NCBI RefSeq assembly: GCF_006517275.1
Contig: NZ_CP041191.1
Span: forward strand, 5,885,001 to 5,949,000
DNA: 64,000 bases
DNA from: Labrenzia sp. PHM005
GTDB taxonomy: Bacteria; Pseudomonadota; Alphaproteobacteria; Rhizobiales; Stappiaceae
Direction of reading: 5' to 3'
Position numbers and translations under genes: made by a program
Shown here: piece after piece, positions 1 to 64,000 of the stretch
Layout: the number at the start of each line of letters is the position of its first letter
How positions within the stretch are numbered: position 1 is the stretch's first letter
Notes under the pieces: model-generated
The model's database searches: none
What the model saw: only the letters and a program-made list of their open reading frames with translations
Told to the model about the DNA's origin: nothing

Positions 1-47
1 ATGCCTACTCTATTGTTGTGACAACGGACGGTCCGGGATCAATTGCC

Positions 48-908
48 ATGTCGCATCAGGTCTATTGTGCTCGCTCATTTTTCTCGACGAGGTTCCATCA
101 TGGTTCCGCGGCGGTCGCCTTGCTCACCGTCTTGTTGTGGATCTGTGCCGCAGCACCGGCCTTTGCGATTTGCCAACTCGTCGCCAACGCGCCCTATAAA
201 ACACCCAACCCTGGCGAAATCCGCATCTGGAAAGCAGCATTGCAACCGGATGAGATCCAGATCCGCTACATCGGACACTCCACATTTGAACTGGAGACTC
301 CGAGAGGTGTCCGCATTGCCACCGACTACAACGACAGTGTCCGGCCATTTTTGCCGCCGACAGTCGCAACGATGAACGGTGCCCATAGCACGCATTATTC
401 AATCAATCCTGATCCCAATATCGAACACCTGCTTTACGGCTGGAACCGGAACGGCGGACCGATGGACCATGATCTGACTGTCGATGACGTCCGCATCCGC
501 AACATTCAAACAAACATCCGGGGCTGGGATGGAGAAACCCGGCGGCTCGGGAATTCGATCTTCATTTTTGAGGTTGCCGATCTTTGTGTTGCCCATCTTG
601 GGCACCTGCATCACCGGCTGACGCAGGAAGACCTGAAACGCCTTGGCCAGATTGACGTCATTTTCGCGGCAATCGACAATACATCGACACTGCGCCTGGA
701 TAGCCTGATGGATGTTTTGGCCAGCATCGGGCCGTCGATGGTGATCCCAATGCATTTTCATTTTGCAGGCGCCTTGCCCGCTTTTATTGGCAGAGCAACG
801 GAACAAGGCTATCAGATCGTCCGGGCAGAGACACCGAGCCTCACGGTCAGCCGGAAAACGCTGCCCGCTCAAAAGACCGTCTACATCATGATGCCGGGCG
901 GCGCTTGA
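48..908 (+). CDS. Exported MBL-fold metallo-hydrolase-like protein
   Basis: Predicted 286-aa secreted protein of the metallo-beta-lactamase superfamily, UlaG-like branch. A hydrophobic segment ending in APAFA is a likely signal peptide, placing it in the periplasm. Fold landmarks in order are IRYIGHSTFEL (first beta strands), AHSTHYS where the HxHxDH metal motif would lie, HLGHLHH (the D/GHxGH region) and MVIPMHFHF near the C-terminus. The canonical HxHxDH is degenerate although several histidines survive, so metal content and activity are uncertain. ATG at 48 is preferred; an in-frame GTG at 18 would add ten residues before the signal peptide. It converges on the rsmD-rluB pair. The substrate cannot be inferred. 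Confidence 0.75.
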   Translation: MSHQVYCARSFFSTRFHHGSAAVALLTVLLWICAAAPAFAICQLVANAPYKTPNPGEIRIWKAALQPDEIQIRYIGHSTFELETPRGVRIATDYNDSVRPFLPPTVATMNGAHSTHYSINPDPNIEHLLYGWNRNGGPMDHDLTVDDVRIRNIQTNIRGWDGETRRLGNSIFIFEVADLCVAHLGHLHHRLTQEDLKRLGQIDVIFAAIDNTSTLRLDSLMDVLASIGPSMVIPMHFHFAGALPAFIGRATEQGYQIVRAETPSLTVSRKTLPAQKTVYIMMPGGA

Positions 909-916
909 ATTGATGC

Positions 917-1480
917 CTACTCGGCAAAGCCAAACTGCAAAAACAACACCTGGCTGTCACCAGCTTGGCGCCGATCGAGCTCGGTGAACCCTTCCGGTGT
1001 CTCTACGTCCGCCGACGCGCGTTCTTCCAAAACACACAGCGCACCGAATTTTAGCCAGCCTCCGGCCGCCGCTGATGCAAGGGCCTTCTCACCCAGCGCC
1101 TTGTCGTAAGGCGGATCGGCAAAAACCAAGTCAAACGGCTCGATCGTGCCGGTTTCACCTAACCGCGTGGCATCCCGCCGGAAGATCTTGGCCGCCCCAT
1201 TGAGACCAAAACTTTCCATGTTGCGGCGGATCACGCCTCGCGCGTCACTTGCTTCTTCAATAAAGGTGCAATGGCGCGCGCCCCGGCTGATGGCTTCAAA
1301 CCCGAGCGCGCCTGTTCCGGCGAAGAGGTCGAGCACTCGGCAGCCGTCTAAGTCAAAATCCAGTCCGTGTGCTAGAATATTGAACACGGTTTCCCGCAGA
1401 CGGTCGCTTGTTGGTCGTGTTGCGGAAGACTTGGGTGTGGCCAGAGCCGCGCCTTTGAACCGTCCGGCAACAATCCTCAC
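917..1480 (-). CDS. rsmD: 16S rRNA (guanine966-N2)-methyltransferase RsmD
   Basis: A 187-aa SAM-dependent methyltransferase that modifies G966 of 16S rRNA during small-subunit assembly. The N-terminus MRIVAGRFKG is typical of RsmD. The SAM-binding motif I region VLDLFAGTGALGFEA lies near residue 50 and the catalytic DPPY motif (FADPPYD) near residue 120. Length matches the family. The start codon overlaps the stop of the upstream pseudouridine synthase gene by 4 bases, so the two rRNA-modification genes are translationally coupled, an arrangement common in alphaproteobacteria. Confidence 0.95.
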   Translation of the reverse strand: MRIVAGRFKGAALATPKSSATRPTSDRLRETVFNILAHGLDFDLDGCRVLDLFAGTGALGFEAISRGARHCTFIEEASDARGVIRRNMESFGLNGAAKIFRRDATRLGETGTIEPFDLVFADPPYDKALGEKALASAAAGGWLKFGALCVLEERASADVETPEGFTELDRRQAGDSQVLFLQFGFAE

Positions 1481-2814
1481 GTACGCCCCCCGCGCCGCGG
1501 CGGACGGCCGTCGCGGGATGGACCGCGCCGGTTACCCTTATCTTCATTCGAGCGGCGTTCCTGCTGCTTGTCATCAACAAGACCGTCGTCCCCCCAAATC
1601 CGCCGTTTTGGTGGTTCCCGGCGTTCTTCCGTTTGATCCCGGCGCAGTTTGGGTTCGGAGGTCATGCGGAACCGGGAGCGCGGCGAAACCTTTTCCCGCC
1701 GGGGGCCTTCGTTTTTGCGCTTGCCCTGTTTATGGTCTGGCTTGTCACTTTTGGAAGCTTTCTTCCGGTCCGTGGCAGTCTTGCCTTCTTTTGCCGTCAG
1801 CCATTTGCCCTGGTTCTGCCCCCGAGCTGCCCCGCCATCACGGCCACCGGATTTGGAGCCGGTGCGTTTTTTCTCCGGCTCCTGTTTTGGCATATGGAAA
1901 ATTGGCGCATCAAAGTCCGCACCTGCTTCTTCTGCCAGTGTTTCGCCCAGCTGATCGCGCAACACACGGCCGCGGATTTCCCGGACATCTCCTTCGGCCA
2001 GATCCATCAGCTGGAACGGACCATAAGACAGGCGGATCAAGCGGTTCACGGACATGCCAAGATGTTCAAGGACCCGTTTGACTTCCCGGTTTTTACCTTC
2101 GCGCAACCCGACCGTCATCCAGACGTTGCCGCCCTGTTCCTTGTCGAGTGTGGCTTCGATTGCCCCGTAAAGCACACCGTCGATGGCAACACCATCTTGC
2201 AGGGTATCAAGGTCCGCTTGAGTAACCTTTCCAAACGCCCGCACGCGGTAGCGGCGCAGCCATCCGGTAGACGGCAATTCCAGAACCCGCGCCAAACCGC
2301 CGTCGTTGGTCAGGAGCAACAGGCCTTCAGTGTTGATGTCGAGACGGCCAACAGTCAAAACCCGCGGCAGATCGTCCGGCAGGCGGTCAAACACGGTCGG
2401 CCGGCCTTCCGGATCCTTATTGGTGGTCACCAGGCCGCGCGGCTTGTGATAGAGCCACAACCTCGTGCGTTCGCGCAAAGGCAGCGGTTCGCCGTCGACA
2501 AGGACCTTGTCATTGCCGGTCACCGTGACCGCCGGTGTGGTCAGCACCTTGCCGTTGAGCTCTACCCGGCCATTTTCAATCCAGGTTTCCGCCTCCCGGC
2601 GCGAACACAGCCCGGCGCGCGCCATAACCTTGGCGATGCGTTCACCACGGTCACCGTCCGGCAAGCTGGCGCGGTCAGCCTCCGCCTTGACTACAGGCTT
2701 ACGGCCGGCTGGTTTCGCAGGTTTGCCAGATCCGCGTTTTTCCGCTGCACGTTTGGGACGGTTCCGGCCGTCTTGAGGGCCAGTCCGTTTCGGAGAGAAT
2801 TTTTTTGTCGTCAT
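1477..2814 (-). CDS. rluB: rRNA pseudouridine synthase, RluB/RsuA family
   Basis: A 445-aa pseudouridine synthase, probably acting on 23S rRNA. An S4 RNA-binding domain begins near residue 58 (RIAKVMARAGLCSRREAE). The RsuA/RluB catalytic signature GRLDINTEGLLLLTND carries the catalytic aspartate at about residue 159. The first roughly 55 residues and about the last 140 are Lys/Arg/Gly/Asp-rich low-complexity tails, which makes it much longer than a minimal RluB (about 250-300 aa). Such disordered basic tails recur in alphaproteobacterial members and probably aid rRNA binding. The gene precedes rsmD with a 4-base overlap. RluB versus RluE/RsuA specificity is inferred from overall resemblance. 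Confidence 0.88.
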   Translation of the reverse strand: MTTKKFSPKRTGPQDGRNRPKRAAEKRGSGKPAKPAGRKPVVKAEADRASLPDGDRGERIAKVMARAGLCSRREAETWIENGRVELNGKVLTTPAVTVTGNDKVLVDGEPLPLRERTRLWLYHKPRGLVTTNKDPEGRPTVFDRLPDDLPRVLTVGRLDINTEGLLLLTNDGGLARVLELPSTGWLRRYRVRAFGKVTQADLDTLQDGVAIDGVLYGAIEATLDKEQGGNVWMTVGLREGKNREVKRVLEHLGMSVNRLIRLSYGPFQLMDLAEGDVREIRGRVLRDQLGETLAEEAGADFDAPIFHMPKQEPEKKRTGSKSGGRDGGAARGQNQGKWLTAKEGKTATDRKKASKSDKPDHKQGKRKNEGPRREKVSPRSRFRMTSEPKLRRDQTEERREPPKRRIWGDDGLVDDKQQERRSNEDKGNRRGPSRDGRPPRRGGRT

Positions 2815-2976
2815 GGGGGCGTCATAGCAGAGCCGGACGCATTCGGGAATCGCTTGTTTTCACCATTATTGCTTCCAATGCGGTTCTTTCGCTGGTTTTG
2901 ATACCGGCCAACCCGCATTTGCGGCTGACGGATTGGCGAATTCCTTCTAAATATCAGCGCAAGCTGAGAGATTGAT

Positions 2977-3444
2977 ATGACCACCGACCCCGCCCAGACA
3001 CTCGAAAAAACCTATATGGACCTTGCTTTGGAAGAAGCGGAAAAAGCCGCGGTCCGGGGCGAAGTGCCTGTGGGAGCCGTTCTGGTCCAAAACGGCAAAA
3101 TTCTGGCCCGCGATGGCAATCGGACCCTGGAACTGAACGATCCAACAGCACACGCCGAAGTACTGGTCATCCGCAGCGCCTGCGAACACCTGCAATCCCA
3201 GCGGCTGCCGGAGTGTGATCTCTATGTAACGTTGGAACCCTGTGCCATGTGCGCCGCCGCCATTTCCTTTGCCCGAATCCGTCGCCTCTACTACGGCGCA
3301 GCCGATGAAAAGGGTGGTGCCGTTGACCATGGCCCCCGGTTCTTTTGCCAGCCGACATGTCATCACGGGCCTGAAACTTACGCGGGGATAGGTGAACGCC
3401 AGTCAGCCGCGCTTTTAAAGTCTTTTTTTCAAGGACGGCGCTGA
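2977..3444 (+). CDS. tadA: tRNA-specific adenosine deaminase TadA
   Basis: A 155-aa zinc-dependent deaminase of the cytidine/deoxycytidylate deaminase fold that makes the wobble inosine A34-to-I34 in tRNA-Arg(ACG). The zinc and proton-shuttle motif HAE is at residues 59-61 and the two cysteine ligands are in PCAMC at 88-92. Length is normal for TadA. It is divergent from rluB. The start follows the purine-rich stretch AAGCTGAGAG at about 2960, so ATG 2977 is likely. Confidence 0.93.
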   Translation: MTTDPAQTLEKTYMDLALEEAEKAAVRGEVPVGAVLVQNGKILARDGNRTLELNDPTAHAEVLVIRSACEHLQSQRLPECDLYVTLEPCAMCAAAISFARIRRLYYGAADEKGGAVDHGPRFFCQPTCHHGPETYAGIGERQSAALLKSFFQGRR

Positions 3445-3589
3445 TCAAATTGCGGTTGCACAATTGCCACAGGTTCCTTCTATTCCTTCATCTAGCCCTC
3501 AGATTTTGTTGCTCATGCAACCGGCTGTTGGTTAACTGATCTGCAGACATCCATAGAAGCGCCGCTTGCGTTCTCCTGGAGAAAATCAG

Positions 3590-4762
3590 ATGAAAAAACT
3601 TGCTCTTTTTGGCGCCGCAGTTGCACTGTCTGGGCTAACGACAGGTGTCCAGGCCGCCGATTTGCCGCTGGCGCCGGAACCCGTTGATTACGTTAGGATT
3701 TGCGACGCTTACGGAACCCGGTTCTTCTATCTGCCAGGAACAGACACGTGCCTACGTGTTGGCGGCCGTATTCGTGTTGAATACCGGTTCAACAATTACG
3801 GCGATGGACCGAACAACTGGTCAGATAAAGCGCAAACATCCACGGTCTTCCGGTCCCGTGGATACATCTATTTGGATTCGCGCACGGCAACTGAATATGG
3901 GCTGCTGCGCACATTCACCTCGATTTTCCACACCAGTGACAGCAGCGCATTTGGCGCAGTCACACCGGAGCTTGAATTCAGCTTCGTCCAGTTCGGTGGT
4001 TTCACCTTTGGCCGCACGCAATCATTCTGGGATTATTGGACCGGCTATTCCTGGGGCGCTCAAGTCACGTCCTATTCGGATACCAAGTCCAACGTGATTG
4101 CCTATACCGGCACATTCGGGAACGGTATCTCAGCAAGTGTATCACTGGAAAATGCCGCTTCCAGGCAGGTTCAGCTGATATCTGCTGGTGGCAATGGATA
4201 CGGCGGCGACAAACTCCCGGATGCCATCGCCAACATCCGCATCGAACAAGGATGGGGATCTGCTCAGCTGATGGGTGTCCTGCATCATGTCCGGTTTGCC
4301 GACGTTGCAGCAGAAGGCAAACTCGGCTGGGCTATTGGCGCCGGCGCGCAAATCAATGTTCCCTTTCTTGGAAGCAAAGATAAAATTGCGATCCAAGTTG
4401 CGTATTCCGATGGCGCCAGCCGGTTCCCACTCGACAGCTGGGACAGCCAGATCACCGATGCCATCAATATAGCCGGCAGCACCAAGACAACCAAGACCTG
4501 GAACATCGCAGGCGGTTGGCATCACGCCTTCTCCGATGCCTGGCAGGCCAATCTGGAAGGGGGCTATCACGTTGCTGATGCGGCAACGGATGCCTATGAC
4601 TTCAGCCAGTGGACCGCCACGGGCAACGTTGCTTGGACCCCGGTGTCCGGCCTGGTCATTGGCGCTGAGATGCAATACCGCAATGTGGATTACAAGGCTG
4701 CGTCCGGACTGGCTGACAAGGGAGAGATCTACACCACTTTCCGTGTGCAGAGAACGTTCTGA
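3590..4762 (+). CDS. Outer-membrane porin, alphaproteobacterial Porin_2 family
   Basis: A 390-aa trimeric beta-barrel porin allowing passive diffusion of small solutes across the outer membrane. ATG 3590 follows a good ribosome-binding site (GGAGAAAA), whereas an upstream in-frame start at 3566 lacks one. The signal peptide ends at about residue 22 (TGVQA, then ADLPL). The family hallmark follows: CDAYGTRFFYLPGTDTCLR, with two cysteines probably disulphide-bonded, then RVGGRIRVEYRF. Many amphipathic beta strands follow and the chain ends in aromatic F (RVQRTF), the usual outer-membrane insertion signal. A 125-bp upstream region precedes it; it is monocistronic. Confidence 0.93.
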   Translation: MKKLALFGAAVALSGLTTGVQAADLPLAPEPVDYVRICDAYGTRFFYLPGTDTCLRVGGRIRVEYRFNNYGDGPNNWSDKAQTSTVFRSRGYIYLDSRTATEYGLLRTFTSIFHTSDSSAFGAVTPELEFSFVQFGGFTFGRTQSFWDYWTGYSWGAQVTSYSDTKSNVIAYTGTFGNGISASVSLENAASRQVQLISAGGNGYGGDKLPDAIANIRIEQGWGSAQLMGVLHHVRFADVAAEGKLGWAIGAGAQINVPFLGSKDKIAIQVAYSDGASRFPLDSWDSQITDAINIAGSTKTTKTWNIAGGWHHAFSDAWQANLEGGYHVADAATDAYDFSQWTATGNVAWTPVSGLVIGAEMQYRNVDYKAASGLADKGEIYTTFRVQRTF

Positions 4763-4794
4763 CAAGGTCGCACCATCGACCTAGAAAAAGAAAA

Positions 4795-4819
4795 CAGCGC
4801 TTGGTGACACCGAGCGCTG
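4795..4819 (-). terminator. Rho-independent terminator for the minus-strand hydrolase gene
   Basis: An 11-bp stem (left arm CAGCGCTTGGT, one G-U pair) with a 3-base loop. On the plus strand it is preceded by an A-rich tract, so on the minus strand it is followed by a T-rich tail. It therefore fits leftward transcription from the hydrolase gene ending at 5032, about 210 bp away, better than the porin. Confidence 0.5.
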
Positions 4820-4930
4820 AGGCCGTTGAAATTTGCTGGCCTGCCAATCTAATTCTGTGCCGCACCGGCCTTGAGCCGGTGTCAAACCCATCCAAAATGT
4901 TATTTTCCAATGAGTTGGCATTAGTGGAGA

Positions 4931-4960
4931 TCCCGGATCACAGCTTCGCTGCGTCCGGGA
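4931..4960. repeat. REP-like imperfect palindrome
   Basis: Outer arms TCCCGGA and TCCGGGA enclose inner arms CAGC and GCTG. This looks like the short CCGGA-type intergenic palindromes dispersed in many alphaproteobacterial genomes. A second perfect hairpin, CACCGGC/GCCGGTG, lies just upstream at 4863-4881. Only one copy was noticed here, so repeat status is inferred from form. Confidence 0.4.
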
Positions 4961-5031
4961 AAGCCTGTGGAGAGGTTTATCAGCAGTCTGACGGCGCTTT
5001 ATTTTTTGATTGAGCCCAACAACTTGGCGTG

Positions 5032-5916
5032 TCAGCAGGCTTTTCTGACAGTCTCCAAAGCGCAGTAGGTGCGTTGCACCGTTTCCCACAGGCCGTTCTT
5101 CCACAAATCGCTGTGGCTTACGCCGTCGACAATTTCCAAGTTCTTGGGTTCCGGGGCCAGCTCATAGAGGCGTTTGCCATGCTCAACCGGGATGATCCGG
5201 TCCTTGGTGCCGTGCAGGATCAGGATTGGGCTTTGAACCTTCTTGATCCGCTCCCGCGTCGGCATGGGGTCTTTCATCAAGGCGGCAACCGGTAGCCAGG
5301 GGTAGCGCTGCGCAGCAATGTCGACCAGCGCTGTGTAGGGCGCTTCCAGAACCAGCAGTTTGGCATCGGGCCGTTGTTCGGCAACCGCCGTTGCCACACC
5401 TGTGCCAAGGCTTTCGCCGTGCAGGATTACCGGAGTGCCAGTCGCGGTCAGCCGATCATAGTGTTCCAAAGCATCTGAGATAAACGCGGCCTCGGACGGT
5501 GAACCTTCACTGCCCGAATACCCGCGATAAGTTGGCGCGTATAGACCGTAGCCGCTGTCCAAAACATGTTTGAACCGTTTGTGGCGTGCCGACAAATTGC
5601 TGGAGTTGCCGTGAAAATACATGACCGTCGGCGCTCCAGGCCGCGGCTCTGCGGTCCACACCGTGACATTCGTGCCATCGGCCATTGTCACCGTCTCGAC
5701 AGCAACGCCTTCCAGTCCCTTGGCTTCCGGGGTTTCAAGTTCACCAGTTGGAACAAAGACGAAGTTGCGCTGATTGAAATACATGTAACCAGCTGCAATG
5801 CCGTAGGCGATCACACCGGCCACCAGAACCTTGCGCAAAACCCGTCCGCCCTTGCGCCAAGCACTCACGCTATCCGTTGCCGACGATATAGAAGAATTGC
5901 CGTCTTCTGCGCTCAT
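5032..5916 (-). CDS. Membrane-anchored alpha/beta hydrolase (ABHD13/Bem46-like)
   Basis: A 294-aa alpha/beta-hydrolase-fold protein. A single N-terminal transmembrane helix at about residues 30-47 (VLVAGVIAYGIAAGYMYF) probably anchors it in the inner membrane with the catalytic domain outside. The oxyanion-hole strand is VMYFHGNSSN, the nucleophile elbow is GESLG, and the late acid and histidine are probably in GTKDRIIP and GVSHSDLW. These features match the Bem46/ABHD13 group of serine hydrolases. The substrate is unknown; a lipid or peptide ester is plausible. It lies downstream of mutL on the same strand with a 57-bp gap. Confidence 0.82.
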   Translation of the reverse strand: MSAEDGNSSISSATDSVSAWRKGGRVLRKVLVAGVIAYGIAAGYMYFNQRNFVFVPTGELETPEAKGLEGVAVETVTMADGTNVTVWTAEPRPGAPTVMYFHGNSSNLSARHKRFKHVLDSGYGLYAPTYRGYSGSEGSPSEAAFISDALEHYDRLTATGTPVILHGESLGTGVATAVAEQRPDAKLLVLEAPYTALVDIAAQRYPWLPVAALMKDPMPTRERIKKVQSPILILHGTKDRIIPVEHGKRLYELAPEPKNLEIVDGVSHSDLWKNGLWETVQRTYCALETVRKAC

Positions 5917-5973
5917 TCAGATCTCCATAAGCCATCTTCCAGCGCCGCATCGCTCTGAAAGACCAGAACGGGA

Positions 5974-7869
5974 CTATTTGCGGCCAAACAACTTTTCTAT
6001 ATCGCTCAATTTCAGCTCAACCCAAGTCGGCCGGCCGTGATTGCACTGACCAGACAGGGGCGTTGCTTCCATATCGCGCAAAAGCGCATCCATCTCTTCC
6101 GGCCGCATCCGCCGTCCGGCCCGGACCGACCCATGGCACGCCATCGTGGCCGCAACATGGTCCAGTTTTTCCCGCAAGCTCTCGGCCGTCTCCCATTCGG
6201 CCAATTCATCAGCCAGCGTGCGGACCATGCCTTGAATGTCCATATCCCCCAAAATGGCCGGGGTTTCGCGCACCGCGATCGCGCCGGGACCAAAGGCCTC
6301 CAAGGAAAGTCCAACTTTCTCCAAATCTTCAGCACGCTCCGCCAGCCGGGCCGCATCTTCTTCCGGCAAGTCTACGATCTCCGGGATCAACAGGATCTGC
6401 CGGGCCACGTCTTTTTTTGCCAAGGCTTCTTTCAAGCGCTCATAGACAAGCCGCTCGTGCGCTGCGTGCTGATCGACGATGACAACGCCGTCTTGGGTCT
6501 GCGAGATGATGTAAGTTTCATGCACCTGAGCCCGGGCGGCGCCAAGCGGAAGGTCGGTTTTTTCCGCTTCAACCGGAACATCATGCGCTCTTGCATCGGC
6601 AGAGGGCGTCACCAAACCGGAAAGTCCAGTCTGGATCTCTGCAGCCGGAGCCTCGGCAAACCCATGGGCCGGTGGCAGAGCCTGCTCCAGCGGCCGGAAC
6701 ACATCGGGCGCCCAACGCTCCGCTGTCGCAACAGAAGAATATCCGCCTGCGGGCTGAGGTGCGGCTCCACCAGATCCGTAAGACGGCCCGGCTGCTGCGA
6801 AAGGACGTTCCCCGCCCGCCGCCTGCGCCCGGATGGCATCGAGCGCGACAGCGGCATTCGAGGTCGAAGATCGATGTCCGGCCTGGACCAGCGCATGTTT
6901 GATCGCCCCAACCAAGAGCCCCCGCACCAGCTGGGAATCGCGGAACCGGACATCGGATTTGGCCGGATGCACATTCACATCCACCAAGGCCGGATCGAGA
7001 TCAATAAACAGAACCACCACCGGATGACGGTCCCGCGCCAGCACATCCGCATAGGCGCCGCGCAGGCCGGACAAGAGCAATTTGTCTTTCACCGGCCGCC
7101 CGTTGACGAAGAAAAACTGATGCTGGGCGTTGCCCCTGTGGTGGGTGGGCAGCCCGGCAAACCCGGTGAGGCGCACGCCTTCGCGGCCCGCATCAATCTC
7201 CATGGCATTGTCGGTGAACTCCTGCCCCAAAATCTGCGCGATCCGGGCCAGATGCGGCTCGTCGCCCCGCGCTGCCGGCCAGTTTTGCGGTTGCCGATCA
7301 GCCCCTGACAGAGAGAAGCCGATTTCCGGATACGCCAGCGCAATCCGTTTGACAATTTCTGTGATCGCCGCCGCTTCCGCCCGGTCTGATTTCAAAAACT
7401 TCAACCGGGCCGGTGTTGCGAAAAAGAGATCCCGGACTTCAACCTGCGTGCCCTTGGAGCGGGCAGCCGGGGCAATTGGCTGCTCCTTGCCGCCTTCAAC
7501 CGCGATGGCCCAGGCGTGATCTTCTTCACTGTGGCGGGTCTGGATCACCAGCCGGGCGACCGAGCCGATCGACGGCAACGCCTCGCCGCGAAAGCCAAGC
7601 GTGCGGATATCGAACAGGTCGTCATCGGAAATCTTGGAGGTGCAGTGGCGGCGGATCGCCAGTTTCAGATCCGCCTGGCGCATGCCCGCGCCATCATCCG
7701 CCACCCGCATCAGGGTCTTGCCGCCAGCGGCCGTGACAATATCGATCTGCGTTGCCCCGGCGTCCACAGCGTTTTCAACCAGTTCCTTGATCACACTGGC
7801 AGGCCGTTCAATCACCTCACCGGCGGCAATCTGGTTGATCACCTGTTCGCCAAGTTGCCTGACTTGCAT
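5974..7869 (-). CDS. mutL: DNA mismatch repair protein MutL
   Basis: A 631-aa GHKL ATPase that couples MutS mismatch recognition to strand incision. N-terminal ATPase motifs are [11 protein letters not shown] (motif I), DDGAGM (motif II) and TLGFRGEAL (motif III). The C-terminal domain holds the endonuclease motif [12 protein letters not shown], matching DQHA(X)2E(X)4E, plus ACHGSVRAG and CNHGRP, the other metal-site elements. It is therefore the self-nicking MutL type expected where MutH is absent. A long linker joins the domains at about residues 330-440. Start ATG 7869 gives the conserved N-terminus [19 protein letters not shown]. Confidence 0.97.
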
Positions 7870-7981
7870 GAAATACCCTTTGATTGGTTCCGTTTGCTAC
7901 GCTCTTCGGATATGGTCCGCGCCGGATTTACATCGATTCCGCGCAATCCTATCAGACTATATACCATCCGAGTGACCCACC

Positions 7982-8857
7982 ATGACCGTTTCTGCACCGC
8001 TTCTTGTTGACGGGCTTCATGCCCTTGCCCCGCAATACAAGGGCATTTTGTGCGATGTCTGGGGGGTTCTGCACAACGGCATTGCAGCCTTTGAGGAGGC
8101 CCACAAAGCGCTACAGCGCTACCGCGAGGAGACCGGCGGACATGTGGTTCTGATCACCAACGCGCCGCGGCCGGCCGACAAGGTCGCCGAGATGCTTGAA
8201 AGTTTGGGCGTTCCCAATGAGGCCTACGACAGTATTGTTACCTCCGGTGATGTCACCCGGGACGTTCTGGTGGCCCAAGGCTCCAAAACCCTGCTTCACA
8301 TCGGTCCGGACCGGGACCAGCCGCTTTATCACAATTTGGAAGCCACCTTCACCAGCGTGGATGAGGATGCGGAAGCCATCAGCTGCACCGGGTTCCGGGA
8401 CGATGAAACCGAAACGCCGGACGACTACCGTGAGCGGCTGGAAAAACTCGCTGCGCGCAAGCTTCTGATGATCTGCGCCAACCCGGATATCGTTGTGGAA
8501 CGGGGCGATAAGTTGGTCTGGTGCGCCGGCGCGCTGGCGCGGCTTTACGAAGATCTCGGCGGAGAAGTTGCCATCCTAGGCAAGCCGCATGCGCCGATTT
8601 ATGAGGCCGGTTTGAAACGCCTCGCCGAGCTTGCCGGACAGCCGATCGACAAGCAGGACGTTCTGGCGATCGGCGACGGCCTGCCAACGGATATCCGCGG
8701 GGCCGTCTCCCAGGACATCGATGTCCTGTTCATCACCGCCGGCATTCACGTCTCCGATTTCGGCCCGAGCGAAGCCCCGGAAGAACACCTCATCCGCAAA
8801 CGCCTCGTCGAAGAAGGCCTTCGCGCCCGGGCAGCCATTCCCCGGCTGTGGTGGTGA
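7982..8857 (+). CDS. HAD-superfamily hydrolase, TIGR01459 type (NagD-like)
   Basis: A 291-aa HAD phosphatase-fold protein related to NagD/PGP. Motif I reads CDVWGVLHNG: the nucleophile Asp is present but the +2 general-acid Asp is Trp, which I believe is characteristic of the TIGR01459 group rather than a mutation here. Motif II lies in VLITNAPRP, the motif III lysine in ILGKPHAPIYE, and motif IV is IGDGLPTDIRGA. The substrate is unknown. It is divergent from mutL across 112 bp. A perfect hairpin follows the stop codon directly. Confidence 0.88.
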   Translation: MTVSAPLLVDGLHALAPQYKGILCDVWGVLHNGIAAFEEAHKALQRYREETGGHVVLITNAPRPADKVAEMLESLGVPNEAYDSIVTSGDVTRDVLVAQGSKTLLHIGPDRDQPLYHNLEATFTSVDEDAEAISCTGFRDDETETPDDYRERLEKLAARKLLMICANPDIVVERGDKLVWCAGALARLYEDLGGEVAILGKPHAPIYEAGLKRLAELAGQPIDKQDVLAIGDGLPTDIRGAVSQDIDVLFITAGIHVSDFGPSEAPEEHLIRKRLVEEGLRARAAIPRLWW

Positions 8858-8876
8858 TTTCTAGGGTTCCTAGAAA
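8858..8876 (+). terminator. Stem-loop immediately after the HAD gene
   Basis: Perfect inverted repeat TTTCTAGG / CCTAGAAA with a 3-base loop starting at the base after the TGA stop. No T-run follows, so it may protect the 3' end rather than act as a true intrinsic terminator. Confidence 0.35.
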
Positions 8877-9229
8877 GTGGTATTGCGCCGTGGGATAACT
8901 AGCTGGAATAGGCTCGACCAGACCTTTAAGGTACAGAATCCAAACGGCGGCTCAGGATCGGCAATAGGCAATAGGCAATAGGCAATAGACTGTTTGCAGA
9001 GGCGCCTAAAAACAGCGATAGCAGATACTCGCTTGGATCGTGTGGTCGACTACCGGCCCAGACGTGCCGGTTGCGCGGTTCCAAGTCAATGTCCGCTTCG
9101 CCGACAAAAGCAAGCAGCATGATTTAGAAGCCGGCCCTTGGACTTGAACTGAATTATCCAGCACCTCAGCGAGCAAAATACGGCTTTGAATAATTGGAAA
9201 CATGAGCGTAGGGCTCCCAGAAACTGCCG
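8877..9229. other. Gene-free stretch with a short tandem repeat
   Basis: About 350 bp with no convincing reading frame on either strand. The only structure seen is the 7-bp tandem repeat at 8961-8988. Together with 9560-9965 it forms a poorly coding pocket around one orphan gene, unlike the densely packed surroundings. Confidence 0.6.
8961..8988. repeat. Tandem repeat, four copies of GCAATAG
   Basis: Four exact head-to-tail copies of the heptamer GCAATAG. Heptamer arrays of this kind are slippage-prone and common as hypervariable intergenic repeats. No gene overlaps it. Confidence 0.85.
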
Positions 9230-9559
9230 CTAGGTGTTACGCTCATTCACGTAGTTTGCCGCGTCCAAAGCTAGCGACATCCAGTGTTTCTGTTGGGAAA
9301 TGGGAACTAACACCCAACTCCTAGATGGATTCTTCCTTCCTTTTGGGTTCCAAGTCTCTACTCCCGCGATCGAATATGCCTGACCTAATTCGCCTTCTCC
9401 AAGTTTAAACGACATGTCGAACTTCGAGAAGGTTGCAAACATTTTCCGATTTAGCATGAGTTGACGGCGCCCCCAGCGTGATGAGATCGAAAAGTCCGAA
9501 TAATCTCCCTCAATACGCTGGATGATCAATTCAAGGGTTGTTTCTGCGCTGTCGGTCAT
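9230..9559 (-). CDS. Orphan small protein, possibly TfoX N-terminal-like
   Basis: A 109-aa predicted cytosolic protein. The order VSSRWGRR-type segment (ISSRWGRRQLMLNRKMFATF), then SRSWVLVP, then a C-terminal helix ALDAANYV, resembles the TfoX/Sxy N-terminal fold (RKMFGG...MFA... then GWVxV...ALxFV), but no signature is decisive. Codon use is less GC-biased at third positions than in neighbours and no strong ribosome-binding site precedes ATG 9559. It stands alone in a poorly coding pocket, suggesting acquisition or decay. It could also be YjbR-like or a species-specific gene. Confidence 0.5.
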   Translation of the reverse strand: MTDSAETTLELIIQRIEGDYSDFSISSRWGRRQLMLNRKMFATFSKFDMSFKLGEGELGQAYSIAGVETWNPKGRKNPSRSWVLVPISQQKHWMSLALDAANYVNERNT

Positions 9560-9965
9560 GGGGCCGCCGTGCCTTGGTCGCCTAACTCAGTCTGAACTTC
9601 ATGGGACTACGAATGATGAGTTACAAAACTGCCGCAGACTGTGCCCGCCCGCAACAAAAGATCAGAAACGTTAGGACGTCTCGTTGGTTGCTTTGTGCCG
9701 TTTTGTAAGAACTGCAGTAGCCCGTCTAGCCAACTTAACGGCACCATTGCTGCAGTTGGTTCAATCTGCAACACATGTTCGCCTCCCGCCCATTTCGGGA
9801 ATGCGCCACACCTAGAACTAATGTCTCAAAGTCGCCTAAGGCCCATAGTCGCGTCGTGCCAGTTATCAGCAACAATGCCCGCCCAGCCAAGGCACCGTCA
9901 CATGCACTCTTGGTCTTCATGCGACTGGCGCCCCACTTGCCCCAGCAATCTTCTATCGAAAACGC
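9560..9965. other. Gene-free stretch upstream of the orphan gene
   Basis: About 400 bp in which open frames exist on both strands but none has a ribosome-binding site, domain-like composition or plausible product. I see no RNA gene, repeat or promoter that I can defend. Confidence 0.55.
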
Positions 9966-9995
9966 AAAAAAGGCCGCCCAATGGAGCGGCCTTTT
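9966..9995 (-). terminator. Rho-independent terminator of the cheY-cheZ operon
   Basis: Stem AAAAGGCCGC / GCGGCCTTTT with an 8-base loop. Read on the minus strand it ends in a T-run about 20 bp beyond the CheZ-like stop codon, a textbook intrinsic terminator for the leftward operon. Confidence 0.85.
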
Positions 9996-10015
9996 CAAAT
10001 TCTGTTTTAAAACAA

Positions 10016-10690
10016 TCAGTCGAACAGCTTGTCGATATCGGCCTGGGAATCGCCCAGAAGGGCATCGATATCGTTCTGCGACACGCCTTCGCCGCTGTGC
10101 TGCGGGCCGTGCAGGATCAATTCGCGCTTGCGGCGGTCTTCTTCGCTTTCGTTCATCTCGGCTTCAAAATCGGCCGGAATGCGCAAGTGTTCGATGAAAG
10201 ACGACACCCGCTCATCGATGTAACGCAGCGTGCTGACGACTTTCGAAATCCGCTGACCAGTGATGTCCTGGAAGGTGCAGGCCTCAAAAATGCCGATCAT
10301 CTTGTTGCTGACAAGATCCTGATAGGCGTCTGTGTCGCTCGGATCGGCCGCCATGATTTCTTCGGCTGCTTCCATAATGGTGTTGGTCGCGTTTTCGGTT
10401 GCCTCCACGATGGCATCGAGTTCGCGTCCTGCATCGGGGATTTTATTGCCGGTCATATCATTGGCACGAAGCGCGGAAATCTCCTGCTTCATGCGGGTGA
10501 TTTCTTTGGCGATCATGGTCAGCTCTTCCGTGACCGCTGGCTGAACCGTCGACAGGAAGTCATGCATCGACCCGGACATCACCTCTGCCAGATGCATCAC
10601 ATCTGTTAGAGAGACCTCCCCTTCCCGAGTCTTGTTTTGTTCCAGGAAATCAATGATCCGCGCGACATTTTCTTGTTTTATTTTGGCCAT
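10016..10690 (-). CDS. cheZ: CheZ-like chemotaxis phosphatase (copy 1)
   Basis: A 224-aa mostly helical protein of the CheZ family, which dephosphorylates CheY-P. The active-site helix reads CTFQDITGQRI; its Asp and Gln correspond to Asp143 and Gln147 of E. coli CheZ. The C-terminus carries two consecutive CheY-tethering-like motifs, SQNDIDALL and SQADIDKLF, where the family has one. ATG 10690 (MAKIKQ) has the best ribosome-binding site (GAAAGG, 8 bases away); longer starts at ATG 10717 or TTG 10735 are possible. It is downstream of cheY in one leftward operon ending at the terminator at 9966. A second family member lies at 52483. Confidence 0.85.
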   Translation of the reverse strand: MAKIKQENVARIIDFLEQNKTREGEVSLTDVMHLAEVMSGSMHDFLSTVQPAVTEELTMIAKEITRMKQEISALRANDMTGNKIPDAGRELDAIVEATENATNTIMEAAEEIMAADPSDTDAYQDLVSNKMIGIFEACTFQDITGQRISKVVSTLRYIDERVSSFIEHLRIPADFEAEMNESEEDRRKRELILHGPQHSGEGVSQNDIDALLGDSQADIDKLFD

Positions 10691-10889
10691 GAGATCGAGC
10701 CTTTCAGTGGTGTCCATTCCTACCGCCGCCTCCAAGCAGCAAGTGCTGTCCCGCTCTTAAGACCGGCGGTAAAACACTCTTGGCACGATTGCCGGCCGCA
10801 GCCTGCCTGCCCAGCAGAACTGCTCCGCGTAAATCGGATACCGGCACGGGCGGAGAAAGAGACACATGTCTGCCTCCGCCTTGCCATTC

Positions 10890-11273
10890 TTAGTCGGAGA
10901 AGACAGCCTCGATCTTGCCTTTCAACGTCTGCGCATTGAAGGGCTTCACGATGTAATTGTTCACGCCAGCTTTTTTCGCAGCGATCACGTTTTCCGTTTT
11001 GGATTCAGCCGTCACCATGATGAACGGTGTTTTGCTCAAAGAACCATCCGCACGAACCTGCTTGAGCAGTTCGTAACCGGTCATCGGTTCCATGTTCCAG
11101 TCCGAAATCACAAGACCGTACCGGCGCTGCTTCATTTTTTCCAGGGCTTCGGTGCCGTCCGCAGCATCGTCAATGTCTTCGAAACCGAGCTGTTTCAGAA
11201 GGTTGCGAATGATGCGAATCATCGTCTTGTAGTCATCGACCACGAGGACCGGCATCTGAAGATCAAGGGCCAT
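10890..11273 (-). CDS. cheY: CheY-type response regulator
   Basis: A 127-aa single-domain receiver. Acidic pocket D13/D14, phospho-acceptor D58 (VISDWNM), switch threonine T88 (MVTAES) and lysine K110 (YIVKPF) are all present, so it should be phosphorylated by CheA and act on the flagellar switch or as a phosphate sink. No output domain is attached. It is the first gene of an operon with the CheZ-like gene about 200 bp downstream, which supports a chemotaxis role. Confidence 0.93.
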   Translation of the reverse strand: MALDLQMPVLVVDDYKTMIRIIRNLLKQLGFEDIDDAADGTEALEKMKQRRYGLVISDWNMEPMTGYELLKQVRADGSLSKTPFIMVTAESKTENVIAAKKAGVNNYIVKPFNAQTLKGKIEAVFSD

Positions 11274-11524
11274 TGTCTACTCCATACTGTCAGTTTGCGC
11301 GGCCCCTGGCCGTGGGCCGATGGACGCGTTATGACTTTGAAGGAGAGCAACACATTTCTCTGTGTCCTCACCTCCCCACACTCAAGGCAATTTAAGGGGA
11401 GCAACTGAAAAGACCGTTAATAACAGAGACTTTTTTTCTTCACCGAAAGCCTAATTGTCAGAAAACCCCGCCCCGCTTAGCGTCCGGCTTGCCAAAAAAC
11501 CGGAAACATAAGGCGCGAAAAACC

Positions 11525-11971
11525 ATGTTGGAACTGCAAAAACTCTGTTTCGAAGACTTGACGGTCGGTATGACGGAAGAACTCGTAAAACATGTCAGTT
11601 CTTCAGATGTTGTCGGCTTTGCCGAAGTCTCCGGTGACCGGAACCCGATCCATCTGTCGGAACACTTTGCCGCGCGCACCCCATTCAAGACCCGGATCGC
11701 GCACGGGCTTTATACCGCAAGCCTGATTTCCGCGGTTTTGGGAACGCGCCTGCCAGGACCTGGCGCCATTTATCTGTCTCAAACCTTGAATTTCAAAGCC
11801 CCCGTTAAGATCGGCGACGATGTCACAGTCACCGTCAAGGTGGAAGAACTGATGGACCGCGGCAACCGGGCCCGGCTCTCTTGCGTCTGCAGTGTTGAAG
11901 ACACAGTCGTCCTGGAAGGCGAAGCCCTGGTGAAGGTGCCAAGCCGGTCAGAGGACCGTTCCAGGCTCTAA
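11525..11971 (+). CDS. MaoC-family (R)-specific enoyl-CoA hydratase
   Basis: A 148-aa hotdog-fold hydratase. The hydratase-2 signature is clear: VSGDRNPIHL (catalytic Asp and His) followed by ARTPFKTRIAHGLYTASLIS. Such PhaJ-like enzymes hydrate trans-2-enoyl-CoA to (R)-3-hydroxyacyl-CoA, feeding polyhydroxyalkanoate or fatty-acid routes. ATG 11525 is chosen over an upstream TTG at 11489, which would add a non-conserved basic leader. It is a single gene; no polyhydroxyalkanoate genes lie nearby to fix the pathway. Confidence 0.88.
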   Translation: MLELQKLCFEDLTVGMTEELVKHVSSSDVVGFAEVSGDRNPIHLSEHFAARTPFKTRIAHGLYTASLISAVLGTRLPGPGAIYLSQTLNFKAPVKIGDDVTVTVKVEELMDRGNRARLSCVCSVEDTVVLEGEALVKVPSRSEDRSRL

Positions 11972-12114
11972 AAGAAATCCTCATTAGATCTGCTTGACCT
12001 TTTTGAGCGTTGGCGGCACGTTCCACGCGGCCCGGAAACCTTCTCCGGGTTTCATTCTGTCCGTTCCGGAACGCCAGCTTTTAAGAAATGCCACCTTGCG
12101 CGAAGGTCAGCCGT

Positions 12115-13113
12115 ATGAGCCGCACATCATCTCCTGAGTTCAAAATCGCCGAGTCGCTCGAGGCTTTTCCGAGCGCTCTAAAAGGCGGGATTGTTGCGAT
12201 CGGCAATTTTGATGGCGTGCACCGGGGCCACCGGGCGGTTCTGGACGCCGCCCTCGGTTTGGGCCACGGCACCCATCACCCGGTGTTTGCGATGAGCTTC
12301 GAACCGCATCCGCGGACCGTCTTTAATCCGAGCAAACCGGTGTTCCGCCTGACACCGGCGGTTCAAAAAACGGACATGCTGCGGGTCTGCGGCCTGGACG
12401 GTGCGTTGATCCTGCCGTTCACCAAAGAGTTCGCCGCTATGGAGGCCAATGCCTTCGTCCAGGATATTCTTATCGATACGCTCGAAATCTCCCATGCCGT
12501 GACCGGCTACGACTTTCATTTCGGCCGGGCGCGCCAAGGCACGCCTGATTACTTGCGCACAGCCGGGGCCACGCATGGTTTCGGCGTGACCATCGTGCAC
12601 CGCGAGGAAGATGAAAGCGCTGAAGTGATTTCGTCCTCCCGCATCCGTGAAAATCTCGGCACCGGCGACATTGCCGAAGCCAACGCCCTCTTGGGCTACC
12701 GCTGGTTTTTCGACGCCGAGGTACAACACGGCGATAAACGCGGCCGGGATCTTGGATATCCGACCGCCAATTTACGCATGCCGGAAGACTGTCCGCTGCT
12801 TCAAGGTATCTATGCGGTCAAAGTGAAACTGGGTGACACCTGGCATGACGGTGTTGCCAGCTACGGCCGCCGCCCAACCTTTGACAATGGCGCGGCCTTG
12901 TTTGAAGTCTTCCTGTTTGATTTTGAGGGCGATCTTTACGGTAAGACCCTGCGCGTTCATGTAGTTTCTTATCTGCGCGGCGAAGAGAAATTCGACAGCG
13001 CGGAGGCTCTGGTAGCGCAGATGGATCGGGATAGCGAAGAAGCCCGGGCAGCCCTTGCCTCCCTTCAGCCGCTGTCTGAAATTGACCTGAAGCTCCTGGA
13101 CCTTGCTCCATGA
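12115..13113 (+). CDS. ribF: Bifunctional riboflavin kinase / FAD synthetase
   Basis: A 332-aa enzyme converting riboflavin to FMN and then FAD. The N-terminal adenylyltransferase domain has IGNFDGVHRGHRAVL and the SSSRIREN segment. The C-terminal flavokinase domain begins around residue 190 with GRDLGYPTANL. Length is normal. ATG 12115 is preferred (AAGG 8 bases upstream); an ATG at 12088 would add nine residues. Its stop overlaps the next start by 4 bases, coupling it to the DMT transporter gene. Confidence 0.95.
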   Translation: MSRTSSPEFKIAESLEAFPSALKGGIVAIGNFDGVHRGHRAVLDAALGLGHGTHHPVFAMSFEPHPRTVFNPSKPVFRLTPAVQKTDMLRVCGLDGALILPFTKEFAAMEANAFVQDILIDTLEISHAVTGYDFHFGRARQGTPDYLRTAGATHGFGVTIVHREEDESAEVISSSRIRENLGTGDIAEANALLGYRWFFDAEVQHGDKRGRDLGYPTANLRMPEDCPLLQGIYAVKVKLGDTWHDGVASYGRRPTFDNGAALFEVFLFDFEGDLYGKTLRVHVVSYLRGEEKFDSAEALVAQMDRDSEEARAALASLQPLSEIDLKLLDLAP

Positions 13114-14030
13114 CCGCTGAGGCCGGCAGCGGCCACATCGAACAGAACCCGCTGCAGGCCCTGCTGCTGATGAGCTGCGCCATGCTGATCGTGCCGGTGA
13201 TGGACATCATCGCCAAGTATCTGTCGGCCAGCCTGCATCCGCTGGAAGTTACGCTCGGCCGGTTTTTCTTTCAGTTTCTGGTCTGTCTGTTTTTGGCGCT
13301 GGTTTTGGCGCGGCTGCCGAAGGTCGGCGGGAGCCAACCTGCCATCAATTATCTGCGCGGTATCCTGCTCGCGTGCGCGTCCTTGTGCTTTTTCATTGCG
13401 ATCAAATACATGTCGGTCGCAACCGCGATCTCGATCTTTTTTGTCGAACCGATGATCCTGACGGTGCTGGCCGCTCTCATCTTGAAAGAAAAAGTCGGAC
13501 CGCGCCGGATCGCTGCTGTTGCCGTTGGACTAGCCGGTGCACTGATCATCCTGCGGCCCAATGTTGCTGAATTCGGCCTGGTGAGCCTGTTGCCGGTCGG
13601 AACGGCCGTCCTGTTTGCATTTTATCTACTGCTCAACCGGCTTTATCCGGTCAAAGACGATCTTCTAACTATACAGCTCACAGCTGGGCTGGCCGGGACG
13701 CTTTTTCTGTCCACAGCAATGGTGATCAGCACATCCTTCGACATCGGGGATGTCACATTTGTCTGGCCAAACACCTGGCAACTCGGTTTGCTAGCCGTGA
13801 TTGGCCTGATTTCCTTTGCGACCCACGGGCTTGTGGTCGCAGCGTTTCAACGCGGCAACGCAAGCCTACTCGCGCCGTTGCAATATCTAGAAATCGTCAG
13901 CGCCACGTTGTTTGGTTATCTGGTGTTTTCGGATTTCCCGGATGGACTGACTTGGGCGGGCATTAGTCTGATTGTCGGCAGCGGGCTCTATATCACCCAC
14001 CGGGAGCGGGTGACGCGGCAGAAGGCGTGA
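13110..14030 (+). CDS. DMT-family (EamA) transporter
   Basis: A 306-aa inner-membrane protein with about ten hydrophobic helices in two EamA repeats. Visible signatures are the HPLEVTLGRFFFQF segment in repeat 1, the VATAISIFFVEPMILTV region and the C-terminal YLEIVSATLFGYLVF in repeat 2. Family members export amino acids, purines or other metabolites; the substrate is unknown. The start overlaps ribF by 4 bases, and the 3' end overlaps the convergent GT87 gene tail-to-tail by 38 bp. Confidence 0.88.
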   Translation: MTAEAGSGHIEQNPLQALLLMSCAMLIVPVMDIIAKYLSASLHPLEVTLGRFFFQFLVCLFLALVLARLPKVGGSQPAINYLRGILLACASLCFFIAIKYMSVATAISIFFVEPMILTVLAALILKEKVGPRRIAAVAVGLAGALIILRPNVAEFGLVSLLPVGTAVLFAFYLLLNRLYPVKDDLLTIQLTAGLAGTLFLSTAMVISTSFDIGDVTFVWPNTWQLGLLAVIGLISFATHGLVVAAFQRGNASLLAPLQYLEIVSATLFGYLVFSDFPDGLTWAGISLIVGSGLYITHRERVTRQKA

Positions 14031-15234
14031 CAGCCAACCGCTCTTCAGCATTATCTTGGCGCCACTGCCGCCAATACCGATGGGTTTGAGCGAGCAATAT
14101 CAATGCTGGCAAAGCGCCAACTGGAATGCCGGTATGATCGGCAATGGCCCGCGCTGACAAGATGAACGCCATCGCCAGCATATACAGTAGGGTGTCATAG
14201 GCGAGCAGCTCTTTGTCGGCTGCAAAGCGCCACAAAAACAGCATCGGTACGGCCAGCAAGACATACTCGTAGGTAAGCATATAGGGGGATGTCAGCACAC
14301 TTGCAGATACCAGAGCGGCGGCTTTGAGATCAAACGGCGCATCACTCCACCAAATCCGGACGGTCCAAACCAGACAAGCGCAGCCCACCAAAACCTGTGC
14401 GGCCATAGCAATCCCATGCGGCACACCCAGCATTCGAAAAGCAGCAAAGGGGGACAGGTACTTCCAGTATTCAACCAACTCGTCATTCATAAGAGTTGCA
14501 GCGAATTTGCTCTGCTCCAGGAACGCGGACCAGATTTCCGGCCCGAACGCAGCAGCAGGAAGGGCGGCAAGCACCAGGGTCGTGATCACCGCGGTTCCGA
14601 AAGTTGCCCAGTAGCGCCCTGCCAGTAAAACAAAGGGAATGAGAAAGCCGATTTGCGGTTTGAAGGTCAGGCAGCCGATCAAGAGGCCAGCCAACACAGG
14701 TTTTTCCGCTCTCAAGGCCACCAACGCCCCACCCAACAAGGCCGTGGTTAGAAAGCTGTTCTGCCCATGGATCAAAACTCCGATAACAGCTGGAAACGCG
14801 CAGACAATCAGCGCGCCCGTCCATGAACCCCAAATCAGGCGCCCCACATAGGCGAGCAGGGCAAGGGACAGGACAAAAAACAGAATGTGAGACACCCAGG
14901 CTGAAAACAGTCCAAAAGGGAGAACCGCCAACAAGTATGTCGGCGGATACATAAACGGCAGAAACCCCTCCGCCTCAAAAAATGCGGGCGCAAAGCTGAA
15001 GAAGACGTCGTTGTTGTAGACATCAAGCGGTGAGCCGGACAGCGCGACGGCCGATGCCAACCAATAGCAGAAGTAATCGGCGAGCAGGACCAAGCCGTGA
15101 TCCGGATCCTGAATGAGACCACGGTCGACATAGAAAAAGAGCACGCCAATCAGATAGATCGGCGGGGCAAGATGCAAAAAGACCTGAATGCGATCGGCAG
15201 TCAGGATTTTTTCCAGATGTCGCAACGTATCCAT
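13993..15234 (-). CDS. GT87-type polyprenol-linked mannosyltransferase (DUF2029)
   Basis: A 413-aa polytopic membrane protein with roughly ten helices, matching the DUF2029/GT87 fold (GT-C superfamily). Family-like segments are FMYPPTYLLAVLPFG in the first third, HGQNSFLTTALLGGAL and TFKPQIGFLIPFVLL. These enzymes use polyprenyl-phosphate sugars at the outer face of the membrane. The acceptor is unknown. The 3' end overlaps the DMT transporter gene by 38 bp. Confidence 0.82.
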   Translation of the reverse strand: MDTLRHLEKILTADRIQVFLHLAPPIYLIGVLFFYVDRGLIQDPDHGLVLLADYFCYWLASAVALSGSPLDVYNNDVFFSFAPAFFEAEGFLPFMYPPTYLLAVLPFGLFSAWVSHILFFVLSLALLAYVGRLIWGSWTGALIVCAFPAVIGVLIHGQNSFLTTALLGGALVALRAEKPVLAGLLIGCLTFKPQIGFLIPFVLLAGRYWATFGTAVITTLVLAALPAAAFGPEIWSAFLEQSKFAATLMNDELVEYWKYLSPFAAFRMLGVPHGIAMAAQVLVGCACLVWTVRIWWSDAPFDLKAAALVSASVLTSPYMLTYEYVLLAVPMLFLWRFAADKELLAYDTLLYMLAMAFILSARAIADHTGIPVGALPALILLAQTHRYWRQWRQDNAEERLAVTPSAASPAPGG

Positions 15235-15641
15235 CGCCAGAGATCACTCAAGTTTCCGGTCGAAACCAGGGCAGGTATTCCGGTCCTGCGCCTCACCGAA
15301 AAAATGCAATGGAAACCCTGCACAATTGCTTAAGCTTCCGAATGTTTTGGAATTTGCGTCGGTTCAGTGACCATAATAAAGCGCGGAGGCATTTCTTGTT
15401 GTCCCTCTTTATTCCTTGCCGAACTGCTGCTATGTCCCATGCCATGCAAAAACTGGTTGTCTTAAGCCCCTGGTTAAAGGTGGCGGAAATTAAGCGAATT
15501 ACCGGCCCGGCCCTCGGCTGACGCACACGCGGCGCCAGGGACCGGGAGAAGCCTCCTTATTCTGCGGCCAGGCAAAAGGCCGCTGTGTTCTCATGTTCTA
15601 TGATTATGGGCATTGGCCCGACTGACCGGATCCACCAAGCG
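15235..15641. other. Intergenic region upstream of ileS
   Basis: About 400 bp between two divergently oriented genes. No gene, tRNA or T-box-like leader is recognisable. It must hold the promoters of ileS and the GT87 gene, but no unambiguous -35/-10 pair stands out. Confidence 0.5.
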
Positions 15642-18602
15642 ATGACCGAAGCACCAAAACGCGACTATTCAGAAACTCTCAATCTGCCGAAAACCGAGTT
15701 CCCCATGCGGGCAGGTCTTCCGAAAAAAGAGCCGGAAATCCTAGCCCGCTGGCAAAAGCTGGATATCTACAAGACCCTGCGCAATCAGTCCGAAGGCCGC
15801 GACAAGTTCATCCTGCATGACGGTCCTCCCTACGCGAACGGCAACATCCACATTGGTCACGCGCTCAATAAGACCCTCAAGGACATCGTTGCCCGGTCAA
15901 TGCAGATGACCGGCTATGACAGCAACTACGTTCCGGGTTGGGATTGTCACGGTCTACCGATCGAATGGAAGATCGAAGAACAATACCGCTCCAAGGGCAA
16001 AAACAAGGACGAAGTGCCGATCAACGAATTCCGCAAGGAATGCCGTGAGTTTGCCGATCACTGGATCGACGTGCAGCGCAAGGAATTCAAGCGCCTCGGC
16101 ATCGAAGGTGACTGGGATAATCCGTATCTAACCATGCGTTTTGAGAGCGAAGCGGTCATTGCCCAGGAGCTGATGAAGTTCGCCATGTCCGGCCAGCTCT
16201 ACCGGGGCTCCAAACCAGTGATGTGGTCAGTCGTTGAAAAAACGGCGCTGGCTGAAGCGGAAATCGAATATCACGACTACCAGTCCGACCAGATCTGGGT
16301 GAAGTTCCCGATCGTGGAAGCCGGTGGCACCGATGAAGCCGCAGCCGAGCAACTGCTCGATGCCTCTGTTGTCATCTGGACAACCACTCCCTGGACCATT
16401 CCGGGTAACCGGGCCGTTTGTTACTCCACGCGGATCAACTACGGTCTTTATGAGGTTACCCAGGACGGTCTGCCCGACGACAACTGGGTGCAAAAGGGTG
16501 ACTTGCTGATCTTGGCCGATGCTCTGGCTGCGGATGTGTTCAAAAACGCTCGCATTGAAGATTTCTCGCTGGTTCGTGCCGTGTCGCCGGAAGAACTCGG
16601 ATCTCTCACGCTAGCGCACCCATACCGCGACATGGATCTCGGCGGCTATCAGTTTGATGTTCCGCTTCTGGACGGGGACCACGTCACTGACGATGCTGGT
16701 ACCGGCTTTGTGCACACAGCCCCAGGCCATGGTGCCGATGACTTTGAGATCTGGATGGCCAACGCCCGTGACCTGGATGAGCGCGGCATCGATACTTCGA
16801 TCCCGTTCACTGTCGCAGACGACGGCTTTTACACCAAGGATGCGCCGGGCCTTGAAGGCAACCAGGTGATCACCCACAAGGGTGAAAAAGGTAAGGCCAA
16901 CAAAGCCAACATCGAGTTCCTGAAGGATGCCGGCGCTCTGATTGGCCTTGGCCGGATGAAGCACCAGTACCCACATTCCTGGCGGTCCAAGAAGCCAATC
17001 ATCTTCCGCAATACGCCGCAATGGTTCGTCTATATGGACAAGAAATTGTCTGGTGAGGGCGACACACTGCGCACCCGGGCTCTCAACGCGATTGACGAGA
17101 CTCGCTTTGTACCGGGCTCCGGTCAGAACCGTTTGCGTTCGATGATCGAAAACCGCCCGGACTGGGTTCTCTCCCGCCAGCGCGCCTGGGGTGTCCCGAT
17201 CACAGTTTTCATCAACAAGGACACATCCGAAGTTCTTAAAGACGAGACGGTCAATCAGCGGATCTACGACGCGTTTGTCGCCGAAGGTGCCGATGCGTGG
17301 TTCGCAGAGGGCGCCAAGGAAAGGTTCCTTGGCAATGATTTCGCTGCGGACGAGTGGGACATGGTTATGGACATCCTGGATGTCTGGTTCGACTCAGGAT
17401 CCACTCATGCCTTCTGCATGGAAAAACGCGCCGACCTCAACCCGAAGCGTAAACCGCAGGGCGGCAAGGATTATGTCCTTTATCTGGAAGGATCGGATCA
17501 GCATCGCGGCTGGTTCCATTCGTCCCTTCTGGAAAGTTGCGGCACCCGCGGCCATGCGCCATACGACGCGGTTCTGACCCACGGCTTCACCATGGCCGAA
17601 GACGGCCGCAAGATGTCCAAGTCTCTGGGTAACCAGGTGTTCCCACAGGACATCATCAAGCAGTATGGTGCCGACATCCTACGCCTTTGGGCGGCCTCTT
17701 GTGATTATTCCGAAGATCAGCGGATTGGCCCGGAAATCATCAAGACCAGTGTCGACAGCTACCGGAAACTGCGCAACACACTGCGCTGGATGCTCGGCTC
17801 GCTGGCCCATGCAACCGGCGAAGAAGTCTCTGTTGCGGACATGCCAGAGCTGGAACGCCTGATGCTGCACCGGCTTGCAGAACTCGATGAAATGGTGCGC
17901 GAAGCGTATTGGGAGTACGACTATAAAAAGATCTTCCATCAGCTGTTCACCTTCATGACGGTGGAGCTGTCGGCGTTCTACTTCGACATCCGTAAGGATG
18001 CGCTGTACTGCGATGCAGCGTCTTCTGTGCGCCGCAAAGCTTCTCTTTATGTCATCGACAAGCTGTTTAATTGCCTGGTGACCTGGATGGCTCCCATGCT
18101 GCCGTTCACGATGGACGAGACCTGGGTCTCCCGCTACGGCGAAGATACGTCCGTCCATCTGGAGCAGTTCCCGGCGGTCCCGTCCGAGTGGAAAGACGAA
18201 GCGTTGGCGGCCAAATGGGCGAAGATCAAGACGGTCCGCCGTGTGATCACCGGCGCATTGGAGATCGAACGCCGCGAAAAGCGGATCGGGTCTTCTTTGG
18301 AAGCACATCCGGTCGTTCATGTGACCGATGCGGATCTGATGACAGCACTGGAAGGCCAAGATATGGCCGACATCGCGATCACCAGCCAGTTGACCCTGTC
18401 GGCTGAGGCAGCGCCCGAGACTGCTTTTACTTTGGACGACACCAAAGGTGTTGCCGTGGTGCCGGCCATGGCTGAAGGTCAAAAATGCGCCCGCTCCTGG
18501 AAGATCCTTCCGGAAGTCGGTTCTGACGCCGACTATCCGGACGTGACTGTTCGGGACGCAAACGCTTTGCGCGAGTGGGATGCAGCCCACGCGGCCGCAT
18601 AA
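15642..18602 (+). CDS. ileS: Isoleucyl-tRNA synthetase
   Basis: A 986-aa class I synthetase charging tRNA-Ile, with editing. The HIGH motif ([11 protein letters not shown]) is at about residue 70 and KMSKS ([10 protein letters not shown]) at about residue 657; the editing domain lies between ([17 protein letters not shown]). ATG 15642 gives the usual N-terminus [18 protein letters not shown]; a start at 15585 would add 19 atypical residues. The C-terminal zinc-binding region is eroded: one cysteine remains in KCARSW and the partner cysteine pairs are missing. lspA follows directly, an arrangement common in proteobacteria. Confidence 0.97.
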
Positions 18603-18617
18603 TTGCCGGAGCAGCCA

Positions 18618-19154
18618 GTGACGCCCGACGGCAACCAGCCCAGTGAACCACTAAAACGCCCCTATATCTGGGGGCGTTTCAGCGGGTTTGTGTTTGTCAT
18701 TGCCGCCGTTTGTCTCATCCTTGACCAAGTAACAAAAGTCTGGATTGTCCACAGTGCCGACGTGGCAACGAATGGACCAATCAAACTTCTGCCGATTCTG
18801 GACCTGATCCTGATCTGGAACCGGGGAATTTCCTACGGACTGTTTCAACAGGACAGTGATCTTGGCCGTTGGCTGCTTGCTCTTTTTACGGTCGCAGCAA
18901 CAATTGCCTTGTGGGTCTGGTCCACCAGAGTTCCGTCGAAACTCCCTGCCCTTGCGCTCGCTCTGATTATCGGCGGCGCCATCGGAAACGGTATCGACCG
19001 TGTCGTCTATGGCGCGGTTGTCGATTTCGTCTATTTCCACGTTGGCAGCTTTTCCTGGTACGTCTTTAACCTCGCCGATGTGTGGATCGTTGCAGGCGTA
19101 GCAGGTCTCCTGTATGACAGTTTCACAAATGGTCCTAATTCAGCCGCAAATTAG
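18618..19154 (+). CDS. lspA: Lipoprotein signal peptidase (signal peptidase II)
   Basis: A 178-aa inner-membrane aspartyl protease with four transmembrane helices that removes the signal peptide from prolipoproteins. Conserved boxes are DQVTKVWIV, WNRGISYGLFQ, GGAIGNGIDRVVYGAVVDF (first catalytic Asp) and FNLADVWI (second catalytic Asp). GTG 18618 has a GGAG six bases upstream; the alternative TTG 18603 directly abuts the ileS stop. It forms an operon with ileS, and the next gene encodes a lipoprotein. Confidence 0.94.
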   Translation: MTPDGNQPSEPLKRPYIWGRFSGFVFVIAAVCLILDQVTKVWIVHSADVATNGPIKLLPILDLILIWNRGISYGLFQQDSDLGRWLLALFTVAATIALWVWSTRVPSKLPALALALIIGGAIGNGIDRVVYGAVVDFVYFHVGSFSWYVFNLADVWIVAGVAGLLYDSFTNGPNSAAN

Positions 19155-19186
19155 CGCTTTAAAGACCAAATACGATCGTGATGAGC

Positions 19187-19214
19187 ATGACCCCGGTCGA
19201 TAATCCCGGGTCAT
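19187..19214. repeat. Inverted repeat between lspA and the lipoprotein gene
   Basis: Arms ATGACCCCGG and CCCGGGTCAT (nine of ten pair) around an 8-base loop, just ahead of the lipoprotein ribosome-binding site. It may be a processing or attenuation hairpin; no T-run follows. Confidence 0.35.
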
Positions 19215-19228
19215 TATGAGGATATACT

Positions 19229-19942
19229 GTGGTGTGGACGCTGGGCGATTTCATCTCCAAGAGTTTTGTGTTGGCTGCGGTGACAGCTCTTGCAGCCTGC
19301 CAAGCAGCGGATGGGACGACCGTTGCCCCAGATACCGCCCTTGTGAACAACCTCATGGCTGGGCTTGGGGCAGTCGATCCTAATAAGAAAGAGATCGACT
19401 ACAAGCCACGCGCTCCTCTTGCGATGCCAGCTGAAGGTAGCAACTTACCGGAGCCAGAAACACAAGTTGCTGGGACCAACGCTGCGAATTGGCCACAAGA
19501 GCGAAACAACGAAGAGCTGAATGCGTTACGCGAGCGCTATAAAGAGTCGTATGACTATAATGGCGACCTTAAGCGGTTGACACCTGAGCAGATGGCAGGC
19601 TTCGAGATTGTTGGATCAGAGAAGAAAGAATTTAAGCCCGGCAAAGTGGATGTTCAGCGCCCAGATGGTTCGACCAACCGCATCTCAATAGAAGAAATGA
19701 AAACAGGTTCAAAACGCTTCGATGAGCTGAAGCAGCAGAAAGACGGATCAAAAAGCGCAGAATTCGCTCTGAAAAGAAATTATCTCATTGAGCCACCTGC
19801 AGCTTACAGCACGCCGTCGGCGGATGCCCCGATGCCATCTGCGAATATCGAGGTCAAAAAAACCTTCGCACCGCTCCAACGTGACCATGAATCCAACCGG
19901 TTGGATCCGCGTTGCCTGGAAGGAAACGCGAAGTACTGTTGA
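19229..19942 (+). CDS. Predicted lipoprotein, DUF3035-like
   Basis: A 237-aa exported lipoprotein. The signal peptide ends in lipobox LAAC with the acylated Cys at residue 24. After it, the segment DYKPRAPLAMPAEGSNLPEP resembles the proline-rich RAPLxxP motif of DUF3035 proteins. The remainder is charged and probably poorly structured, with a C-terminal pair of cysteines (RCLEGNAKYC). GTG 19229 has GAGG about eight bases upstream; GTG 19232 is equivalent. It lies between lspA and the M16 peptidases and is closed by a strong terminator at 19992. The function is unknown. Confidence 0.75.
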   Translation: MVWTLGDFISKSFVLAAVTALAACQAADGTTVAPDTALVNNLMAGLGAVDPNKKEIDYKPRAPLAMPAEGSNLPEPETQVAGTNAANWPQERNNEELNALRERYKESYDYNGDLKRLTPEQMAGFEIVGSEKKEFKPGKVDVQRPDGSTNRISIEEMKTGSKRFDELKQQKDGSKSAEFALKRNYLIEPPAAYSTPSADAPMPSANIEVKKTFAPLQRDHESNRLDPRCLEGNAKYC

Positions 19943-19991
19943 TGACATTGGCCTGACTGGCATTCAGGCGAAAATAACAAATATTTAATGC

Positions 19992-20042
19992 AGCCTCCGG
20001 ACTTCTTAGCCCTATATGGGTCTGAAGGCCGGAGGCTTTTTT
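19992..20042 (+). terminator. Rho-independent terminator after the lipoprotein gene
   Basis: A long stem (AGCCTCCGG pairing with CCGGAGGCT, extended by ACTTC/GAAG) followed by a run of T residues about 50 bp after the stop. It separates ileS-lspA-lipoprotein from the M16 operon. Confidence 0.88.
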
Positions 20043-20068
20043 GTATGGGCAGGAAATAGGAGCCCCTA

Positions 20069-21538
20069 GTGACTGGATTGCATCGATTATTTCAATCGAC
20101 ATGCCGCTGCTGGACTGCACCCCGGGTGCTTTGCGCGGGTTTGTTGACAACAACCATTCTCGCCGTGTCGGCTACTGTTCCAATAACCGAGCATGCATTC
20201 GCGGCTGAAACGGCGCAAGAGGACATCGTCATTGCGCCCAATTTGGAACGTTTCGTTTTGGAGAACGGACTGGAGGTGGTGGTCATCCCGGATCGCCGTG
20301 CCCCAGTCGTCACCCATATGCTCTGGTACAAAGTCGGTTCCGCCGATGAACCGGACGGTCAGTCTGGAGTCGCGCATTTCCTTGAACACCTGATGTTCAA
20401 GGGTACGACAAACAATCCGGATGGTGCCTTCTCCAAGATGGTCGCAGACCGTGGCGGACAAGAAAACGCCTTCACGAGCCTGGATTACACCGCCTACTTC
20501 CAGCGGGTTGCCAAAGAACACTTGCCGCTCATGATGGAGCTTGAGGCAGACCGAATGGAAAATCTTGTTCTCAGCGATGAGGTCGTTGCGCCGGAACGGG
20601 ATGTTGTGCTGGAAGAGAGGCGGGACCGGGTCGACAGTCAGCCCAGATCCCGGCTCCGGGAAGCAATGAACGCGATCACCTTTGTTAATCACCCCTATGG
20701 CTCTCCGGTGATCGGCTGGGAAAGCGAGATTGAGGCATTAAATGCGGAGGCTGCGATCGCCTTTTATGATCGCTTCTACACCCCCAACAATGCAGTTCTG
20801 ATCGTTGCCGGCGACGTTGACCCAGACAATGTAAAAGAGTTGGCGAAGGCCACTTATGGGAAAGTCGCCCGGCGGGCCGAGCCTGGTAACCGTGTGCGTC
20901 CTGCAGAACCGCCGCTGTCAGGTGAACGCCGAATTGCTGTTACTGATCCGCGGGTCCGGCAGGAATCTGTTTCGCATACCTGGATCGTCCCCAGCCAAAC
21001 AACCGGTGAAGGCCGGACGCCCGAAGCCCTGGATATCCTCGCCTATATCCTCGGAGAAGGACCGACGAGCCGCTTGCATAAAAAACTGGTTCTTGAGACG
21101 GAAACCGCCATTAGCTCGGGCGCCTATTATCAGGGTGGTGCGCTAAACCAAGGCCGATTTTATGTCTATGTCTCACCGCGGCCTGGCCATACCTTGGAAG
21201 AAGTTGAAGCGTTGGCAGCAGAAGAACTGCAAAAGCTCTTGGACACGGGTGTCACCGACGAAGAAGTGGAGCGCGCCAAATACAGCATGATCGCAAGCTC
21301 AATTTATGCGCAAGACAGCCAGTCCGGCCTTGCCCGTTTGTTTGGCTCGGCACTCACCACCGGACTGGCGGTTGACGATGTGCAAACCTGGCCCAGTCAA
21401 GTCCAAGCCGTAACAAAAGACGATGTTTTGGAAGCTGCCCGAACCTACTTATCGGGTGTTCCTGTGACCGGGGAATTGAGAATCCCGCAGCCTGACACCG
21501 AAGCAAGCGGCCCGGATAAATCCGGCAAGGAGTCTTGA
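20069..21538 (+). CDS. M16 zinc peptidase, catalytic (zinc-binding) subunit
   Basis: A 489-aa exported M16B peptidase. A hydrophobic leader near residues 20-45 ends in AFAAE, so it is probably periplasmic. The inverted zinc motif HFLEH is at about residues 103-107, with the distal glutamate in the following helix. The second half lacks the Arg/Tyr pair used in substrate binding by single-chain members; the neighbouring gene supplies it. GTG 20069 lies downstream of AGGAG. It overlaps or abuts the next gene (stop 21538, next ATG 21541), so the two are co-translated. Confidence 0.92.
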   Translation: MTGLHRLFQSTCRCWTAPRVLCAGLLTTTILAVSATVPITEHAFAAETAQEDIVIAPNLERFVLENGLEVVVIPDRRAPVVTHMLWYKVGSADEPDGQSGVAHFLEHLMFKGTTNNPDGAFSKMVADRGGQENAFTSLDYTAYFQRVAKEHLPLMMELEADRMENLVLSDEVVAPERDVVLEERRDRVDSQPRSRLREAMNAITFVNHPYGSPVIGWESEIEALNAEAAIAFYDRFYTPNNAVLIVAGDVDPDNVKELAKATYGKVARRAEPGNRVRPAEPPLSGERRIAVTDPRVRQESVSHTWIVPSQTTGEGRTPEALDILAYILGEGPTSRLHKKLVLETETAISSGAYYQGGALNQGRFYVYVSPRPGHTLEEVEALAAEELQKLLDTGVTDEEVERAKYSMIASSIYAQDSQSGLARLFGSALTTGLAVDDVQTWPSQVQAVTKDDVLEAARTYLSGVPVTGELRIPQPDTEASGPDKSGKES

Positions 21539-21540
21539 TC

Positions 21541-22875
21541 ATGAACCTTCTGCGTATTCGTTCCAAGACACTGGTCGCATCTGCGCTCCTTGCCGTTATC
21601 ATGCTGCTCGGTAGCCGCACAGCTTGGGCCGTCGAAATCCAGAAAGTGATTAGTTCTGAAGGCATCGAAGCTTGGCTGGTGGAAGATCACACCGTTCCGC
21701 TGGTGGCTCTGAATTTCTCCTTTGATGGTGGTTCCTCGCAGGACCCTGTGGGCAAAGCCGGGCTTACACGCCTTCTGGCAGCCACCCTTGATGAAGGCTC
21801 CGGTGACTTAAGTTCCGAAGACTATCAGGCACGTCTCGAAGAACTTGCGATCAGCGTAGGTTTCAGCACCGGAAAAGATCGGTTTTATGGCAACTTAAGA
21901 ACCCTGACCCGAACCTTGCCCGAAGCGGCAGAAATGCTTGCGACAGCTTTGAATGCCCCCCGTTTTGATGCTGCCCCAGTCGAACGCATGAAAACCAGCC
22001 TCATCACGCAGGCCCGGCGCAATGAAACCAGTCCAGATGCAATCGCGGGACGCACACTCGCTGAAGCGGTTTTTGGAGACCATCCTTATGCCCGCCCCAC
22101 TTTGGGAACTGAAGAAACGCTTGAAACGCTGAGCTCTGAAGATCTAGAAGCTCAGAAGTCAAAACTGATTGCGAAAAGCGGACTGAAAATTGGCGTGGTT
22201 GGGGCCATTGATGCCGAAACCTTAAAGCCGTTGCTGGATCAGGTGTTTGGGGGACTGCCGGACAACGCTGACCTACAGCCGATCTCGGATCTGACACCGG
22301 AAACAGGCGAAGATGTTCACGCGTTTCTCGAGGTGCCACAAACCACGGTGCTGGTCTCTTTACCTGGCCTCAAGCGGGACGATCCAGATTATCAGGCCGC
22401 TTACGTGATGAACCATATTCTTGGTGGCGGATCTTTCACTTCTTGGATGTATCAAGAAGTCCGGGAAAAGCGCGGTCTGTCTTATGGCGCCGGCACCTCG
22501 CTTTCACCTTACAAACATACAGGTCTTCTGATCGGCTCAGCCGCAACAAAAGCGGAACGGTCTGACGAAACAGTCGAAGTTATCCGCGCACAGCTCAAAC
22601 GGATGGCCGAACAGGGTCCGACACAAGCCGAACTTGAGAGCGCCAAACGCTACATAACTGGGTCCTATCCCCTGCGGTTCGACAGTTCAGGTAAGATTGC
22701 CAGCCAGTTGGTGGCCCTGCAAAATGCAGACCTCGGCATGGATTACTTCGACCGGCGCAACAGCGAGATCGAGGCCGTCACACTAGAAGACGTCAACCGA
22801 GTGGCCCAACGTCTATTTGCTGGGGTTGAACCCACCATCATTCAGGTTGGTCCCAACGGTCAGGCGACAGACTGA
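21541..22875 (+). CDS. M16 peptidase-like partner subunit lacking the zinc motif
   Basis: A 444-aa exported protein of the M16 fold with a signal peptide ending near AWAVE. Where HxxEH is expected the sequence reads GLTRLLAATLDEG, so zinc cannot be bound. It does keep the Arg/Tyr substrate-binding element YQEVREKRGLSYGAG that the upstream gene lacks. This is the arrangement of heterosubunit M16B peptidases, in which one chain supplies zinc and the other the R/Y pair. ATG 21541 has AAGGAG eight bases upstream. It ends before a bidirectional terminator. Confidence 0.9.
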   Translation: MNLLRIRSKTLVASALLAVIMLLGSRTAWAVEIQKVISSEGIEAWLVEDHTVPLVALNFSFDGGSSQDPVGKAGLTRLLAATLDEGSGDLSSEDYQARLEELAISVGFSTGKDRFYGNLRTLTRTLPEAAEMLATALNAPRFDAAPVERMKTSLITQARRNETSPDAIAGRTLAEAVFGDHPYARPTLGTEETLETLSSEDLEAQKSKLIAKSGLKIGVVGAIDAETLKPLLDQVFGGLPDNADLQPISDLTPETGEDVHAFLEVPQTTVLVSLPGLKRDDPDYQAAYVMNHILGGGSFTSWMYQEVREKRGLSYGAGTSLSPYKHTGLLIGSAATKAERSDETVEVIRAQLKRMAEQGPTQAELESAKRYITGSYPLRFDSSGKIASQLVALQNADLGMDYFDRRNSEIEAVTLEDVNRVAQRLFAGVEPTIIQVGPNGQATD

Positions 22876-22892
22876 ACGATCATCAAGTGGAC

Positions 22893-22927
22893 AAAAAAAA
22901 GCGGCGGGCCTAGCCCGCCGCTTTTTT
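22893..22927. terminator. Bidirectional terminator between convergent genes
   Basis: A perfect 9-bp GC stem, GCGGCGGGC / GCCCGCCGC (22901-22921, 3-base loop), flanked by eight A on the left and six T on the right, so it works in both directions. Its loop and right arm coincide with the last codons and stop of the EAL gene. Confidence 0.9.
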
Positions 22928-24454
22928 ACGAGGAGCTGGTGTCCCCTGAAGCACTTCGGCCCGAACCGGCCTTGGTGGTGAGAACAAGTTGCCCTGCGCC
23001 AGCTTGATGTCGAAATCAAGCAGCTCCAGGACCTGAGATTCCGTTTCTACGTGATCTGTGATCAGCTCCATCCCATATCGATGCAACAGATCGCCAAAGT
23101 CCGCTGGATGGATATGTCCGTGATTGGTTTCCCGGCGGCCAATCAGATAATCAGCATTCAATTTGCCATACCTAAAGCCATGGCCCGCGAGGCTGTTGAA
23201 GTCCATTTTCATGTCATCGATCTGATCGACAGAAAAGCGGAAACCAGCATCGTATAGAGCCGACATCCGATCAAAATCGGCAGTGCTCATGCCCGCAATG
23301 TCGGCCTGTGAAAACTCAAAAACCAGAGCCCCGGAAAACTCTTTATGGGTCCGCACAAACTCAAGGAAGCCCGGAAAGAAGGTTTCATCTGATAGAGACT
23401 GGGATGAAATGTTGCAAAACAGGATCGCGTTCTTGTTCCGTGACATTAACCGGCGGATCACCTGCACCGACCGGAACAGCAGCAAGTTGTCGATCCGGGC
23501 AATCTGGCCTGAACGAACGGCTTCAGGCAGGAATGCCCGCGCTTCGATTGAATCGCCATTGGCGTTGCGCAGCCGGGTAAAGGCTTCGTAGTGTTTCACT
23601 TGGCGTTGCGGCAGGCTGACGATCGGCTGAAGATAGAGTTCCACACGGTTTGCGTTCAGAGCCGACATAATCAGCTCGTTCATCGCGGCGTCCGGACCTG
23701 GCTGTTCCAAACGGGAGACCTGCGGATCAGCCGGCAGCTCTGCAAACTCCTCACCACCAGCTGAAATGTCTGCCGCCGGCATTGGCGGTTGCCCGTCCCG
23801 GGGCACGTGAACACCATAGCGGCGGTCTAACTCCGACATATCTCTATGTGTCGGGACAGCCCCCTCATTATATGGCCCAGGCTGCGGCGGGGGTGCAAAA
23901 GGATGTTGTGGCGGCGCTGCAGGAGCAGGAGCACGCGAATAAGGATCCTGATAGTTCTGGTTCTGGCCGTGTGCCGGAGCAAAACCCGGCGATGGTTGTG
24001 GCGTTTGCGGATACTGAGGCAAGCTTTGAACTGGTGGCGGCGGCGCGATCGCCTGCTGGTCTTCAACCTTGGTTTCAAGGTCAGACATGGCTTCGGCCAT
24101 CTGCTTGACCAATGTTCCAAGGACTTCAACTTCGGCAAACAGCGGATCGATTTCTGCACGTGTCCGGCGTGGCATGCTGTGCTCCATGCCTGTCAGGCGC
24201 CCTTCGAGGTTGCCGACATCCTCATCCAGATCGGTCATACGCTCTTCTAGGCGTTCAACCGCGTCGCTGACCGCACTTCTGTCCCTGGATCGTCCAATAA
24301 GGAGATGAACCAAGATCATGGTGCACATTAGGGCAAGCGACAGCGACACGGCTTCGCCGAATGGGCGACCGAATTGGAACACCATCACCGCCGCCGAGGA
24401 CAGCGCGATGATCGCCATGCATATTGCTACAAATATCGTCGCGGTCCGGCCCAT
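22910..24454 (-). CDS. Membrane-anchored degenerate EAL-domain protein
   Basis: A 514-aa protein. Two hydrophobic segments in the first 60 residues anchor it, a coiled coil follows (residues about 65-125, LEERMTDLDEDVGNLEGRL), then a Pro/Gln-rich linker, then a C-terminal EAL domain from about residue 260. The canonical EAL start appears as EAFTRL, but later c-di-GMP phosphodiesterase motifs are altered: VFEFSQADI in place of the E(L/I)TE box, VDQIDD in place of DDFGTG, and KLNADYL in place of KxD. It is therefore probably a c-di-GMP-binding or scaffold protein rather than an active hydrolase. Its final codons form part of the terminator. Confidence 0.85.
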   Translation of the reverse strand: MGRTATIFVAICMAIIALSSAAVMVFQFGRPFGEAVSLSLALMCTMILVHLLIGRSRDRSAVSDAVERLEERMTDLDEDVGNLEGRLTGMEHSMPRRTRAEIDPLFAEVEVLGTLVKQMAEAMSDLETKVEDQQAIAPPPPVQSLPQYPQTPQPSPGFAPAHGQNQNYQDPYSRAPAPAAPPQHPFAPPPQPGPYNEGAVPTHRDMSELDRRYGVHVPRDGQPPMPAADISAGGEEFAELPADPQVSRLEQPGPDAAMNELIMSALNANRVELYLQPIVSLPQRQVKHYEAFTRLRNANGDSIEARAFLPEAVRSGQIARIDNLLLFRSVQVIRRLMSRNKNAILFCNISSQSLSDETFFPGFLEFVRTHKEFSGALVFEFSQADIAGMSTADFDRMSALYDAGFRFSVDQIDDMKMDFNSLAGHGFRYGKLNADYLIGRRETNHGHIHPADFGDLLHRYGMELITDHVETESQVLELLDFDIKLAQGNLFSPPRPVRAEVLQGTPAPRKKAAG

Positions 24455-24774
24455 TTGGTGCTGAATCTACCCGATGCGAATCAAAAAACACTGGTTAATC
24501 ATGCCTTAAGAAGGCTTTGGCTCCGAATCCGCAAGCCCCCCTCTAGCGAGTTTTTGGCGACTTGTCCCCGACTATGCGCGCTTTCCAACTTCAAAACGAC
24601 CTGTTTTGGCTATCAGTTGCGACATAATTAAGTGAATGAGCTGTTTGAAAAGCAAAGTCCCAGATCAGGATTTTGACCTATTGGGGATTGAAATTCAACA
24701 AACCCTGCGCAATATTACGCTACGTAATTTTTTCATTATTTGAATGCACCTGTTCTAGCAACGAGGCTAAAGCT
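24455..24774. promoter_or_regulatory. AT-rich divergent intergenic region
   Basis: About 320 bp between the EAL gene and the next plus-strand gene. The right half (24600-24750) is markedly AT-rich and contains the perfect palindrome TTGAAATTCAA, consistent with promoters or a regulator site. No gene is seen. Confidence 0.4.
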
Positions 24775-25611
24775 ATGCCCGCGTCCGGGCAATCATCGAG
24801 GTGGGAAGACAGGAAAAGCGGCTCCGGCACAACACAACCTGCTCCCAAATTCTCGTCGCCTTCAAAAAGCGATCAAGGCCGCGCTTTGGATGACCGGGAG
24901 ACCCCGACCGAGAACGCAAAGCAAACCAATCCGCATCAAGCACGGCTTATCGAAGATTGCCTTGATAAGGTGCTGAATAGCTCTGAATTTAAAACAACAC
25001 CGCAACTTCGGGCATTTTTACAATTTATCGTTGATGCAGCGCTGAAGGGCCGGAAACAGGACCTAAAAGGCCATATAATTGCGGTTGAGGCACTCGGTCG
25101 CGGGCCCGGCTTTGATCCAAATTCAGATCCCATTGTCAGAGTGGAAGCCGCCCGGCTGCGGTCCCGCCTTAGCGACTATTACTCGGGTTCTGGATCTGAT
25201 GATCCTGTTCAGATCACTGTACCAAAGGGAGGCTATGCGCCGGTCTTTCTTGAAGTAGCTGATCCTGCGGCTACTGATGACCCGGTTGACATAACTGGGA
25301 CCGAGCCGGACCGGAATGAACCAGTTCAACACCAAATGACATCGCACACTTTGCCAGGCGGCGGCAGTCTCTCTGTGCCCCAATCGCAGCTTTCAAGCTC
25401 GTCTGGTTTTCAAGATCGGCCAACCGCTGGTGATTTTCTTCAACAAGAAATGCCCGCAGCGCAGGAAGGCCCCATTCTCCGGGAAGACAGCACCACTTCG
25501 TATTTAGGCGAACTTCGCAAGATATTGACCCAGCCGCGTTTCACGCTGCTTTGGATTCTGATTGCCGGCATGGTGTGTTTTCTGGCCGGATATTTGGCTG
25601 GCCGGGGATAA
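24775..25611 (+). CDS. Orphan domain usually fused to TPR/cyclase proteins, with C-terminal membrane anchor
   Basis: A 278-aa protein. After a disordered N-terminus, residues about 60-165 form a conserved module: SSEFKTTPQLRAFLQFIVD, then DLKGHIIAVEALGR, GFDPNSDPIVRVEAARLRSR, and VPKGGYAPVF. I know this block as the N-terminal part of large proteobacterial proteins that continue with TPR or adenylate-cyclase-like regions. Here no such region follows; a low-complexity linker leads to one C-terminal transmembrane helix (LLWILIAGMVCFLAGYLAG). It thus looks like a tail-anchored stand-alone regulator. ATG 24775 has GAGG eight bases upstream; an upstream ATG at 24673 is unlikely. Confidence 0.7.
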   Translation: MPASGQSSRWEDRKSGSGTTQPAPKFSSPSKSDQGRALDDRETPTENAKQTNPHQARLIEDCLDKVLNSSEFKTTPQLRAFLQFIVDAALKGRKQDLKGHIIAVEALGRGPGFDPNSDPIVRVEAARLRSRLSDYYSGSGSDDPVQITVPKGGYAPVFLEVADPAATDDPVDITGTEPDRNEPVQHQMTSHTLPGGGSLSVPQSQLSSSSGFQDRPTAGDFLQQEMPAAQEGPILREDSTTSYLGELRKILTQPRFTLLWILIAGMVCFLAGYLAGRG

Positions 25612-25757
25612 CTCAACGGTATTTGCGCCCTTTTCGGGTAAAAAATGCAATTTGCTTCATCTGACAACGCTTTGTTTACCCTGTTTGGCGAATTATCCCT
25701 TTAGCCGGACTTTCGGCACCCGATTGACCCAGATCGAGCGATGGGAGTTGCCCTGCG

Positions 25758-27248
25758 ATGGGGAGTAATGAGGGCAAAGTTTTGCCTGTGATTGTACGAG
25801 TTTTGGATGCCTCTGCATCTGAAGCAGCCCGCACATCGGCTGTCTGCGCGAAACTGCCCGCCGCCTGTTCAGAGCCGATCCTCTACACAGAGTCCGCGGC
25901 TTGCCTCCAAGACCTGGCAGACAAAACAACCGACATTCTCATTGTTGACCTGGAAACGATAGGGGGCGACGAAGCACTGGAAGCTTACGCTGTTCGCTGT
26001 CCAAAGGCCGTCATCCTCGCCGTATCCGCAAAAGGCTCCGTATCGCGGGCGGTCAGCGCCATGCGCGCCGGTGCTCATGACTTCCTGACAAAACCATTTT
26101 CTCTGGACGCCCTGGCTTCAAAAATCAGCTTTCAGCTTCAGCAGCGCCGGCCGTCAGTGAAACAGGCTGCGGCTCCCACTGCAGAGATGCCGCTTGCCGA
26201 TAATCTGCATGCAGCGGCTCCTTTCACGCCACGTGTTGCGCCAGAGCCTGAACAGCCGGCCGGTCTCGGCCGCCTCATCGGAATGTCTGCATCCATGCGC
26301 GACATCCATGACCAAATCCGCCGTATGGCGCCATCACAAGCGCCGGTATTCATCACCGGTGAATCTGGCACAGGCAAGGAATTGTGCGCAGCTGCAGTCC
26401 ACGATTTGTCCCACCGCCGGTCCGCCCGTTTTGTAACCTTGAACTGCGCAGCAATCCCGCGGGATCTCATCGAAAGCGAGATTTTTGGTTATGTACGTGG
26501 AGCCTTTACGGGCGCCACCGACAACCGCATTGGCGCTGCGGAGCAGGCAGATGGCGGCACATTGTTTCTCGACGAAATTGGGGAAATGGACCTGCTGCTG
26601 CAAAGCAAACTGCTGAGGTTCTTACAAACAGGTATGTTCCAGCGGCTTGGCGACACCGAAACACGCAAAGTCGATGCTCGGATCATCTGTGCCACAAACC
26701 GGGATCCGCTTGCAGAAATTACCGCGGGCCGCTTCCGAGAGGATCTTTATTACCGTTTGCATGTGCTGCCAGTCCATTTGCCACCGCTACGCGACCGCCG
26801 GGACGACATTCTGCCGCTCGCAGAAGCCTTCCTGACCCGGTATTCGGCCGAAGAACGGCGGAAGTTCCGGGGCTTTGATGCCGATGCGGAAACGCGCATC
26901 CTATCTTATTCTTGGCCAGGCAATGTTCGGCAGCTCGAAAACACCATCCGCCAAATTGTTGTGATGAACGATGGTGCTGCTGTTACACACGATATGCTGC
27001 CGATGATAATCCGAGACGCCTCGGCACGGCCGAATGGTGTGATCGATTTGTCGCGCGAGCGCTCCCGAGCTCAGCCGGAAAACCGCCCGTTTGGTGCGAT
27101 AGAGCCGCTATGGGCTCAAGAACGGCGGATTATTGAAGACGCACTTGATGCCTTTAACGGCAATATTGCGATGGCAGCAGCTGCATTGGAAATCAGTCCC
27201 TCGACCATCTATCGGAAAAAGCAGTCCTGGGAAGCCCGTTGCGTTTAG
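25758..27248 (+). CDS. Sigma-54-dependent response regulator (NtrC family)
   Basis: A 496-aa bacterial enhancer-binding protein. Residues about 5-125 form a receiver domain with a putative phospho-acceptor in LIVDLET and the lysine in FLTKPF. The AAA+ domain (about 170-400) has Walker A GESGTGKE, the sigma-54 contact loop GAFTGA and Walker [12 protein letters not shown] Fis-type helix-turn-helix closes the protein ([20 protein letters not shown]). It should activate RpoN promoters after phosphorylation. No cognate histidine kinase lies in this window, so it is an orphan regulator. Neighbouring upstream regions show no clear -24/-12 element. Confidence 0.92.
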
Positions 27249-27394
27249 CCGGGTCACTTATCGCGCCTCTCCTATCCGACAAAAGTTCAAGCGTTTACCG
27301 CATCGCACACATTTCCTTGTCTCAAAGGGAAAGTCGGTCTATATCGGCCAAATCGCTAAGAAAAGACAAGATGTAAGGGCGGGCGGGGATTTAT

Positions 27395-27970
27395 ATGACG
27401 AAGCAAGTTGGCCGAATTAAACTTGGGTGGATAGCACCTTCTCTTGCTTTGGCGCTTGGGACCTTTGCAATCCCCGGCACCGCAGCGGCACAATCGCCCG
27501 AAATCCAGACGCCAGCTGCAGCCTTTATAGACGCCTTGAACGGTTATGACGCGGCCTGGTCTGCCAATGGCCTTGCCTTTTCTACGGTCACCTTTACCAA
27601 TGGCACCAGCACCGGCTATGGCCAATACACTGCCAAAAGCGAAGCTTCGTTTGCCGCAGGCGAACCAATCGCGCTCTATGCTGAACCGGTTGGCTATGCC
27701 TTTGACCAATCAAGTGAAGGCTACAGCTACAAGCTTAGTGCCAGTTACAAGCTTCTGAACCAATCTGGTCAGGTTTTGAGCGAGCAAGACGATTTTGCGG
27801 CTTTTACCGGCACCGGCCGCTCCAAACAAAGGCAATTGTCCGCCGCCCTTACCTTCCAGTTCGACGGATTGCCCGCCGGGGACTATCAGCTTCTGGCAAC
27901 TTTCTCGGATGCAATTGGTGGAAAATCCGCCAGTTTCACACTGCCTTTTGCTGTTATCGGTACAAATTGA
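27395..27970 (+). CDS. Secreted protein of unknown function
   Basis: A 191-aa protein with a clear signal peptide ending in GTAAAQS at about residue 37. The mature part is rich in Ser, Thr, Tyr and Phe and alternates in a way that suggests beta sandwich structure (for example TLPFAVIG at the end). No family is recognised and there are no cysteines for disulphides. It follows the sigma-54 regulator by 147 bp and precedes the groESL promoter region. Confidence 0.65.
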   Translation: MTKQVGRIKLGWIAPSLALALGTFAIPGTAAAQSPEIQTPAAAFIDALNGYDAAWSANGLAFSTVTFTNGTSTGYGQYTAKSEASFAAGEPIALYAEPVGYAFDQSSEGYSYKLSASYKLLNQSGQVLSEQDDFAAFTGTGRSKQRQLSAALTFQFDGLPAGDYQLLATFSDAIGGKSASFTLPFAVIGTN

Positions 27971-28103
27971 GTTTAGATATTATCTAGATGAAGTATGCCG
28001 CCTACCGTCTCGGCTAACGGCATAAAGGTTTTCCTTGCTGCAAGGCTGGTTAACCTCAATCAAAACCGACGCTTGGTGGTTGCAGAAAATCTGCAGCCCG
28101 GCA

Positions 28104-28131
28104 TTGACAACAGCCCCCCCGATACATAAAT
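28104..28131 (+). promoter_or_regulatory. Promoter candidate of groESL
   Basis: -35 TTGACA at 28104-28109 and a -10-like ATAAAT at 28126-28131, separated by 16 bp. The CIRCE operator begins about a dozen bases downstream, over the expected transcription start. A sigma-32 reading is also possible. Confidence 0.55.
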
Positions 28132-28143
28132 CCTGTTGCGCTG

Positions 28144-28170
28144 TTAGCACTCGCCTTGAGGGAGTGCTAG
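28144..28170. promoter_or_regulatory. CIRCE operator (HrcA binding site)
   Basis: TTAGCACTC, nine spacer bases, then GAGTGCTAG: a nearly exact match to the CIRCE consensus (TTAGCACTC-N9-GAGTGCTAA, one mismatch at the last base). HrcA repression of groESL is expected. Confidence 0.95.
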
Positions 28171-28272
28171 TGGCGGGCGGGAGGCAGATGTTCTTCCGTT
28201 TCATGTAACCCAATAATCATGTCTCGCGCGCTGCCTATTGCGTGGGGCGCGCTCATGAGAGGAAACAGTTTT

Positions 28273-28560
28273 ATGGCATTTCGTCCACTGCACGACCGTG
28301 TCGTAGTTCGCCGCGTCGACTCCGAAGAGAAGACCGCTGGTGGCATCATCATCCCAGATACCGCTAAGGAAAAGCCGCAAGAAGGCGAAATCGTTGCTGT
28401 TGGCAACGGCGCCCGTGACGACTCCGGCAACATTGTTGCCCTGGACGTCAAAGCTGGCGACCGCGTTCTGTTCGGCAAGTGGTCCGGCACCGAAGTCAAG
28501 ATCGACGGTGAAGACCTCCTGATCATGAAGGAATCCGACATCATGGGCGTGATCGCTTAA
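28273..28560 (+). CDS. groES: Co-chaperonin GroES
   Basis: A 95-aa heptameric lid of the GroEL chamber. The sequence begins [15 protein letters not shown] and contains the mobile loop ([13 protein letters not shown]) and the dome-side [12 protein letters not shown] region. ATG 28273 is chosen because it gives the conserved start and length. It is first in the HrcA/CIRCE-controlled groES-groEL operon, with groEL 53 bp downstream. Confidence 0.98.
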
Positions 28561-28604
28561 TCAGCGAACCGCTTTTGTCCGACTTCAATTCCAATTTTAG
28601 GTGA

Positions 28605-30260
<1,656 letters not shown>

Positions 30261-30290
30261 GAAGCCTCAGCTCACGAAGCTTTACGGAAA

Positions 30291-30315
30291 GGGCGGCTCT
30301 CAGGCCGCCCTTTTT
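30291..30315 (+). terminator. groESL terminator, copy 1
   Basis: Stem GGGCGGC / GCCGCCC with a 6-base loop followed by TTTTT, about 30 bp after the groEL stop. Confidence 0.92.
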
Positions 30316-30414
30316 GTTTCTAAAGCCGCCCATCATTTTTGTATGTGCCGCTATGCGGCACGGGAGGCGGTATGGGCTTCTAAGAAGTCTGAAGCTCAAA
30401 AAGCTTTGCGGAAA

Positions 30415-30439
30415 GGGCGGCTCTCGGGCCGCCCTTTTT
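30415..30439 (+). terminator. groESL terminator, copy 2 (duplicate)
   Basis: Same stem GGGCGGC / GCCGCCC and T-run as copy 1, inside the duplicated block. It could act as a back-up terminator and also faces the convergent GST gene. Confidence 0.85.
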
Positions 30440-30466
30440 GCATCTAATGTATCTCTTTTGGAGCCA

Positions 30467-31168
30467 TCACCCGCTTGGCGGGATGTTGATCGCCGCTTGG
30501 CTTGCCGGCCGGGCCATGCAGGTTTCAGCCCAGCGCATAACATTCTTGCGGCTTTCCAGCTCGACGTGCTCTCCAGCTTCATAGAAGCCGTTCAGGTTCC
30601 GGATCCACGGCCAAGAGGTGATGTCGGCAATGGTGTACTCGCCCATGATAAAGTCCCGCCCCTCAAGGCGCTGATCCAGAACTCCCAAAAGCCGTTTGAC
30701 CTCATCGCGGTAGCGCTCAAATGGGCGGCGGTCTTCATAGTCTTTGCCGGCAAATTTGTTGAAGAATCCAACTTGGCCGGACATCGGACCAAGGCCACCC
30801 ATCTGCCACATCACCCACTGGATTGTTTCGAATTTTCTTGCTGCATCTGCTGGAATGAGCTTTCCAGTCTTCTCCGCCAGATAAATTAGGATTGCTCCCG
30901 ATTCCCACAATGGAAGTGGCTGCCCGTCTGGTCCATCCGGGTCGATGATTGCCGGGATCTTGTTGTTCGGATTGAGAGACAAAAACTCAGGTGTCAGCTG
31001 ATCACTGGCGCCAAAATCAACCTTATGGGCCTCATAAGAGAGGCCCGTTTCTTCGAGCATTGCAGAGACTTTGATCCCATTCGGTGTCGGCAGGGAATAA
31101 AGCTGAATGCGGTCAGGAAACTGAGCTGGCCACTTTTTCGTGATCGGAAAATCTGTAAGGCTGGTCAT
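30467..31168 (-). CDS. Glutathione S-transferase family, disulphide-bond oxidoreductase type (YfcG/YghU-like)
   Basis: A 233-aa two-domain GST. The thioredoxin-fold N-terminal domain shows IQLYSLPTPNGIKVSAMLEE and the cis-Pro/GSH-site segment NKIPAIIDPDG followed by PLWESGAILIYLA. The C-terminal all-helical domain contains QVGFFNKFAGKDYE and the N-cap box FIMGEYTIADI. These match the Nu-class YfcG/YghU group that reduces disulphides with glutathione. It is monocistronic and convergent with groESL. Confidence 0.9.
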   Translation of the reverse strand: MTSLTDFPITKKWPAQFPDRIQLYSLPTPNGIKVSAMLEETGLSYEAHKVDFGASDQLTPEFLSLNPNNKIPAIIDPDGPDGQPLPLWESGAILIYLAEKTGKLIPADAARKFETIQWVMWQMGGLGPMSGQVGFFNKFAGKDYEDRRPFERYRDEVKRLLGVLDQRLEGRDFIMGEYTIADITSWPWIRNLNGFYEAGEHVELESRKNVMRWAETCMARPASQAAINIPPSG

Positions 31169-31291
31169 GAAATGCCATAGCTTATGAGGACGGAAGAACT
31201 ACAGCACACCAGAGTTCCGGCAGCTGAGCACCCCACTATAAAGCGCTAATCCCCAGCTCCAACACGTCAGAGATAACAATTGCTTCATAAC

Positions 31292-31316
31292 AAAACAGGC
31301 GCCGAATGCGCCTGTT
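31292..31316 (-). terminator. Terminator of the Cache-MCP operon
   Basis: Stem AACAGGCGC / GCGCCTGTT with a 5-base loop. On the minus strand it is followed by a T-rich tail, about 25 bp beyond the MCP stop at 31342. Confidence 0.8.
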
Positions 31317-31341
31317 CGTTATGATCATTGAAGCCTCGGGG

Positions 31342-33042
31342 TTATGCAGCCCGCACTTCTCCAAGGAAGGTTTCAACCTGTGTCCGCAAGGTCTTGGCAT
31401 GTTCGGACAGATCAACAGCAACCTCCAGCACCTCCTTGGCGGCATTGCCGGTATCGGAGGCGGCGGTTGCCACATCGTTGATGGTATGGCCGACTTCCGC
31501 CGTCCCGGAAGCAGCCTGTTGGGTGCTGTCCGCGATTTCTCGGGTGGCAATGCCCTGTTCGCTCATCGCACCGGAAATTGTGTCGGAAATATCCTTGATC
31601 TGACCAATGGTCTGACTGATGGACTGGATCGCCTCCACGGCTTCCCCAGTGGCCGACTGCATTCCGGAGATCTGTGAGCCAATTTCCTCGGTTGCCCGGG
31701 CGGTCTGGGTCGCCAGATTTTTCACTTCCGATGCCACGACGGCAAAGCCTTTGCCGGCTTCACCAGCACGGGCTGCTTCAATGGTCGCGTTCAGCGCCAA
31801 CAGGTTTGTTTGCTCGGCAATACCGCTGATCAATTCAATCACTTCACCGATCTTGCTGGCCGCATCCGCCAGTCCACGGACGGAGTCATTGGAGCGTTCC
31901 GCTTCTGCATTGGCCTGGTTGGAGATTTCGGCCGACTCGCTGACCTGACGGTTGATCTCGCTGATGGATGCCGACATTTCCTCTGCAGCGGACGCAGCTG
32001 TCTGAACGTTTTGAGATGCACTTTCTGCTGACGTTGCCACAGTCGAGGCTTGCTGCTGGGTTTGTTCCGCAACCGACGACATGGACTGAGCAGTCGACTG
32101 CATCCGGTTTGAAGAGTCCGTGACCGTGTCAACGATACCCATGAGCGCTGTTTCGAACTGATCGGCGAGCGCATTCATGCTGGCCCGCTTTTCTTCCGCG
32201 GCCAGGCGCTCACGCTCGTGTTTTTCCTGCTCCATGCGCTCAACTTCCAGCGCGTTCTCTTTGAACACCTCAAGCGCTTTTTCCATCTGGCCGATTTCAT
32301 CGCGGCGTCCGGACACCTGCAGCTCCACTTCCGAATTACCGTCTGCGAGCGCGGTCATCGACCCGATGATTTTGGTAATCGGCCGCGAAATCATCCGGGA
32401 GATAAACCAGTTCAGCACCAATCCAACAAACGCAACTGCGGCAACAGTAAACAGGAACAGTTGCAGTGCTTCCCGCGCGCCGCTCAGTGTCGCTTCGGTT
32501 GCACGCATACGTAAGCTATCAACGACCTCATTCAGCTTATTTACATCCGACACTAACGTGGCATGCAGCGAGGTCGCTTCGTTCATGAAAATGCTGGCTG
32601 TTGCGACATCAAGGGTCGCCATATCTGCCGTTCCAAGCGCTGCTTCCTGATACTCGCGGGCATGTTTGACCGCAACTTCCTGAAGTGGCGCCAAATCAGC
32701 GTTGTTCAGCTTGGAAAGGTCGAGCGTTTCAAAGTCAGTGACAATAGCATTCAGCTTTGCGGTCGATTCCTCAAGCTTCGCATTGACCTTGTCCATGTCC
32801 GATTCATTTTGTGCCGTGGTCATCAGGTCATAGAGTGACAGCTGAGCTCCTGAGAGAGCTTCTTTTACCTGGCTCATGTCGGCAAATGCCTTGATCTGGA
32901 CATGGCTCAGGTTTTCGATCGCAGAGCGCTGCTGGTCGATCGCAAAAAACGAGATGATAGAAACAATCCCCAGCCCGACCAATAGAATAACCGGGGTCAC
33001 GAACATCTTCGTGGCGAGGGCAAGATTGGCAAACCAGTTCAT
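31342..33042 (-). CDS. Methyl-accepting chemotaxis protein
   Basis: A 566-aa transmembrane chemoreceptor. A first helix at residues about 10-30 is followed by a periplasmic four-helix-bundle sensor (about 31-190), a second helix ([19 protein letters not shown]), a HAMP domain ([16 protein letters not shown]) and a cytoplasmic signalling domain whose hairpin tip reads [21 protein letters not shown]. It should control CheA. The end lacks a CheR-tethering pentapeptide of the NWETF type. It lies 87 bp downstream of a secreted Cache protein on the same strand, suggesting that the soluble protein delivers the ligand. Confidence 0.96.
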
Positions 33043-33129
33043 TTTTCCATCCAGTGTATGTTGTCTAGGCCGGTGGCCAGAACGGCCACCGGGGTATCTT
33101 GGAAGGGTCCCACAGAGGGAAGCTGCGTC

Positions 33130-33588
33130 TTATTTGTAGATACCGACGCCGCAGATATGGTCACCAGCAGGTTTCACCACCGAAGACTTTTGCTCGATCT
33201 TTTTGGAAACCGGGTTCGGCCAGCGGTAGTCGACCCAACCGCCACCACTCTTGCCGGCTGACACAAGGTCCATAACAAACGCTTTGCCGTCAGCGTCTTT
33301 CAGCTTGGACAGGTTTTTGCCAATCAGCTTTCCGTTTGCACCATGGGCAACCGTTGTACCTGCTTCATCAAAACAGAAGACATAAAGGTCCCGGTCTTGC
33401 CAGCCTTTGTCTGAGGCGGTGAAATCTTTAAGTGCCTGGTCAGCACCAGCCGATGCATAATGGGCGACAGCCTTATCGAGCATAGCGGTCGCTTCATCGG
33501 CAGTTCCGCGATCGCTGGCGAATGCAACACTTCCACCGACCACGGACATTCCAGCCACCAAAACCGCTGCGACAGTTGACTTGATCAT
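33130..33588 (-). CDS. Secreted single-Cache-domain protein
   Basis: A 152-aa protein with a signal peptide ending near VAFASD. The mature part (about 125 residues) resembles a single Cache (sCache) sensor domain: DLYVFCFDEAGTTVAHG, LIGKNLSKLKDADGKAFV and the terminal WVDYRWPNP...KSSVVKP...CGVGIYK. It has no membrane helix or output domain. ATG 33588 has a strong ribosome-binding site (GGAGAATAGGGA). It is first in an operon with the MCP, so it is a probable periplasmic binding protein or co-sensor for that receptor. Confidence 0.85.
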   Translation of the reverse strand: MIKSTVAAVLVAGMSVVGGSVAFASDRGTADEATAMLDKAVAHYASAGADQALKDFTASDKGWQDRDLYVFCFDEAGTTVAHGANGKLIGKNLSKLKDADGKAFVMDLVSAGKSGGGWVDYRWPNPVSKKIEQKSSVVKPAGDHICGVGIYK

Positions 33589-34251
33589 TCCCTATTCTCC
33601 TTTCGAGAATTTGTTCAATGATCTAAAGCTCGGTCGGAATTGCTAATATTCAGATAATGGAACATTCAGTAAGAAATTAAGAAAAATAACGACTTACATC
33701 TTATCGGTTTAACAACTCGGTCACACAATCAATCGCATCACGTGCATCGTGACGCCCAAGTTACACAACTGTTTTGCAGTGATTTTTTACGCCCTCCAAG
33801 TGAAACAATTCTGGCGTGCATTTTTTGTATCGATACAAAAATAAGAAATTTGGCAGATGTTCAGTGCATCAGTCTAAGAACGGTCCTGAAACAAAATGAC
33901 AAATCTCCGCCCCTGCCTTTTTAGATGTTTCCAAAACGCTGATTTGTTTTTTCAACTCAAACTTCGAATGGCACCTGGCCAATTTTGGCACACAACCAGA
34001 ACGTCACCGGGTAGCTCTCCCTAAGCCCCCCTCATCAACTTAGAATGCAGCCCCCCAGTTCAACAGTTTGTTTTTCGGAATCCTAGCTAGCCAGCTCCCT
34101 TTTCACGACGAAGGTATGAGAAAAAACGCAAAAATATTTCTATAGACGTCCGAATCGAGACAACGAACTGGGCACCGATTCTGTTTTCCGGCATAAGACG
34201 AGGTAACGGCGAAGCTGTATCCCAACCACCAAACGAAGATTGCGGCCCACA
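33589..34251. promoter_or_regulatory. Long AT-rich divergent intergenic region
   Basis: About 660 bp between the Cache gene (leftward) and slyX (rightward). It is clearly more AT-rich than its surroundings and holds one perfect 20-bp palindrome (33822-33841). Short open frames are present but none has convincing start context or composition. It must contain the Cache-MCP promoter and possibly a regulator site. Confidence 0.5.
33822..33841. promoter_or_regulatory. Perfect 20-bp palindrome, putative operator
   Basis: Symmetric about GTATCGATAC with T5 and A5 outer arms. It is perfect over 20 bp in an otherwise unstructured AT-rich region. Such symmetric sites commonly bind dimeric repressors; the regulator is unknown. 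Confidence 0.4.
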
Positions 34252-34464
34252 ATGAGCAAAGAGCTTGAGAGCAGGATCGAGCAACTTGAGATCGACCTGG
34301 CTCACGCAAATCATACGATCGACGAGATGAACACAGTTGTTGTCGAGCAAGGCAAGCAGATCGACCGGTTGACGCGAAAACTCATTAACATGACGGATCA
34401 GGTGGAAGAGTTGATCGACAATGTTCTTCCAGGCCACCATGTCGAGAAGCCGCCGCATTATTGA
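34252..34464 (+). CDS. slyX: SlyX family protein
   Basis: A 70-aa helical coiled-coil protein: LESRIEQLEIDLAHANHTID, then QGKQIDRLTRKL, and the C-terminal PPHY, which is diagnostic for SlyX. ATG 34252 is preferred to a TTG at 34240. The role of SlyX is not established. It is a single gene. Confidence 0.9.
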   Translation: MSKELESRIEQLEIDLAHANHTIDEMNTVVVEQGKQIDRLTRKLINMTDQVEELIDNVLPGHHVEKPPHY

Positions 34465-34616
34465 ATGGCACAGGCAATCGCGCCTAGGCAGGGCTTTCTG
34501 GCCCCTAAAAAGATTTGAGAAAATTCTCCCAGAACCTTGAACCGCGGCTTCAATCGCATTAGTTCGCATACGTATAATGATGTGCATATACACAATGCGT
34601 TTCTGCCAGAGGACAT

Positions 34617-35621
34617 ATGATGCAAAACCTGCGCTTAACATTGAAATCCCGTCCTGTTGGTCGCCTTGGCCCGGAACATTTCGACCGGGTTGAAGAAGAC
34701 TTAGGACCTTTGGAAGATGGCAAAGCCCGGGTGCGGGTTGTCTATGTTTCTCTTGACCCGGCCATGCGCGGCTGGGTGTCGGATGACACCAAAAGCTACA
34801 TCCCGCCGGTGCAGATTGGCGATACCATGCGGTCTCTTGGTGTGGGCATCGTGGAAGAAAGCAAGACAGACGCCTATAAGGTTGGCGATTGGGTGTCCGG
34901 CACACCTGGCTGGACCAAATACATCGATGTCGCCCCTGGCGATATCAGCGTCGTGCCGCAACTTGACCGGATAGAACATTATATGGGTGTTCTCGGGTTG
35001 CCGGGTGTTACCGCCTATCACGGCCTCGTCACCGAAGGTCAGCCGAAGGACGGTGAAACGCTGTGCGTCACTGGCGCTGCAGGCTCCGTTGGCTCGCTGG
35101 TCGGACAGATCGGCAAGGCTCATGGGATGCGGGTCATTGGCATCGCCGGAACCCAGGAGAAATGCGATTGGCTGGTCAATGAGCTCGGTTTTGATGCCGC
35201 ACTCAATTACAAGACCGACGACCTCAGCAAGGGACTTGCTGAGTTTGCCCCTGATGGCATTGATGTTCATTTCGAAAATGTCGGCGGCGCGCCCTTCAAA
35301 GCGGCCTTCCGCAACATGGCAGCGCATGGACGGATGATCTTTTGCGGTTTCATATCTGCGTACAACGGCGAAAAGGATCCTGATCCTGTTGATATGACCA
35401 CCATTATTCGGCGCCGCCTGAGCCTAAAGGGCTTCACGATGCCCGATCACTATGCAGCCTATCCCATGATGTTTCAGGAACTTGGCAAGCTGTTGATGAC
35501 AGGCAAACTGAAGTACCGCCTAGATATAGAAGAGGGTCTTGAAAACGCGCCGGTTGTCTTCAACAAGCTCTTTGACGGCAGCAACACTGGCAAACTTGTG
35601 ATCAAGGTTTCTGAGCTTTAA
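34617..35621 (+). CDS. NADP-dependent oxidoreductase, MDR family (CurA/leukotriene B4 dehydrogenase-like)
   Basis: A 334-aa zinc-independent medium-chain dehydrogenase/reductase. The N-terminal segment YVSLDPAMRGWVSD is the family hallmark, the nucleotide site is TGAAGSVGSLVGQIGKAHG, and the NVGGAPFKAAFRNMA region follows. Members reduce the C=C bond of alpha,beta-unsaturated carbonyls (CurA reduces curcumin). ATG 34617 has AGAGGA five bases upstream; ATG 34620 is equally possible. A TATAAT-like hexamer lies at 34573. It is followed by a 14-bp hairpin. Confidence 0.93.
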   Translation: MMQNLRLTLKSRPVGRLGPEHFDRVEEDLGPLEDGKARVRVVYVSLDPAMRGWVSDDTKSYIPPVQIGDTMRSLGVGIVEESKTDAYKVGDWVSGTPGWTKYIDVAPGDISVVPQLDRIEHYMGVLGLPGVTAYHGLVTEGQPKDGETLCVTGAAGSVGSLVGQIGKAHGMRVIGIAGTQEKCDWLVNELGFDAALNYKTDDLSKGLAEFAPDGIDVHFENVGGAPFKAAFRNMAAHGRMIFCGFISAYNGEKDPDPVDMTTIIRRRLSLKGFTMPDHYAAYPMMFQELGKLLMTGKLKYRLDIEEGLENAPVVFNKLFDGSNTGKLVIKVSEL

Positions 35622-35645
35622 AAGCACGCCCTTTGCATGATTTTC

Positions 35646-35679
35646 GTCCAGAAGACGCAAAATTCTGTGTCTTTTGGAC
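35646..35679 (+). terminator. Long stem-loop after the MDR oxidoreductase gene
   Basis: A 14-bp stem (two G-U pairs, arms 35646-35659 and 35666-35679, 6-base loop) about 25 bp after the stop. There is no T-run, so it may be a Rho-type or 3'-protective structure. Confidence 0.4.
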
Positions 35680-35765
35680 GCAACCTGAACTCTGTCTTGG
35701 AGTGTTTCAGGCAACACAGTTAAGTTCCCGGTTTCAAACGTCTGGCGAGCCAGACACAGAGATCC

Positions 35766-37115
35766 ATGGAACATAATTGGATGAACATGATATCCGCCCA
35801 TACGCCAGCGACATATGAGGGTGCCCTTCCCGCAGCGGTCGATTTTGCAATCATTGGCGGTGGCATTATCGGTCTGTCCGCCGCGCTCTCACTCAAGGAG
35901 TGCGGCTTCAGTGTGGCCGTCCTTGAAAAAGGCCGGGTTGGCGGAGAACAATCCAGCCGCAATTGGGGTTGGATCAGAAAACTCGGCCGTGACGCGGCTG
36001 AGATTCCACTCATGATCCGGGCCGGTCAGCTCTGGCAGGATATGGAAACACGTGTCGGCGCCTCGATTGGTTACCGGGAAGAAGGCATTATCTACCTGAG
36101 CCGTAACGACAAAGAACAAGCTGCGCGCTACCGGCATTTCGAAACGGCACAGCAGTTTGAGATTCCGGTTGAACGCCTGTCCGCTGCGCATGTAGAGCAA
36201 CAGATCCAAGGACTACCTGGCTACTGGAGAGAAGGCATCAAGAGCCCAACGGACGCGCGCGTCGAACCGCTCTTGGCGATGCCGGCCATAGCGCGGCATG
36301 CCAAATCCGCCGGCATCATTATTCGGGAAAACTGCGCGGTCCGGGGTCTGGAAAAATCGGCCGGCAAAATTAGCGGTGTCATTTGCGAAGCCGGAACGGT
36401 GCGCGCGGGCGCAGTCTTGCTCGCTGGCGGATCTTGGACGGGATTATTCCTGGAGCGCTATGGGATCCGGTTTCCGCAGCTGAGTGTGCGGGCAAGCGTG
36501 GCAAGAACACGTCCGTTGCCCAGTGTCTATGCTGGCTGTGCAAGCGATCCAGCCCTTGCCTTCCGCCGCGAGGAAAACGGCGGTTATGTGGTTGCCCTAA
36601 CCGATCACTCAGATTTCTTTTTGGGTCCAAGCGCTTTCAAAAATACACGTCTTTTTGCCAAATCCGCCTGGGGCTCGCGCGGCAGTCTATATCTCAAACC
36701 AGCGGCGCCCTCCGGATTTCCCGACGCGTGGACGACACGCAGAACCTGGCGGGACGATCAGACTTCACCGTTTGAAAAAAACCGTGTTCTATCGCCCGCC
36801 CCCTGGTCAGGGCTCGTGCCCCAACTTCAGAAAAGGATCGCTGAACGGTTTCCGGCTTTGAAGGATGTTGAAATCGCTGAAGCTTGGGCCGGGATGATCG
36901 ACACAATGCCTGACACTGTGCCAACGATTGATAGTGTCCCCGGCATGGAGGGTCTTTGGGTGGCCTCGGGGTTCAGCGGTCATGGATTTGGAATTGGCCC
37001 GGCAGTCGGCGAAGTCCTGGCAAATCTCATGCAGAACCGGGAGACTGGCTATGATTTGACCAGGTTCCGGTTTAACCGTTTTACCGATGGATCGGTCATT
37101 GAGCCGGGACCTTAA
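35766..37115 (+). CDS. FAD-dependent amine/amino-acid oxidoreductase (DAO family)
   Basis: A 449-aa flavoprotein. The dinucleotide-binding fingerprint FAIIGGGIIGLSAALSLKE begins near residue 27, followed by EQSSRNWGWIR. The C-terminus reads TVPTIDSVPGMEGLWVASGFSGHGFGIGPAVG, the second FAD contact of the DAO fold. It resembles PuuB/OrdL-type gamma-glutamylputrescine oxidoreductases and D-amino-acid dehydrogenases. Start ATG 35766 or the following ATG 35784. The stop is followed at once by a cruciform-like hairpin. No partner genes are adjacent. Confidence 0.9.
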   Translation: MEHNWMNMISAHTPATYEGALPAAVDFAIIGGGIIGLSAALSLKECGFSVAVLEKGRVGGEQSSRNWGWIRKLGRDAAEIPLMIRAGQLWQDMETRVGASIGYREEGIIYLSRNDKEQAARYRHFETAQQFEIPVERLSAAHVEQQIQGLPGYWREGIKSPTDARVEPLLAMPAIARHAKSAGIIIRENCAVRGLEKSAGKISGVICEAGTVRAGAVLLAGGSWTGLFLERYGIRFPQLSVRASVARTRPLPSVYAGCASDPALAFRREENGGYVVALTDHSDFFLGPSAFKNTRLFAKSAWGSRGSLYLKPAAPSGFPDAWTTRRTWRDDQTSPFEKNRVLSPAPWSGLVPQLQKRIAERFPALKDVEIAEAWAGMIDTMPDTVPTIDSVPGMEGLWVASGFSGHGFGIGPAVGEVLANLMQNRETGYDLTRFRFNRFTDGSVIEPGP

Positions 37116-37119
37116 TCAG

Positions 37120-37157
37120 GCGCTTGCAGAACAGGCTTCCTGTTTGATGACAAGCGC
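37120..37157 (+). terminator. Branched stem-loop after the FAD oxidoreductase gene
   Basis: Outer arms GCGCTTG / CAAGCGC enclose a second stem AACAGG / CCTGTT, starting four bases past the stop. No T-run follows, so terminator function is uncertain. Confidence 0.4.
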
Positions 37158-37285
37158 GTCTTCGATCGGAATACCCGGCTCCGCTAGCCTTCCCTTCCGA
37201 TAAATGACAATGTTTCACTTGATCCAAAGCATGGCGTTGGCAAAATCACGACGTAGGTTAGATCGGACACAAGATAAGGTCCGCC

Positions 37286-38299
37286 ATGAGATATTTCCGC
37301 TATCTGTTTTTCATCGCATTGCTTGCAGCCCTTTTCGTCGGGTGGAGCTGGTGGTCCGCACGTCCTCCGAAGATCACAGTCACGGAAGCATATCTGGGAT
37401 CCGCGGCTGACGTTGTATACGCAACAGCCGTGGTTGAACCAGTTAACTGGGCGAAGGTAACCAGCATCCTGCGCGAACGGATCGTCTCTCTGTGCGGCTG
37501 TGAAGGCATGGTCGTCAAGAAGGGCGATGAGCTCGCCAAACTTGACAGCGGCGATGCCCGGGCAACCCTTGCCGAACTGGAAGCCCGCCAGTCCCTGGCG
37601 CAATCGGAAAGCGAACGGGCTCTGCAGCTCTTGGAGCGCCGGGTGATCAGCCAGCACCTTTATGACCGCGCCCAAAGCGAACTCATTCGGGTCAATGCCA
37701 TGATGGCCGCGCAGACGGAACGGCTGCGCGATTACACAATCATTGCGCCCATGGACGGCGTTGTTCTGCGGCAGGACGGCGCTGTGGGGGAAGTGGCCCA
37801 GCCGGGGGAAATCCTGTTTTGGATCGGGCAGCCGGAACCCTTGCAGCTGGTGGCGGAAGTCAATGAAGAAGACATTCCGAAAGTGCAAGTCGGTCAGACG
37901 GCTCTGGTGCGGGCTGACGCTTTTCCGAAGAAAGATCTCTCCGCCACGGTTGCCAGAATAACGCCCAAAGGCGATCCGGTCCTGAAAAACTATCGTGTCT
38001 ACCTCGCCCTTCCCGCCGACACACCGCTGCACATTGGCATGACGGCGGAGATCAACATTGTAACGCGGGAAAAACAGGAAACACTGCTGGTGCCGGTTGC
38101 CACTCTTGATGATCGCACGGTTCAAATACTTTCTGAAGACAACACTGTTGAAACGACGGAAGTTGAGACCGGGATTACCGGGACGCGCACAGTCGAAATC
38201 CTGAGTGGACTGTCTCATGGCGACAAAGTCATCCTGCCCTACCGGGATGACCTCACAGTCGGCCAGAAAATCACCCCGGTCCCTGAGGCTGGACAATGA
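37286..38299 (+). CDS. HlyD/MacA-type membrane-fusion adaptor
   Basis: A 337-aa periplasmic adaptor. One N-terminal transmembrane helix (FLFIALLAALFVGWSWW-like) precedes a barrel-sandwich domain, a helical hairpin (ATLAELEARQSLAQSESE) and the beta-barrel segments YTIIAPMDGVVLRQDG and HIGMTAEINIVTR. A cysteine pair, CGC, sits early in the lipoyl half (VSLCGCEGM), which is unusual for the family. Its stop overlaps the permease start by 4 bases, so adaptor, permease and ATPase form one operon for an ABC-type efflux or lipid-extraction system. Confidence 0.9.
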   Translation: MRYFRYLFFIALLAALFVGWSWWSARPPKITVTEAYLGSAADVVYATAVVEPVNWAKVTSILRERIVSLCGCEGMVVKKGDELAKLDSGDARATLAELEARQSLAQSESERALQLLERRVISQHLYDRAQSELIRVNAMMAAQTERLRDYTIIAPMDGVVLRQDGAVGEVAQPGEILFWIGQPEPLQLVAEVNEEDIPKVQVGQTALVRADAFPKKDLSATVARITPKGDPVLKNYRVYLALPADTPLHIGMTAEINIVTREKQETLLVPVATLDDRTVQILSEDNTVETTEVETGITGTRTVEILSGLSHGDKVILPYRDDLTVGQKITPVPEAGQ

Positions 38300-39534
38300 T
38301 CCTCCAGCTCCGCATCGCAGCCACACATGTGCGCAACCGGTTGCGGCAGACAGTTGTCTCCACGCTCGGCGTTGCGCTTGGCGTCGGCTTTTCCATTGCC
38401 ATGGCATCCTTGATGCAGGGATCCCAGCGCGATTTCATGGAAACCTTGATCAACGCGATTCCGCATGTGGAGATCAAAGACGAAAAGCGGACGCCAACAA
38501 AACAGCCGGCCAGCAAAGTCTATGACGCTGTTGCATTTCACGGATTGCGGCCGTTGGAAGATTTACGCGGCATACGCAATCCAACGGAAGCGCTCGCCTC
38601 CTTACGCGATTGGGTCGATGGTAATATCGCACAGCGGCTCACAGGTCAGGCAGTCCTGCGCTACAGCGGCCAGGACATTGGCTTGTCACTGATTGGTGTC
38701 CGTCCGGAAAAGGAACTGATGGTTTCCAATATCGGTGAAGATATCCGGCAAGGCTCCTTTCAGGATCTCGGCACAACGTCCAATGGCCTAGTTCTTGGCG
38801 ATAAGGCCGCAAACCGTCTGGGCGCAGATCTCGGGGACACGGTTACACTGACCTCGGCAAATGGGGTCGCGAAACGTTTCAAGATCGTCGGCCTGTTTCA
38901 CACGGGCATCACGACCAGCGATGAAGGGCTCGCCTATGCCCCACTGAAAGCGGTTCAGATCCTTTTGGAAAAACCCGACATCATCAACAGCATCACCATC
39001 CGGTTGGACAACATCAAACAATCTGTCGATGTCGCGGCCCGGGCGGAACGCCAGCTCGGCTTCAAGGCAATCTCTTGGGAGGAAGCCAATGAGGGCCTGA
39101 TGGAGGCGTTCTTCATCCGCAACATCATCATGTACACCGCGGTCGGCGGCATTCTGCTGGTAGCCGGATTCGGGATTTACAACATCATCTCCACCATCGT
39201 TCATGAGAAGGCCAAAGACATTGCCATCTTGAAATCCCTCGGATTTCCGGAAACTGACATTCAGCAGATTTTCGTGCTTGAAGGGCTGGTGATCGGCATA
39301 CTTGGCGCGCTTGCAGGTTCGGCGCTCGGCTTTGGTCTGTCGAGTTACCTGGCAACGGTGAAATTCGAAGTCACCACCGACATTGAGATGACCCGTCTGC
39401 CGATCCATTTTTCTTATCTGCATTATCTGATCGCCAGCGCCTTGGCGCTGGTGTCTGCCGGGGTAGCTGGATTTGTGCCTGCGCGGAAAGCAGCGGCGCT
39501 CAATCCGGTCGACATCATCAGGGGTGCGACCTGA
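38296..39534 (+). CDS. ABC transporter permease, MacB/FtsX family
   Basis: A 412-aa inner-membrane permease with an N-terminal helix, a large periplasmic MacB-PCD domain (about residues 45-270), and three C-terminal helices (YTAVGGILLVAGFGIYNIIS, EGLVIGILGALAGSALGFG, IASALALVSAGVAGFVPA). The cytoplasmic loop EKAKDIAILKSLGF and the end RKAAALNPVDIIRG are characteristic. These transporters use ATP to drive efflux or lipid release without spanning the substrate path. It is coupled to the adaptor (4-base overlap) and to the ATPase (1-base gap). Confidence 0.92.
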   Translation: MILQLRIAATHVRNRLRQTVVSTLGVALGVGFSIAMASLMQGSQRDFMETLINAIPHVEIKDEKRTPTKQPASKVYDAVAFHGLRPLEDLRGIRNPTEALASLRDWVDGNIAQRLTGQAVLRYSGQDIGLSLIGVRPEKELMVSNIGEDIRQGSFQDLGTTSNGLVLGDKAANRLGADLGDTVTLTSANGVAKRFKIVGLFHTGITTSDEGLAYAPLKAVQILLEKPDIINSITIRLDNIKQSVDVAARAERQLGFKAISWEEANEGLMEAFFIRNIIMYTAVGGILLVAGFGIYNIISTIVHEKAKDIAILKSLGFPETDIQQIFVLEGLVIGILGALAGSALGFGLSSYLATVKFEVTTDIEMTRLPIHFSYLHYLIASALALVSAGVAGFVPARKAAALNPVDIIRGAT

Positions 39535-39535
39535 G

Positions 39536-40252
39536 ATGAGCGGCGGCAAGATACTGGAAACTGCGCCTCCCCCGCTTCTGGAAACGAGGAACCTGACGCG
39601 CATCCTGCCGGCAGTTGTTCCCGTGACGCTGGTCGAAGATATTTCGATGTCTGTTGGCGCTGCCGAGTTTGTCGCGATCACCGGGCCGTCGGGTTCCGGA
39701 AAATCGTCGCTGCTCTATCTGCTTGGCCTTCTGGACCGGCCGACATCCGGCGAAGTGCTGATTGGCGGCCGCAAAACTCACGATCTTTCAAAATCCGACC
39801 ACGCCCAATTGCGGCTGGAGAAGATCGGTTTTGTCTTCCAGTTTCATTTTCTCCTGCCGGAATTCACGGCCCTGGAAAATGTCCTGATCCCGATGCAGAA
39901 GCTTGGCGCCCTCTCCGCATCCAACCAGAAGGATCGGGCTGCTGGACTTTTGGAAGCGCTGGGACTGGCGGATTTCCTGCACAGGCGGCCCGCGCAGTTA
40001 TCGGGCGGGCAGCGCCAGAGGGTGGCTGTTGCCAGGGCGCTCGCCAATGCTCCGGATCTGATCCTTGCGGATGAGCCAACTGGCAGTCTGGATTCCGCTG
40101 CCACCGAACAGGTGTTTGCCTCTCTGCAATCAATTGTCGAAGAACAGCAAACCACCGTCGTTGCCGTCACCCACGACATGGATATCGCAGGACGGATGCA
40201 ACGCCGGATCCATCTCGTCGACGGCAAGATCGATTATGACCGCGACCAATAG
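39536..40252 (+). CDS. ABC transporter ATP-binding protein, LolD/MacB family
   Basis: A 238-aa nucleotide-binding subunit. Walker A GPSGSGKSS, Q-loop FVFQFHFLLPEF, signature LSGGQRQRVAVARAL, Walker B LILADEPTGSLD and the switch histidine in VVAVTHD are intact. ATG 39536 is chosen; an upstream in-frame start would run through the permease 3' end. It is the last gene of the adaptor-permease-ATPase operon. Whether the substrate is a lipid, a macrolide-like toxin or a peptide is unknown. Confidence 0.95.
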   Translation: MSGGKILETAPPPLLETRNLTRILPAVVPVTLVEDISMSVGAAEFVAITGPSGSGKSSLLYLLGLLDRPTSGEVLIGGRKTHDLSKSDHAQLRLEKIGFVFQFHFLLPEFTALENVLIPMQKLGALSASNQKDRAAGLLEALGLADFLHRRPAQLSGGQRQRVAVARALANAPDLILADEPTGSLDSAATEQVFASLQSIVEEQQTTVVAVTHDMDIAGRMQRRIHLVDGKIDYDRDQ

Positions 40253-40503
40253 ACCCGCTCGCATAGGATTACATGCCTAAAGGGAAGGCGGACGTCTCCC
40301 GCCCGGTTGCCAAAGGACAAAACTCATGGCATAAGCGCGCCATCATCAAGAGAAGGGCTGGCGCCCTCGCCAACCTGCCAGACCGGGCAAGGTGGTTTCC
40401 GCAACAGGGATGCGGCTGGAGAGACACTCAAAAAGGGGCTCCTCAGCAACGAAGCGGTTGTTTTCTTGCGCCAGTCCTCCTCGGGCAACCGATGGAGGAT
40501 TAA
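40253..40503. other. Gene-free stretch after the ABC operon
   Basis: About 250 bp of GC-rich sequence with several weak hairpins. Short open frames are present but lack family features. I see no defined RNA or regulatory element. Confidence 0.4.
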
Positions 40504-40803
40504 TTGTTTCAAGATGCTTTGGCCGGACAAGTGGCTGAATTGATCGAATCTGACACTGTTGGCGACGCCGAATGTTCAGCGTCGCGTATCTGGCAACAAA
40601 CGGCAGAAGACTGTGTTCTAGCACGCTTAAAAACCATTCGGATTTATGGCGGCCTGCCGTGTCACAAACAACCGCTCTCCCAGCCCGAACGCGTCAACCG
40701 CTTGCAAGCGCTGCTGCGGCTCTGGGCGAACGGCTGCATATGTGCGGTTGACGAGGAGCTGTTTGCGGACCTCTTATACCGCCGGGATGATCAAGCGGTC
40801 TAA
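40504..40803 (+). CDS. Possible small protein of unknown function
   Basis: A 99-aa frame starting at TTG 40504, with GGAGG five bases upstream. Composition is protein-like (charged helix AGQVAELIESDTVG, then Cys-containing segments) but no family is recognised. It ends just at the convergent YciA gene. It may be a lineage-specific gene or a chance frame in an intergenic region. Confidence 0.35.
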   Translation: MFQDALAGQVAELIESDTVGDAECSASRIWQQTAEDCVLARLKTIRIYGGLPCHKQPLSQPERVNRLQALLRLWANGCICAVDEELFADLLYRRDDQAV

Positions 40804-41199
40804 TCAACCCTCTTTGGGAACGGGACGTGGTTTGCCGTTTTCGTCGACGGCAACCATGGTGAAGATGGCTTCCGTTACCTTCTCGCGTCCGCCGAAGCGA
40901 TGCCGGAGCGCCCAAGCCTCCAGCTTGATTTCCATGGAGCTGGTGCCGACCCGGCCAACGCTGGTGTAGATGCACAAGACATCTCCGACATGCACGGGCC
41001 GGATGAATTTCATCTTATCGACCGCGATGGTCACCACACGACTTGACGCCCGTTGTCCGGCCGCAATCCCGCCCGCCAAGTCCATTTGCGACAGAACCCA
41101 GCCGCCAAAAATATCGCCATTGGCGTTGGTATCTGCTGGCATAGCCATGGTGCGCAGGGTTAGTTCGCCGTACGGCTGTTCTTCACTCAATGCGGTCAC
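40804..41199 (-). CDS. yciA: Acyl-CoA thioesterase, YciA type
   Basis: A 131-aa hotdog-fold thioesterase. The family signature is visible: DTNANGDIFGGWVLSQMDLAGGIAA (active-site Asn/Asp region), then VTIAVDKMKFIRPVHVGDVL. It hydrolyses acyl-CoA esters to free acid and CoA, probably managing CoA pools. It lies downstream of the small membrane protein genes on the same strand, with a 58-bp gap; common regulation is possible but not shown. Confidence 0.92.
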   Translation of the reverse strand: MTALSEEQPYGELTLRTMAMPADTNANGDIFGGWVLSQMDLAGGIAAGQRASSRVVTIAVDKMKFIRPVHVGDVLCIYTSVGRVGTSSMEIKLEAWALRHRFGGREKVTEAIFTMVAVDENGKPRPVPKEG

Positions 41200-41257
41200 T
41201 CCTCGTCATTTCCGTCCGAAAGACTAGACCAACCACTTCGAAAGACAATGTTTCCGT

Positions 41258-41362
41258 TTAGATAATCAGCATCAGGATCGCCATAATCCAGAGCGGCATA
41301 GGCGCGGCAACCCAGATCAGCAACACTGGCAGTCCCCGATGGATCCAATTCGAACGGTTCAT
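41258..41362 (-). CDS. 34-aa single-helix membrane microprotein
   Basis: A 34-codon frame: MNRSNWIHRGLPVLLIWV then AAPMPLWIMAILMLII. A short polar N-terminus with two positive charges is followed by hydrophobic residues that can form one or two helices. A strong ribosome-binding site, AGGAGT, sits seven bases upstream. It begins 17 bp after the 72-aa membrane protein gene, in a three-gene unit with the truncated haemoglobin. The function is unknown, but its placement suggests a membrane partner of that unit. It is too short for routine gene calling. Confidence 0.6.
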   Translation of the reverse strand: MNRSNWIHRGLPVLLIWVAAPMPLWIMAILMLII

Positions 41363-41379
41363 CGTTTTACTCCTTTCGC

Positions 41380-41598
41380 TCAGGAAACCGGCAATTCGAA
41401 AATCGTAAGACCGGCAAGTGCGAGCATACCCACCGCAAACGCCAGTTTGGCGCTGCCCAGTAGCGTGCGCCCGGCAATGTCCAGTCTCGGCAAGGGCAAA
41501 GATCTGGAATCGAGATACATGGACACCATCATCGTGATGAAGACAGTGAACCAGACAACAACCATGGCTTCAGCAGCCAAAACGATTGCCGGTAACAT
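41380..41598 (-). CDS. 72-aa two-helix membrane protein of the haemoglobin operon
   Basis: A small inner-membrane protein with two helices, MVVVWFTVFITMMVSMYL and LAFAVGMLALAGLTIF, joined by a basic loop (DSRSLPLPRLDIAGR). The ribosome-binding site AGGAGGGG is 4-5 bases upstream, and the start is 12 bp after the haemoglobin stop. I recognise no family. Being between the haemoglobin and the 34-aa membrane protein, it may tether or service the haem protein at the membrane. Confidence 0.75.
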   Translation of the reverse strand: MLPAIVLAAEAMVVVWFTVFITMMVSMYLDSRSLPLPRLDIAGRTLLGSAKLAFAVGMLALAGLTIFELPVS

Positions 41599-41610
41599 GA
41601 GCCCCTCCTA

Positions 41611-42084
41611 TCAGGCTTTGTTGGAAAAAAGGTCCGCAGGCGGTTCGCTGCCGGCCATGCCGAAAGTGGCAAGCCAAAGGCTCTGCGCGATCCGCTCCGC
41701 GATGATGATGATCTCGTCTGCAAGCTCCGGAATGAAGACTGACCGGGTCACCGGCCTGAAAACACTCAACCATTGCGCATAGTCTGAGCTAACAACTTCT
41801 TTCAGCTTCAAATGCGCCGGTACCGGTTTGCCCTTGTAAGTCCCGTTCTTCAAAAGCACCGACTGCCAAAAGGTCTCCATCTTGGCCAGATGTTCCGGCC
41901 AACGTCCGTCGAGCCGAGTTTCGAAAATCTTGCCGAGCCGGGCGTGAGACCGGATTGTTCCATAAAATGAATGCACGAGGATGTGGATCGTCTCGGGATC
42001 CACTTCAGTGTATTGACGGCTTGGCGCATCGTCTGCGCGAAAGACATCGCCATCCCAATCACCGCTCATATTGTCCATCTGCAT
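41611..42084 (-). CDS. Group III truncated haemoglobin
   Basis: A 157-aa truncated haemoglobin (trHb3, also called the P group). The B-helix segment ILVHSFYGTIRSHARLGKIFE holds the distal tyrosine; FWQSVLLKNGTYKGKPVPAH contains the proximal haem histidine. Members bind O2 and NO and several are induced by nitric oxide. ATG 42084 has AGGG five bases upstream; alternatives at 42078 and 42069. The start is 11 bp from an NsrR-box-like palindrome, and the divergent gene encodes an NsrR-like regulator, so NO control is likely. First gene of a three-gene unit. Confidence 0.92.
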   Translation of the reverse strand: MQMDNMSGDWDGDVFRADDAPSRQYTEVDPETIHILVHSFYGTIRSHARLGKIFETRLDGRWPEHLAKMETFWQSVLLKNGTYKGKPVPAHLKLKEVVSSDYAQWLSVFRPVTRSVFIPELADEIIIIAERIAQSLWLATFGMAGSEPPADLFSNKA

Positions 42085-42095
42085 CGCGCCCTAAT

Positions 42096-42118
42096 AACAT
42101 TCATTTCAAATGCATCTT
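42096..42118. promoter_or_regulatory. NsrR-box-like palindrome, site 1
   Basis: Left half AACATTCATTT, one spacer base, right half AAATGCATCTT. It agrees with the NsrR consensus (AANATGCATTT, one base, AAATGCATNTT) at nearly every position. It sits directly upstream of the haemoglobin start. Confidence 0.75.
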
Positions 42119-42142
42119 TTAAATGACAGATCTTCACGCTAA

Positions 42143-42165
42143 AATCAACATCTAAAATGAATGTT
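42143..42165. promoter_or_regulatory. NsrR-box-like site 2 (half conserved)
   Basis: The right half AAATGAATGTT matches the NsrR half-site at all but one position; the left half is poor. It overlaps a TAAAAT hexamer and lies 15 bp from the regulator start, so autoregulation is plausible. Confidence 0.5.
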
Positions 42166-42179
42166 TTAAAGAGACCCAT

Positions 42180-42590
42180 ATGCGCTTGAGCCAAGCCAGC
42201 GATTTTGCCTTGAGAATTCTGATGGCAATCTGCCAATCCGACGCCCCGCAAACCGTCGATAAATTGACCCTTCAACTCGGCCTGGCCAAATCACATGTCA
42301 TGAAGATCGTCGCCCAGCTCGCGAAAGCCGGTTACCTGGAAACGACTCGCGGCCGTGGCGGCGGGATCCGAATTGCCAAAAGCCCCGAAGAAATCCGGAT
42401 CGGAGAGGTCGTCCGGTTGATCGAACCAGATTTGGGGGTGGTCGCCTGTTTGAAAGACGAGCCAACCTCTTGCCCGTTTTTACCGCGCTGCGCCCTCAAA
42501 GGCGCTATGGCGAACGCTGCCGAAGCTTTTCTCGACAGCTTGAACGCACAGACCCTTGATACAATTCTGGCCGGAACCAAAAGAATTTAG
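42180..42590 (+). CDS. nsrR: Rrf2-family regulator, NsrR-like
   Basis: A 136-aa iron-sulphur-type repressor. The start MRLSQASDFALRILM leads into a winged helix with LGLAKSHVMKIVAQLAKAG. Three cysteines in CLKDEPTSCPFLPRC (spacing C-X7-C-X5-C) are positioned to hold the Fe-S cluster sensed by NO in NsrR. IscR and RirA are alternatives but fit less well given the neighbouring haemoglobin and the box match. It is divergent from the haemoglobin unit, and its 3' end overlaps the convergent crp/fnr gene by 4 bases. Confidence 0.85.
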   Translation: MRLSQASDFALRILMAICQSDAPQTVDKLTLQLGLAKSHVMKIVAQLAKAGYLETTRGRGGGIRIAKSPEEIRIGEVVRLIEPDLGVVACLKDEPTSCPFLPRCALKGAMANAAEAFLDSLNAQTLDTILAGTKRI

Positions 42591-43276
42591 AGCGTGGATG
42601 CCTGTTCCAGGAATTCGACCTGTTCCAGACAGTAGTAGCCGGAAATCCGGCTGATCGTGCCCGCTCTTTTCCAGTCGTTCAACACACGGCTGACATTCTC
42701 CCGCGCGGCACCCGCCATATTGGCAATGTCGGCCTGGCTGAGTTTGTAGTGAATCAGAACGCGGCCATTGTCGAGCGGTTTGCCAAAGGTTTCAGATAGC
42801 TGCAGCAGGGTCTGCGCCACCCGGCCCGGCAAAGGAAGGAACGACCTTGCCGCAAGTACATCATTAGCCTGGCGGAGCCGCTTGCCGACGATGGACAGCA
42901 TGTGGCGGTAAACAGCGGGATTTTCGTCGGCGAACCGCTCAAACCCAGCCTTTTCGATAAACGCCAGCTGCGCGTCTTTCAGTGCACTGACCGTTGCGGA
43001 CCGTGGCCGGCCATCGAGAAGCGCCAGTTCACCTACAAGATCACCCGGTCCCAGAACGGCCAGCAATTGTTCATCGCCGTCAATGGACAGAATTGAAACC
43101 TTGAGAGAGCCCTCCAGAACAGCGTAACAGCCGTTTCCTGGCGCGCCATTTTCAAACAATATCGCACCGGCTGCCAATTTCATCGGCCGGGCAAGGCGCG
43201 ATAGATCACGCGCAAGATCAGGAGCAAGCCCTTGAAGGGAAAAGCTATTTTTAAGAAAATCCTTGATTTCCGCCAC
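42587..43276 (-). CDS. Crp/Fnr-family transcription regulator
   Basis: A 229-aa regulator. The cyclic-nucleotide-binding-type beta roll includes GDLVGELALLDGRPRSATV and the C-terminal winged helix reads LSQADIANMAGAARENVSRVL. No N-terminal cysteine cluster is present, so it is not an oxygen-sensing FNR; GELALLDGRPRSA matches cAMP-pocket residues (E-L, R-S), so cAMP binding is possible. GTG 43276 has AGGGGG six bases upstream; a TTG at 43309 would add eleven residues. A CRP-type palindrome at 43335 suggests autoregulation. Confidence 0.88.
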   Translation of the reverse strand: MAEIKDFLKNSFSLQGLAPDLARDLSRLARPMKLAAGAILFENGAPGNGCYAVLEGSLKVSILSIDGDEQLLAVLGPGDLVGELALLDGRPRSATVSALKDAQLAFIEKAGFERFADENPAVYRHMLSIVGKRLRQANDVLAARSFLPLPGRVAQTLLQLSETFGKPLDNGRVLIHYKLSQADIANMAGAARENVSRVLNDWKRAGTISRISGYYCLEQVEFLEQASTL

Positions 43277-43334
43277 ATTTACCCCCTGCCAGTCCCACTG
43301 GCGACACAATCTTCGCCGCGCATTTACGCATTCC

Positions 43335-43350
43335 TGTGATCTTCATCACG
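43335..43350. promoter_or_regulatory. CRP/FNR-type box upstream of the crp/fnr gene
   Basis: TGTGA, six spacer bases, TCACG: matches the CRP consensus TGTGA-N6-TCACA except the last base. It is about 60 bp upstream of the GTG start, so the Crp/Fnr protein probably regulates itself. Confidence 0.6.
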
Positions 43351-43425
43351 TGCCCAAACGCAAACTACCCCTATATTCATAAACATGGAAGCGGGGCCGC
43401 CCCTCCCCCCTTTCAGACCTCCACG

Positions 43426-43459
43426 AAAAACGGCTCTGTCCCCCCCAGAGCCGTTTTTT
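43426..43459. terminator. Terminator of the ChbG/glycosyltransferase operon
   Basis: Stem CGGCTCTG / CAGAGCCG, 7-base loop, A5 on the left and T6 on the right, so it can act in both directions. It is about 20 bp beyond the stop of the ChbG-like gene. Confidence 0.88.
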
Positions 43460-43476
43460 CGTTTCTAAAGCCAAAG

Positions 43477-44274
43477 TCAGTTCAAAAAGACATCTTTCTT
43501 TTCAAGCGTATGGAAGAACCGGTCGCTGGCCAGAACATCATATTGGCACTCGCGGACAGCAATCTTTGCCTTTGGTTCATCACGCCGCAGGCGGTCATCG
43601 GCACGTCCCGGAATGGCGGCGACAAAACTCATATCGGTCATGCCGTCGAAATGATTGTGCAGCAAAGTCTGCAATTCCTCCCGGTCGCTCACAGGAGGCA
43701 GCGGGGCCGCTTTGGGCAAGAGCTTCAGGTTATACCGCTTTGCCATACGTTGCAGGCGCAAGGTTTTCAGCCCCGAGCCGACCGGTGAGATGATATAGGG
43801 CGGCCGGTCGAACCCGGCTTGACTGATCGCCTTGAAAACAAGGCGCGCGATTGCGCTGCGTTCCAGCATGCCTTCTCTGACGGCCACAAAATCCGGCTGG
43901 CGCTTCATTAGAACCGAATATCGGGCCAATTGCGCTTGTGCTTCTTCCAGAAGCAGCTCATCCGGCAGCATCCGCAGCAACGCCCGCCGGTTCAACTTTG
44001 AACGGGAGAACATCCGGTCGCCATAGGTCTGATGCATGCGGCTGCTTACCGGTGCGACCCGGTCACCGGAAAAGGCAAGCGTGATCCCGAACAGCGTGCG
44101 AGCACTGGAGTTTTGGACCGTATCCATGAGTGGCCGGAACTCGCGCGGCCAAAGGTCGGTCGCCACCATCGCGCCAAGCGCACTGATCCGTCCTTGCTCG
44201 GCAAGATCCCGCAGGGCGCGGTCGACCCCGAAAGCCAGGCCGTAATCAAGTGCTCCAAGTGTAATTCTTTTCAT
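43477..44274 (-). CDS. ChbG/HpnK-family deacetylase-like protein, active site degenerate
   Basis: A 265-aa protein of the YdjC/ChbG/HpnK deacetylase fold. The family start is recognisable in ITLGALDYGLAFGVDRAL and LAEQGRISALGAM. However the metal site is altered: the ADDFG motif reads ALDYG, the following His motif reads GITLAFS, and the HxHxH block reads PDFVAVREGM. Divalent metal binding is therefore unlikely. ATG 44274 gives the conserved start MKRITLG; a start at 44304 would add ten residues. It is third in a leftward unit with GT2-GtrA and GT39 genes and ends at a strong terminator. Confidence 0.75.
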   Translation of the reverse strand: MKRITLGALDYGLAFGVDRALRDLAEQGRISALGAMVATDLWPREFRPLMDTVQNSSARTLFGITLAFSGDRVAPVSSRMHQTYGDRMFSRSKLNRRALLRMLPDELLLEEAQAQLARYSVLMKRQPDFVAVREGMLERSAIARLVFKAISQAGFDRPPYIISPVGSGLKTLRLQRMAKRYNLKLLPKAAPLPPVSDREELQTLLHNHFDGMTDMSFVAAIPGRADDRLRRDEPKAKIAVRECQYDVLASDRFFHTLEKKDVFLN

Positions 44275-44377
44275 GCAACGATGCGAAATGCGCGGGAAAA
44301 ACAATTCGTTCTTCCCTGCGGGATTTCGTAGGGTTTTGCAAGCCTATTTAGAGATTACACCCGAAAGCCGGGCGATA

Positions 44378-45901
44378 TTATTTTGTTGCAACCAGCTCCA
44401 GAACTGCGCCCTGGCGGCCTGAAAGCTCATAAACCAGCAACTCTTCAAGCAAGACGCCTTTGACCAGACGCCGGAGAACAGCCACTTTTTGAACAGAGGA
44501 AAAAGCGGCGTTTAACTTGTCCGACTGGTCCCGGCGCGCTTCTGTGATGTAGAGGCCCGTGCCATTGAATACCGCGTCTTGTGGCGATGGTGCCATAATG
44601 TAACGGATCCGTTGGGTGAACTGATGCACCGGAAGATCCTCTTTTAAAAGAAAATCGATCTGACCATTGAGGCCATAGCCGGAGGTCAAAACGAAGTCTG
44701 CATTTGTCTCCGCCGCGATCTTGCGCAAGTCCGAACCGATTGCGGGCCACCCACGCAATTGGAAAGTCGGGTCTTTGCGGGCCAGCTGCCCGGTAACCGG
44801 TGCGACGGCGTGCACCTGGACAACAAGGGCGACCACCGCGCCTAGCACCGCGCCTACCTTGGCTATTTTGATCCAGTTCTTTGAACGCCCTTGCAGATCA
44901 GCCACAAACACGGCCGCCATAAGCGCAAAGACTGGGAAGAGGGGGGCTGGCCAATTGGCCTGAACCCGGGAATGCAGCGAGTGATAAATCAGATAAATCA
45001 GGAACGGCAGCACGGTCAGAATGATCAGCGAACCAACGGCATCTTTGGCCAGGAACCGCTTGAACAGATCTGCCGCTCCCATAGCAGCCAACACCGCTAT
45101 CAGCGGATTGAGCAGGCCGACAAGAGCGCCGAGAAATTCAAAGATGTATTTGGCGGTAAAGTCCTTACTGCCCGCCCGGCCGAATTGCTTGTAGAAGCTG
45201 ACCCAGTCGTGCAGATGGTTCCAGTAAAGCACCGGCGCAAACAGCAGCACCGCAATCAGGCCACCAGCCCACAATTGCCAGGACAAAAGCCAACGGCGCG
45301 CCTCCGGCACCCAGAGCAGCCACAAGACAATACCGGCCCCGAGAAACAGAACCGAGTATTTGGACAACAGGCCACAGCCGGCCATCAAACCGATCACCAG
45401 CCACCAGTTGGCGTTTTTGGACGTCACCAATTCCGCAAGCGCCCAGAAACTCAAACCCCAAAAGAGGACCGATGGTGCATCCGGTGTCGCCAGAATGCCG
45501 CCGATCCCAACCAAAAGACTGGTGTTTAGAAACAGAACAGCCCATCCAGCCGTGCGGGCATCGAACAGGATGAAGGCCGTCCGCCAAAGCGCCAACGATC
45601 CAATCAGTCCTGAAAAAATCACCACCGCACGAACGGCAAAAACCGTATCGCCAAAGAGGGCCTGCCCTGCGGCAATCCACCAGCCGATCATCGGGGGATG
45701 ATCGTAATAGCTCATCGCAGGGAAAAGACCCCAGATCCGGTAATAGGCCTCGTCCTCGACGAAATGCGCATTGCTGGCGGCAAAGATTTTCAGAGCCGTG
45801 AACGCAGCAACGATCAGGACCAAGCCTGTTGGTCGTAGGTAAAACGGCAAATCGTCCGTCTGAGGATCCGTGGTCACAAAGGGCCTCAGTTCTTCCGCCA
45901 A
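44378..45901 (-). CDS. GT39/ArnT-type lipid-linked sugar transferase
   Basis: A 507-aa polytopic GT-C glycosyltransferase with about eleven helices. The catalytic loop motif is present (HFVEDEAYYRIWG, then SYYDHPPMIGWW), as in ArnT and the Rhizobium Rgt galacturonosyltransferases. It would move a sugar from a polyprenyl phosphate donor to a periplasmic acceptor such as lipid A or core. The start overlaps the upstream GT2 gene by 16 bases, so donor synthase and transferase are coupled. Acceptor and sugar are inferred from context only. Confidence 0.88.
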   Translation of the reverse strand: MAEELRPFVTTDPQTDDLPFYLRPTGLVLIVAAFTALKIFAASNAHFVEDEAYYRIWGLFPAMSYYDHPPMIGWWIAAGQALFGDTVFAVRAVVIFSGLIGSLALWRTAFILFDARTAGWAVLFLNTSLLVGIGGILATPDAPSVLFWGLSFWALAELVTSKNANWWLVIGLMAGCGLLSKYSVLFLGAGIVLWLLWVPEARRWLLSWQLWAGGLIAVLLFAPVLYWNHLHDWVSFYKQFGRAGSKDFTAKYIFEFLGALVGLLNPLIAVLAAMGAADLFKRFLAKDAVGSLIILTVLPFLIYLIYHSLHSRVQANWPAPLFPVFALMAAVFVADLQGRSKNWIKIAKVGAVLGAVVALVVQVHAVAPVTGQLARKDPTFQLRGWPAIGSDLRKIAAETNADFVLTSGYGLNGQIDFLLKEDLPVHQFTQRIRYIMAPSPQDAVFNGTGLYITEARRDQSDKLNAAFSSVQKVAVLRRLVKGVLLEELLVYELSGRQGAVLELVATK

Positions 45902-47046
45902 GTGAGCGCAGAGCTGGCTGCATAGTTCCAGACCGCACCCATGACCGCGCCTGCAGCACCGGCAAACAGCCAGAAGGAAGGATCCGCATAGATCAGGTTG
46001 GCCACACCGACATTCGCCAGAACGCCAACGGAACAGACCGCATAGAAGGTCAGAAGGCCGATCAGGGCTCCAAAGCCGCGCAAGCGCCGGTCGCGGTAAG
46101 TCAGCTGGTTGTTGAGGAAGAAGTTCGACGTCATCGCCACAAAAGAGGCAGCCGTCTGCGACAGGTTAAAACTCATGTCGCTGAGCAGGAACACACGCAG
46201 TGCCACCAGATGCACCAAAAGGCCGCTGGCGCCAACCAAGCCGAACATCAGGAAGCGGACAGAGACGATGTCGCCGAAATACTTCGCCAGCAGCAGGCCG
46301 AAATAATCCAGGGTCACCAGCGTATCGAGTTTGCTTTCGCCGTGCTGGCGCTCGCGGAAGGTGAACGGCAGTTCTTTGATCTTCAGCGTGCCATTGGCAG
46401 AAGACACCAGATCCAGCAGAATCTTGAAACCCTGCGGCGACAGCCTTGGCGCCAGTTCTTCGGCCTTTTCACGCCGGACCATGAAAAAGCCGCTCATCGG
46501 ATCTGTCAGCGTGACGTTCAAAAGTTTCTGCGCCAGGCCATTGGCAATGTTTGACCCCCAGGCGCGGATTTTCGATAGTCCCTCGCCCACGGTGCCGCCT
46601 TCAACCTTCCGGCTGGCGACGACCAGGTCTGTGTCATCCGCCTTGATGGCGGCGAGCATTTTTGGAAGCAGCGTTTCGTCGTGCTGCAAATCGGCATCCA
46701 TCACGGCAACAAAGGGTGCAGAAGAGGCCAGCATGCCTTCAATACAGGCCCCGGACAGACCGCGGCGTCCAATCCGCCGGATCACCCGGACGCGCGGATC
46801 GCCGTGTGCGATTTTGCGGGCGACTTCCGTGGTGCCGTCCGGGGAATTGTCGTCGACAACGATGGCTTCCCAGGCGATCCCGGCCAGCGCCTTATCAAGA
46901 AGCCCGACCAGGATCGGAATGTTATCCGCTTCGTTAAAACTGGGCAGGATGACGCTCAACTCGGCAGGCAGCAGACTGCTTTCCAGCGGCTGTACTGCGG
47001 CCGCTGCTCCGGCCATGTCCCCACCCAAATCCACGACACCATCCAT
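45886..47046 (-). CDS. GT2 polyprenyl-phosphate glycosyltransferase fused to GtrA domain
   Basis: A 386-aa two-part protein. The N-terminal GT2 domain (LPSFNEADNIPILV, VVDDNSPDGT, VMDADLQHDE and the FRERQHGESKL segment) resembles dolichol-phosphate mannose synthase and makes a polyprenyl-phosphate sugar on the cytosolic face. From about residue 255 a GtrA domain with four helices follows, thought to help flip or anchor the lipid-linked sugar. Downstream partners are GT39 and the ChbG-like gene. Confidence 0.92.
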   Translation of the reverse strand: MDGVVDLGGDMAGAAAAVQPLESSLLPAELSVILPSFNEADNIPILVGLLDKALAGIAWEAIVVDDNSPDGTTEVARKIAHGDPRVRVIRRIGRRGLSGACIEGMLASSAPFVAVMDADLQHDETLLPKMLAAIKADDTDLVVASRKVEGGTVGEGLSKIRAWGSNIANGLAQKLLNVTLTDPMSGFFMVRREKAEELAPRLSPQGFKILLDLVSSANGTLKIKELPFTFRERQHGESKLDTLVTLDYFGLLLAKYFGDIVSVRFLMFGLVGASGLLVHLVALRVFLLSDMSFNLSQTAASFVAMTSNFFLNNQLTYRDRRLRGFGALIGLLTFYAVCSVGVLANVGVANLIYADPSFWLFAGAAGAVMGAVWNYAASSALTWRKN

Positions 47047-47419
47047 GGTTCTTCACTTCTCTGCCCGGCCGCCCAATTCAAAGCCGGGTTTGCCGCTTGC
47101 CAATTCGCCCGGACCATAGCCCGGCGAAGATAATTTACAAGAAAAGACGTCTGCCGGTTCTGCCAAAGCTGAAGCACTGGCCCGGTACGTCTGTAGTTGC
47201 TGTCCTTTTAGCTGGGACTGCGCCCTAAACAAGGCATCAGCCGAGCTTTTTTCATCACAGTTAAAACGAATGTGTTTCATGAGACACACCAAGCCCCTCC
47301 CAAGCTTGCCCTTAGAACCGCTTTCGTCTAGGACAACCGGCAACATCATCAGAGTTTTTCTGTGCGGCAGGGCTTCAATAGACCGCCGCCTGCGACACCC
47401 GCCAGGACACAAAGATCTC
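47047..47419. promoter_or_regulatory. Divergent intergenic region upstream of hisS
   Basis: About 370 bp between the GT operon and hisS. It contains a near-palindrome TGTGTTTCATGAGACACA at 47271-47288 (16 of 18 positions symmetric). No T-box, attenuator or gene is apparent. Confidence 0.4.
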
Positions 47420-48964
47420 ATGGCCAAAAAACCAAACAAACTGAAGGCCCGCCTTCCGCGCGGCTTTGTCGACCGGTCTGCCAGCGACATCCGCGCAACC
47501 GATGAAATGCTGCAAAAAATCCGGTCTGTTTATGAAAGCTACGGTTTCGACCCGGTTGAAACCCCGGCATTCGAATACACCGATTGCCTCGGCAAATTCC
47601 TGCCAGACACGGACCGGCCCAATGCCGGTGTCTTTTCCGTGCAGGATGACGATGAACAGTGGATGAGCTTGCGCTATGACCTGACCGCGCCGCTGGCCCG
47701 TCATGTCTCGGAAAACATCAACGAGATCCAGCTGCCGTACCGCACCTACCGGAACGGCTGGGTGTTTAGAAACGAAAAACCGGGCCCCGGCCGCTTCCGC
47801 CAATTCATGCAGTTTGACGCCGACACCGTCGGTGCACCGGGCGTTCAGGCGGATGCTGAAATGTGCATGATGATGGCCGATACGATGGAAGCGCTCGGCA
47901 TTCCGCGCGGCCAATATGTCATCCGCGTCAACAACCGTAAGGTTCTGGATGGTGTTCTGGAAGCTGTTGGTCTTGGTGGTGATGACGATGCCGGGCGCCG
48001 CCTTACTGTCCTTCGGGCGATGGACAAGTTCGACAAGTTCGGCACCGAAGGTGTGCGCCTGCTTCTCGGAGACGGCCGCAAAGATGAGAGCGGCGACTAC
48101 ACCGATGGCGCCAAACTGTCAGAGGCAGCCATAGATGCCATCGTCGAGATCCTGGAAGCCTCGGCCATTGATGATCTGATCGACTACACCAACAATCTGA
48201 CCTTCAAGACGGCAGCCCTGTCGCGGTTTGCGATCAACGAGAACTTCGAAGCTGGGTTCCGCGAGCTGAAACTGATTTCAGATCTCGTGACCTCTGCTGG
48301 ATATCAGTCCGACCGCATTTCGGTGGACCCATCCGTTGTTCGCGGCCTCGAGTATTATACCGGTCCCGTCTACGAAGCTGAACTGCTGTTTGACGTCACC
48401 AATGAAAAGGGCGAAGTAGTCCAATTCGGTTCTGTTGGCGGCGGCGGTCGTTATGACGGTTTGGTCAAGCGCTTCACCGGCCGTGATGTTCCGGCAACCG
48501 GTTTCTCCATTGGCGTCTCCCGCCTGATGACCGCCTTGAAAAACCTCGGCAAGCTGCAAACATCTGATGTCGTGGCACCGGTTCTGGTCACCGTCATGGA
48601 CGGCGACACTGAGGCCCTCGGCCGCTATCAGAAAATGGTTCAGGACCTGCGCCAGACAGGCATCCGGGCCGAAATGTACCAAGGCAACTGGAAGAAGTTC
48701 GGCAACCAGCTGAAATATGCAGATCGGCGCGGGTGTCCGATTGCGATCATCCAAGGGTCGGACGAACGCGAAGCCGGTGAAGTCCAGATCAAGGACCTGA
48801 TTGAAGGTGCGCGGCTTGCCAGTGAAGCAACCGACGTCGACAACGTCACCTGGCGCGAAAGCCGTCCGGCGCAGATCACGGCCAAGGAAGCCGATCTGAT
48901 TGAAACCGTACGCGGTATCTTGGATGCCCAGGCCGAAGACCGCAGACAGGCAAACGGAAACTGA
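47420..48964 (+). CDS. hisS: Histidyl-tRNA synthetase
   Basis: A 514-aa class II synthetase charging tRNA-His. Visible motifs are [20 protein letters not shown] at the start, motif 2 [18 protein letters not shown], the histidine-specific loop [14 protein letters not shown] and motif 3 region [12 protein letters not shown] 47420 gives the conserved N-terminus; the frame continues open upstream without family residues. One base separates its stop from hisZ, so hisS, hisZ and hisG form an operon. Confidence 0.95.
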
Positions 48965-48965
48965 T

Positions 48966-50120
48966 ATGGCAACGGCGGCTGAAACTCCGGCTCTCGATCC
49001 GGCGAAAATCGATGCGGTTCTAGCGTTGTTCCAGGCAGCCGGGCATGCGCCGGTTTCTCCGCCAATCCTGCAGCCGGCCAATGTGCTGCTGGATCTGATC
49101 GGCGAAGACATCCGCCGCCGCCTCTTTCTGACCAACGGTACGGATGGGGCGGACCTGTGCCTCAGACCGGATTTCACAATTCCGGTGTGCCGCCATCATG
49201 TTGCCCATGGCGACAGCACTTTGCCGACTGGCTACTGCTACCACGGACCAGTGTTCCGTCAGCGGGCGGACGGGCTCGGCGAAATCCCTCAAATGGGGGC
49301 GGAAAGCCTGGGCCGCACCGACATTGCCGAAGCCGATGCTGATCTCTTGGCACTGTCCATAAAAGCGCTCGAAACCTTCGGTCTGCAGGATATCTCGATC
49401 CGCATTGGTGATGAGACCCTCTTTGCAGCTGTTCTGACCGGGCTGGGACTGCCCACAGTCTGGCAGCGGCGGCTGCGAGATCTCTTCGGTGAGACAGACA
49501 AGCTTGCAGCCGCGGTCAAGCGTATGGCCGGGGGCAACACCGCCGATGACGACAGCCGGGATGTCCGGCTCGGGTTCCTGGCAGCCCTTGAGGGCGCCGA
49601 CCCGGAAGCTGCTCACGCTGTTGTTGAAGACCTTTTGTCAATCGCTGGCATTTCAGCGATTGGCGGCCGCTCTCCGGCGGAAATCGCAGACCGTTTTTTG
49701 GAACAGGCTGCCCTCACCCGGGGCGCTGGTGGTCACGGCAAGGCGGCAGAGGCCTTGAAAGCCTACCTTCAAATCAAGTCAGATGGCGCAAACGCCGTTT
49801 CGGCCCTCAAAGATTTTGCAGGCAAATATGGTCTCGACCTAAATGCCCCTTTGGCCGCGTTTGAACAGAGACTTGCGGCACTGGCTGCAAAGGGTATCGA
49901 TCCGGCGCGGCTGTCCTTTGCCGCAGAGTTTGGTCGGCGTCTCGATTATTATTCTGGTTTTGTGTTTGAAGTTCATGCGGACACCCAGTCCGAAGATGGG
50001 CCGTTGGTCGGCGGCGGGCGCTACGACAAGCTGGTCACGCTTTTGGGCGCCGACAGCCAAGTTCCGGCCATTGGCTTTTCCATGTGGCTCGACCGGATTG
50101 CAGCGCGGATTGGAGGCTGA
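48966..50120 (+). CDS. hisZ: ATP phosphoribosyltransferase regulatory subunit HisZ
   Basis: A 384-aa HisS-like paralogue without synthetase activity. It keeps class II motifs (PDFTIPVCRHHV, RLDYYSGFVFEVH, GGGRYDKLV) but lacks the C-terminal anticodon-binding domain. HisZ binds short-type HisG and supplies histidine feedback for the first step of histidine synthesis. Start ATG 48966 is one base past the hisS stop. It is followed by hisG after 3 bp. Confidence 0.92.
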   Translation: MATAAETPALDPAKIDAVLALFQAAGHAPVSPPILQPANVLLDLIGEDIRRRLFLTNGTDGADLCLRPDFTIPVCRHHVAHGDSTLPTGYCYHGPVFRQRADGLGEIPQMGAESLGRTDIAEADADLLALSIKALETFGLQDISIRIGDETLFAAVLTGLGLPTVWQRRLRDLFGETDKLAAAVKRMAGGNTADDDSRDVRLGFLAALEGADPEAAHAVVEDLLSIAGISAIGGRSPAEIADRFLEQAALTRGAGGHGKAAEALKAYLQIKSDGANAVSALKDFAGKYGLDLNAPLAAFEQRLAALAAKGIDPARLSFAAEFGRRLDYYSGFVFEVHADTQSEDGPLVGGGRYDKLVTLLGADSQVPAIGFSMWLDRIAARIGG

Positions 50121-50123
50121 CCC

Positions 50124-51092
50124 ATGAGCAAACTCGTTATTGCAATCCCCTCCAAGGGCCGCCTTCAGGAAAACACCCACGCGTTCTTTGGCCGGGCCGG
50201 TTTGAAAGTGACACGGCCAGGCGGCGCCCGGAACTATCGCGGCGCCATCAAGGGCTTGGATTCCGTTGAAATCGCCTTTCTGTCCGCGTCAGAAATTGCC
50301 CGCGCGCTGTCGGATGGCGCGGTTCATTTCGGCATCACCGGCCTTGATCTGGTCGATGAAAACATTGCCGATCCGGCCAGCACAGTGCACATCGTGACGC
50401 CGCTTGGCTTTGGTCATGCCGATGTGGTGATTGCCGTACCAAAAGCCTGGATTGATGTGGAAAGCATGGCGGACCTTAGCGATGTCGCTTCCGACTTCCG
50501 CAATCGCCACGGCCGCCGAATGCGGGTTGCGACCAAATACGTCAACCTGACCCGGGCTTATTTTGCCAAACACGGCATCGCCGATTACCGGATTGTCGAA
50601 AGCGCGGGAGCGACCGAAGGGGCGCCAGCCGCAGGGTCTGCAGAACTGATCGTTGACATCACCAGCACCGGCTCGACCCTTGAGGCCAACAACCTCAAGG
50701 TCCTCACCGACGGCGTCATGTTGAGAAGCCAGGCCAATCTGGTGGCATCCCTCAACGCCGACTGGTCGGAGACTGCCCTTAACGGCGCGCGTGAAATCCT
50801 GGACCGGGTCGCTGCAGAAGAAGCTGCGCGGGACATCAAGCTGGTCAAAGCCGTGGTTGACGACCGCACCCAAGCGCTGCGGTCAGTTGCCAATGTAGGT
50901 GCTGTGCAGCGGTTTCCGGAAGCGGCCGAGACCTCGCGGGTCAATGTGCTGTGTCCGAAAGACGCCGTTGCGGAGTGCGCCAAGCTGCTGATTGCCGAAG
51001 GTGCGGACACCGTTACCGTTGAAACGCTGGACTATGTCTTCTCCAAGGAAAATCCGCTGTTTGCCCCGCTGAAGGACAAGGTCGGCGGGTAG
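50124..51092 (+). CDS. hisG: ATP phosphoribosyltransferase HisG (HisZ-dependent form)
   Basis: A 322-aa enzyme joining ATP and PRPP to give phosphoribosyl-ATP, the first step of histidine synthesis. The core includes [30 protein letters not shown] and the PRPP loop [18 protein letters not shown]. About 90 residues follow the catalytic core (LNADWSE...KDKVGG), so it is longer than the classic 210-230-aa short form yet is paired with HisZ; similar lengths occur in some Rhizobiales. The operon order is hisS-hisZ-hisG. Confidence 0.95.
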
Positions 51093-51219
51093 CCTTGGAT
51101 TAGTTTCCCCTCAAGGGGGAAGCACCTTGGAATACAGATAGTGCCTGACATTCTGTCTTACTGTTGCCGGGGTGTGGCAGGCCGGGGACATATCGCAGTT
51201 CAGTTGCTGGAGGGGTGGT

Positions 51220-51651
51220 ATGCAGTTCAAGCACATCAGTTTGGTCGCCAGAAACGCAGCTCACCTTGCTGAGTTCTACAAATCCATTTTCGGCTGTACG
51301 GAAATCCGGTCCCCAAAAACGCTCACGGGCGAGGCTGTATCCAGAGGCAACGGATTGCCGGGTTCGGAAATCTTATCGATCTGGCTATCCTTGCCGGGCG
51401 TAGACGGCCCGTTCCTCGAAATCCATGAGTATCGGGCCGCCGTTGAACGCCCTGTTCCCCAAGTCAACGAACCGGGCTATGGCCATATGTCATTTAGCGT
51501 CGGCGACATTCGCGCCACATCCGCTGCAATTCTTCAGTCAGGCGGCAAGGCTCTCGGTGAAATCACGAACTTCGGGACTGAAGAGTCTCCAGTTTTGCTG
51601 GTTTACATCCGAGATCCTGAAGGCAACATTCTGGAGCTGGAGCAGTCCTAA
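51220..51651 (+). CDS. VOC (glyoxalase/bleomycin-resistance fold) protein
   Basis: A 143-aa protein of the vicinal oxygen chelate fold: FKHISLVARNAAHLAEFYKS at the start, GYGHMSFSVGDIRATSAAIL in the middle and YIRDPEGNILELEQS at the end, each half a betaalphabetabetabeta unit. Metal ligands would be the histidine in KHIS, that in GHMSF and the glutamate near the end. ATG 51220 follows GGAGGGG. The substrate is unknown. It converges on tag. Confidence 0.88.
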   Translation: MQFKHISLVARNAAHLAEFYKSIFGCTEIRSPKTLTGEAVSRGNGLPGSEILSIWLSLPGVDGPFLEIHEYRAAVERPVPQVNEPGYGHMSFSVGDIRATSAAILQSGGKALGEITNFGTEESPVLLVYIRDPEGNILELEQS

Positions 51652-51657
51652 CCACAT

Positions 51658-52332
51658 TTACGATCGAACAGGTCGAACGAAATTAGTTCGCGCCTCTTCC
51701 ACGGGCCCGCGGCAGCAGCAGCCTTCTAGATGATCGTTGACCATGCCCATGGACTGCATGAAGGCATAAACGGTGGTTGGTCCGACAAAACTCCAGCCGC
51801 GTTTTTTCAAGTCCTTGGAGAGCGCCGTACTTTCCGCCGTTTTGCCGAGTGTTTTGGCCACCGCAAACGTCAGCTTTTCCGGCCGGTCTTCCGGTTTCGG
51901 CTCCCAGGACCAAAAATAGGCCGCCAAGGATCCAAACTCTCCCCGTAACTCCAATGCCCGCTCGGCGTTGTTGATAGTGGATTCGATTTTCTTGCGATGA
52001 CGGACGATCCCCGCATCGTTCAGGCAGCGCTCGACATCGGCTTCGGTGAATTTGGCGACTTTTTCAAATTCAAAATTGGCAAAGGCTGCGCGAAAAGCCT
52101 CCCGCTTGCGCAAGATGGTGAGCCAGGACAGGCCCGACTGAAACCCTTCAAGACAGATCTTTTCAAAGAGGCGGCGATCCTCGTCGACCGGCCAGCCCCA
52201 TTCCGTATCATGATAGCGCTGATAATCGCTCAAACCGCCATGCCACCAGCACCGGAGCTTTCCGTCGCTGCCTTCCAAGAGTCCGGTTTCCGGATCGCGT
52301 TCAGGCCGGTTAGATGATCCGGTTTCTGCCAT
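51658..52332 (-). CDS. tag: DNA-3-methyladenine glycosylase I
   Basis: A 224-aa helix-hairpin-helix glycosylase removing 3-methyladenine from DNA. The Tag signature CWWHGGLSDYQRYHDTEWGWP is at the start (the Cys and His there contribute to the zinc site), GLSWLTILRKREAFRAAF follows, and VYAFMQSMGMVNDHLEGCC holds the remaining zinc ligands. ATG 52332 has GAGG seven bases upstream; an in-frame start at 52347 is possible. It is monocistronic. Confidence 0.93.
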   Translation of the reverse strand: MAETGSSNRPERDPETGLLEGSDGKLRCWWHGGLSDYQRYHDTEWGWPVDEDRRLFEKICLEGFQSGLSWLTILRKREAFRAAFANFEFEKVAKFTEADVERCLNDAGIVRHRKKIESTINNAERALELRGEFGSLAAYFWSWEPKPEDRPEKLTFAVAKTLGKTAESTALSKDLKKRGWSFVGPTTVYAFMQSMGMVNDHLEGCCCRGPVEEARTNFVRPVRS

Positions 52333-52434
52333 GGTCACAAGCCTCAAAATTCACGTTTTGTTCTCACCCCCCACTTAGCTACACCAGAACAGGCTTGCGC
52401 ACAATGCATGTATTCTTGCCGGTGATGCGGTCAA

Positions 52435-52466
52435 TAAAAAACCCGGCTCGAAGACCGGGTCTTTTT
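52435..52466 (-). terminator. Terminator of the second CheZ-like gene
   Basis: Stem ACCCGG / CCGGGT with an 8-base loop. On the minus strand it ends in a T-run, about 20 bp beyond the CheZ-like stop at 52483. Confidence 0.85.
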
Positions 52467-52482
52467 GTGATTGTTATTTGAG

Positions 52483-53238
52483 TTAGGCAAACAGCGCGTC
52501 GATATCGTCTTGCGTGGCCACATCAACATCCGTGGCATTCGCAGGACCATTAAGCAGTGCTGCATCGCCCTCGGGCAACTCTTCCTGTTCAAGCTCAATA
52601 TCTTTGAAGCTTTCAATACCGCCCCAGATGTCCATCATCTGCATGATACGGTCTTCAACAAACCGTAGGGTTCCGACAACTTTGGTGATACGCTGGCCGG
52701 TCAAATCCTGGAAGTTACAGGCTTCAAAAATCTGAACCACTTTGTCTTGAATGTCTCCAGCAAGCTCTGCTTCCTGCCCCTTCAAGGCTGCTGACAGGGT
52801 GTTCGCCGTTTCATCGATGAACTCGGCAGCCGACAAAATGCTTTCGGTTGCCCCTTCCGTTCCGACAACAACCGCGTCGAGCTCGTTGGTTACACGGGCC
52901 ATGTCCTCGCCATCAGAATCGGTTTTCTGATGCAGGCTGGCGATTTCCTTTTTGGTCTGGGCAATAGCCTCATAGATGGCGTCGAGCTCCACCTTCAGCT
53001 TGGCTGCTTCAGACATTTCTTTCCGGAACTCTGCAATGAATTTTTCACTCATCGCTTCTGGATCGATTGCAGCCTGCTGCTGTTGGCCTGCGCCACTCTG
53101 AATCATCGCTTTCAGAGTAGAGATTTCCGCCAAGACCTCCTCATGGCGGCGCTCTTCAGCAAAAGCAGGATCCAGGTTCGCACCAGATTCCATGCGTATT
53201 AAGGTTTCCGCTCGGAAGGATCGTTTCACCGCGGTCAT
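52483..53238 (-). CDS. CheZ-like phosphatase (copy 2)
   Basis: A 251-aa CheZ-family protein. The active-site helix CNFQDLTGQRITKVV keeps the Asp and Gln of CheZ, and the end QDDIDALFA is the CheY-tethering-like motif. A long N-terminal part (about 120 residues with a QQQQ stretch and coiled-coil helices such as KLKVELDAIYEAIAQTKKE) distinguishes it from copy 1. ATG 53238 follows a GGGAGTAGGT ribosome-binding site; a start at 53280 would add 14 residues. There is no adjacent chemotaxis gene, so it may serve a different CheY. Confidence 0.82.
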   Translation of the reverse strand: MTAVKRSFRAETLIRMESGANLDPAFAEERRHEEVLAEISTLKAMIQSGAGQQQQAAIDPEAMSEKFIAEFRKEMSEAAKLKVELDAIYEAIAQTKKEIASLHQKTDSDGEDMARVTNELDAVVVGTEGATESILSAAEFIDETANTLSAALKGQEAELAGDIQDKVVQIFEACNFQDLTGQRITKVVGTLRFVEDRIMQMMDIWGGIESFKDIELEQEELPEGDAALLNGPANATDVDVATQDDIDALFA

Positions 53239-53517
53239 ACCTACTCCCGTCCCCCGCCCCTGAAGGCTTCTTCTAATCACGCTCCGTAACGTTATAGCTG
53301 CGGAAGCTTAAGGAATTGTTTTTGCGATACTAACAACATCGGCTAGCCTCCTACCCGCAACAGTCGAATCAGCACCAAGAAACAACCTCAAAATGGCCTT
53401 GTCCCAGGGCGTCAGCGCCTCATATTGGTTTGCAAAAAGTAATTGGCTGGACAATCTTGCTCCCGCATGATCTGACTTTCAAAGACGGGCAAAATAACGA
53501 ACCTCAGACCGGATATT

Positions 53518-54231
53518 ATGCGCAGGATCCTGATTTTCTTCATGGTAATGGCGATTTCGGCAAGTTTTCCAGCGCGTGGATCCAGCGATTCCTTCACAAC
53601 GGACGAAATTCTGTTTGGCTTCGAGAAGACAGTGTTTGGACTGGAATACCGGAATTGGGGGTGGCGTCCTTACTTGGTTAAGAAGTTCACAAGTCCAGTC
53701 CGCTTCTATATTCATAATCTCTCCCGGCGGGACCGGACCCGCACTGTTCGCCGGTTCATTGGTGAAATCAACCGGCGGGTGACCGGTTTGACAGCCTCGA
53801 TCGTGAACAGGCCTGCGGATGCGAATTTCGAGATTTTTGTCGTCGACCGCAAACAATATAAGCCTGTCGTTCGTACAGACGTTTATAAGAACCCCAAGGC
53901 AAGGGTTCCCGGCCGGTGTCTTGTCCGTGTTGTTTCAGGGCACAATGGCATCAAGCATTCGTCAGCGGTCATTGTATCTGATGAGGGCGAGTTTTTATTC
54001 CGGCGTTGTCTGGTGGAAGAAGTCCTTCAGGGCCTCGGACCTATGAATGACAATGAAAAACTGCCCCACTCGGTTTTTAACGATTCATCCCGCCACAGCC
54101 GGTTTACAGTCTTTGACCAGATCATTTTGAACATGCTTTATGATCCGCGAATCAAACCGGGGATGTCGATCAAGCAGACCAAGGACTTTTTGCCGTTGAT
54201 CGCCCGGGATGCCCGCCGCCGGGTGCGTTAA
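53518..54231 (+). CDS. Exported DUF2927 protein
   Basis: A 237-aa protein with a signal peptide ending near PARGSS. The DUF2927 features are FGLEYRNWGWRPYLVKKFTSPVRFY, then CLVRVVSGHNG and the RRCLVEEVLQGLGPMNDN region, ending with HSRFTVFDQIILNMLYDPRIKPGM. The fold resembles zinc-metallopeptidase-like domains, but no HExxH is present. The function is unknown. It is a single gene. Confidence 0.85.
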   Translation: MRRILIFFMVMAISASFPARGSSDSFTTDEILFGFEKTVFGLEYRNWGWRPYLVKKFTSPVRFYIHNLSRRDRTRTVRRFIGEINRRVTGLTASIVNRPADANFEIFVVDRKQYKPVVRTDVYKNPKARVPGRCLVRVVSGHNGIKHSSAVIVSDEGEFLFRRCLVEEVLQGLGPMNDNEKLPHSVFNDSSRHSRFTVFDQIILNMLYDPRIKPGMSIKQTKDFLPLIARDARRRVR

Positions 54232-54479
54232 CTAAAAAATCGCCGAAATAACAACGTGTTCAATGCCCCTTTGCCGCGGGTTTGCACGCGAAAGATTTCC
54301 TTAAGATTTTATTTAGCCAGTTCCTCAACCAAGGGCTAACCATAGATTCGAAATGACTGTGAGAACGGCCCGCAATTCACTTTTGGCACAGCTCCACGTC
54401 CTATCATCGTTGCCAATCCGTTAACCGGTGGTGCGAAAGTGCCGCTGAACGTGGTTTTTCATTAGTAACGAGTTGTACC

Positions 54480-55226
54480 ATGTTCTCTTTCTTAAAATAT
54501 GCGACGGCCGCATGCGTCGCCGCGGGTAGTATCGCCATCATCGGAAGCTTATCAGCTGGTCCGGCAACAGCTGGCCAAGTCGCGCCGCCGCCGCTGGTTT
54601 TAAGCCCAAATCTCACCGAACCCTGGATGCTGCAGCTTCAGCCGCGCGTCAGAGGCCGAGCAACCGCGCCGGTCCGCCGCCAGGTGCAACAGCCTAGCGT
54701 CCGCCGTGCCAATTGGTGGTCCCCGCGCCAACAACCGGTTCGCCGGCAAACTCAGCCGCAGAAAACCAAAACGCGGCAAGTGCAGCCACAATTCCTGCCA
54801 ACGATTGTGCAGTACGATGGCAAACATAAGCCGGGTACGATCGTCATCGATACCAACGCCCGTTATCTCTACCTCGTTCAAAATGATGGTACGGCCCGCC
54901 GGTATGGTGTTGGGGTCGGCAAACCTGGTTTCGAATGGGCCGGAACACACAAAATCACCCGCAAAGCCGAATGGCCGGATTGGCGCCCGCCGGCAGCCAT
55001 GCGCAAACGCCGTCCGGACCTGCCAGTATTCATGGCCGGTGGCCCGGACAATCCGCTCGGCGCACGCGCGCTTTATCTCGGCTCGACCCTCTACCGCATC
55101 CACGGCTCCAATCAGCCCTGGACCATCGGTCACGCGGTTTCCTCAGGCTGTATCCGCATGCGCAACGAAGACGTTATGGATCTTTATAATCGTGTCGGCG
55201 TCGGCACCAGGGTCCACGTTATCTGA
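54480..55226 (+). CDS. L,D-transpeptidase (YkuD family)
   Basis: A 248-aa exported peptidoglycan enzyme. A signal peptide (ending near ATAGQVA) is followed by an Arg/Gln-rich linker and a YkuD domain from about residue 110 (YDGKHKPGTIVIDTNARYLY). The catalytic motif reads IHGSNQPWTIGHAVSSGCIRM: catalytic Cys in SSGC, with Ser where many enzymes have His, a variant common in this order. It forms 3-3 cross-links or attaches lipoprotein or beta-barrel proteins. A strong terminator follows. Confidence 0.9.
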   Translation: MFSFLKYATAACVAAGSIAIIGSLSAGPATAGQVAPPPLVLSPNLTEPWMLQLQPRVRGRATAPVRRQVQQPSVRRANWWSPRQQPVRRQTQPQKTKTRQVQPQFLPTIVQYDGKHKPGTIVIDTNARYLYLVQNDGTARRYGVGVGKPGFEWAGTHKITRKAEWPDWRPPAAMRKRRPDLPVFMAGGPDNPLGARALYLGSTLYRIHGSNQPWTIGHAVSSGCIRMRNEDVMDLYNRVGVGTRVHVI

Positions 55227-55253
55227 TTTCAAACATCAGACTCCCATGTCAAA

Positions 55254-55283
55254 CGCGCGGCTCCCAGCCGCGCGTTTTCTTTT
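55254..55283 (+). terminator. Terminator after the L,D-transpeptidase gene
   Basis: Perfect 9-bp stem CGCGCGGCT / AGCCGCGCG with a 3-base loop, then TTTTCTTTT, about 30 bp after the stop. Confidence 0.92.
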
Positions 55284-55338
55284 GCACCGATACAACAGAC
55301 ACTCACTTGCCGGTTCGGCTTGTAGAATGCGAAACTGA

Positions 55339-56721
55339 TTGCTTCGCAGACCTTTCATTCGTGTCTTCTCAACGGCATTCACTTTGTTTGAAAAATCAGA
55401 TGCACACTATTTCCTGAAAGCCGCCCTCGTCGGTGTGGTGGTGGCCGGTCTTGCGACCGGATTTCACTCCGGAGTCGAAATTCTGATTTCCCACTACGCA
55501 AGCCTGCGCGCCAGCCTGGGAACGGGGTTGCTGTCCTATGCAGTTGCCGCAAGCCTGTCGGCGGCCTGTGTAACTGGTGCCTATTTTCTGGTGGCAAGGT
55601 TCGCGCCGGAAGCCGCCGGCAGCGGCATCCAGGAAATTGAAGGAGCAATGGAAGACAAACGTCCGCTCAATTGGATGCGGGTTCTTGTTGTAAAGTTCTT
55701 TGGTGGTCTTCTCGCGTTAGGTTCCGGGCTTGTGCTGGGCCGGGAAGGACCGACGATCCACATGGGCGCGATGACCGCCGAGGCGCTCTCAACGTCACAA
55801 GGACTGACACCTTCAGATCACAAAGGACTGCTTGCTGCAGGAGCGGCAGCCGGTTTGGCTGCAGCCTTCAATGCTCCTTTGGCAGCCATATTGTTCATTG
55901 TTGAGGAAACCAGGCGGCAATTTCCCTTCGGCTACCGGACATATATGGCGGTTATCATTGCCTCGATCTTAAGCGCGGCAATCACCGAGCAACTGACGCG
56001 CACCGGACCGCCGCTGCAGTTCGATGTCGCTTATTTGCCCGTCTGGACATTTCCTTTGCTGGCCATCTTGGGTGTGTTGCTTGGTGTGCTGGGTGTCTTT
56101 TTCAATTGGGCTTTGCTGACTGTCATGGACTTTTTCCAAGCAATCCCCAGACAAGCCAAATGGATCCCAGCGATGGTTGTCGGCGCGGCAACCGGCCTCC
56201 TGCTCGCCGCCTTTCCCGAAGCGACTGGCGGCGGAGAGGATCTCATTCGAGACCTTATCCACACCGACTTCGGCATATCTGCTTTGTTGCTGCTGACCGT
56301 GTTCCGTTTTGCCGGCGTTTTGTTTTCCTATGCATCTGGCGTGCCTGGCGGAATATTCGCCCCTATGCTGTCAATTGCGACCTGTGCCGGTCTAGCTTTC
56401 GGAGCAATATCTTCAGAGCTGCTGGTCAACGTGGACAGCGACTTCCGGGCTGCGTGTGCCATCGCAGCGATGGGCGGATTTTTTGCCGCCTCAATCCGCG
56501 CGCCGCTCGTCGGTGTGGTCCTTGTCATGGAGCTGACCGGTGCCTATTCCTTGATCATGCCCGTACTCATCACCTGCACCGCTGCGGCGTTGACAGCACA
56601 CCAACTTGGCGGACGGCCTATCTATGAGCAGTTGCTTGCCCGCACATTAAGATTAGCTGGTCAAGCTCCTGACGCAGATACGGACAAAACACCGGTGCAA
56701 CTCGGCACACGCAAGTCTTGA
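55339..56721 (+). CDS. ClC-family H+/Cl- antiporter
   Basis: A 460-aa ClC protein with about eighteen helical segments and no CBS domains. Selectivity motifs are GSGIQEIEG (first), GREGPTIHMG with the gating glutamate, and GIFAPMLSIA. A second glutamate in IVEETRRQFPFG matches the proton glutamate of E. coli ClcA, and IYEQLLART holds the pore tyrosine, so an exchanger is more likely than a channel. The start is TTG 55339, the first available; the ribosome-binding site is weak. Confidence 0.92.
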   Translation: MLRRPFIRVFSTAFTLFEKSDAHYFLKAALVGVVVAGLATGFHSGVEILISHYASLRASLGTGLLSYAVAASLSAACVTGAYFLVARFAPEAAGSGIQEIEGAMEDKRPLNWMRVLVVKFFGGLLALGSGLVLGREGPTIHMGAMTAEALSTSQGLTPSDHKGLLAAGAAAGLAAAFNAPLAAILFIVEETRRQFPFGYRTYMAVIIASILSAAITEQLTRTGPPLQFDVAYLPVWTFPLLAILGVLLGVLGVFFNWALLTVMDFFQAIPRQAKWIPAMVVGAATGLLLAAFPEATGGGEDLIRDLIHTDFGISALLLLTVFRFAGVLFSYASGVPGGIFAPMLSIATCAGLAFGAISSELLVNVDSDFRAACAIAAMGGFFAASIRAPLVGVVLVMELTGAYSLIMPVLITCTAAALTAHQLGGRPIYEQLLARTLRLAGQAPDADTDKTPVQLGTRKS

Positions 56722-56723
56722 CA

Positions 56724-58061
56724 TTACTCTGCTACCTCGAGCTTTTTCGTAAGCGACGCAAGCGGCTCCGGTTGTGGCCCGCCATAGGCCCAATCCAGCA
56801 GTTCTGCCGTATGAACGATCGGAATATCTGTTCCGAGGCCAATTTGGGTCATGCAGCCTATGTTACCGGTCGCAATCAGGTCCGGCTGGGTCTTCTCGAT
56901 ATTCGCAACTTTCCGGTCGCGCAGTTTTTCGGCGATCTCCGGCTGAAGGATGTTGTAGGTGCCTGCCGACCCACAGCATAAATGGCCTTCCGGAACATCT
57001 TTGACTGTGAACCCAGCGGCTTTCAAAAGCTGTTTTGGCTGCTGTGTTATTTTCTGGCCGTGCTGCATCGAGCAGGCGGAATGATAGGCAACATTCAAAC
57101 CGGGTTGTAGGGACGGCGTGCCCAGATCCGCCTCGGCGAGAAATTCGGTGATGTCTTTGGCGAGCGTAGAAACCTTCGCGGCCTTATCCGCATAAGCCGG
57201 ATCCTCGCGCAGCATGAAACCGTAATCCTTGATGGTCGTGCCGCATCCGGACGCCGTGATCAGCACTGCGTCCAAGCCTTTGGTCTCCAATTCCCTTGTC
57301 CAGGCATCGACATTCTGGCGGGCATTGTCCAAAGACGCATCTTCCTTGCCCATATGATGGACCAATGCGCCACAGCAGATTTCCCCCTCTGGCAGAACGA
57401 CTTCATATCCTTTGCGCTTTAAAAGCCGGATCGTGGCGTCATTAATGCCCGGGTTCAAGACAGGCTGGGCACAGCCGGAGAGTAGCGCTACTCGGCCCTT
57501 TCTAGCTGGTGTTTCGGCGTCAAATGTTCCTGGGCCTTCAAATGCCCCGCGCATTGGTGCACGTGGAGGTGCCAGCTCCAGCATGGCACCCATCTTGGCA
57601 ATCGGGCCACCCATTTTCTTCAGAAAACCAGCGAAGGGCCGGCCAAAGAAGGCGCCGATCAAAGCAAAGCGGAACCGCTTCGGATACGGCAAGACAAACG
57701 CCAGGATTGCGCGCAGGAGGCGGTCGCTAAAGGGGCGCTTATATGTCTTTTCGATGTGAGCCCGGGCATGATCGACCAAGTGCATGTAATGCACACCGGA
57801 CGGACACGTCGTCATGCAGGCCAGGCAAGAGAGGCAGCGATCAATGTGCTTGACGATCTTTTCATCCGCCGGACGGTCATTTTCCAGCATGTCCTTGATC
57901 AGATAAATCCGCCCACGTGGACTGTCCAGTTCATCACCGAGCAAGGTGAAGGTCGGACAGGTCGCCGTACAGAAGCCGCAATGCACACATTTGCGCAGGA
58001 TCTTTTCTGCTTCCGCTACGTGGCTGTCTTTCAACTGCTCGGCGGTAAAGTTGGTCTGCAT
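56724..58061 (-). CDS. glcF: Glycolate oxidase iron-sulphur subunit GlcF
   Basis: A 445-aa electron-transfer subunit. Two 4Fe-4S motifs, CVHCGFCTATCPTF (near residue 26) and CLSCLACMTTCPSG, precede two CCG domains (CCGALVHHMG and HLCCGSAGTYN). Together with GlcD and GlcE it oxidises glycolate to glyoxylate and passes electrons to the quinone pool. It is the last gene of the glcD-glcE-glcF operon, after a 172-bp gap. Confidence 0.95.
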   Translation of the reverse strand: MQTNFTAEQLKDSHVAEAEKILRKCVHCGFCTATCPTFTLLGDELDSPRGRIYLIKDMLENDRPADEKIVKHIDRCLSCLACMTTCPSGVHYMHLVDHARAHIEKTYKRPFSDRLLRAILAFVLPYPKRFRFALIGAFFGRPFAGFLKKMGGPIAKMGAMLELAPPRAPMRGAFEGPGTFDAETPARKGRVALLSGCAQPVLNPGINDATIRLLKRKGYEVVLPEGEICCGALVHHMGKEDASLDNARQNVDAWTRELETKGLDAVLITASGCGTTIKDYGFMLREDPAYADKAAKVSTLAKDITEFLAEADLGTPSLQPGLNVAYHSACSMQHGQKITQQPKQLLKAAGFTVKDVPEGHLCCGSAGTYNILQPEIAEKLRDRKVANIEKTQPDLIATGNIGCMTQIGLGTDIPIVHTAELLDWAYGGPQPEPLASLTKKLEVAE

Positions 58062-58233
58062 GATGCGGTTGTTTCCCTCATAAGCTCTGGTGTGATCAAG
58101 ACCAAAGCCATCTCCCTCAATAGTGCCAAACCGTAAGGACCGCGGCTCGGGTGCACAAGACGCCCTACTGGCACAACAGTTTTCATGTCACGAACAGCTC
58201 GCTGCTGTCCGCGTCCGCAGTCGGTCCGTGCGG

Positions 58234-59424
58234 TTAACCTCCAGCCAGCATCCGTCCGGGGTTCAATATTCCCTTAGGATCAAATTGTTCTTTGAGCCGA
58301 CGCGATAGAGTTTCCAGTGGTTTTGGCTGCGGCTGGAAAACGTCAACGCTACTGCGCACCGACGGTTCACCGCGCACCAAAGTGGCATGGCCTCCACCCG
58401 ATTGGCTCACAGCTGTTCTGATGACTTCAGAATGGTCGGCCCCATCGTCACAGGAAATCCAGACTAAGCCGCCACTCCAGTCATAAAAAGCCCTGATGTT
58501 CAGCTGCTCTTTTAAGAGCCTCACAAGCTCGGGCCCGCTTGTCGGCGCGACGGAGACTTTCCAAACCGGTGCCGTGCCATCGGTAAAGGGGGAGATATCC
58601 CGAATCGAACGCCACAGCTCCACCGATTGAGCTTCAACCAGCCGTGACACCGAGCCATAAGCGCCCAAAAGCTTTTCAAGCGTCTTGAACCGGTAGTCGA
58701 CGGACGTTGAGAACCCTTCCAGACGAAGAACAGTCCGGCTGGCAGCACCAGTCAAGTCGGATGGCAAATGGGCAGCACCAGAGACTTCCGCTGAAGAGCC
58801 GAGCGCGGCACAAAGCGCCTTTATGGCTGTTGCATCGTCCAATCCCTCCAGCTGAAACGTCGCTGAGGTCTCCGGTTTGGGATTGACCTTGAGCGTAACG
58901 GTTGTTGCAACAGCCAGCGTCCCAAAAGACCCGCAAAGCGCACGTGGCAGGTCATAACCGGTGACGTTCTTCACCACCTTACCGCCAGAGTTGAAAACCT
59001 CACCGCGTCCGGACACAGCTTCCATACCAAGGAGGTGATCTCTTGCTGCGCCTGCTTTGACACGGCGGGGCCCCGACAGATTTGCCGCCAGAACACCGCC
59101 GATTGTCCCCTGCCCTGCCGGCTGGCCGAACAACGGGCCGTAATCCAGCGGTTCAAAAGAGAGTTCCTGGCCGTTTTCGTCGACGAGTTTTTCCACGTCA
59201 GCAATCGGTGTTCCTGCGAGAACAGTCAAAACCAATTCCGCAGGTTCGTAGCTGACAATACCGCTCAGATCAGAGAGATCGAGGATATGCGCCGTTTGCA
59301 CAGGCCGACCCAGAGCCCGTTTTGATCCCTGTCCAATGATTTCCAGCGGCTGCTCTTCCGCCGCAGCCCATTTGATGGCGTCTTCCGCCTCCCGCGTGTT
59401 GCGCGGTTTTAGTGCCGAACTCAT
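58234..59424 (-). CDS. glcE: Glycolate oxidase FAD-binding subunit GlcE
   Basis: A 396-aa FAD_binding_4 flavoprotein. The start, LKPRNTREAEDAIKWAAA, and the FAD region LDLSDLSGIVSYEPAELVLTV, plus LFGQPAGQGTIGGVLAANLSGPRR and GSFGTLAVATTVTLKV, are typical of GlcE. It is shorter than GlcD, as usual. It starts 8 bp after the glcD stop, so the two are co-translated. Confidence 0.94.
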   Translation of the reverse strand: MSSALKPRNTREAEDAIKWAAAEEQPLEIIGQGSKRALGRPVQTAHILDLSDLSGIVSYEPAELVLTVLAGTPIADVEKLVDENGQELSFEPLDYGPLFGQPAGQGTIGGVLAANLSGPRRVKAGAARDHLLGMEAVSGRGEVFNSGGKVVKNVTGYDLPRALCGSFGTLAVATTVTLKVNPKPETSATFQLEGLDDATAIKALCAALGSSAEVSGAAHLPSDLTGAASRTVLRLEGFSTSVDYRFKTLEKLLGAYGSVSRLVEAQSVELWRSIRDISPFTDGTAPVWKVSVAPTSGPELVRLLKEQLNIRAFYDWSGGLVWISCDDGADHSEVIRTAVSQSGGGHATLVRGEPSVRSSVDVFQPQPKPLETLSRRLKEQFDPKGILNPGRMLAGG

Positions 59425-59432
59425 GACCTACC

Positions 59433-60929
59433 TCAGAACCGCGGAATATCAGGGAAGGGAAGCTGGCCCTTATGAACATGCATTTTGCCGAGTTCCGCGC
59501 AGCGGTGCAGCACGGGAAACACCTTGCCTGGATTGAGCAGATGCTTGTCATCAAAGGCACATTTGACCCGTTGCTGCTGCTTCAAGTCCTCTTCTGAGAA
59601 CATATCCGTCATCAAATCCCGCTTTTCGATGCCGACACCGTGCTCACCTGTGAGCACGCCGCCAACTTCCACACAGAGCCTCAGAATATCCGCACCAAAT
59701 TCCTCAGCGGCGTCCAGTTCACCGGGTTTATTGGCATCATAAAGAATGAGCGGATGAAGGTTGCCATCGCCGGCATGGAAGACGTTGGCCACGCCAAGGC
59801 CATGCTTTTCCGAAAGTTCCCGCATCCGGGCAAGCACCTTTGGCAGTTCCCGGCGCGGGATGGTGCCGTCCATGCAAAGGTAATCCGGCGAAATCCGTCC
59901 GACCGCCGGGAAAGCCGCTTTCCGGCCCGCCCAGAACGTCATGCGCTCTTCTTCACTTTCCGAAATCCGCACATGGCTCGCTGCATTGGCCTTGGCAATC
60001 TCCTCGACCTGGCCGATGAGATAATCAACTTCGGCTTCCGGGCCGTCCAGTTCCACGATTAAAAGCGCTTCAACATCCAGCGGATAACCAGCGTGAACAA
60101 AGTCCTCGGCTGCGTGAATGGCCGGTTTGTCCATCATTTCCATACCACCGGGAATGATGCCCGCCCCAATGATATCGGCAACACAGCGGCCACCATCTTC
60201 ACTGGTCGGAAAGCCGATTAGGAGCGCGCGGGCCGTTTCCGGTTTCTGCAGGATTCGGACGGTTACTTCGGTGACAACTCCCAAAAGGCCTTCTGATCCC
60301 GTCATTAATGCCAGCAGGTCATAACCTTCGCTGTCCAGGTGTTTGCCTCCGAGGCGGATCACTTCCCCGGTGATCAGCACCATTTGCAGGCCTAACACAT
60401 TGTTGGTTGTCAGCCCGTATTTGAGACAGTGCACACCGCCGGAGTTTTCCGCGATGTTGCCGCCGATAGAACAGGCGATCTGCGAGGATGGGTCCGGAGC
60501 ATAATAAAAACCCTCATGCTCCACGGCCCGGGTAATTCCGAGATTGGTCACACCAGGCTGGACCACCACCGCACGGTTTTCAAAATCGATATCGAGGACC
60601 TGGTTGAACTTCATCATTGATAGAAGAACACCATCCGCCAAGGGCAATGCGCCACCCGAAAGGGAGGTTCCTGCCCCGCGCGGTACAACTTTCACATCGT
60701 TGTCGTGACAATATTTGAGAACGCGGGACACCTGTTCCACAGTTTCCGGCAGCACGACGATCAAGGGCAATTGGCGGTAGGCCGTCAGGGCGTCTGTTTC
60801 ATAGGCCCGCATTTCACTTTCGTCGTGAATTACCCCTTCTCCGGGAACAATTGCCTGCAAAGCCTTGACAATTTCCTGCCGCCGCCTGAGGACATCGCCG
60901 TCAGGAGCGGGCATTGCGATCGCGGTCAC
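59433..60929 (-). CDS. glcD: Glycolate oxidase FAD-linked catalytic subunit GlcD
   Basis: A 498-aa FAD-linked oxidase. The FAD-binding part holds VPRGAGTSLSGGALPLADG, then DPSSQIACSIGGNIAENSGG; the FAD-oxidase C-terminal domain holds VFHAGDGNLHPLILYD and TGEHGVGIEKRDLM. It is the catalytic subunit that oxidises glycolate or D-lactate. It is the first gene of the operon, and the LysR gene is divergent across about 157 bp. Confidence 0.95.
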   Translation of the reverse strand: MTAIAMPAPDGDVLRRRQEIVKALQAIVPGEGVIHDESEMRAYETDALTAYRQLPLIVVLPETVEQVSRVLKYCHDNDVKVVPRGAGTSLSGGALPLADGVLLSMMKFNQVLDIDFENRAVVVQPGVTNLGITRAVEHEGFYYAPDPSSQIACSIGGNIAENSGGVHCLKYGLTTNNVLGLQMVLITGEVIRLGGKHLDSEGYDLLALMTGSEGLLGVVTEVTVRILQKPETARALLIGFPTSEDGGRCVADIIGAGIIPGGMEMMDKPAIHAAEDFVHAGYPLDVEALLIVELDGPEAEVDYLIGQVEEIAKANAASHVRISESEEERMTFWAGRKAAFPAVGRISPDYLCMDGTIPRRELPKVLARMRELSEKHGLGVANVFHAGDGNLHPLILYDANKPGELDAAEEFGADILRLCVEVGGVLTGEHGVGIEKRDLMTDMFSEEDLKQQQRVKCAFDDKHLLNPGKVFPVLHRCAELGKMHVHKGQLPFPDIPRF

Positions 60930-61086
60930 GGACTGGATCCTCCCCGTTTGCAGACCATTGATGATCCACTTAAGTAGCTCTTGCGTATTTCAACGTGAGC
61001 ATCAAAAAGTTTTCTGAAGTCTGGCAGAAATCAGACGCCAGAAAAATGGCCGAAGACAAACTAAATGTCTTTCTGAGAGTTTGAAA

Positions 61087-62031
61087 ATGAGCAATCTGAC
61101 GGACATGGAGATTTTTGCCCGAGTCGTGAGCGCGGGTAGCATGTCGGCCGCCGGCCGGGAAATGAACCTGTCGCCAGCCGTGGTTTCCAAGCGAATCCGC
61201 AGGCTGGAAGAAAAACTTGGCAGCCGGCTGCTCCAACGCACGACCCGCCAAATTGCCATGACGGAAGCCGGACAGGGGTTCTATGAGCGCGTGATTGCGA
61301 TCCTGGCATCGGTGGAAGAGGCCGAATCTTTTGTGTCCCGGGGCTCGGCGAAAGCCCGGGGCAATTTGAAGGTTGCAGTGCCCACCTCCTTTGGCCGCCT
61401 GCACATTGCACCTCACATCGGCGATTTTCTCACCCAGAACCCTGATCTTTCAATCAATCTCGACCTGTCGGATGATTTCGTCGACATCGTCGGCGAAGGC
61501 TATGATTTGGCAATCCGGATTGCTGAACTCTCCGATTCCAGTCTTGTTGCCCGGAGACTTGCACCGGTGCACCGGATATTGTGCGCAAGCCCGGACTACA
61601 TTGAGAAATATGGCACACCGCAGACCATCGAAGACCTTTTGGCAAACCATGTGACGCTTGCGGCAGCGAATCAGGACCCTTGGCGCCTTGCAGGCCCAAA
61701 TGGCATTGAAACAGTGCGCACGCAGTCACCGGTCAAAACGAATTCCAGCGAAGTGGTGCGGGAATGCCTGTTGTCCGGCATCGGCATTGCCCTCAGATCG
61801 ACCTGGGATATTGGACCGGAGCTTCGAGAGGGCAAACTGCATGTCCTCCTGCCAGAGTACCGGGCATCCAAAGACGTCGGACTTTATGCCGTTTATCCAA
61901 GCCGGCAATTTCTCCCGGCCAAAGTTCGCGTATTTATTGATTTCCTAGCTGCACTCTATGGCTCCGCGCCCTATTGGGACACCGGATTGGATGAATGGCT
62001 CAACCAGCAACGCCCTGCGCGGGCAAGCTAG
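61087..62031 (+). CDS. LysR-family transcription regulator
   Basis: A 314-aa regulator. The N-terminal helix-turn-helix is SMSAAGREMNLSPAVVSKRI, continuing RRLEEKLGSRLLQRTTRQIAMTE. The effector domain shows LKVAVPTSFGRLHIAPHIGDFL and GIGIALRSTWDIGPELREGKL. ATG 61087 is chosen over a TTG at 61081. It is divergent from glcD, so control of glycolate oxidation is plausible though not shown. Confidence 0.92.
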   Translation: MSNLTDMEIFARVVSAGSMSAAGREMNLSPAVVSKRIRRLEEKLGSRLLQRTTRQIAMTEAGQGFYERVIAILASVEEAESFVSRGSAKARGNLKVAVPTSFGRLHIAPHIGDFLTQNPDLSINLDLSDDFVDIVGEGYDLAIRIAELSDSSLVARRLAPVHRILCASPDYIEKYGTPQTIEDLLANHVTLAAANQDPWRLAGPNGIETVRTQSPVKTNSSEVVRECLLSGIGIALRSTWDIGPELREGKLHVLLPEYRASKDVGLYAVYPSRQFLPAKVRVFIDFLAALYGSAPYWDTGLDEWLNQQRPARAS

Positions 62032-62158
62032 GCCTTATTGGAGGAGTTTCCCTGACAAACGGTATAATACGTATGCGACGGCACGTCGCTTGCAAGTTGG
62101 CTTGACTTCCTATTGATTTGGCGCGGGTTTTAAACCGCTCATATCGAGGGAGATACAC

Positions 62159-62554
62159 ATGAAGCGACTGCTGATGATTGCCGGAACTGCGCTCCTGGCA
62201 CTTACAGCCCAGGCCAGCGCCGAAGGCGATCCGGCCAAAGGTGAAAAGGTCTTTAGGAAGTGCAAGGCGTGCCATGCCGTTGGTGAAAAAGCCAAGAACA
62301 AGGTTGGCCCGCAGCTGAACGGTGTGGTCGACCGGGCTTGGGGTTCCATCGAAGGCTATAAGTATTCCAAAGGTCTGCTTGAAATGGCTGATGGCAAAGT
62401 GTGGGATACAGCAACACTTGATGCGTATCTGGCCAAGCCGAAAGATGTCATACCAAAAACAAAAATGGCGTTTGCCGGTTTGAAGAAAGAAGCAGACCGC
62501 GCGAACGTGATTGCCTACATGGCTCAATTCAACGAAGATGGCTCTAAAAAGTAA
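62159..62554 (+). CDS. Periplasmic cytochrome c (copy 1)
   Basis: A 131-aa class I c-type cytochrome. A signal peptide ends at AQASA before EGDPAKG. The haem motif is CKACH at about residues 35-39 and the axial methionine is in KMAFAG near residue 100. The fold resembles cytochrome c2/c550, which shuttles electrons between the bc1 complex and oxidases. The ribosome-binding site is GAGGGAG. It is followed by a terminator at 62573 and a second near-identical copy. Confidence 0.93.
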   Translation: MKRLLMIAGTALLALTAQASAEGDPAKGEKVFRKCKACHAVGEKAKNKVGPQLNGVVDRAWGSIEGYKYSKGLLEMADGKVWDTATLDAYLAKPKDVIPKTKMAFAGLKKEADRANVIAYMAQFNEDGSKK

Positions 62555-62572
62555 GCCACTTTTGTTTTAGAT

Positions 62573-62599
62573 AAGGGCCGGGTTCTCCCGGCCCTTTTT
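62573..62599 (+). terminator. Terminator after cytochrome c copy 1
   Basis: Perfect stem AAGGGCCGGG / CCCGGCCCTT with a 4-base loop, then a T-run, about 20 bp after the stop. Confidence 0.92.
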
Positions 62600-62767
62600 A
62601 ATTGGCCGGCGTTTCCACACCGACTGACAGCTGGCCCACTTTTCTTAAGCTGGTTGTCGCAACTCGCTAAATCTCAAAACTACAGATACCTCACCCCGCT
62701 TGCATCCTGCCGTAACTTCCTGTTGATTTGACCCTGGGTCACCACACCCAGATTGAGGGAGATACAC

Positions 62768-63163
62768 ATGAAGCGACTGCTGATGATTGCCGGAACCGCG
62801 CTTCTGGCTCTTACTGCCCAGGCCAGCGCCGAAGGCGATCCGGCCAAAGGTGAAAAGGTCTTTAGGAAGTGCAAGGCGTGCCATGCCGTTGGTGAAAAGG
62901 CCAAGAACAAGGTTGGCCCGCAGCTGAACGGTGTTGTCGACCGGGCTTGGGGTTCCGTCGAAGGCTATAAATACTCAAAAGCCCTGCTTGAAATGGCAGA
63001 CGGCAAGGTTTGGGACGCAGCAAACCTTGATGCATATCTTACCAAACCGAAGGACCTGATCCCGAAAGGTAAGATGGCGTTTGCCGGCCTCAAAAAAGAA
63101 GCAGACCGCGCTAACGTGATTGCCTATATGGCTCAGTTCAACGAAGACGGCTCTACCAAATAA
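62768..63163 (+). CDS. Periplasmic cytochrome c (copy 2)
   Basis: A 131-aa paralogue of copy 1, identical at about 123 of 131 residues. The signal peptide, haem motif CKACH and methionine ligand (GKMAFAG) are retained. Differences cluster in the C-terminal half (I/V, G/A, T/A, T/N, A/T, V/L, T/G, K/T). ATG 62768 has the same GAGGGAG site as copy 1. Each copy has its own hairpin downstream, so the two are probably transcribed separately. Confidence 0.93.
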   Translation: MKRLLMIAGTALLALTAQASAEGDPAKGEKVFRKCKACHAVGEKAKNKVGPQLNGVVDRAWGSVEGYKYSKALLEMADGKVWDAANLDAYLTKPKDLIPKGKMAFAGLKKEADRANVIAYMAQFNEDGSTK

Positions 63164-63181
63164 GCCGCTCCAATTTCTAAT

Positions 63182-63205
63182 AAGGGCCTGGGTTTCCCGG
63201 CCCTT
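63182..63205 (+). terminator. Hairpin after cytochrome c copy 2
   Basis: Stem AAGGGCCTGGG / CCCGGCCCTT with a 3-base loop and one wobble. It corresponds to the copy 1 terminator but lacks a good T-run. Confidence 0.55.
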
Positions 63206-63218
63206 AGTATTTTGCTAG

Positions 63219-64000
63219 TCAAACATCATCCATATCCTCTTTGGAATGATGCGCCCGGATCCTGTTCACGATCCACCAAATGATCAATATAACAGCTGGA
63301 ACTGCCACAGCGGTTGTCACCGTGGCACTTGGAACCGGCAAGCCCGCATCCTTGCTGCCCTTGGCGAGATAAGACAACAATCCCACGACATAGTAGCTGA
63401 TCGCCGCAACCGAGAGGCCTTCAACGGTCTGCTGCAACCGCAACTGCAGCCGCGCCCGCCGGTTCATGGATTGAAGCAGCGACCGGTTTTGCTGCTCCAG
63501 GTCCACATCCACCCGGGTTCTGAGCAGCGTCGTGGCACGGGCCAATTTGCGCGACAGCATGGCCTGCCGGTCTTCAATCGCTTGGCAGGTGCGCATGGCT
63601 GGTGACAACCGCCTGGCCAGAAAAGACGACATCGATAAGTCGCCCGGATTGGCTTCTTCTTGCAAGGCCGTCAGCCGAACATTGACGATCTCATAATACG
63701 CCCTGCTGGCGCCAAACCGGAACGCGCTCGCGGTGGCTCCAGCTTCCAAAGCCGCAGCAAGGCCGGTGAACTTGTCGAGCAGCTCCCGATTGGAATCCAA
63801 ACCAGAGGCTACTTTCATCTGCTCAGTCAAACTGGCGAGTTCGATTTCAAACCGCCGAATATCCGGCTGAAGATCGTTCGCTTCAAACAGCCCCAGCATG
63901 GCGAGTGTTCGATAGGTTTCCAACTCGAGAAGTCTTTGGACGACCGTCCCGGACTGCACATCACTCATGGTGTGGTTAAAAACCAAAAAACGCGACAGAC
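63219..64000 (-). CDS. DUF3422 family membrane protein, 5' end cut by the window
   Basis: The visible 260 or so residues are the C-terminal part of a DUF3422 protein: GTVVQRLLELETYRTLAMLGL, a helical coiled-coil region, ARATTLLRTRVDVDLEQQN and two C-terminal helices (VAAISYYVVGLLSYL and AVAVPAVILIIWWIVN). The frame stays open to the window edge (LSRFLVFNHTMSDV), and family members begin well upstream, so the true start is outside. The function is unknown; the protein should be inner-membrane anchored. Confidence 0.88.
   Translation of the reverse strand, partial: LSRFLVFNHTMSDVQSGTVVQRLLELETYRTLAMLGLFEANDLQPDIRRFEIELASLTEQMKVASGLDSNRELLDKFTGLAAALEAGATASAFRFGASRAYYEIVNVRLTALQEEANPGDLSMSSFLARRLSPAMRTCQAIEDRQAMLSRKLARATTLLRTRVDVDLEQQNRSLLQSMNRRARLQLRLQQTVEGLSVAAISYYVVGLLSYLAKGSKDAGLPVPSATVTTAVAVPAVILIIWWIVNRIRAHHSKEDMDDV

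Follow-up and report, generated by a model that had tools for sequence, protein, structure and literature searches.

A group III truncated haemoglobin gene of Labrenzia sp. PHM005 lies with genes for two paired membrane microproteins behind NsrR-type operators

In the marine bacterium Labrenzia sp. PHM005 (genome size 6.19 Mb), the gene for a group III truncated haemoglobin (trHb3) is followed by genes for two small membrane proteins of 72 and 34 aa, termed p72 and p34, within the 64,000-nucleotide stretch of DNA that was analysed (the window). The partnership of the p72-p34 pair with trHb3 is real at the genomic level. The pair looks like an NsrR-controlled membrane module of its own, with trHb3 as its usual companion, and not merely like an anchor for the globin. 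A truncated-globin operon under NsrR control is already known; what appears to be new here is two undescribed microprotein families and the existence of the pair in free-standing form. The locus comprises the following features.

42084-41611, minus strand: group III truncated haemoglobin (trHb3), 157 aa, assigned from PDB 2ig3 by sequence and by model fold
41598-41380, minus strand: p72, a predicted 72-aa two-helix membrane hairpin of an undescribed family, recognised from homologs, an AlphaFold model, invariant residues and pN/pS
41362-41258, minus strand: p34, a predicted 34-aa single-helix membrane protein of an undescribed family, recognised from its pairing with p72, invariant residues and pN/pS
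42180-42590, plus strand: NsrR-like Rrf2 regulator, 136 aa, with cysteines 90, 98 and 104, assigned from Pfam Rrf2 and PDB NsrR 5n07
42096-42118, no strand assigned: NsrR-type operator 1 (box 1), 11 bp upstream of the start codon of the globin, 20/22 to the NsrR consensus
42143-42165, no strand assigned: NsrR-type operator 2 (box 2), 14 bp upstream of the start codon of Rrf2, 15/22 to the NsrR consensus
40804-41199, minus strand: YciA-type acyl-CoA thioesterase (NCBIfam YciA), a conserved downstream neighbour 58 bp after p34
42587-43309, minus strand: Crp/Fnr-family regulator (Pfam cNMP_binding and HTH_Crp_2), a conserved neighbour convergent with Rrf2

The compact arrangement described in an earlier note on this DNA was found in the sequence at these coordinates: the globin and p72 genes are separated by 12 bp and the p72 and p34 genes by 17 bp, and boxes 1 and 2, which are 47 bp apart, lie between the divergent globin and Rrf2 genes. 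The same note had given each gene of the set a strong ribosome-binding site. This holds for p72 and p34 (AGGAGGGG, AAGGAG) but not for the globin, the site of which is weak (TTAGGG). The YciA-type thioesterase scored 155.9 bits on the NCBIfam YciA model against a cut-off of 162; its gene is also found where Rrf2, p72 and p34 are missing, and it probably lies outside the function of the operon. The Crp/Fnr gene adjoins the locus in many genomes of the genus.

Searching the PDB with the globin sequence returned Ctb of Campylobacter jejuni (2ig3, E 3.5e-13) as the sole match at E up to 1. The same structure was the best fold match (E 1.3e-6, TM to target 0.92) of an AlphaFold model of the globin that was built from a 14-row alignment and has a mean pLDDT of 85.2. 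Residues Y41, H65, H91 and W105 align with Ctb positions B10 (Tyr), E7 (His), F8 (proximal His) and G8 (Trp), and they are invariant in all 14 rows of the alignment. Pfam and NCBIfam gave the protein no name at E up to 1. Judged by sequence and by modelled fold, the protein belongs to group III of the truncated haemoglobins, in agreement with its original annotation in the earlier note.

The two small proteins were characterized by structure prediction, alignment and comparison of substitution rates. AlphaFold modelled p72 as a helical hairpin with helices at residues 2-31 and 41-68 (mean pLDDT 91.5). Residues V6, E10 and G57 of p72 were invariant in 21 of 21 aligned rows, as were P21, P23 and L24 of p34 in 18 of 18, and most members of the p34 family carry the motif W..[AV]P.PL[WY]. 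The p72 loop contained more lysine and arginine than both ends of the protein in all 21 rows, and the N-terminal side of p34 was the richer in these residues in 16 of the 18; because of this enrichment, the p72 loop and the p34 N-terminus are both probably located on the cytoplasmic side. pN and pS were taken as uncorrected proportions, pS being high, and sequences of deviating length or of the greatest divergence were excluded. On this basis p72 had a mean pN/pS of 0.29 (21 of 23 sequences used), with pN the smaller value in all 210 pairs, and p34 one of 0.27 (17 of 23 sequences used), with pN the smaller value in all 136 pairs. Thus, p72 and p34 are under purifying selection and are selected as proteins.

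As single proteins, neither p72 nor p34 matched a Pfam or NCBIfam family. Scanning all 21 p72 and 18 p34 rows against these collections at E up to 10, with filters that drop most weak matches, gave only scattered weak ones, and no Pfam or NCBIfam match of either protein pointed to NorE or NorF. Profile searches of the PDB with p72 and p34 yielded chance matches only, and Foldseek with the p72 hairpin yielded only two matches, at E 6. Tiny hydrophobic proteins that match no family could form a stress-peptide system, membrane-active or signalling, for which control by NsrR would be incidental. However, p72 and p34 are conserved together, their E, G and P-x-P-L positions do not vary, pN/pS stays under 0.3 for both, and NO-type operators were present in nearly all loci tested; we consider such a system very improbable.

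Within the genus, p72 was present in 30 of 45 genomes, and at all 30 loci (23 + 7) it was accompanied by the globin, p34, Rrf2 and a box scoring at least 18/22. The p72 gene starts before the stop codon of the globin in 17 of the 23 loci measured, and this overlap of reading frames argues for a single transcript. At loci L021, L022, L024 and L026, the globins of which form one clade, p72 and p34 were lost together, leaving only the end of p34, and Rrf2, the box and the globin were kept. The globin lies between the Crp and YciA genes at loci L028 to L031, where Rrf2, p72 and p34 are absent, and it has neither the pair nor Rrf2 nearby at L032, L033, L039 and L044. No globin was found in genomes G031 and G036. 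This account of globin status covers 14 of the 15 genus genomes lacking p72, with G1047 left out.

The regulator was then compared with characterized members of its family. The Rrf2 protein matched Pfam Rrf2 with an E value of 2.7e-29, and the best of its 13 PDB matches was NsrR 5n07 (E 6.1e-16). It contains three cysteines, C90, C98 and C104, which are putative cluster ligands and whose x7-x5 spacing is RirA-like. On the NCBIfam models it scored 90.2 bits for NsrR (NF008240, cut-off 182) and 88.6 bits for RirA (cut-off 193), missing both; because the equivalog cut-off was missed, the protein is called NsrR-like and not NsrR. It resembles NsrR and RirA in its Rrf2 fold, three cysteines and NsrR-type palindrome, and differs from them in falling below both equivalog cut-offs and in the single operon that was found by the pattern search described below.

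Operators were scored against 22 positions of the Escherichia coli NsrR consensus, and box 1 agreed with it at 20 positions and box 2 at 15. Searching the whole genome of strain PHM005 at up to two mismatches, with a pattern modelled on box 1 and thus blind to regulon members with a different box, recovered box 1, which was the sole full match, box 2 and one further site; the reversed control gave 0. The further site lies inside an open reading frame and was dismissed as chance. In another set of 30 genus loci, which includes ones without p72, Rrf2 stands beside the globin at 27. In all 27, the box before the globin scored at least 16/22 (at least 18/22 in 26 of them), and a second match of at least 13/22 lies 47 bp from the first. 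No such box precedes the globin at the three loci without Rrf2 (L028-L030).

This analysis was extended to 13 further loci, 12 from outside the genus and one a divergent locus within it; the near-duplicate loci L102, L105 and L106 were left out, and in the first consensus scan their best NsrR match had fallen either upstream of Rrf2 or in the interval from Rrf2 to p72. In 13 of 13, the highest-scoring NsrR-type site anywhere in the 10-15 kb locus fell in the leader of the module, with scores of 14-20 compared with 12-14 for the reversed consensus in the same leaders, which are A+T-richer than their loci and the limits of which were set by hand after the matches of the first consensus scan were known. 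The box of genome G080 is weak, scoring 14/22, the same as the control elsewhere in its locus, and no Rrf2 gene was found in the 10 kb of that locus. In genome G681, a box of 18/22 lies just upstream of p72-p34. Collectively, these matches make NsrR-type control of the operon, as the earlier note had read it, well supported by sequence.

The distribution of the pair beyond the genus was examined by running profiles against overlapping samples of the order (397 genomes), the class (385) and the phylum (299), the matches listed for the phylum coming mostly from the same order. The pair was found in 15 further genomes outside the genus. In 10 of these it is adjoined by trHb3 (G077, G117, G182, G231, G346, G080, G118, G290, G386 and G335), with the gene order reversed to p72-p34-globin in G335. 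The remaining five carry the pair with no adjacent globin: p72-p34 lies divergent from Rrf2 in G360 and G384, the order is p72-p34-Rrf2 in G357 and G448, and neither Rrf2 nor a globin was found in the 15 kb around p72-p34 in G681. Matches to the trHb3 profile occur elsewhere in the genomes of G360, G384, G681 and G448, and no trHb3 was found in G357, a genome that is 98% complete. In total, the pair is present in 45 genomes of seven families; p34 stands beside p72 in 45 of 45, and 40 of the 45, from four families, have trHb3 next to the pair. The earlier note had made its proposed partnership depend on finding the small proteins together with trHb3 in related genomes, and this was borne out.

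These counts reflect the following selection of matches. In the order sample, p72 matches at E up to 0.1 were obtained in 19 genomes, of which G183, G293 and G387 were dropped, and p34 matches in 38 genomes, of which 26 weak partial ones were dropped (G044 and G302 on inspection, the rest on score). A further profile search contributed 11 genomes, with G511, G461, G800, G705, G722, G516 and G747 dropped. The p34 proteins of G386 and G357 lacked a significant score with the first profile and were first recognised by motif and position; that of G357 was later matched by a broad profile, which includes the G357 sequence itself.

The order sample was also used to relate the pair to the globin. The pair was present in 17 of its 397 genomes (16 by the p72 search, plus G335 by the p34 search), and a trHb3-profile match in 234. 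Of the 17 genomes with the pair, 16 contained such a match, compared with 218 of the other 380 (Fisher p 0.0013, without correction for relatedness). Thus, the pair predicts trHb3, and trHb3 does not predict the pair. In a globin tree of 66 rows, which has long branches and a bootstrap that had not settled, the pair-linked globins fell in several places, with seven changes, at least four of them forced by well-supported branches. Among 15 trHb3 loci lacking the pair, two small hydrophobic open reading frames passed the filter, neither of them like p72 or p34. That most trHb3 genes stand without the pair might be taken as a sign that an ordinary NO-controlled globin was packed by chance with unrelated small open reading frames. 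Such an accident is extremely improbable given that the set is conserved in 30 of 45 genomes of the genus and in 10 of 15 pair genomes outside it, that both frames are under purifying selection and that they were deleted jointly.

The association with trHb3 bears on the suggestion that the small proteins anchor or feed the globin. Adjacency in 40 of 45 genomes favours such a role in part; as the sole role it is contradicted by the five pairs lacking an adjacent globin, by G357, in which no trHb3 was found at all, and by the four-genome clade that kept its globin after losing the pair. Anchoring or feeding the globin therefore cannot be the whole role of the pair. Neither the p72 alignment (21 rows) nor the p34 alignment (18 rows) contains a conserved His or Cys that could hold a cofactor, so it is unlikely that p72 and p34 carry electrons by themselves, as had also been suggested. 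A stricter form of this proposal, in which p72 and p34 bind the globin and serve it exclusively as membrane anchor and redox relay, so that a quinol or reductase re-reduces it to give a membrane NO dioxygenase, would accommodate the adjacency to trHb3, the overlap of the globin and p72 frames, the prediction that the basic loop of p72 and the N-terminus of p34 lie on the membrane side that faces the globin, the invariant intramembrane glutamate E10 of p72, which could touch quinone, and the precedent of a globin and reductase operon under NsrR in Legionella. We nevertheless regard it as improbable, since it conflicts with the globin-free pairs, with the retention of the globin after loss of the pair in one clade and with the absence of conserved His and Cys. 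The five pairs that stand without a linked globin speak for a separate target of the pair, and its recurrent link to trHb3 speaks for a globin that usually acts together with it.

Respiratory complexes typically have small accessory subunits with one or two helices, and CydX, CcoQ and DUF2474 are accessory microproteins of this kind. p72 and p34 resemble them in being membrane proteins of 30-75 aa with one or two helices, but have no Pfam or NCBIfam match to such families. DUF2474, a look-alike of p34, was rejected as its identity, since the p34 rows have no DUF2474 match; a search of the PHM005 genome with the DUF2474 profile gave no match in any control genome either and so carries no weight. 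The genes around the pair were surveyed by a Pfam scan of 40 proteins from 10 pair loci, two of them Rrf2 genes, which identified metabolic enzymes, transporters, regulators and a peroxidase; in G357, a rhodanese adjoins the pair. No terminal oxidase, NO reductase, other NO enzyme or respiratory complex was among these 40 proteins. The pair by itself could assist a terminal oxidase or another membrane enzyme as an accessory induced by NO, CydX-like in principle, with a globin that shares its regulator and makes no contact with it. The free-standing pairs behind NsrR-type boxes in G681, G448, G357, G360 and G384 speak for this arrangement. However, adjacency of trHb3 in four families, once in reversed order, exceeds the needs of shared regulation, and no oxidase lies among the neighbours scanned; the arrangement is a real possibility that we nonetheless think unlikely.

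The explanation that we prefer, tentatively and as somewhat short of an even chance, is that the locus is an NO-stress operon, in which p72 and p34 form an intramembrane complex at the respiratory chain, with the globin working alongside wherever it is encoded. In the absence of NO, the NsrR-like protein would act as a local Fe-S repressor on the two operators between its own gene and that of the globin. NO would damage the Fe-S cluster, and the globin-p72-p34 transcript would then be made. p72, with its basic loop in the cytoplasm, and p34, with its N-terminus in the cytoplasm, would assemble into one small intramembrane complex, which may join or shield an inner-membrane complex of the respiratory chain for as long as NO is present. 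An encoded trHb3 would be held or concentrated at that cytoplasmic face, where it could remove NO or supply O2. Several observations count against this explanation: five of the 15 pair genomes outside the genus lack an adjacent globin, with no trHb3 found in G357; most trHb3 genes lack the pair; one clade of four genomes kept globin, Rrf2 and operator after losing the pair; none of the 40 neighbours scanned ties the pair to an oxidase or respiratory complex; and the G080 box is weak. The broader proposal, that p72 and p34 are two new, always-paired microprotein families making up an NO-inducible, NsrR-controlled membrane module of alphaproteobacteria that works without a globin, repeatedly recruits trHb3 and provides a new membrane-based protection of respiration from NO, is put forward with still more reserve.

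Several known systems share features with this operon. The closest precedent is the glbN-lpg2536 operon of Legionella pneumophila, the sole predicted NsrR target in that organism. This operon encodes a truncated cyanoglobin and a hypothetical ferredoxin reductase (PMC1274295; PMC3820574). Both operons are truncated-globin operons and the only predicted target of an NsrR-type regulator, and NO oxidation has been proposed for Legionella; in place of the ferredoxin reductase, the present operon encodes two membrane microproteins that show no cofactor signature, and its globin belongs to group III. The NsrR operator consensus is given as gATGyAT-N5-ATrCATc in PMC1274295, which also states that no NsrR ortholog was present in the alphaproteobacterial genomes examined, except in Rhodobacter capsulatus E1F1. 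Ctb belongs by sequence and fold to the same globin group as the protein studied here and is NO-inducible, which is matched here by NO-type operators. Unlike the present locus, with its Rrf2-type regulator and p72-p34, Ctb is regulated by a Crp-Fnr protein, NssR, and no small membrane proteins are mentioned with it in the accessible part of PMC3820574. Uncertainty about the function of Ctb is stated in the same text. The neighbours of rhizobial globins have been mapped in a supplementary figure (PMC4648194).

In titles and abstract openings of the mostly open literature, with subscription journals and preprints barely covered, there was no account of such small proteins with a truncated globin or of a free-standing pair; within that range, the partnership is undescribed, as the earlier note had surmised. 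There is no settled view of what group III truncated globins do, and a conserved membrane partner under NO-type control is now available for one of them. Nature provides genomes with the globin and the pair, with the pair and no linked globin, and with the globin alone, which makes the role and cellular location of the globin directly testable. The two microprotein families gain a genomic context and an expected inducing signal, and the operon suggests that bacterial defence against nitric oxide involves a membrane partner that is as yet undescribed.

The closest homologs of p72 come from Roseibium and other Stappiaceae, and further ones are named from Cohaesibacter, Pseudovibrio, Hyphomicrobium, Shimia and others. 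Their records are named hypothetical or uncharacterized protein, with single records named DUF1467 family protein or Copper resistance protein D, identities that the Pfam scans do not bear out. Among the genomes searched, the p72 of G448 is identical to that of Shimia isoporae, the p72 of G335 to that of Hyphomicrobium nitrativorans and the p72 of G681 to one named uncultured Kiloniella, and the p72 of G384 is 90% identical to a Pseudovibrio p72.

At four genus loci that keep the globin gene, the NsrR-like Rrf2 gene and the box (L021, L022, L024 and L026), the globin stop is followed by a remnant of p34, the 34-aa one-helix predicted membrane protein, comprising its last part only (PLWIM or SLWIM). 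This remnant marks a deletion in which p72, the 72-aa two-helix predicted membrane protein, was lost along with most of p34.

In many genus loci, the globin is flanked by YciA-type thioesterase and Crp/Fnr genes, located in the window as follows:
40804-41199, YciA-type thioesterase gene, one flank of the globin
42587-43309, Crp/Fnr gene, other flank
43430-43465, G+C-rich inverted repeat, then a T run, seen by eye in the gap adjoining the Crp/Fnr gene

Since these flanks are also present at loci lacking Rrf2, p72 and p34 (L028-L031), Crp-globin-YciA may be an older arrangement than that containing these three genes. The inverted repeat and T run resemble a terminator.

Two Pseudovibrio-like genomes, G384 and G360, carry, at a locus apart from p72-p34, a row made up of a Crp gene, a frame distantly resembling globins (a profile match with one internal TGA reported), YciA and a group III truncated haemoglobin (L129, L130, L134).

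In G357, another genome outside the genus, two NsrR-like boxes lie ahead of p72, and the pair stands between a rhodanese-domain gene upstream and an Rrf2 gene downstream:
L104 4370-6075, all one strand, p72-p34 pair with neighbours
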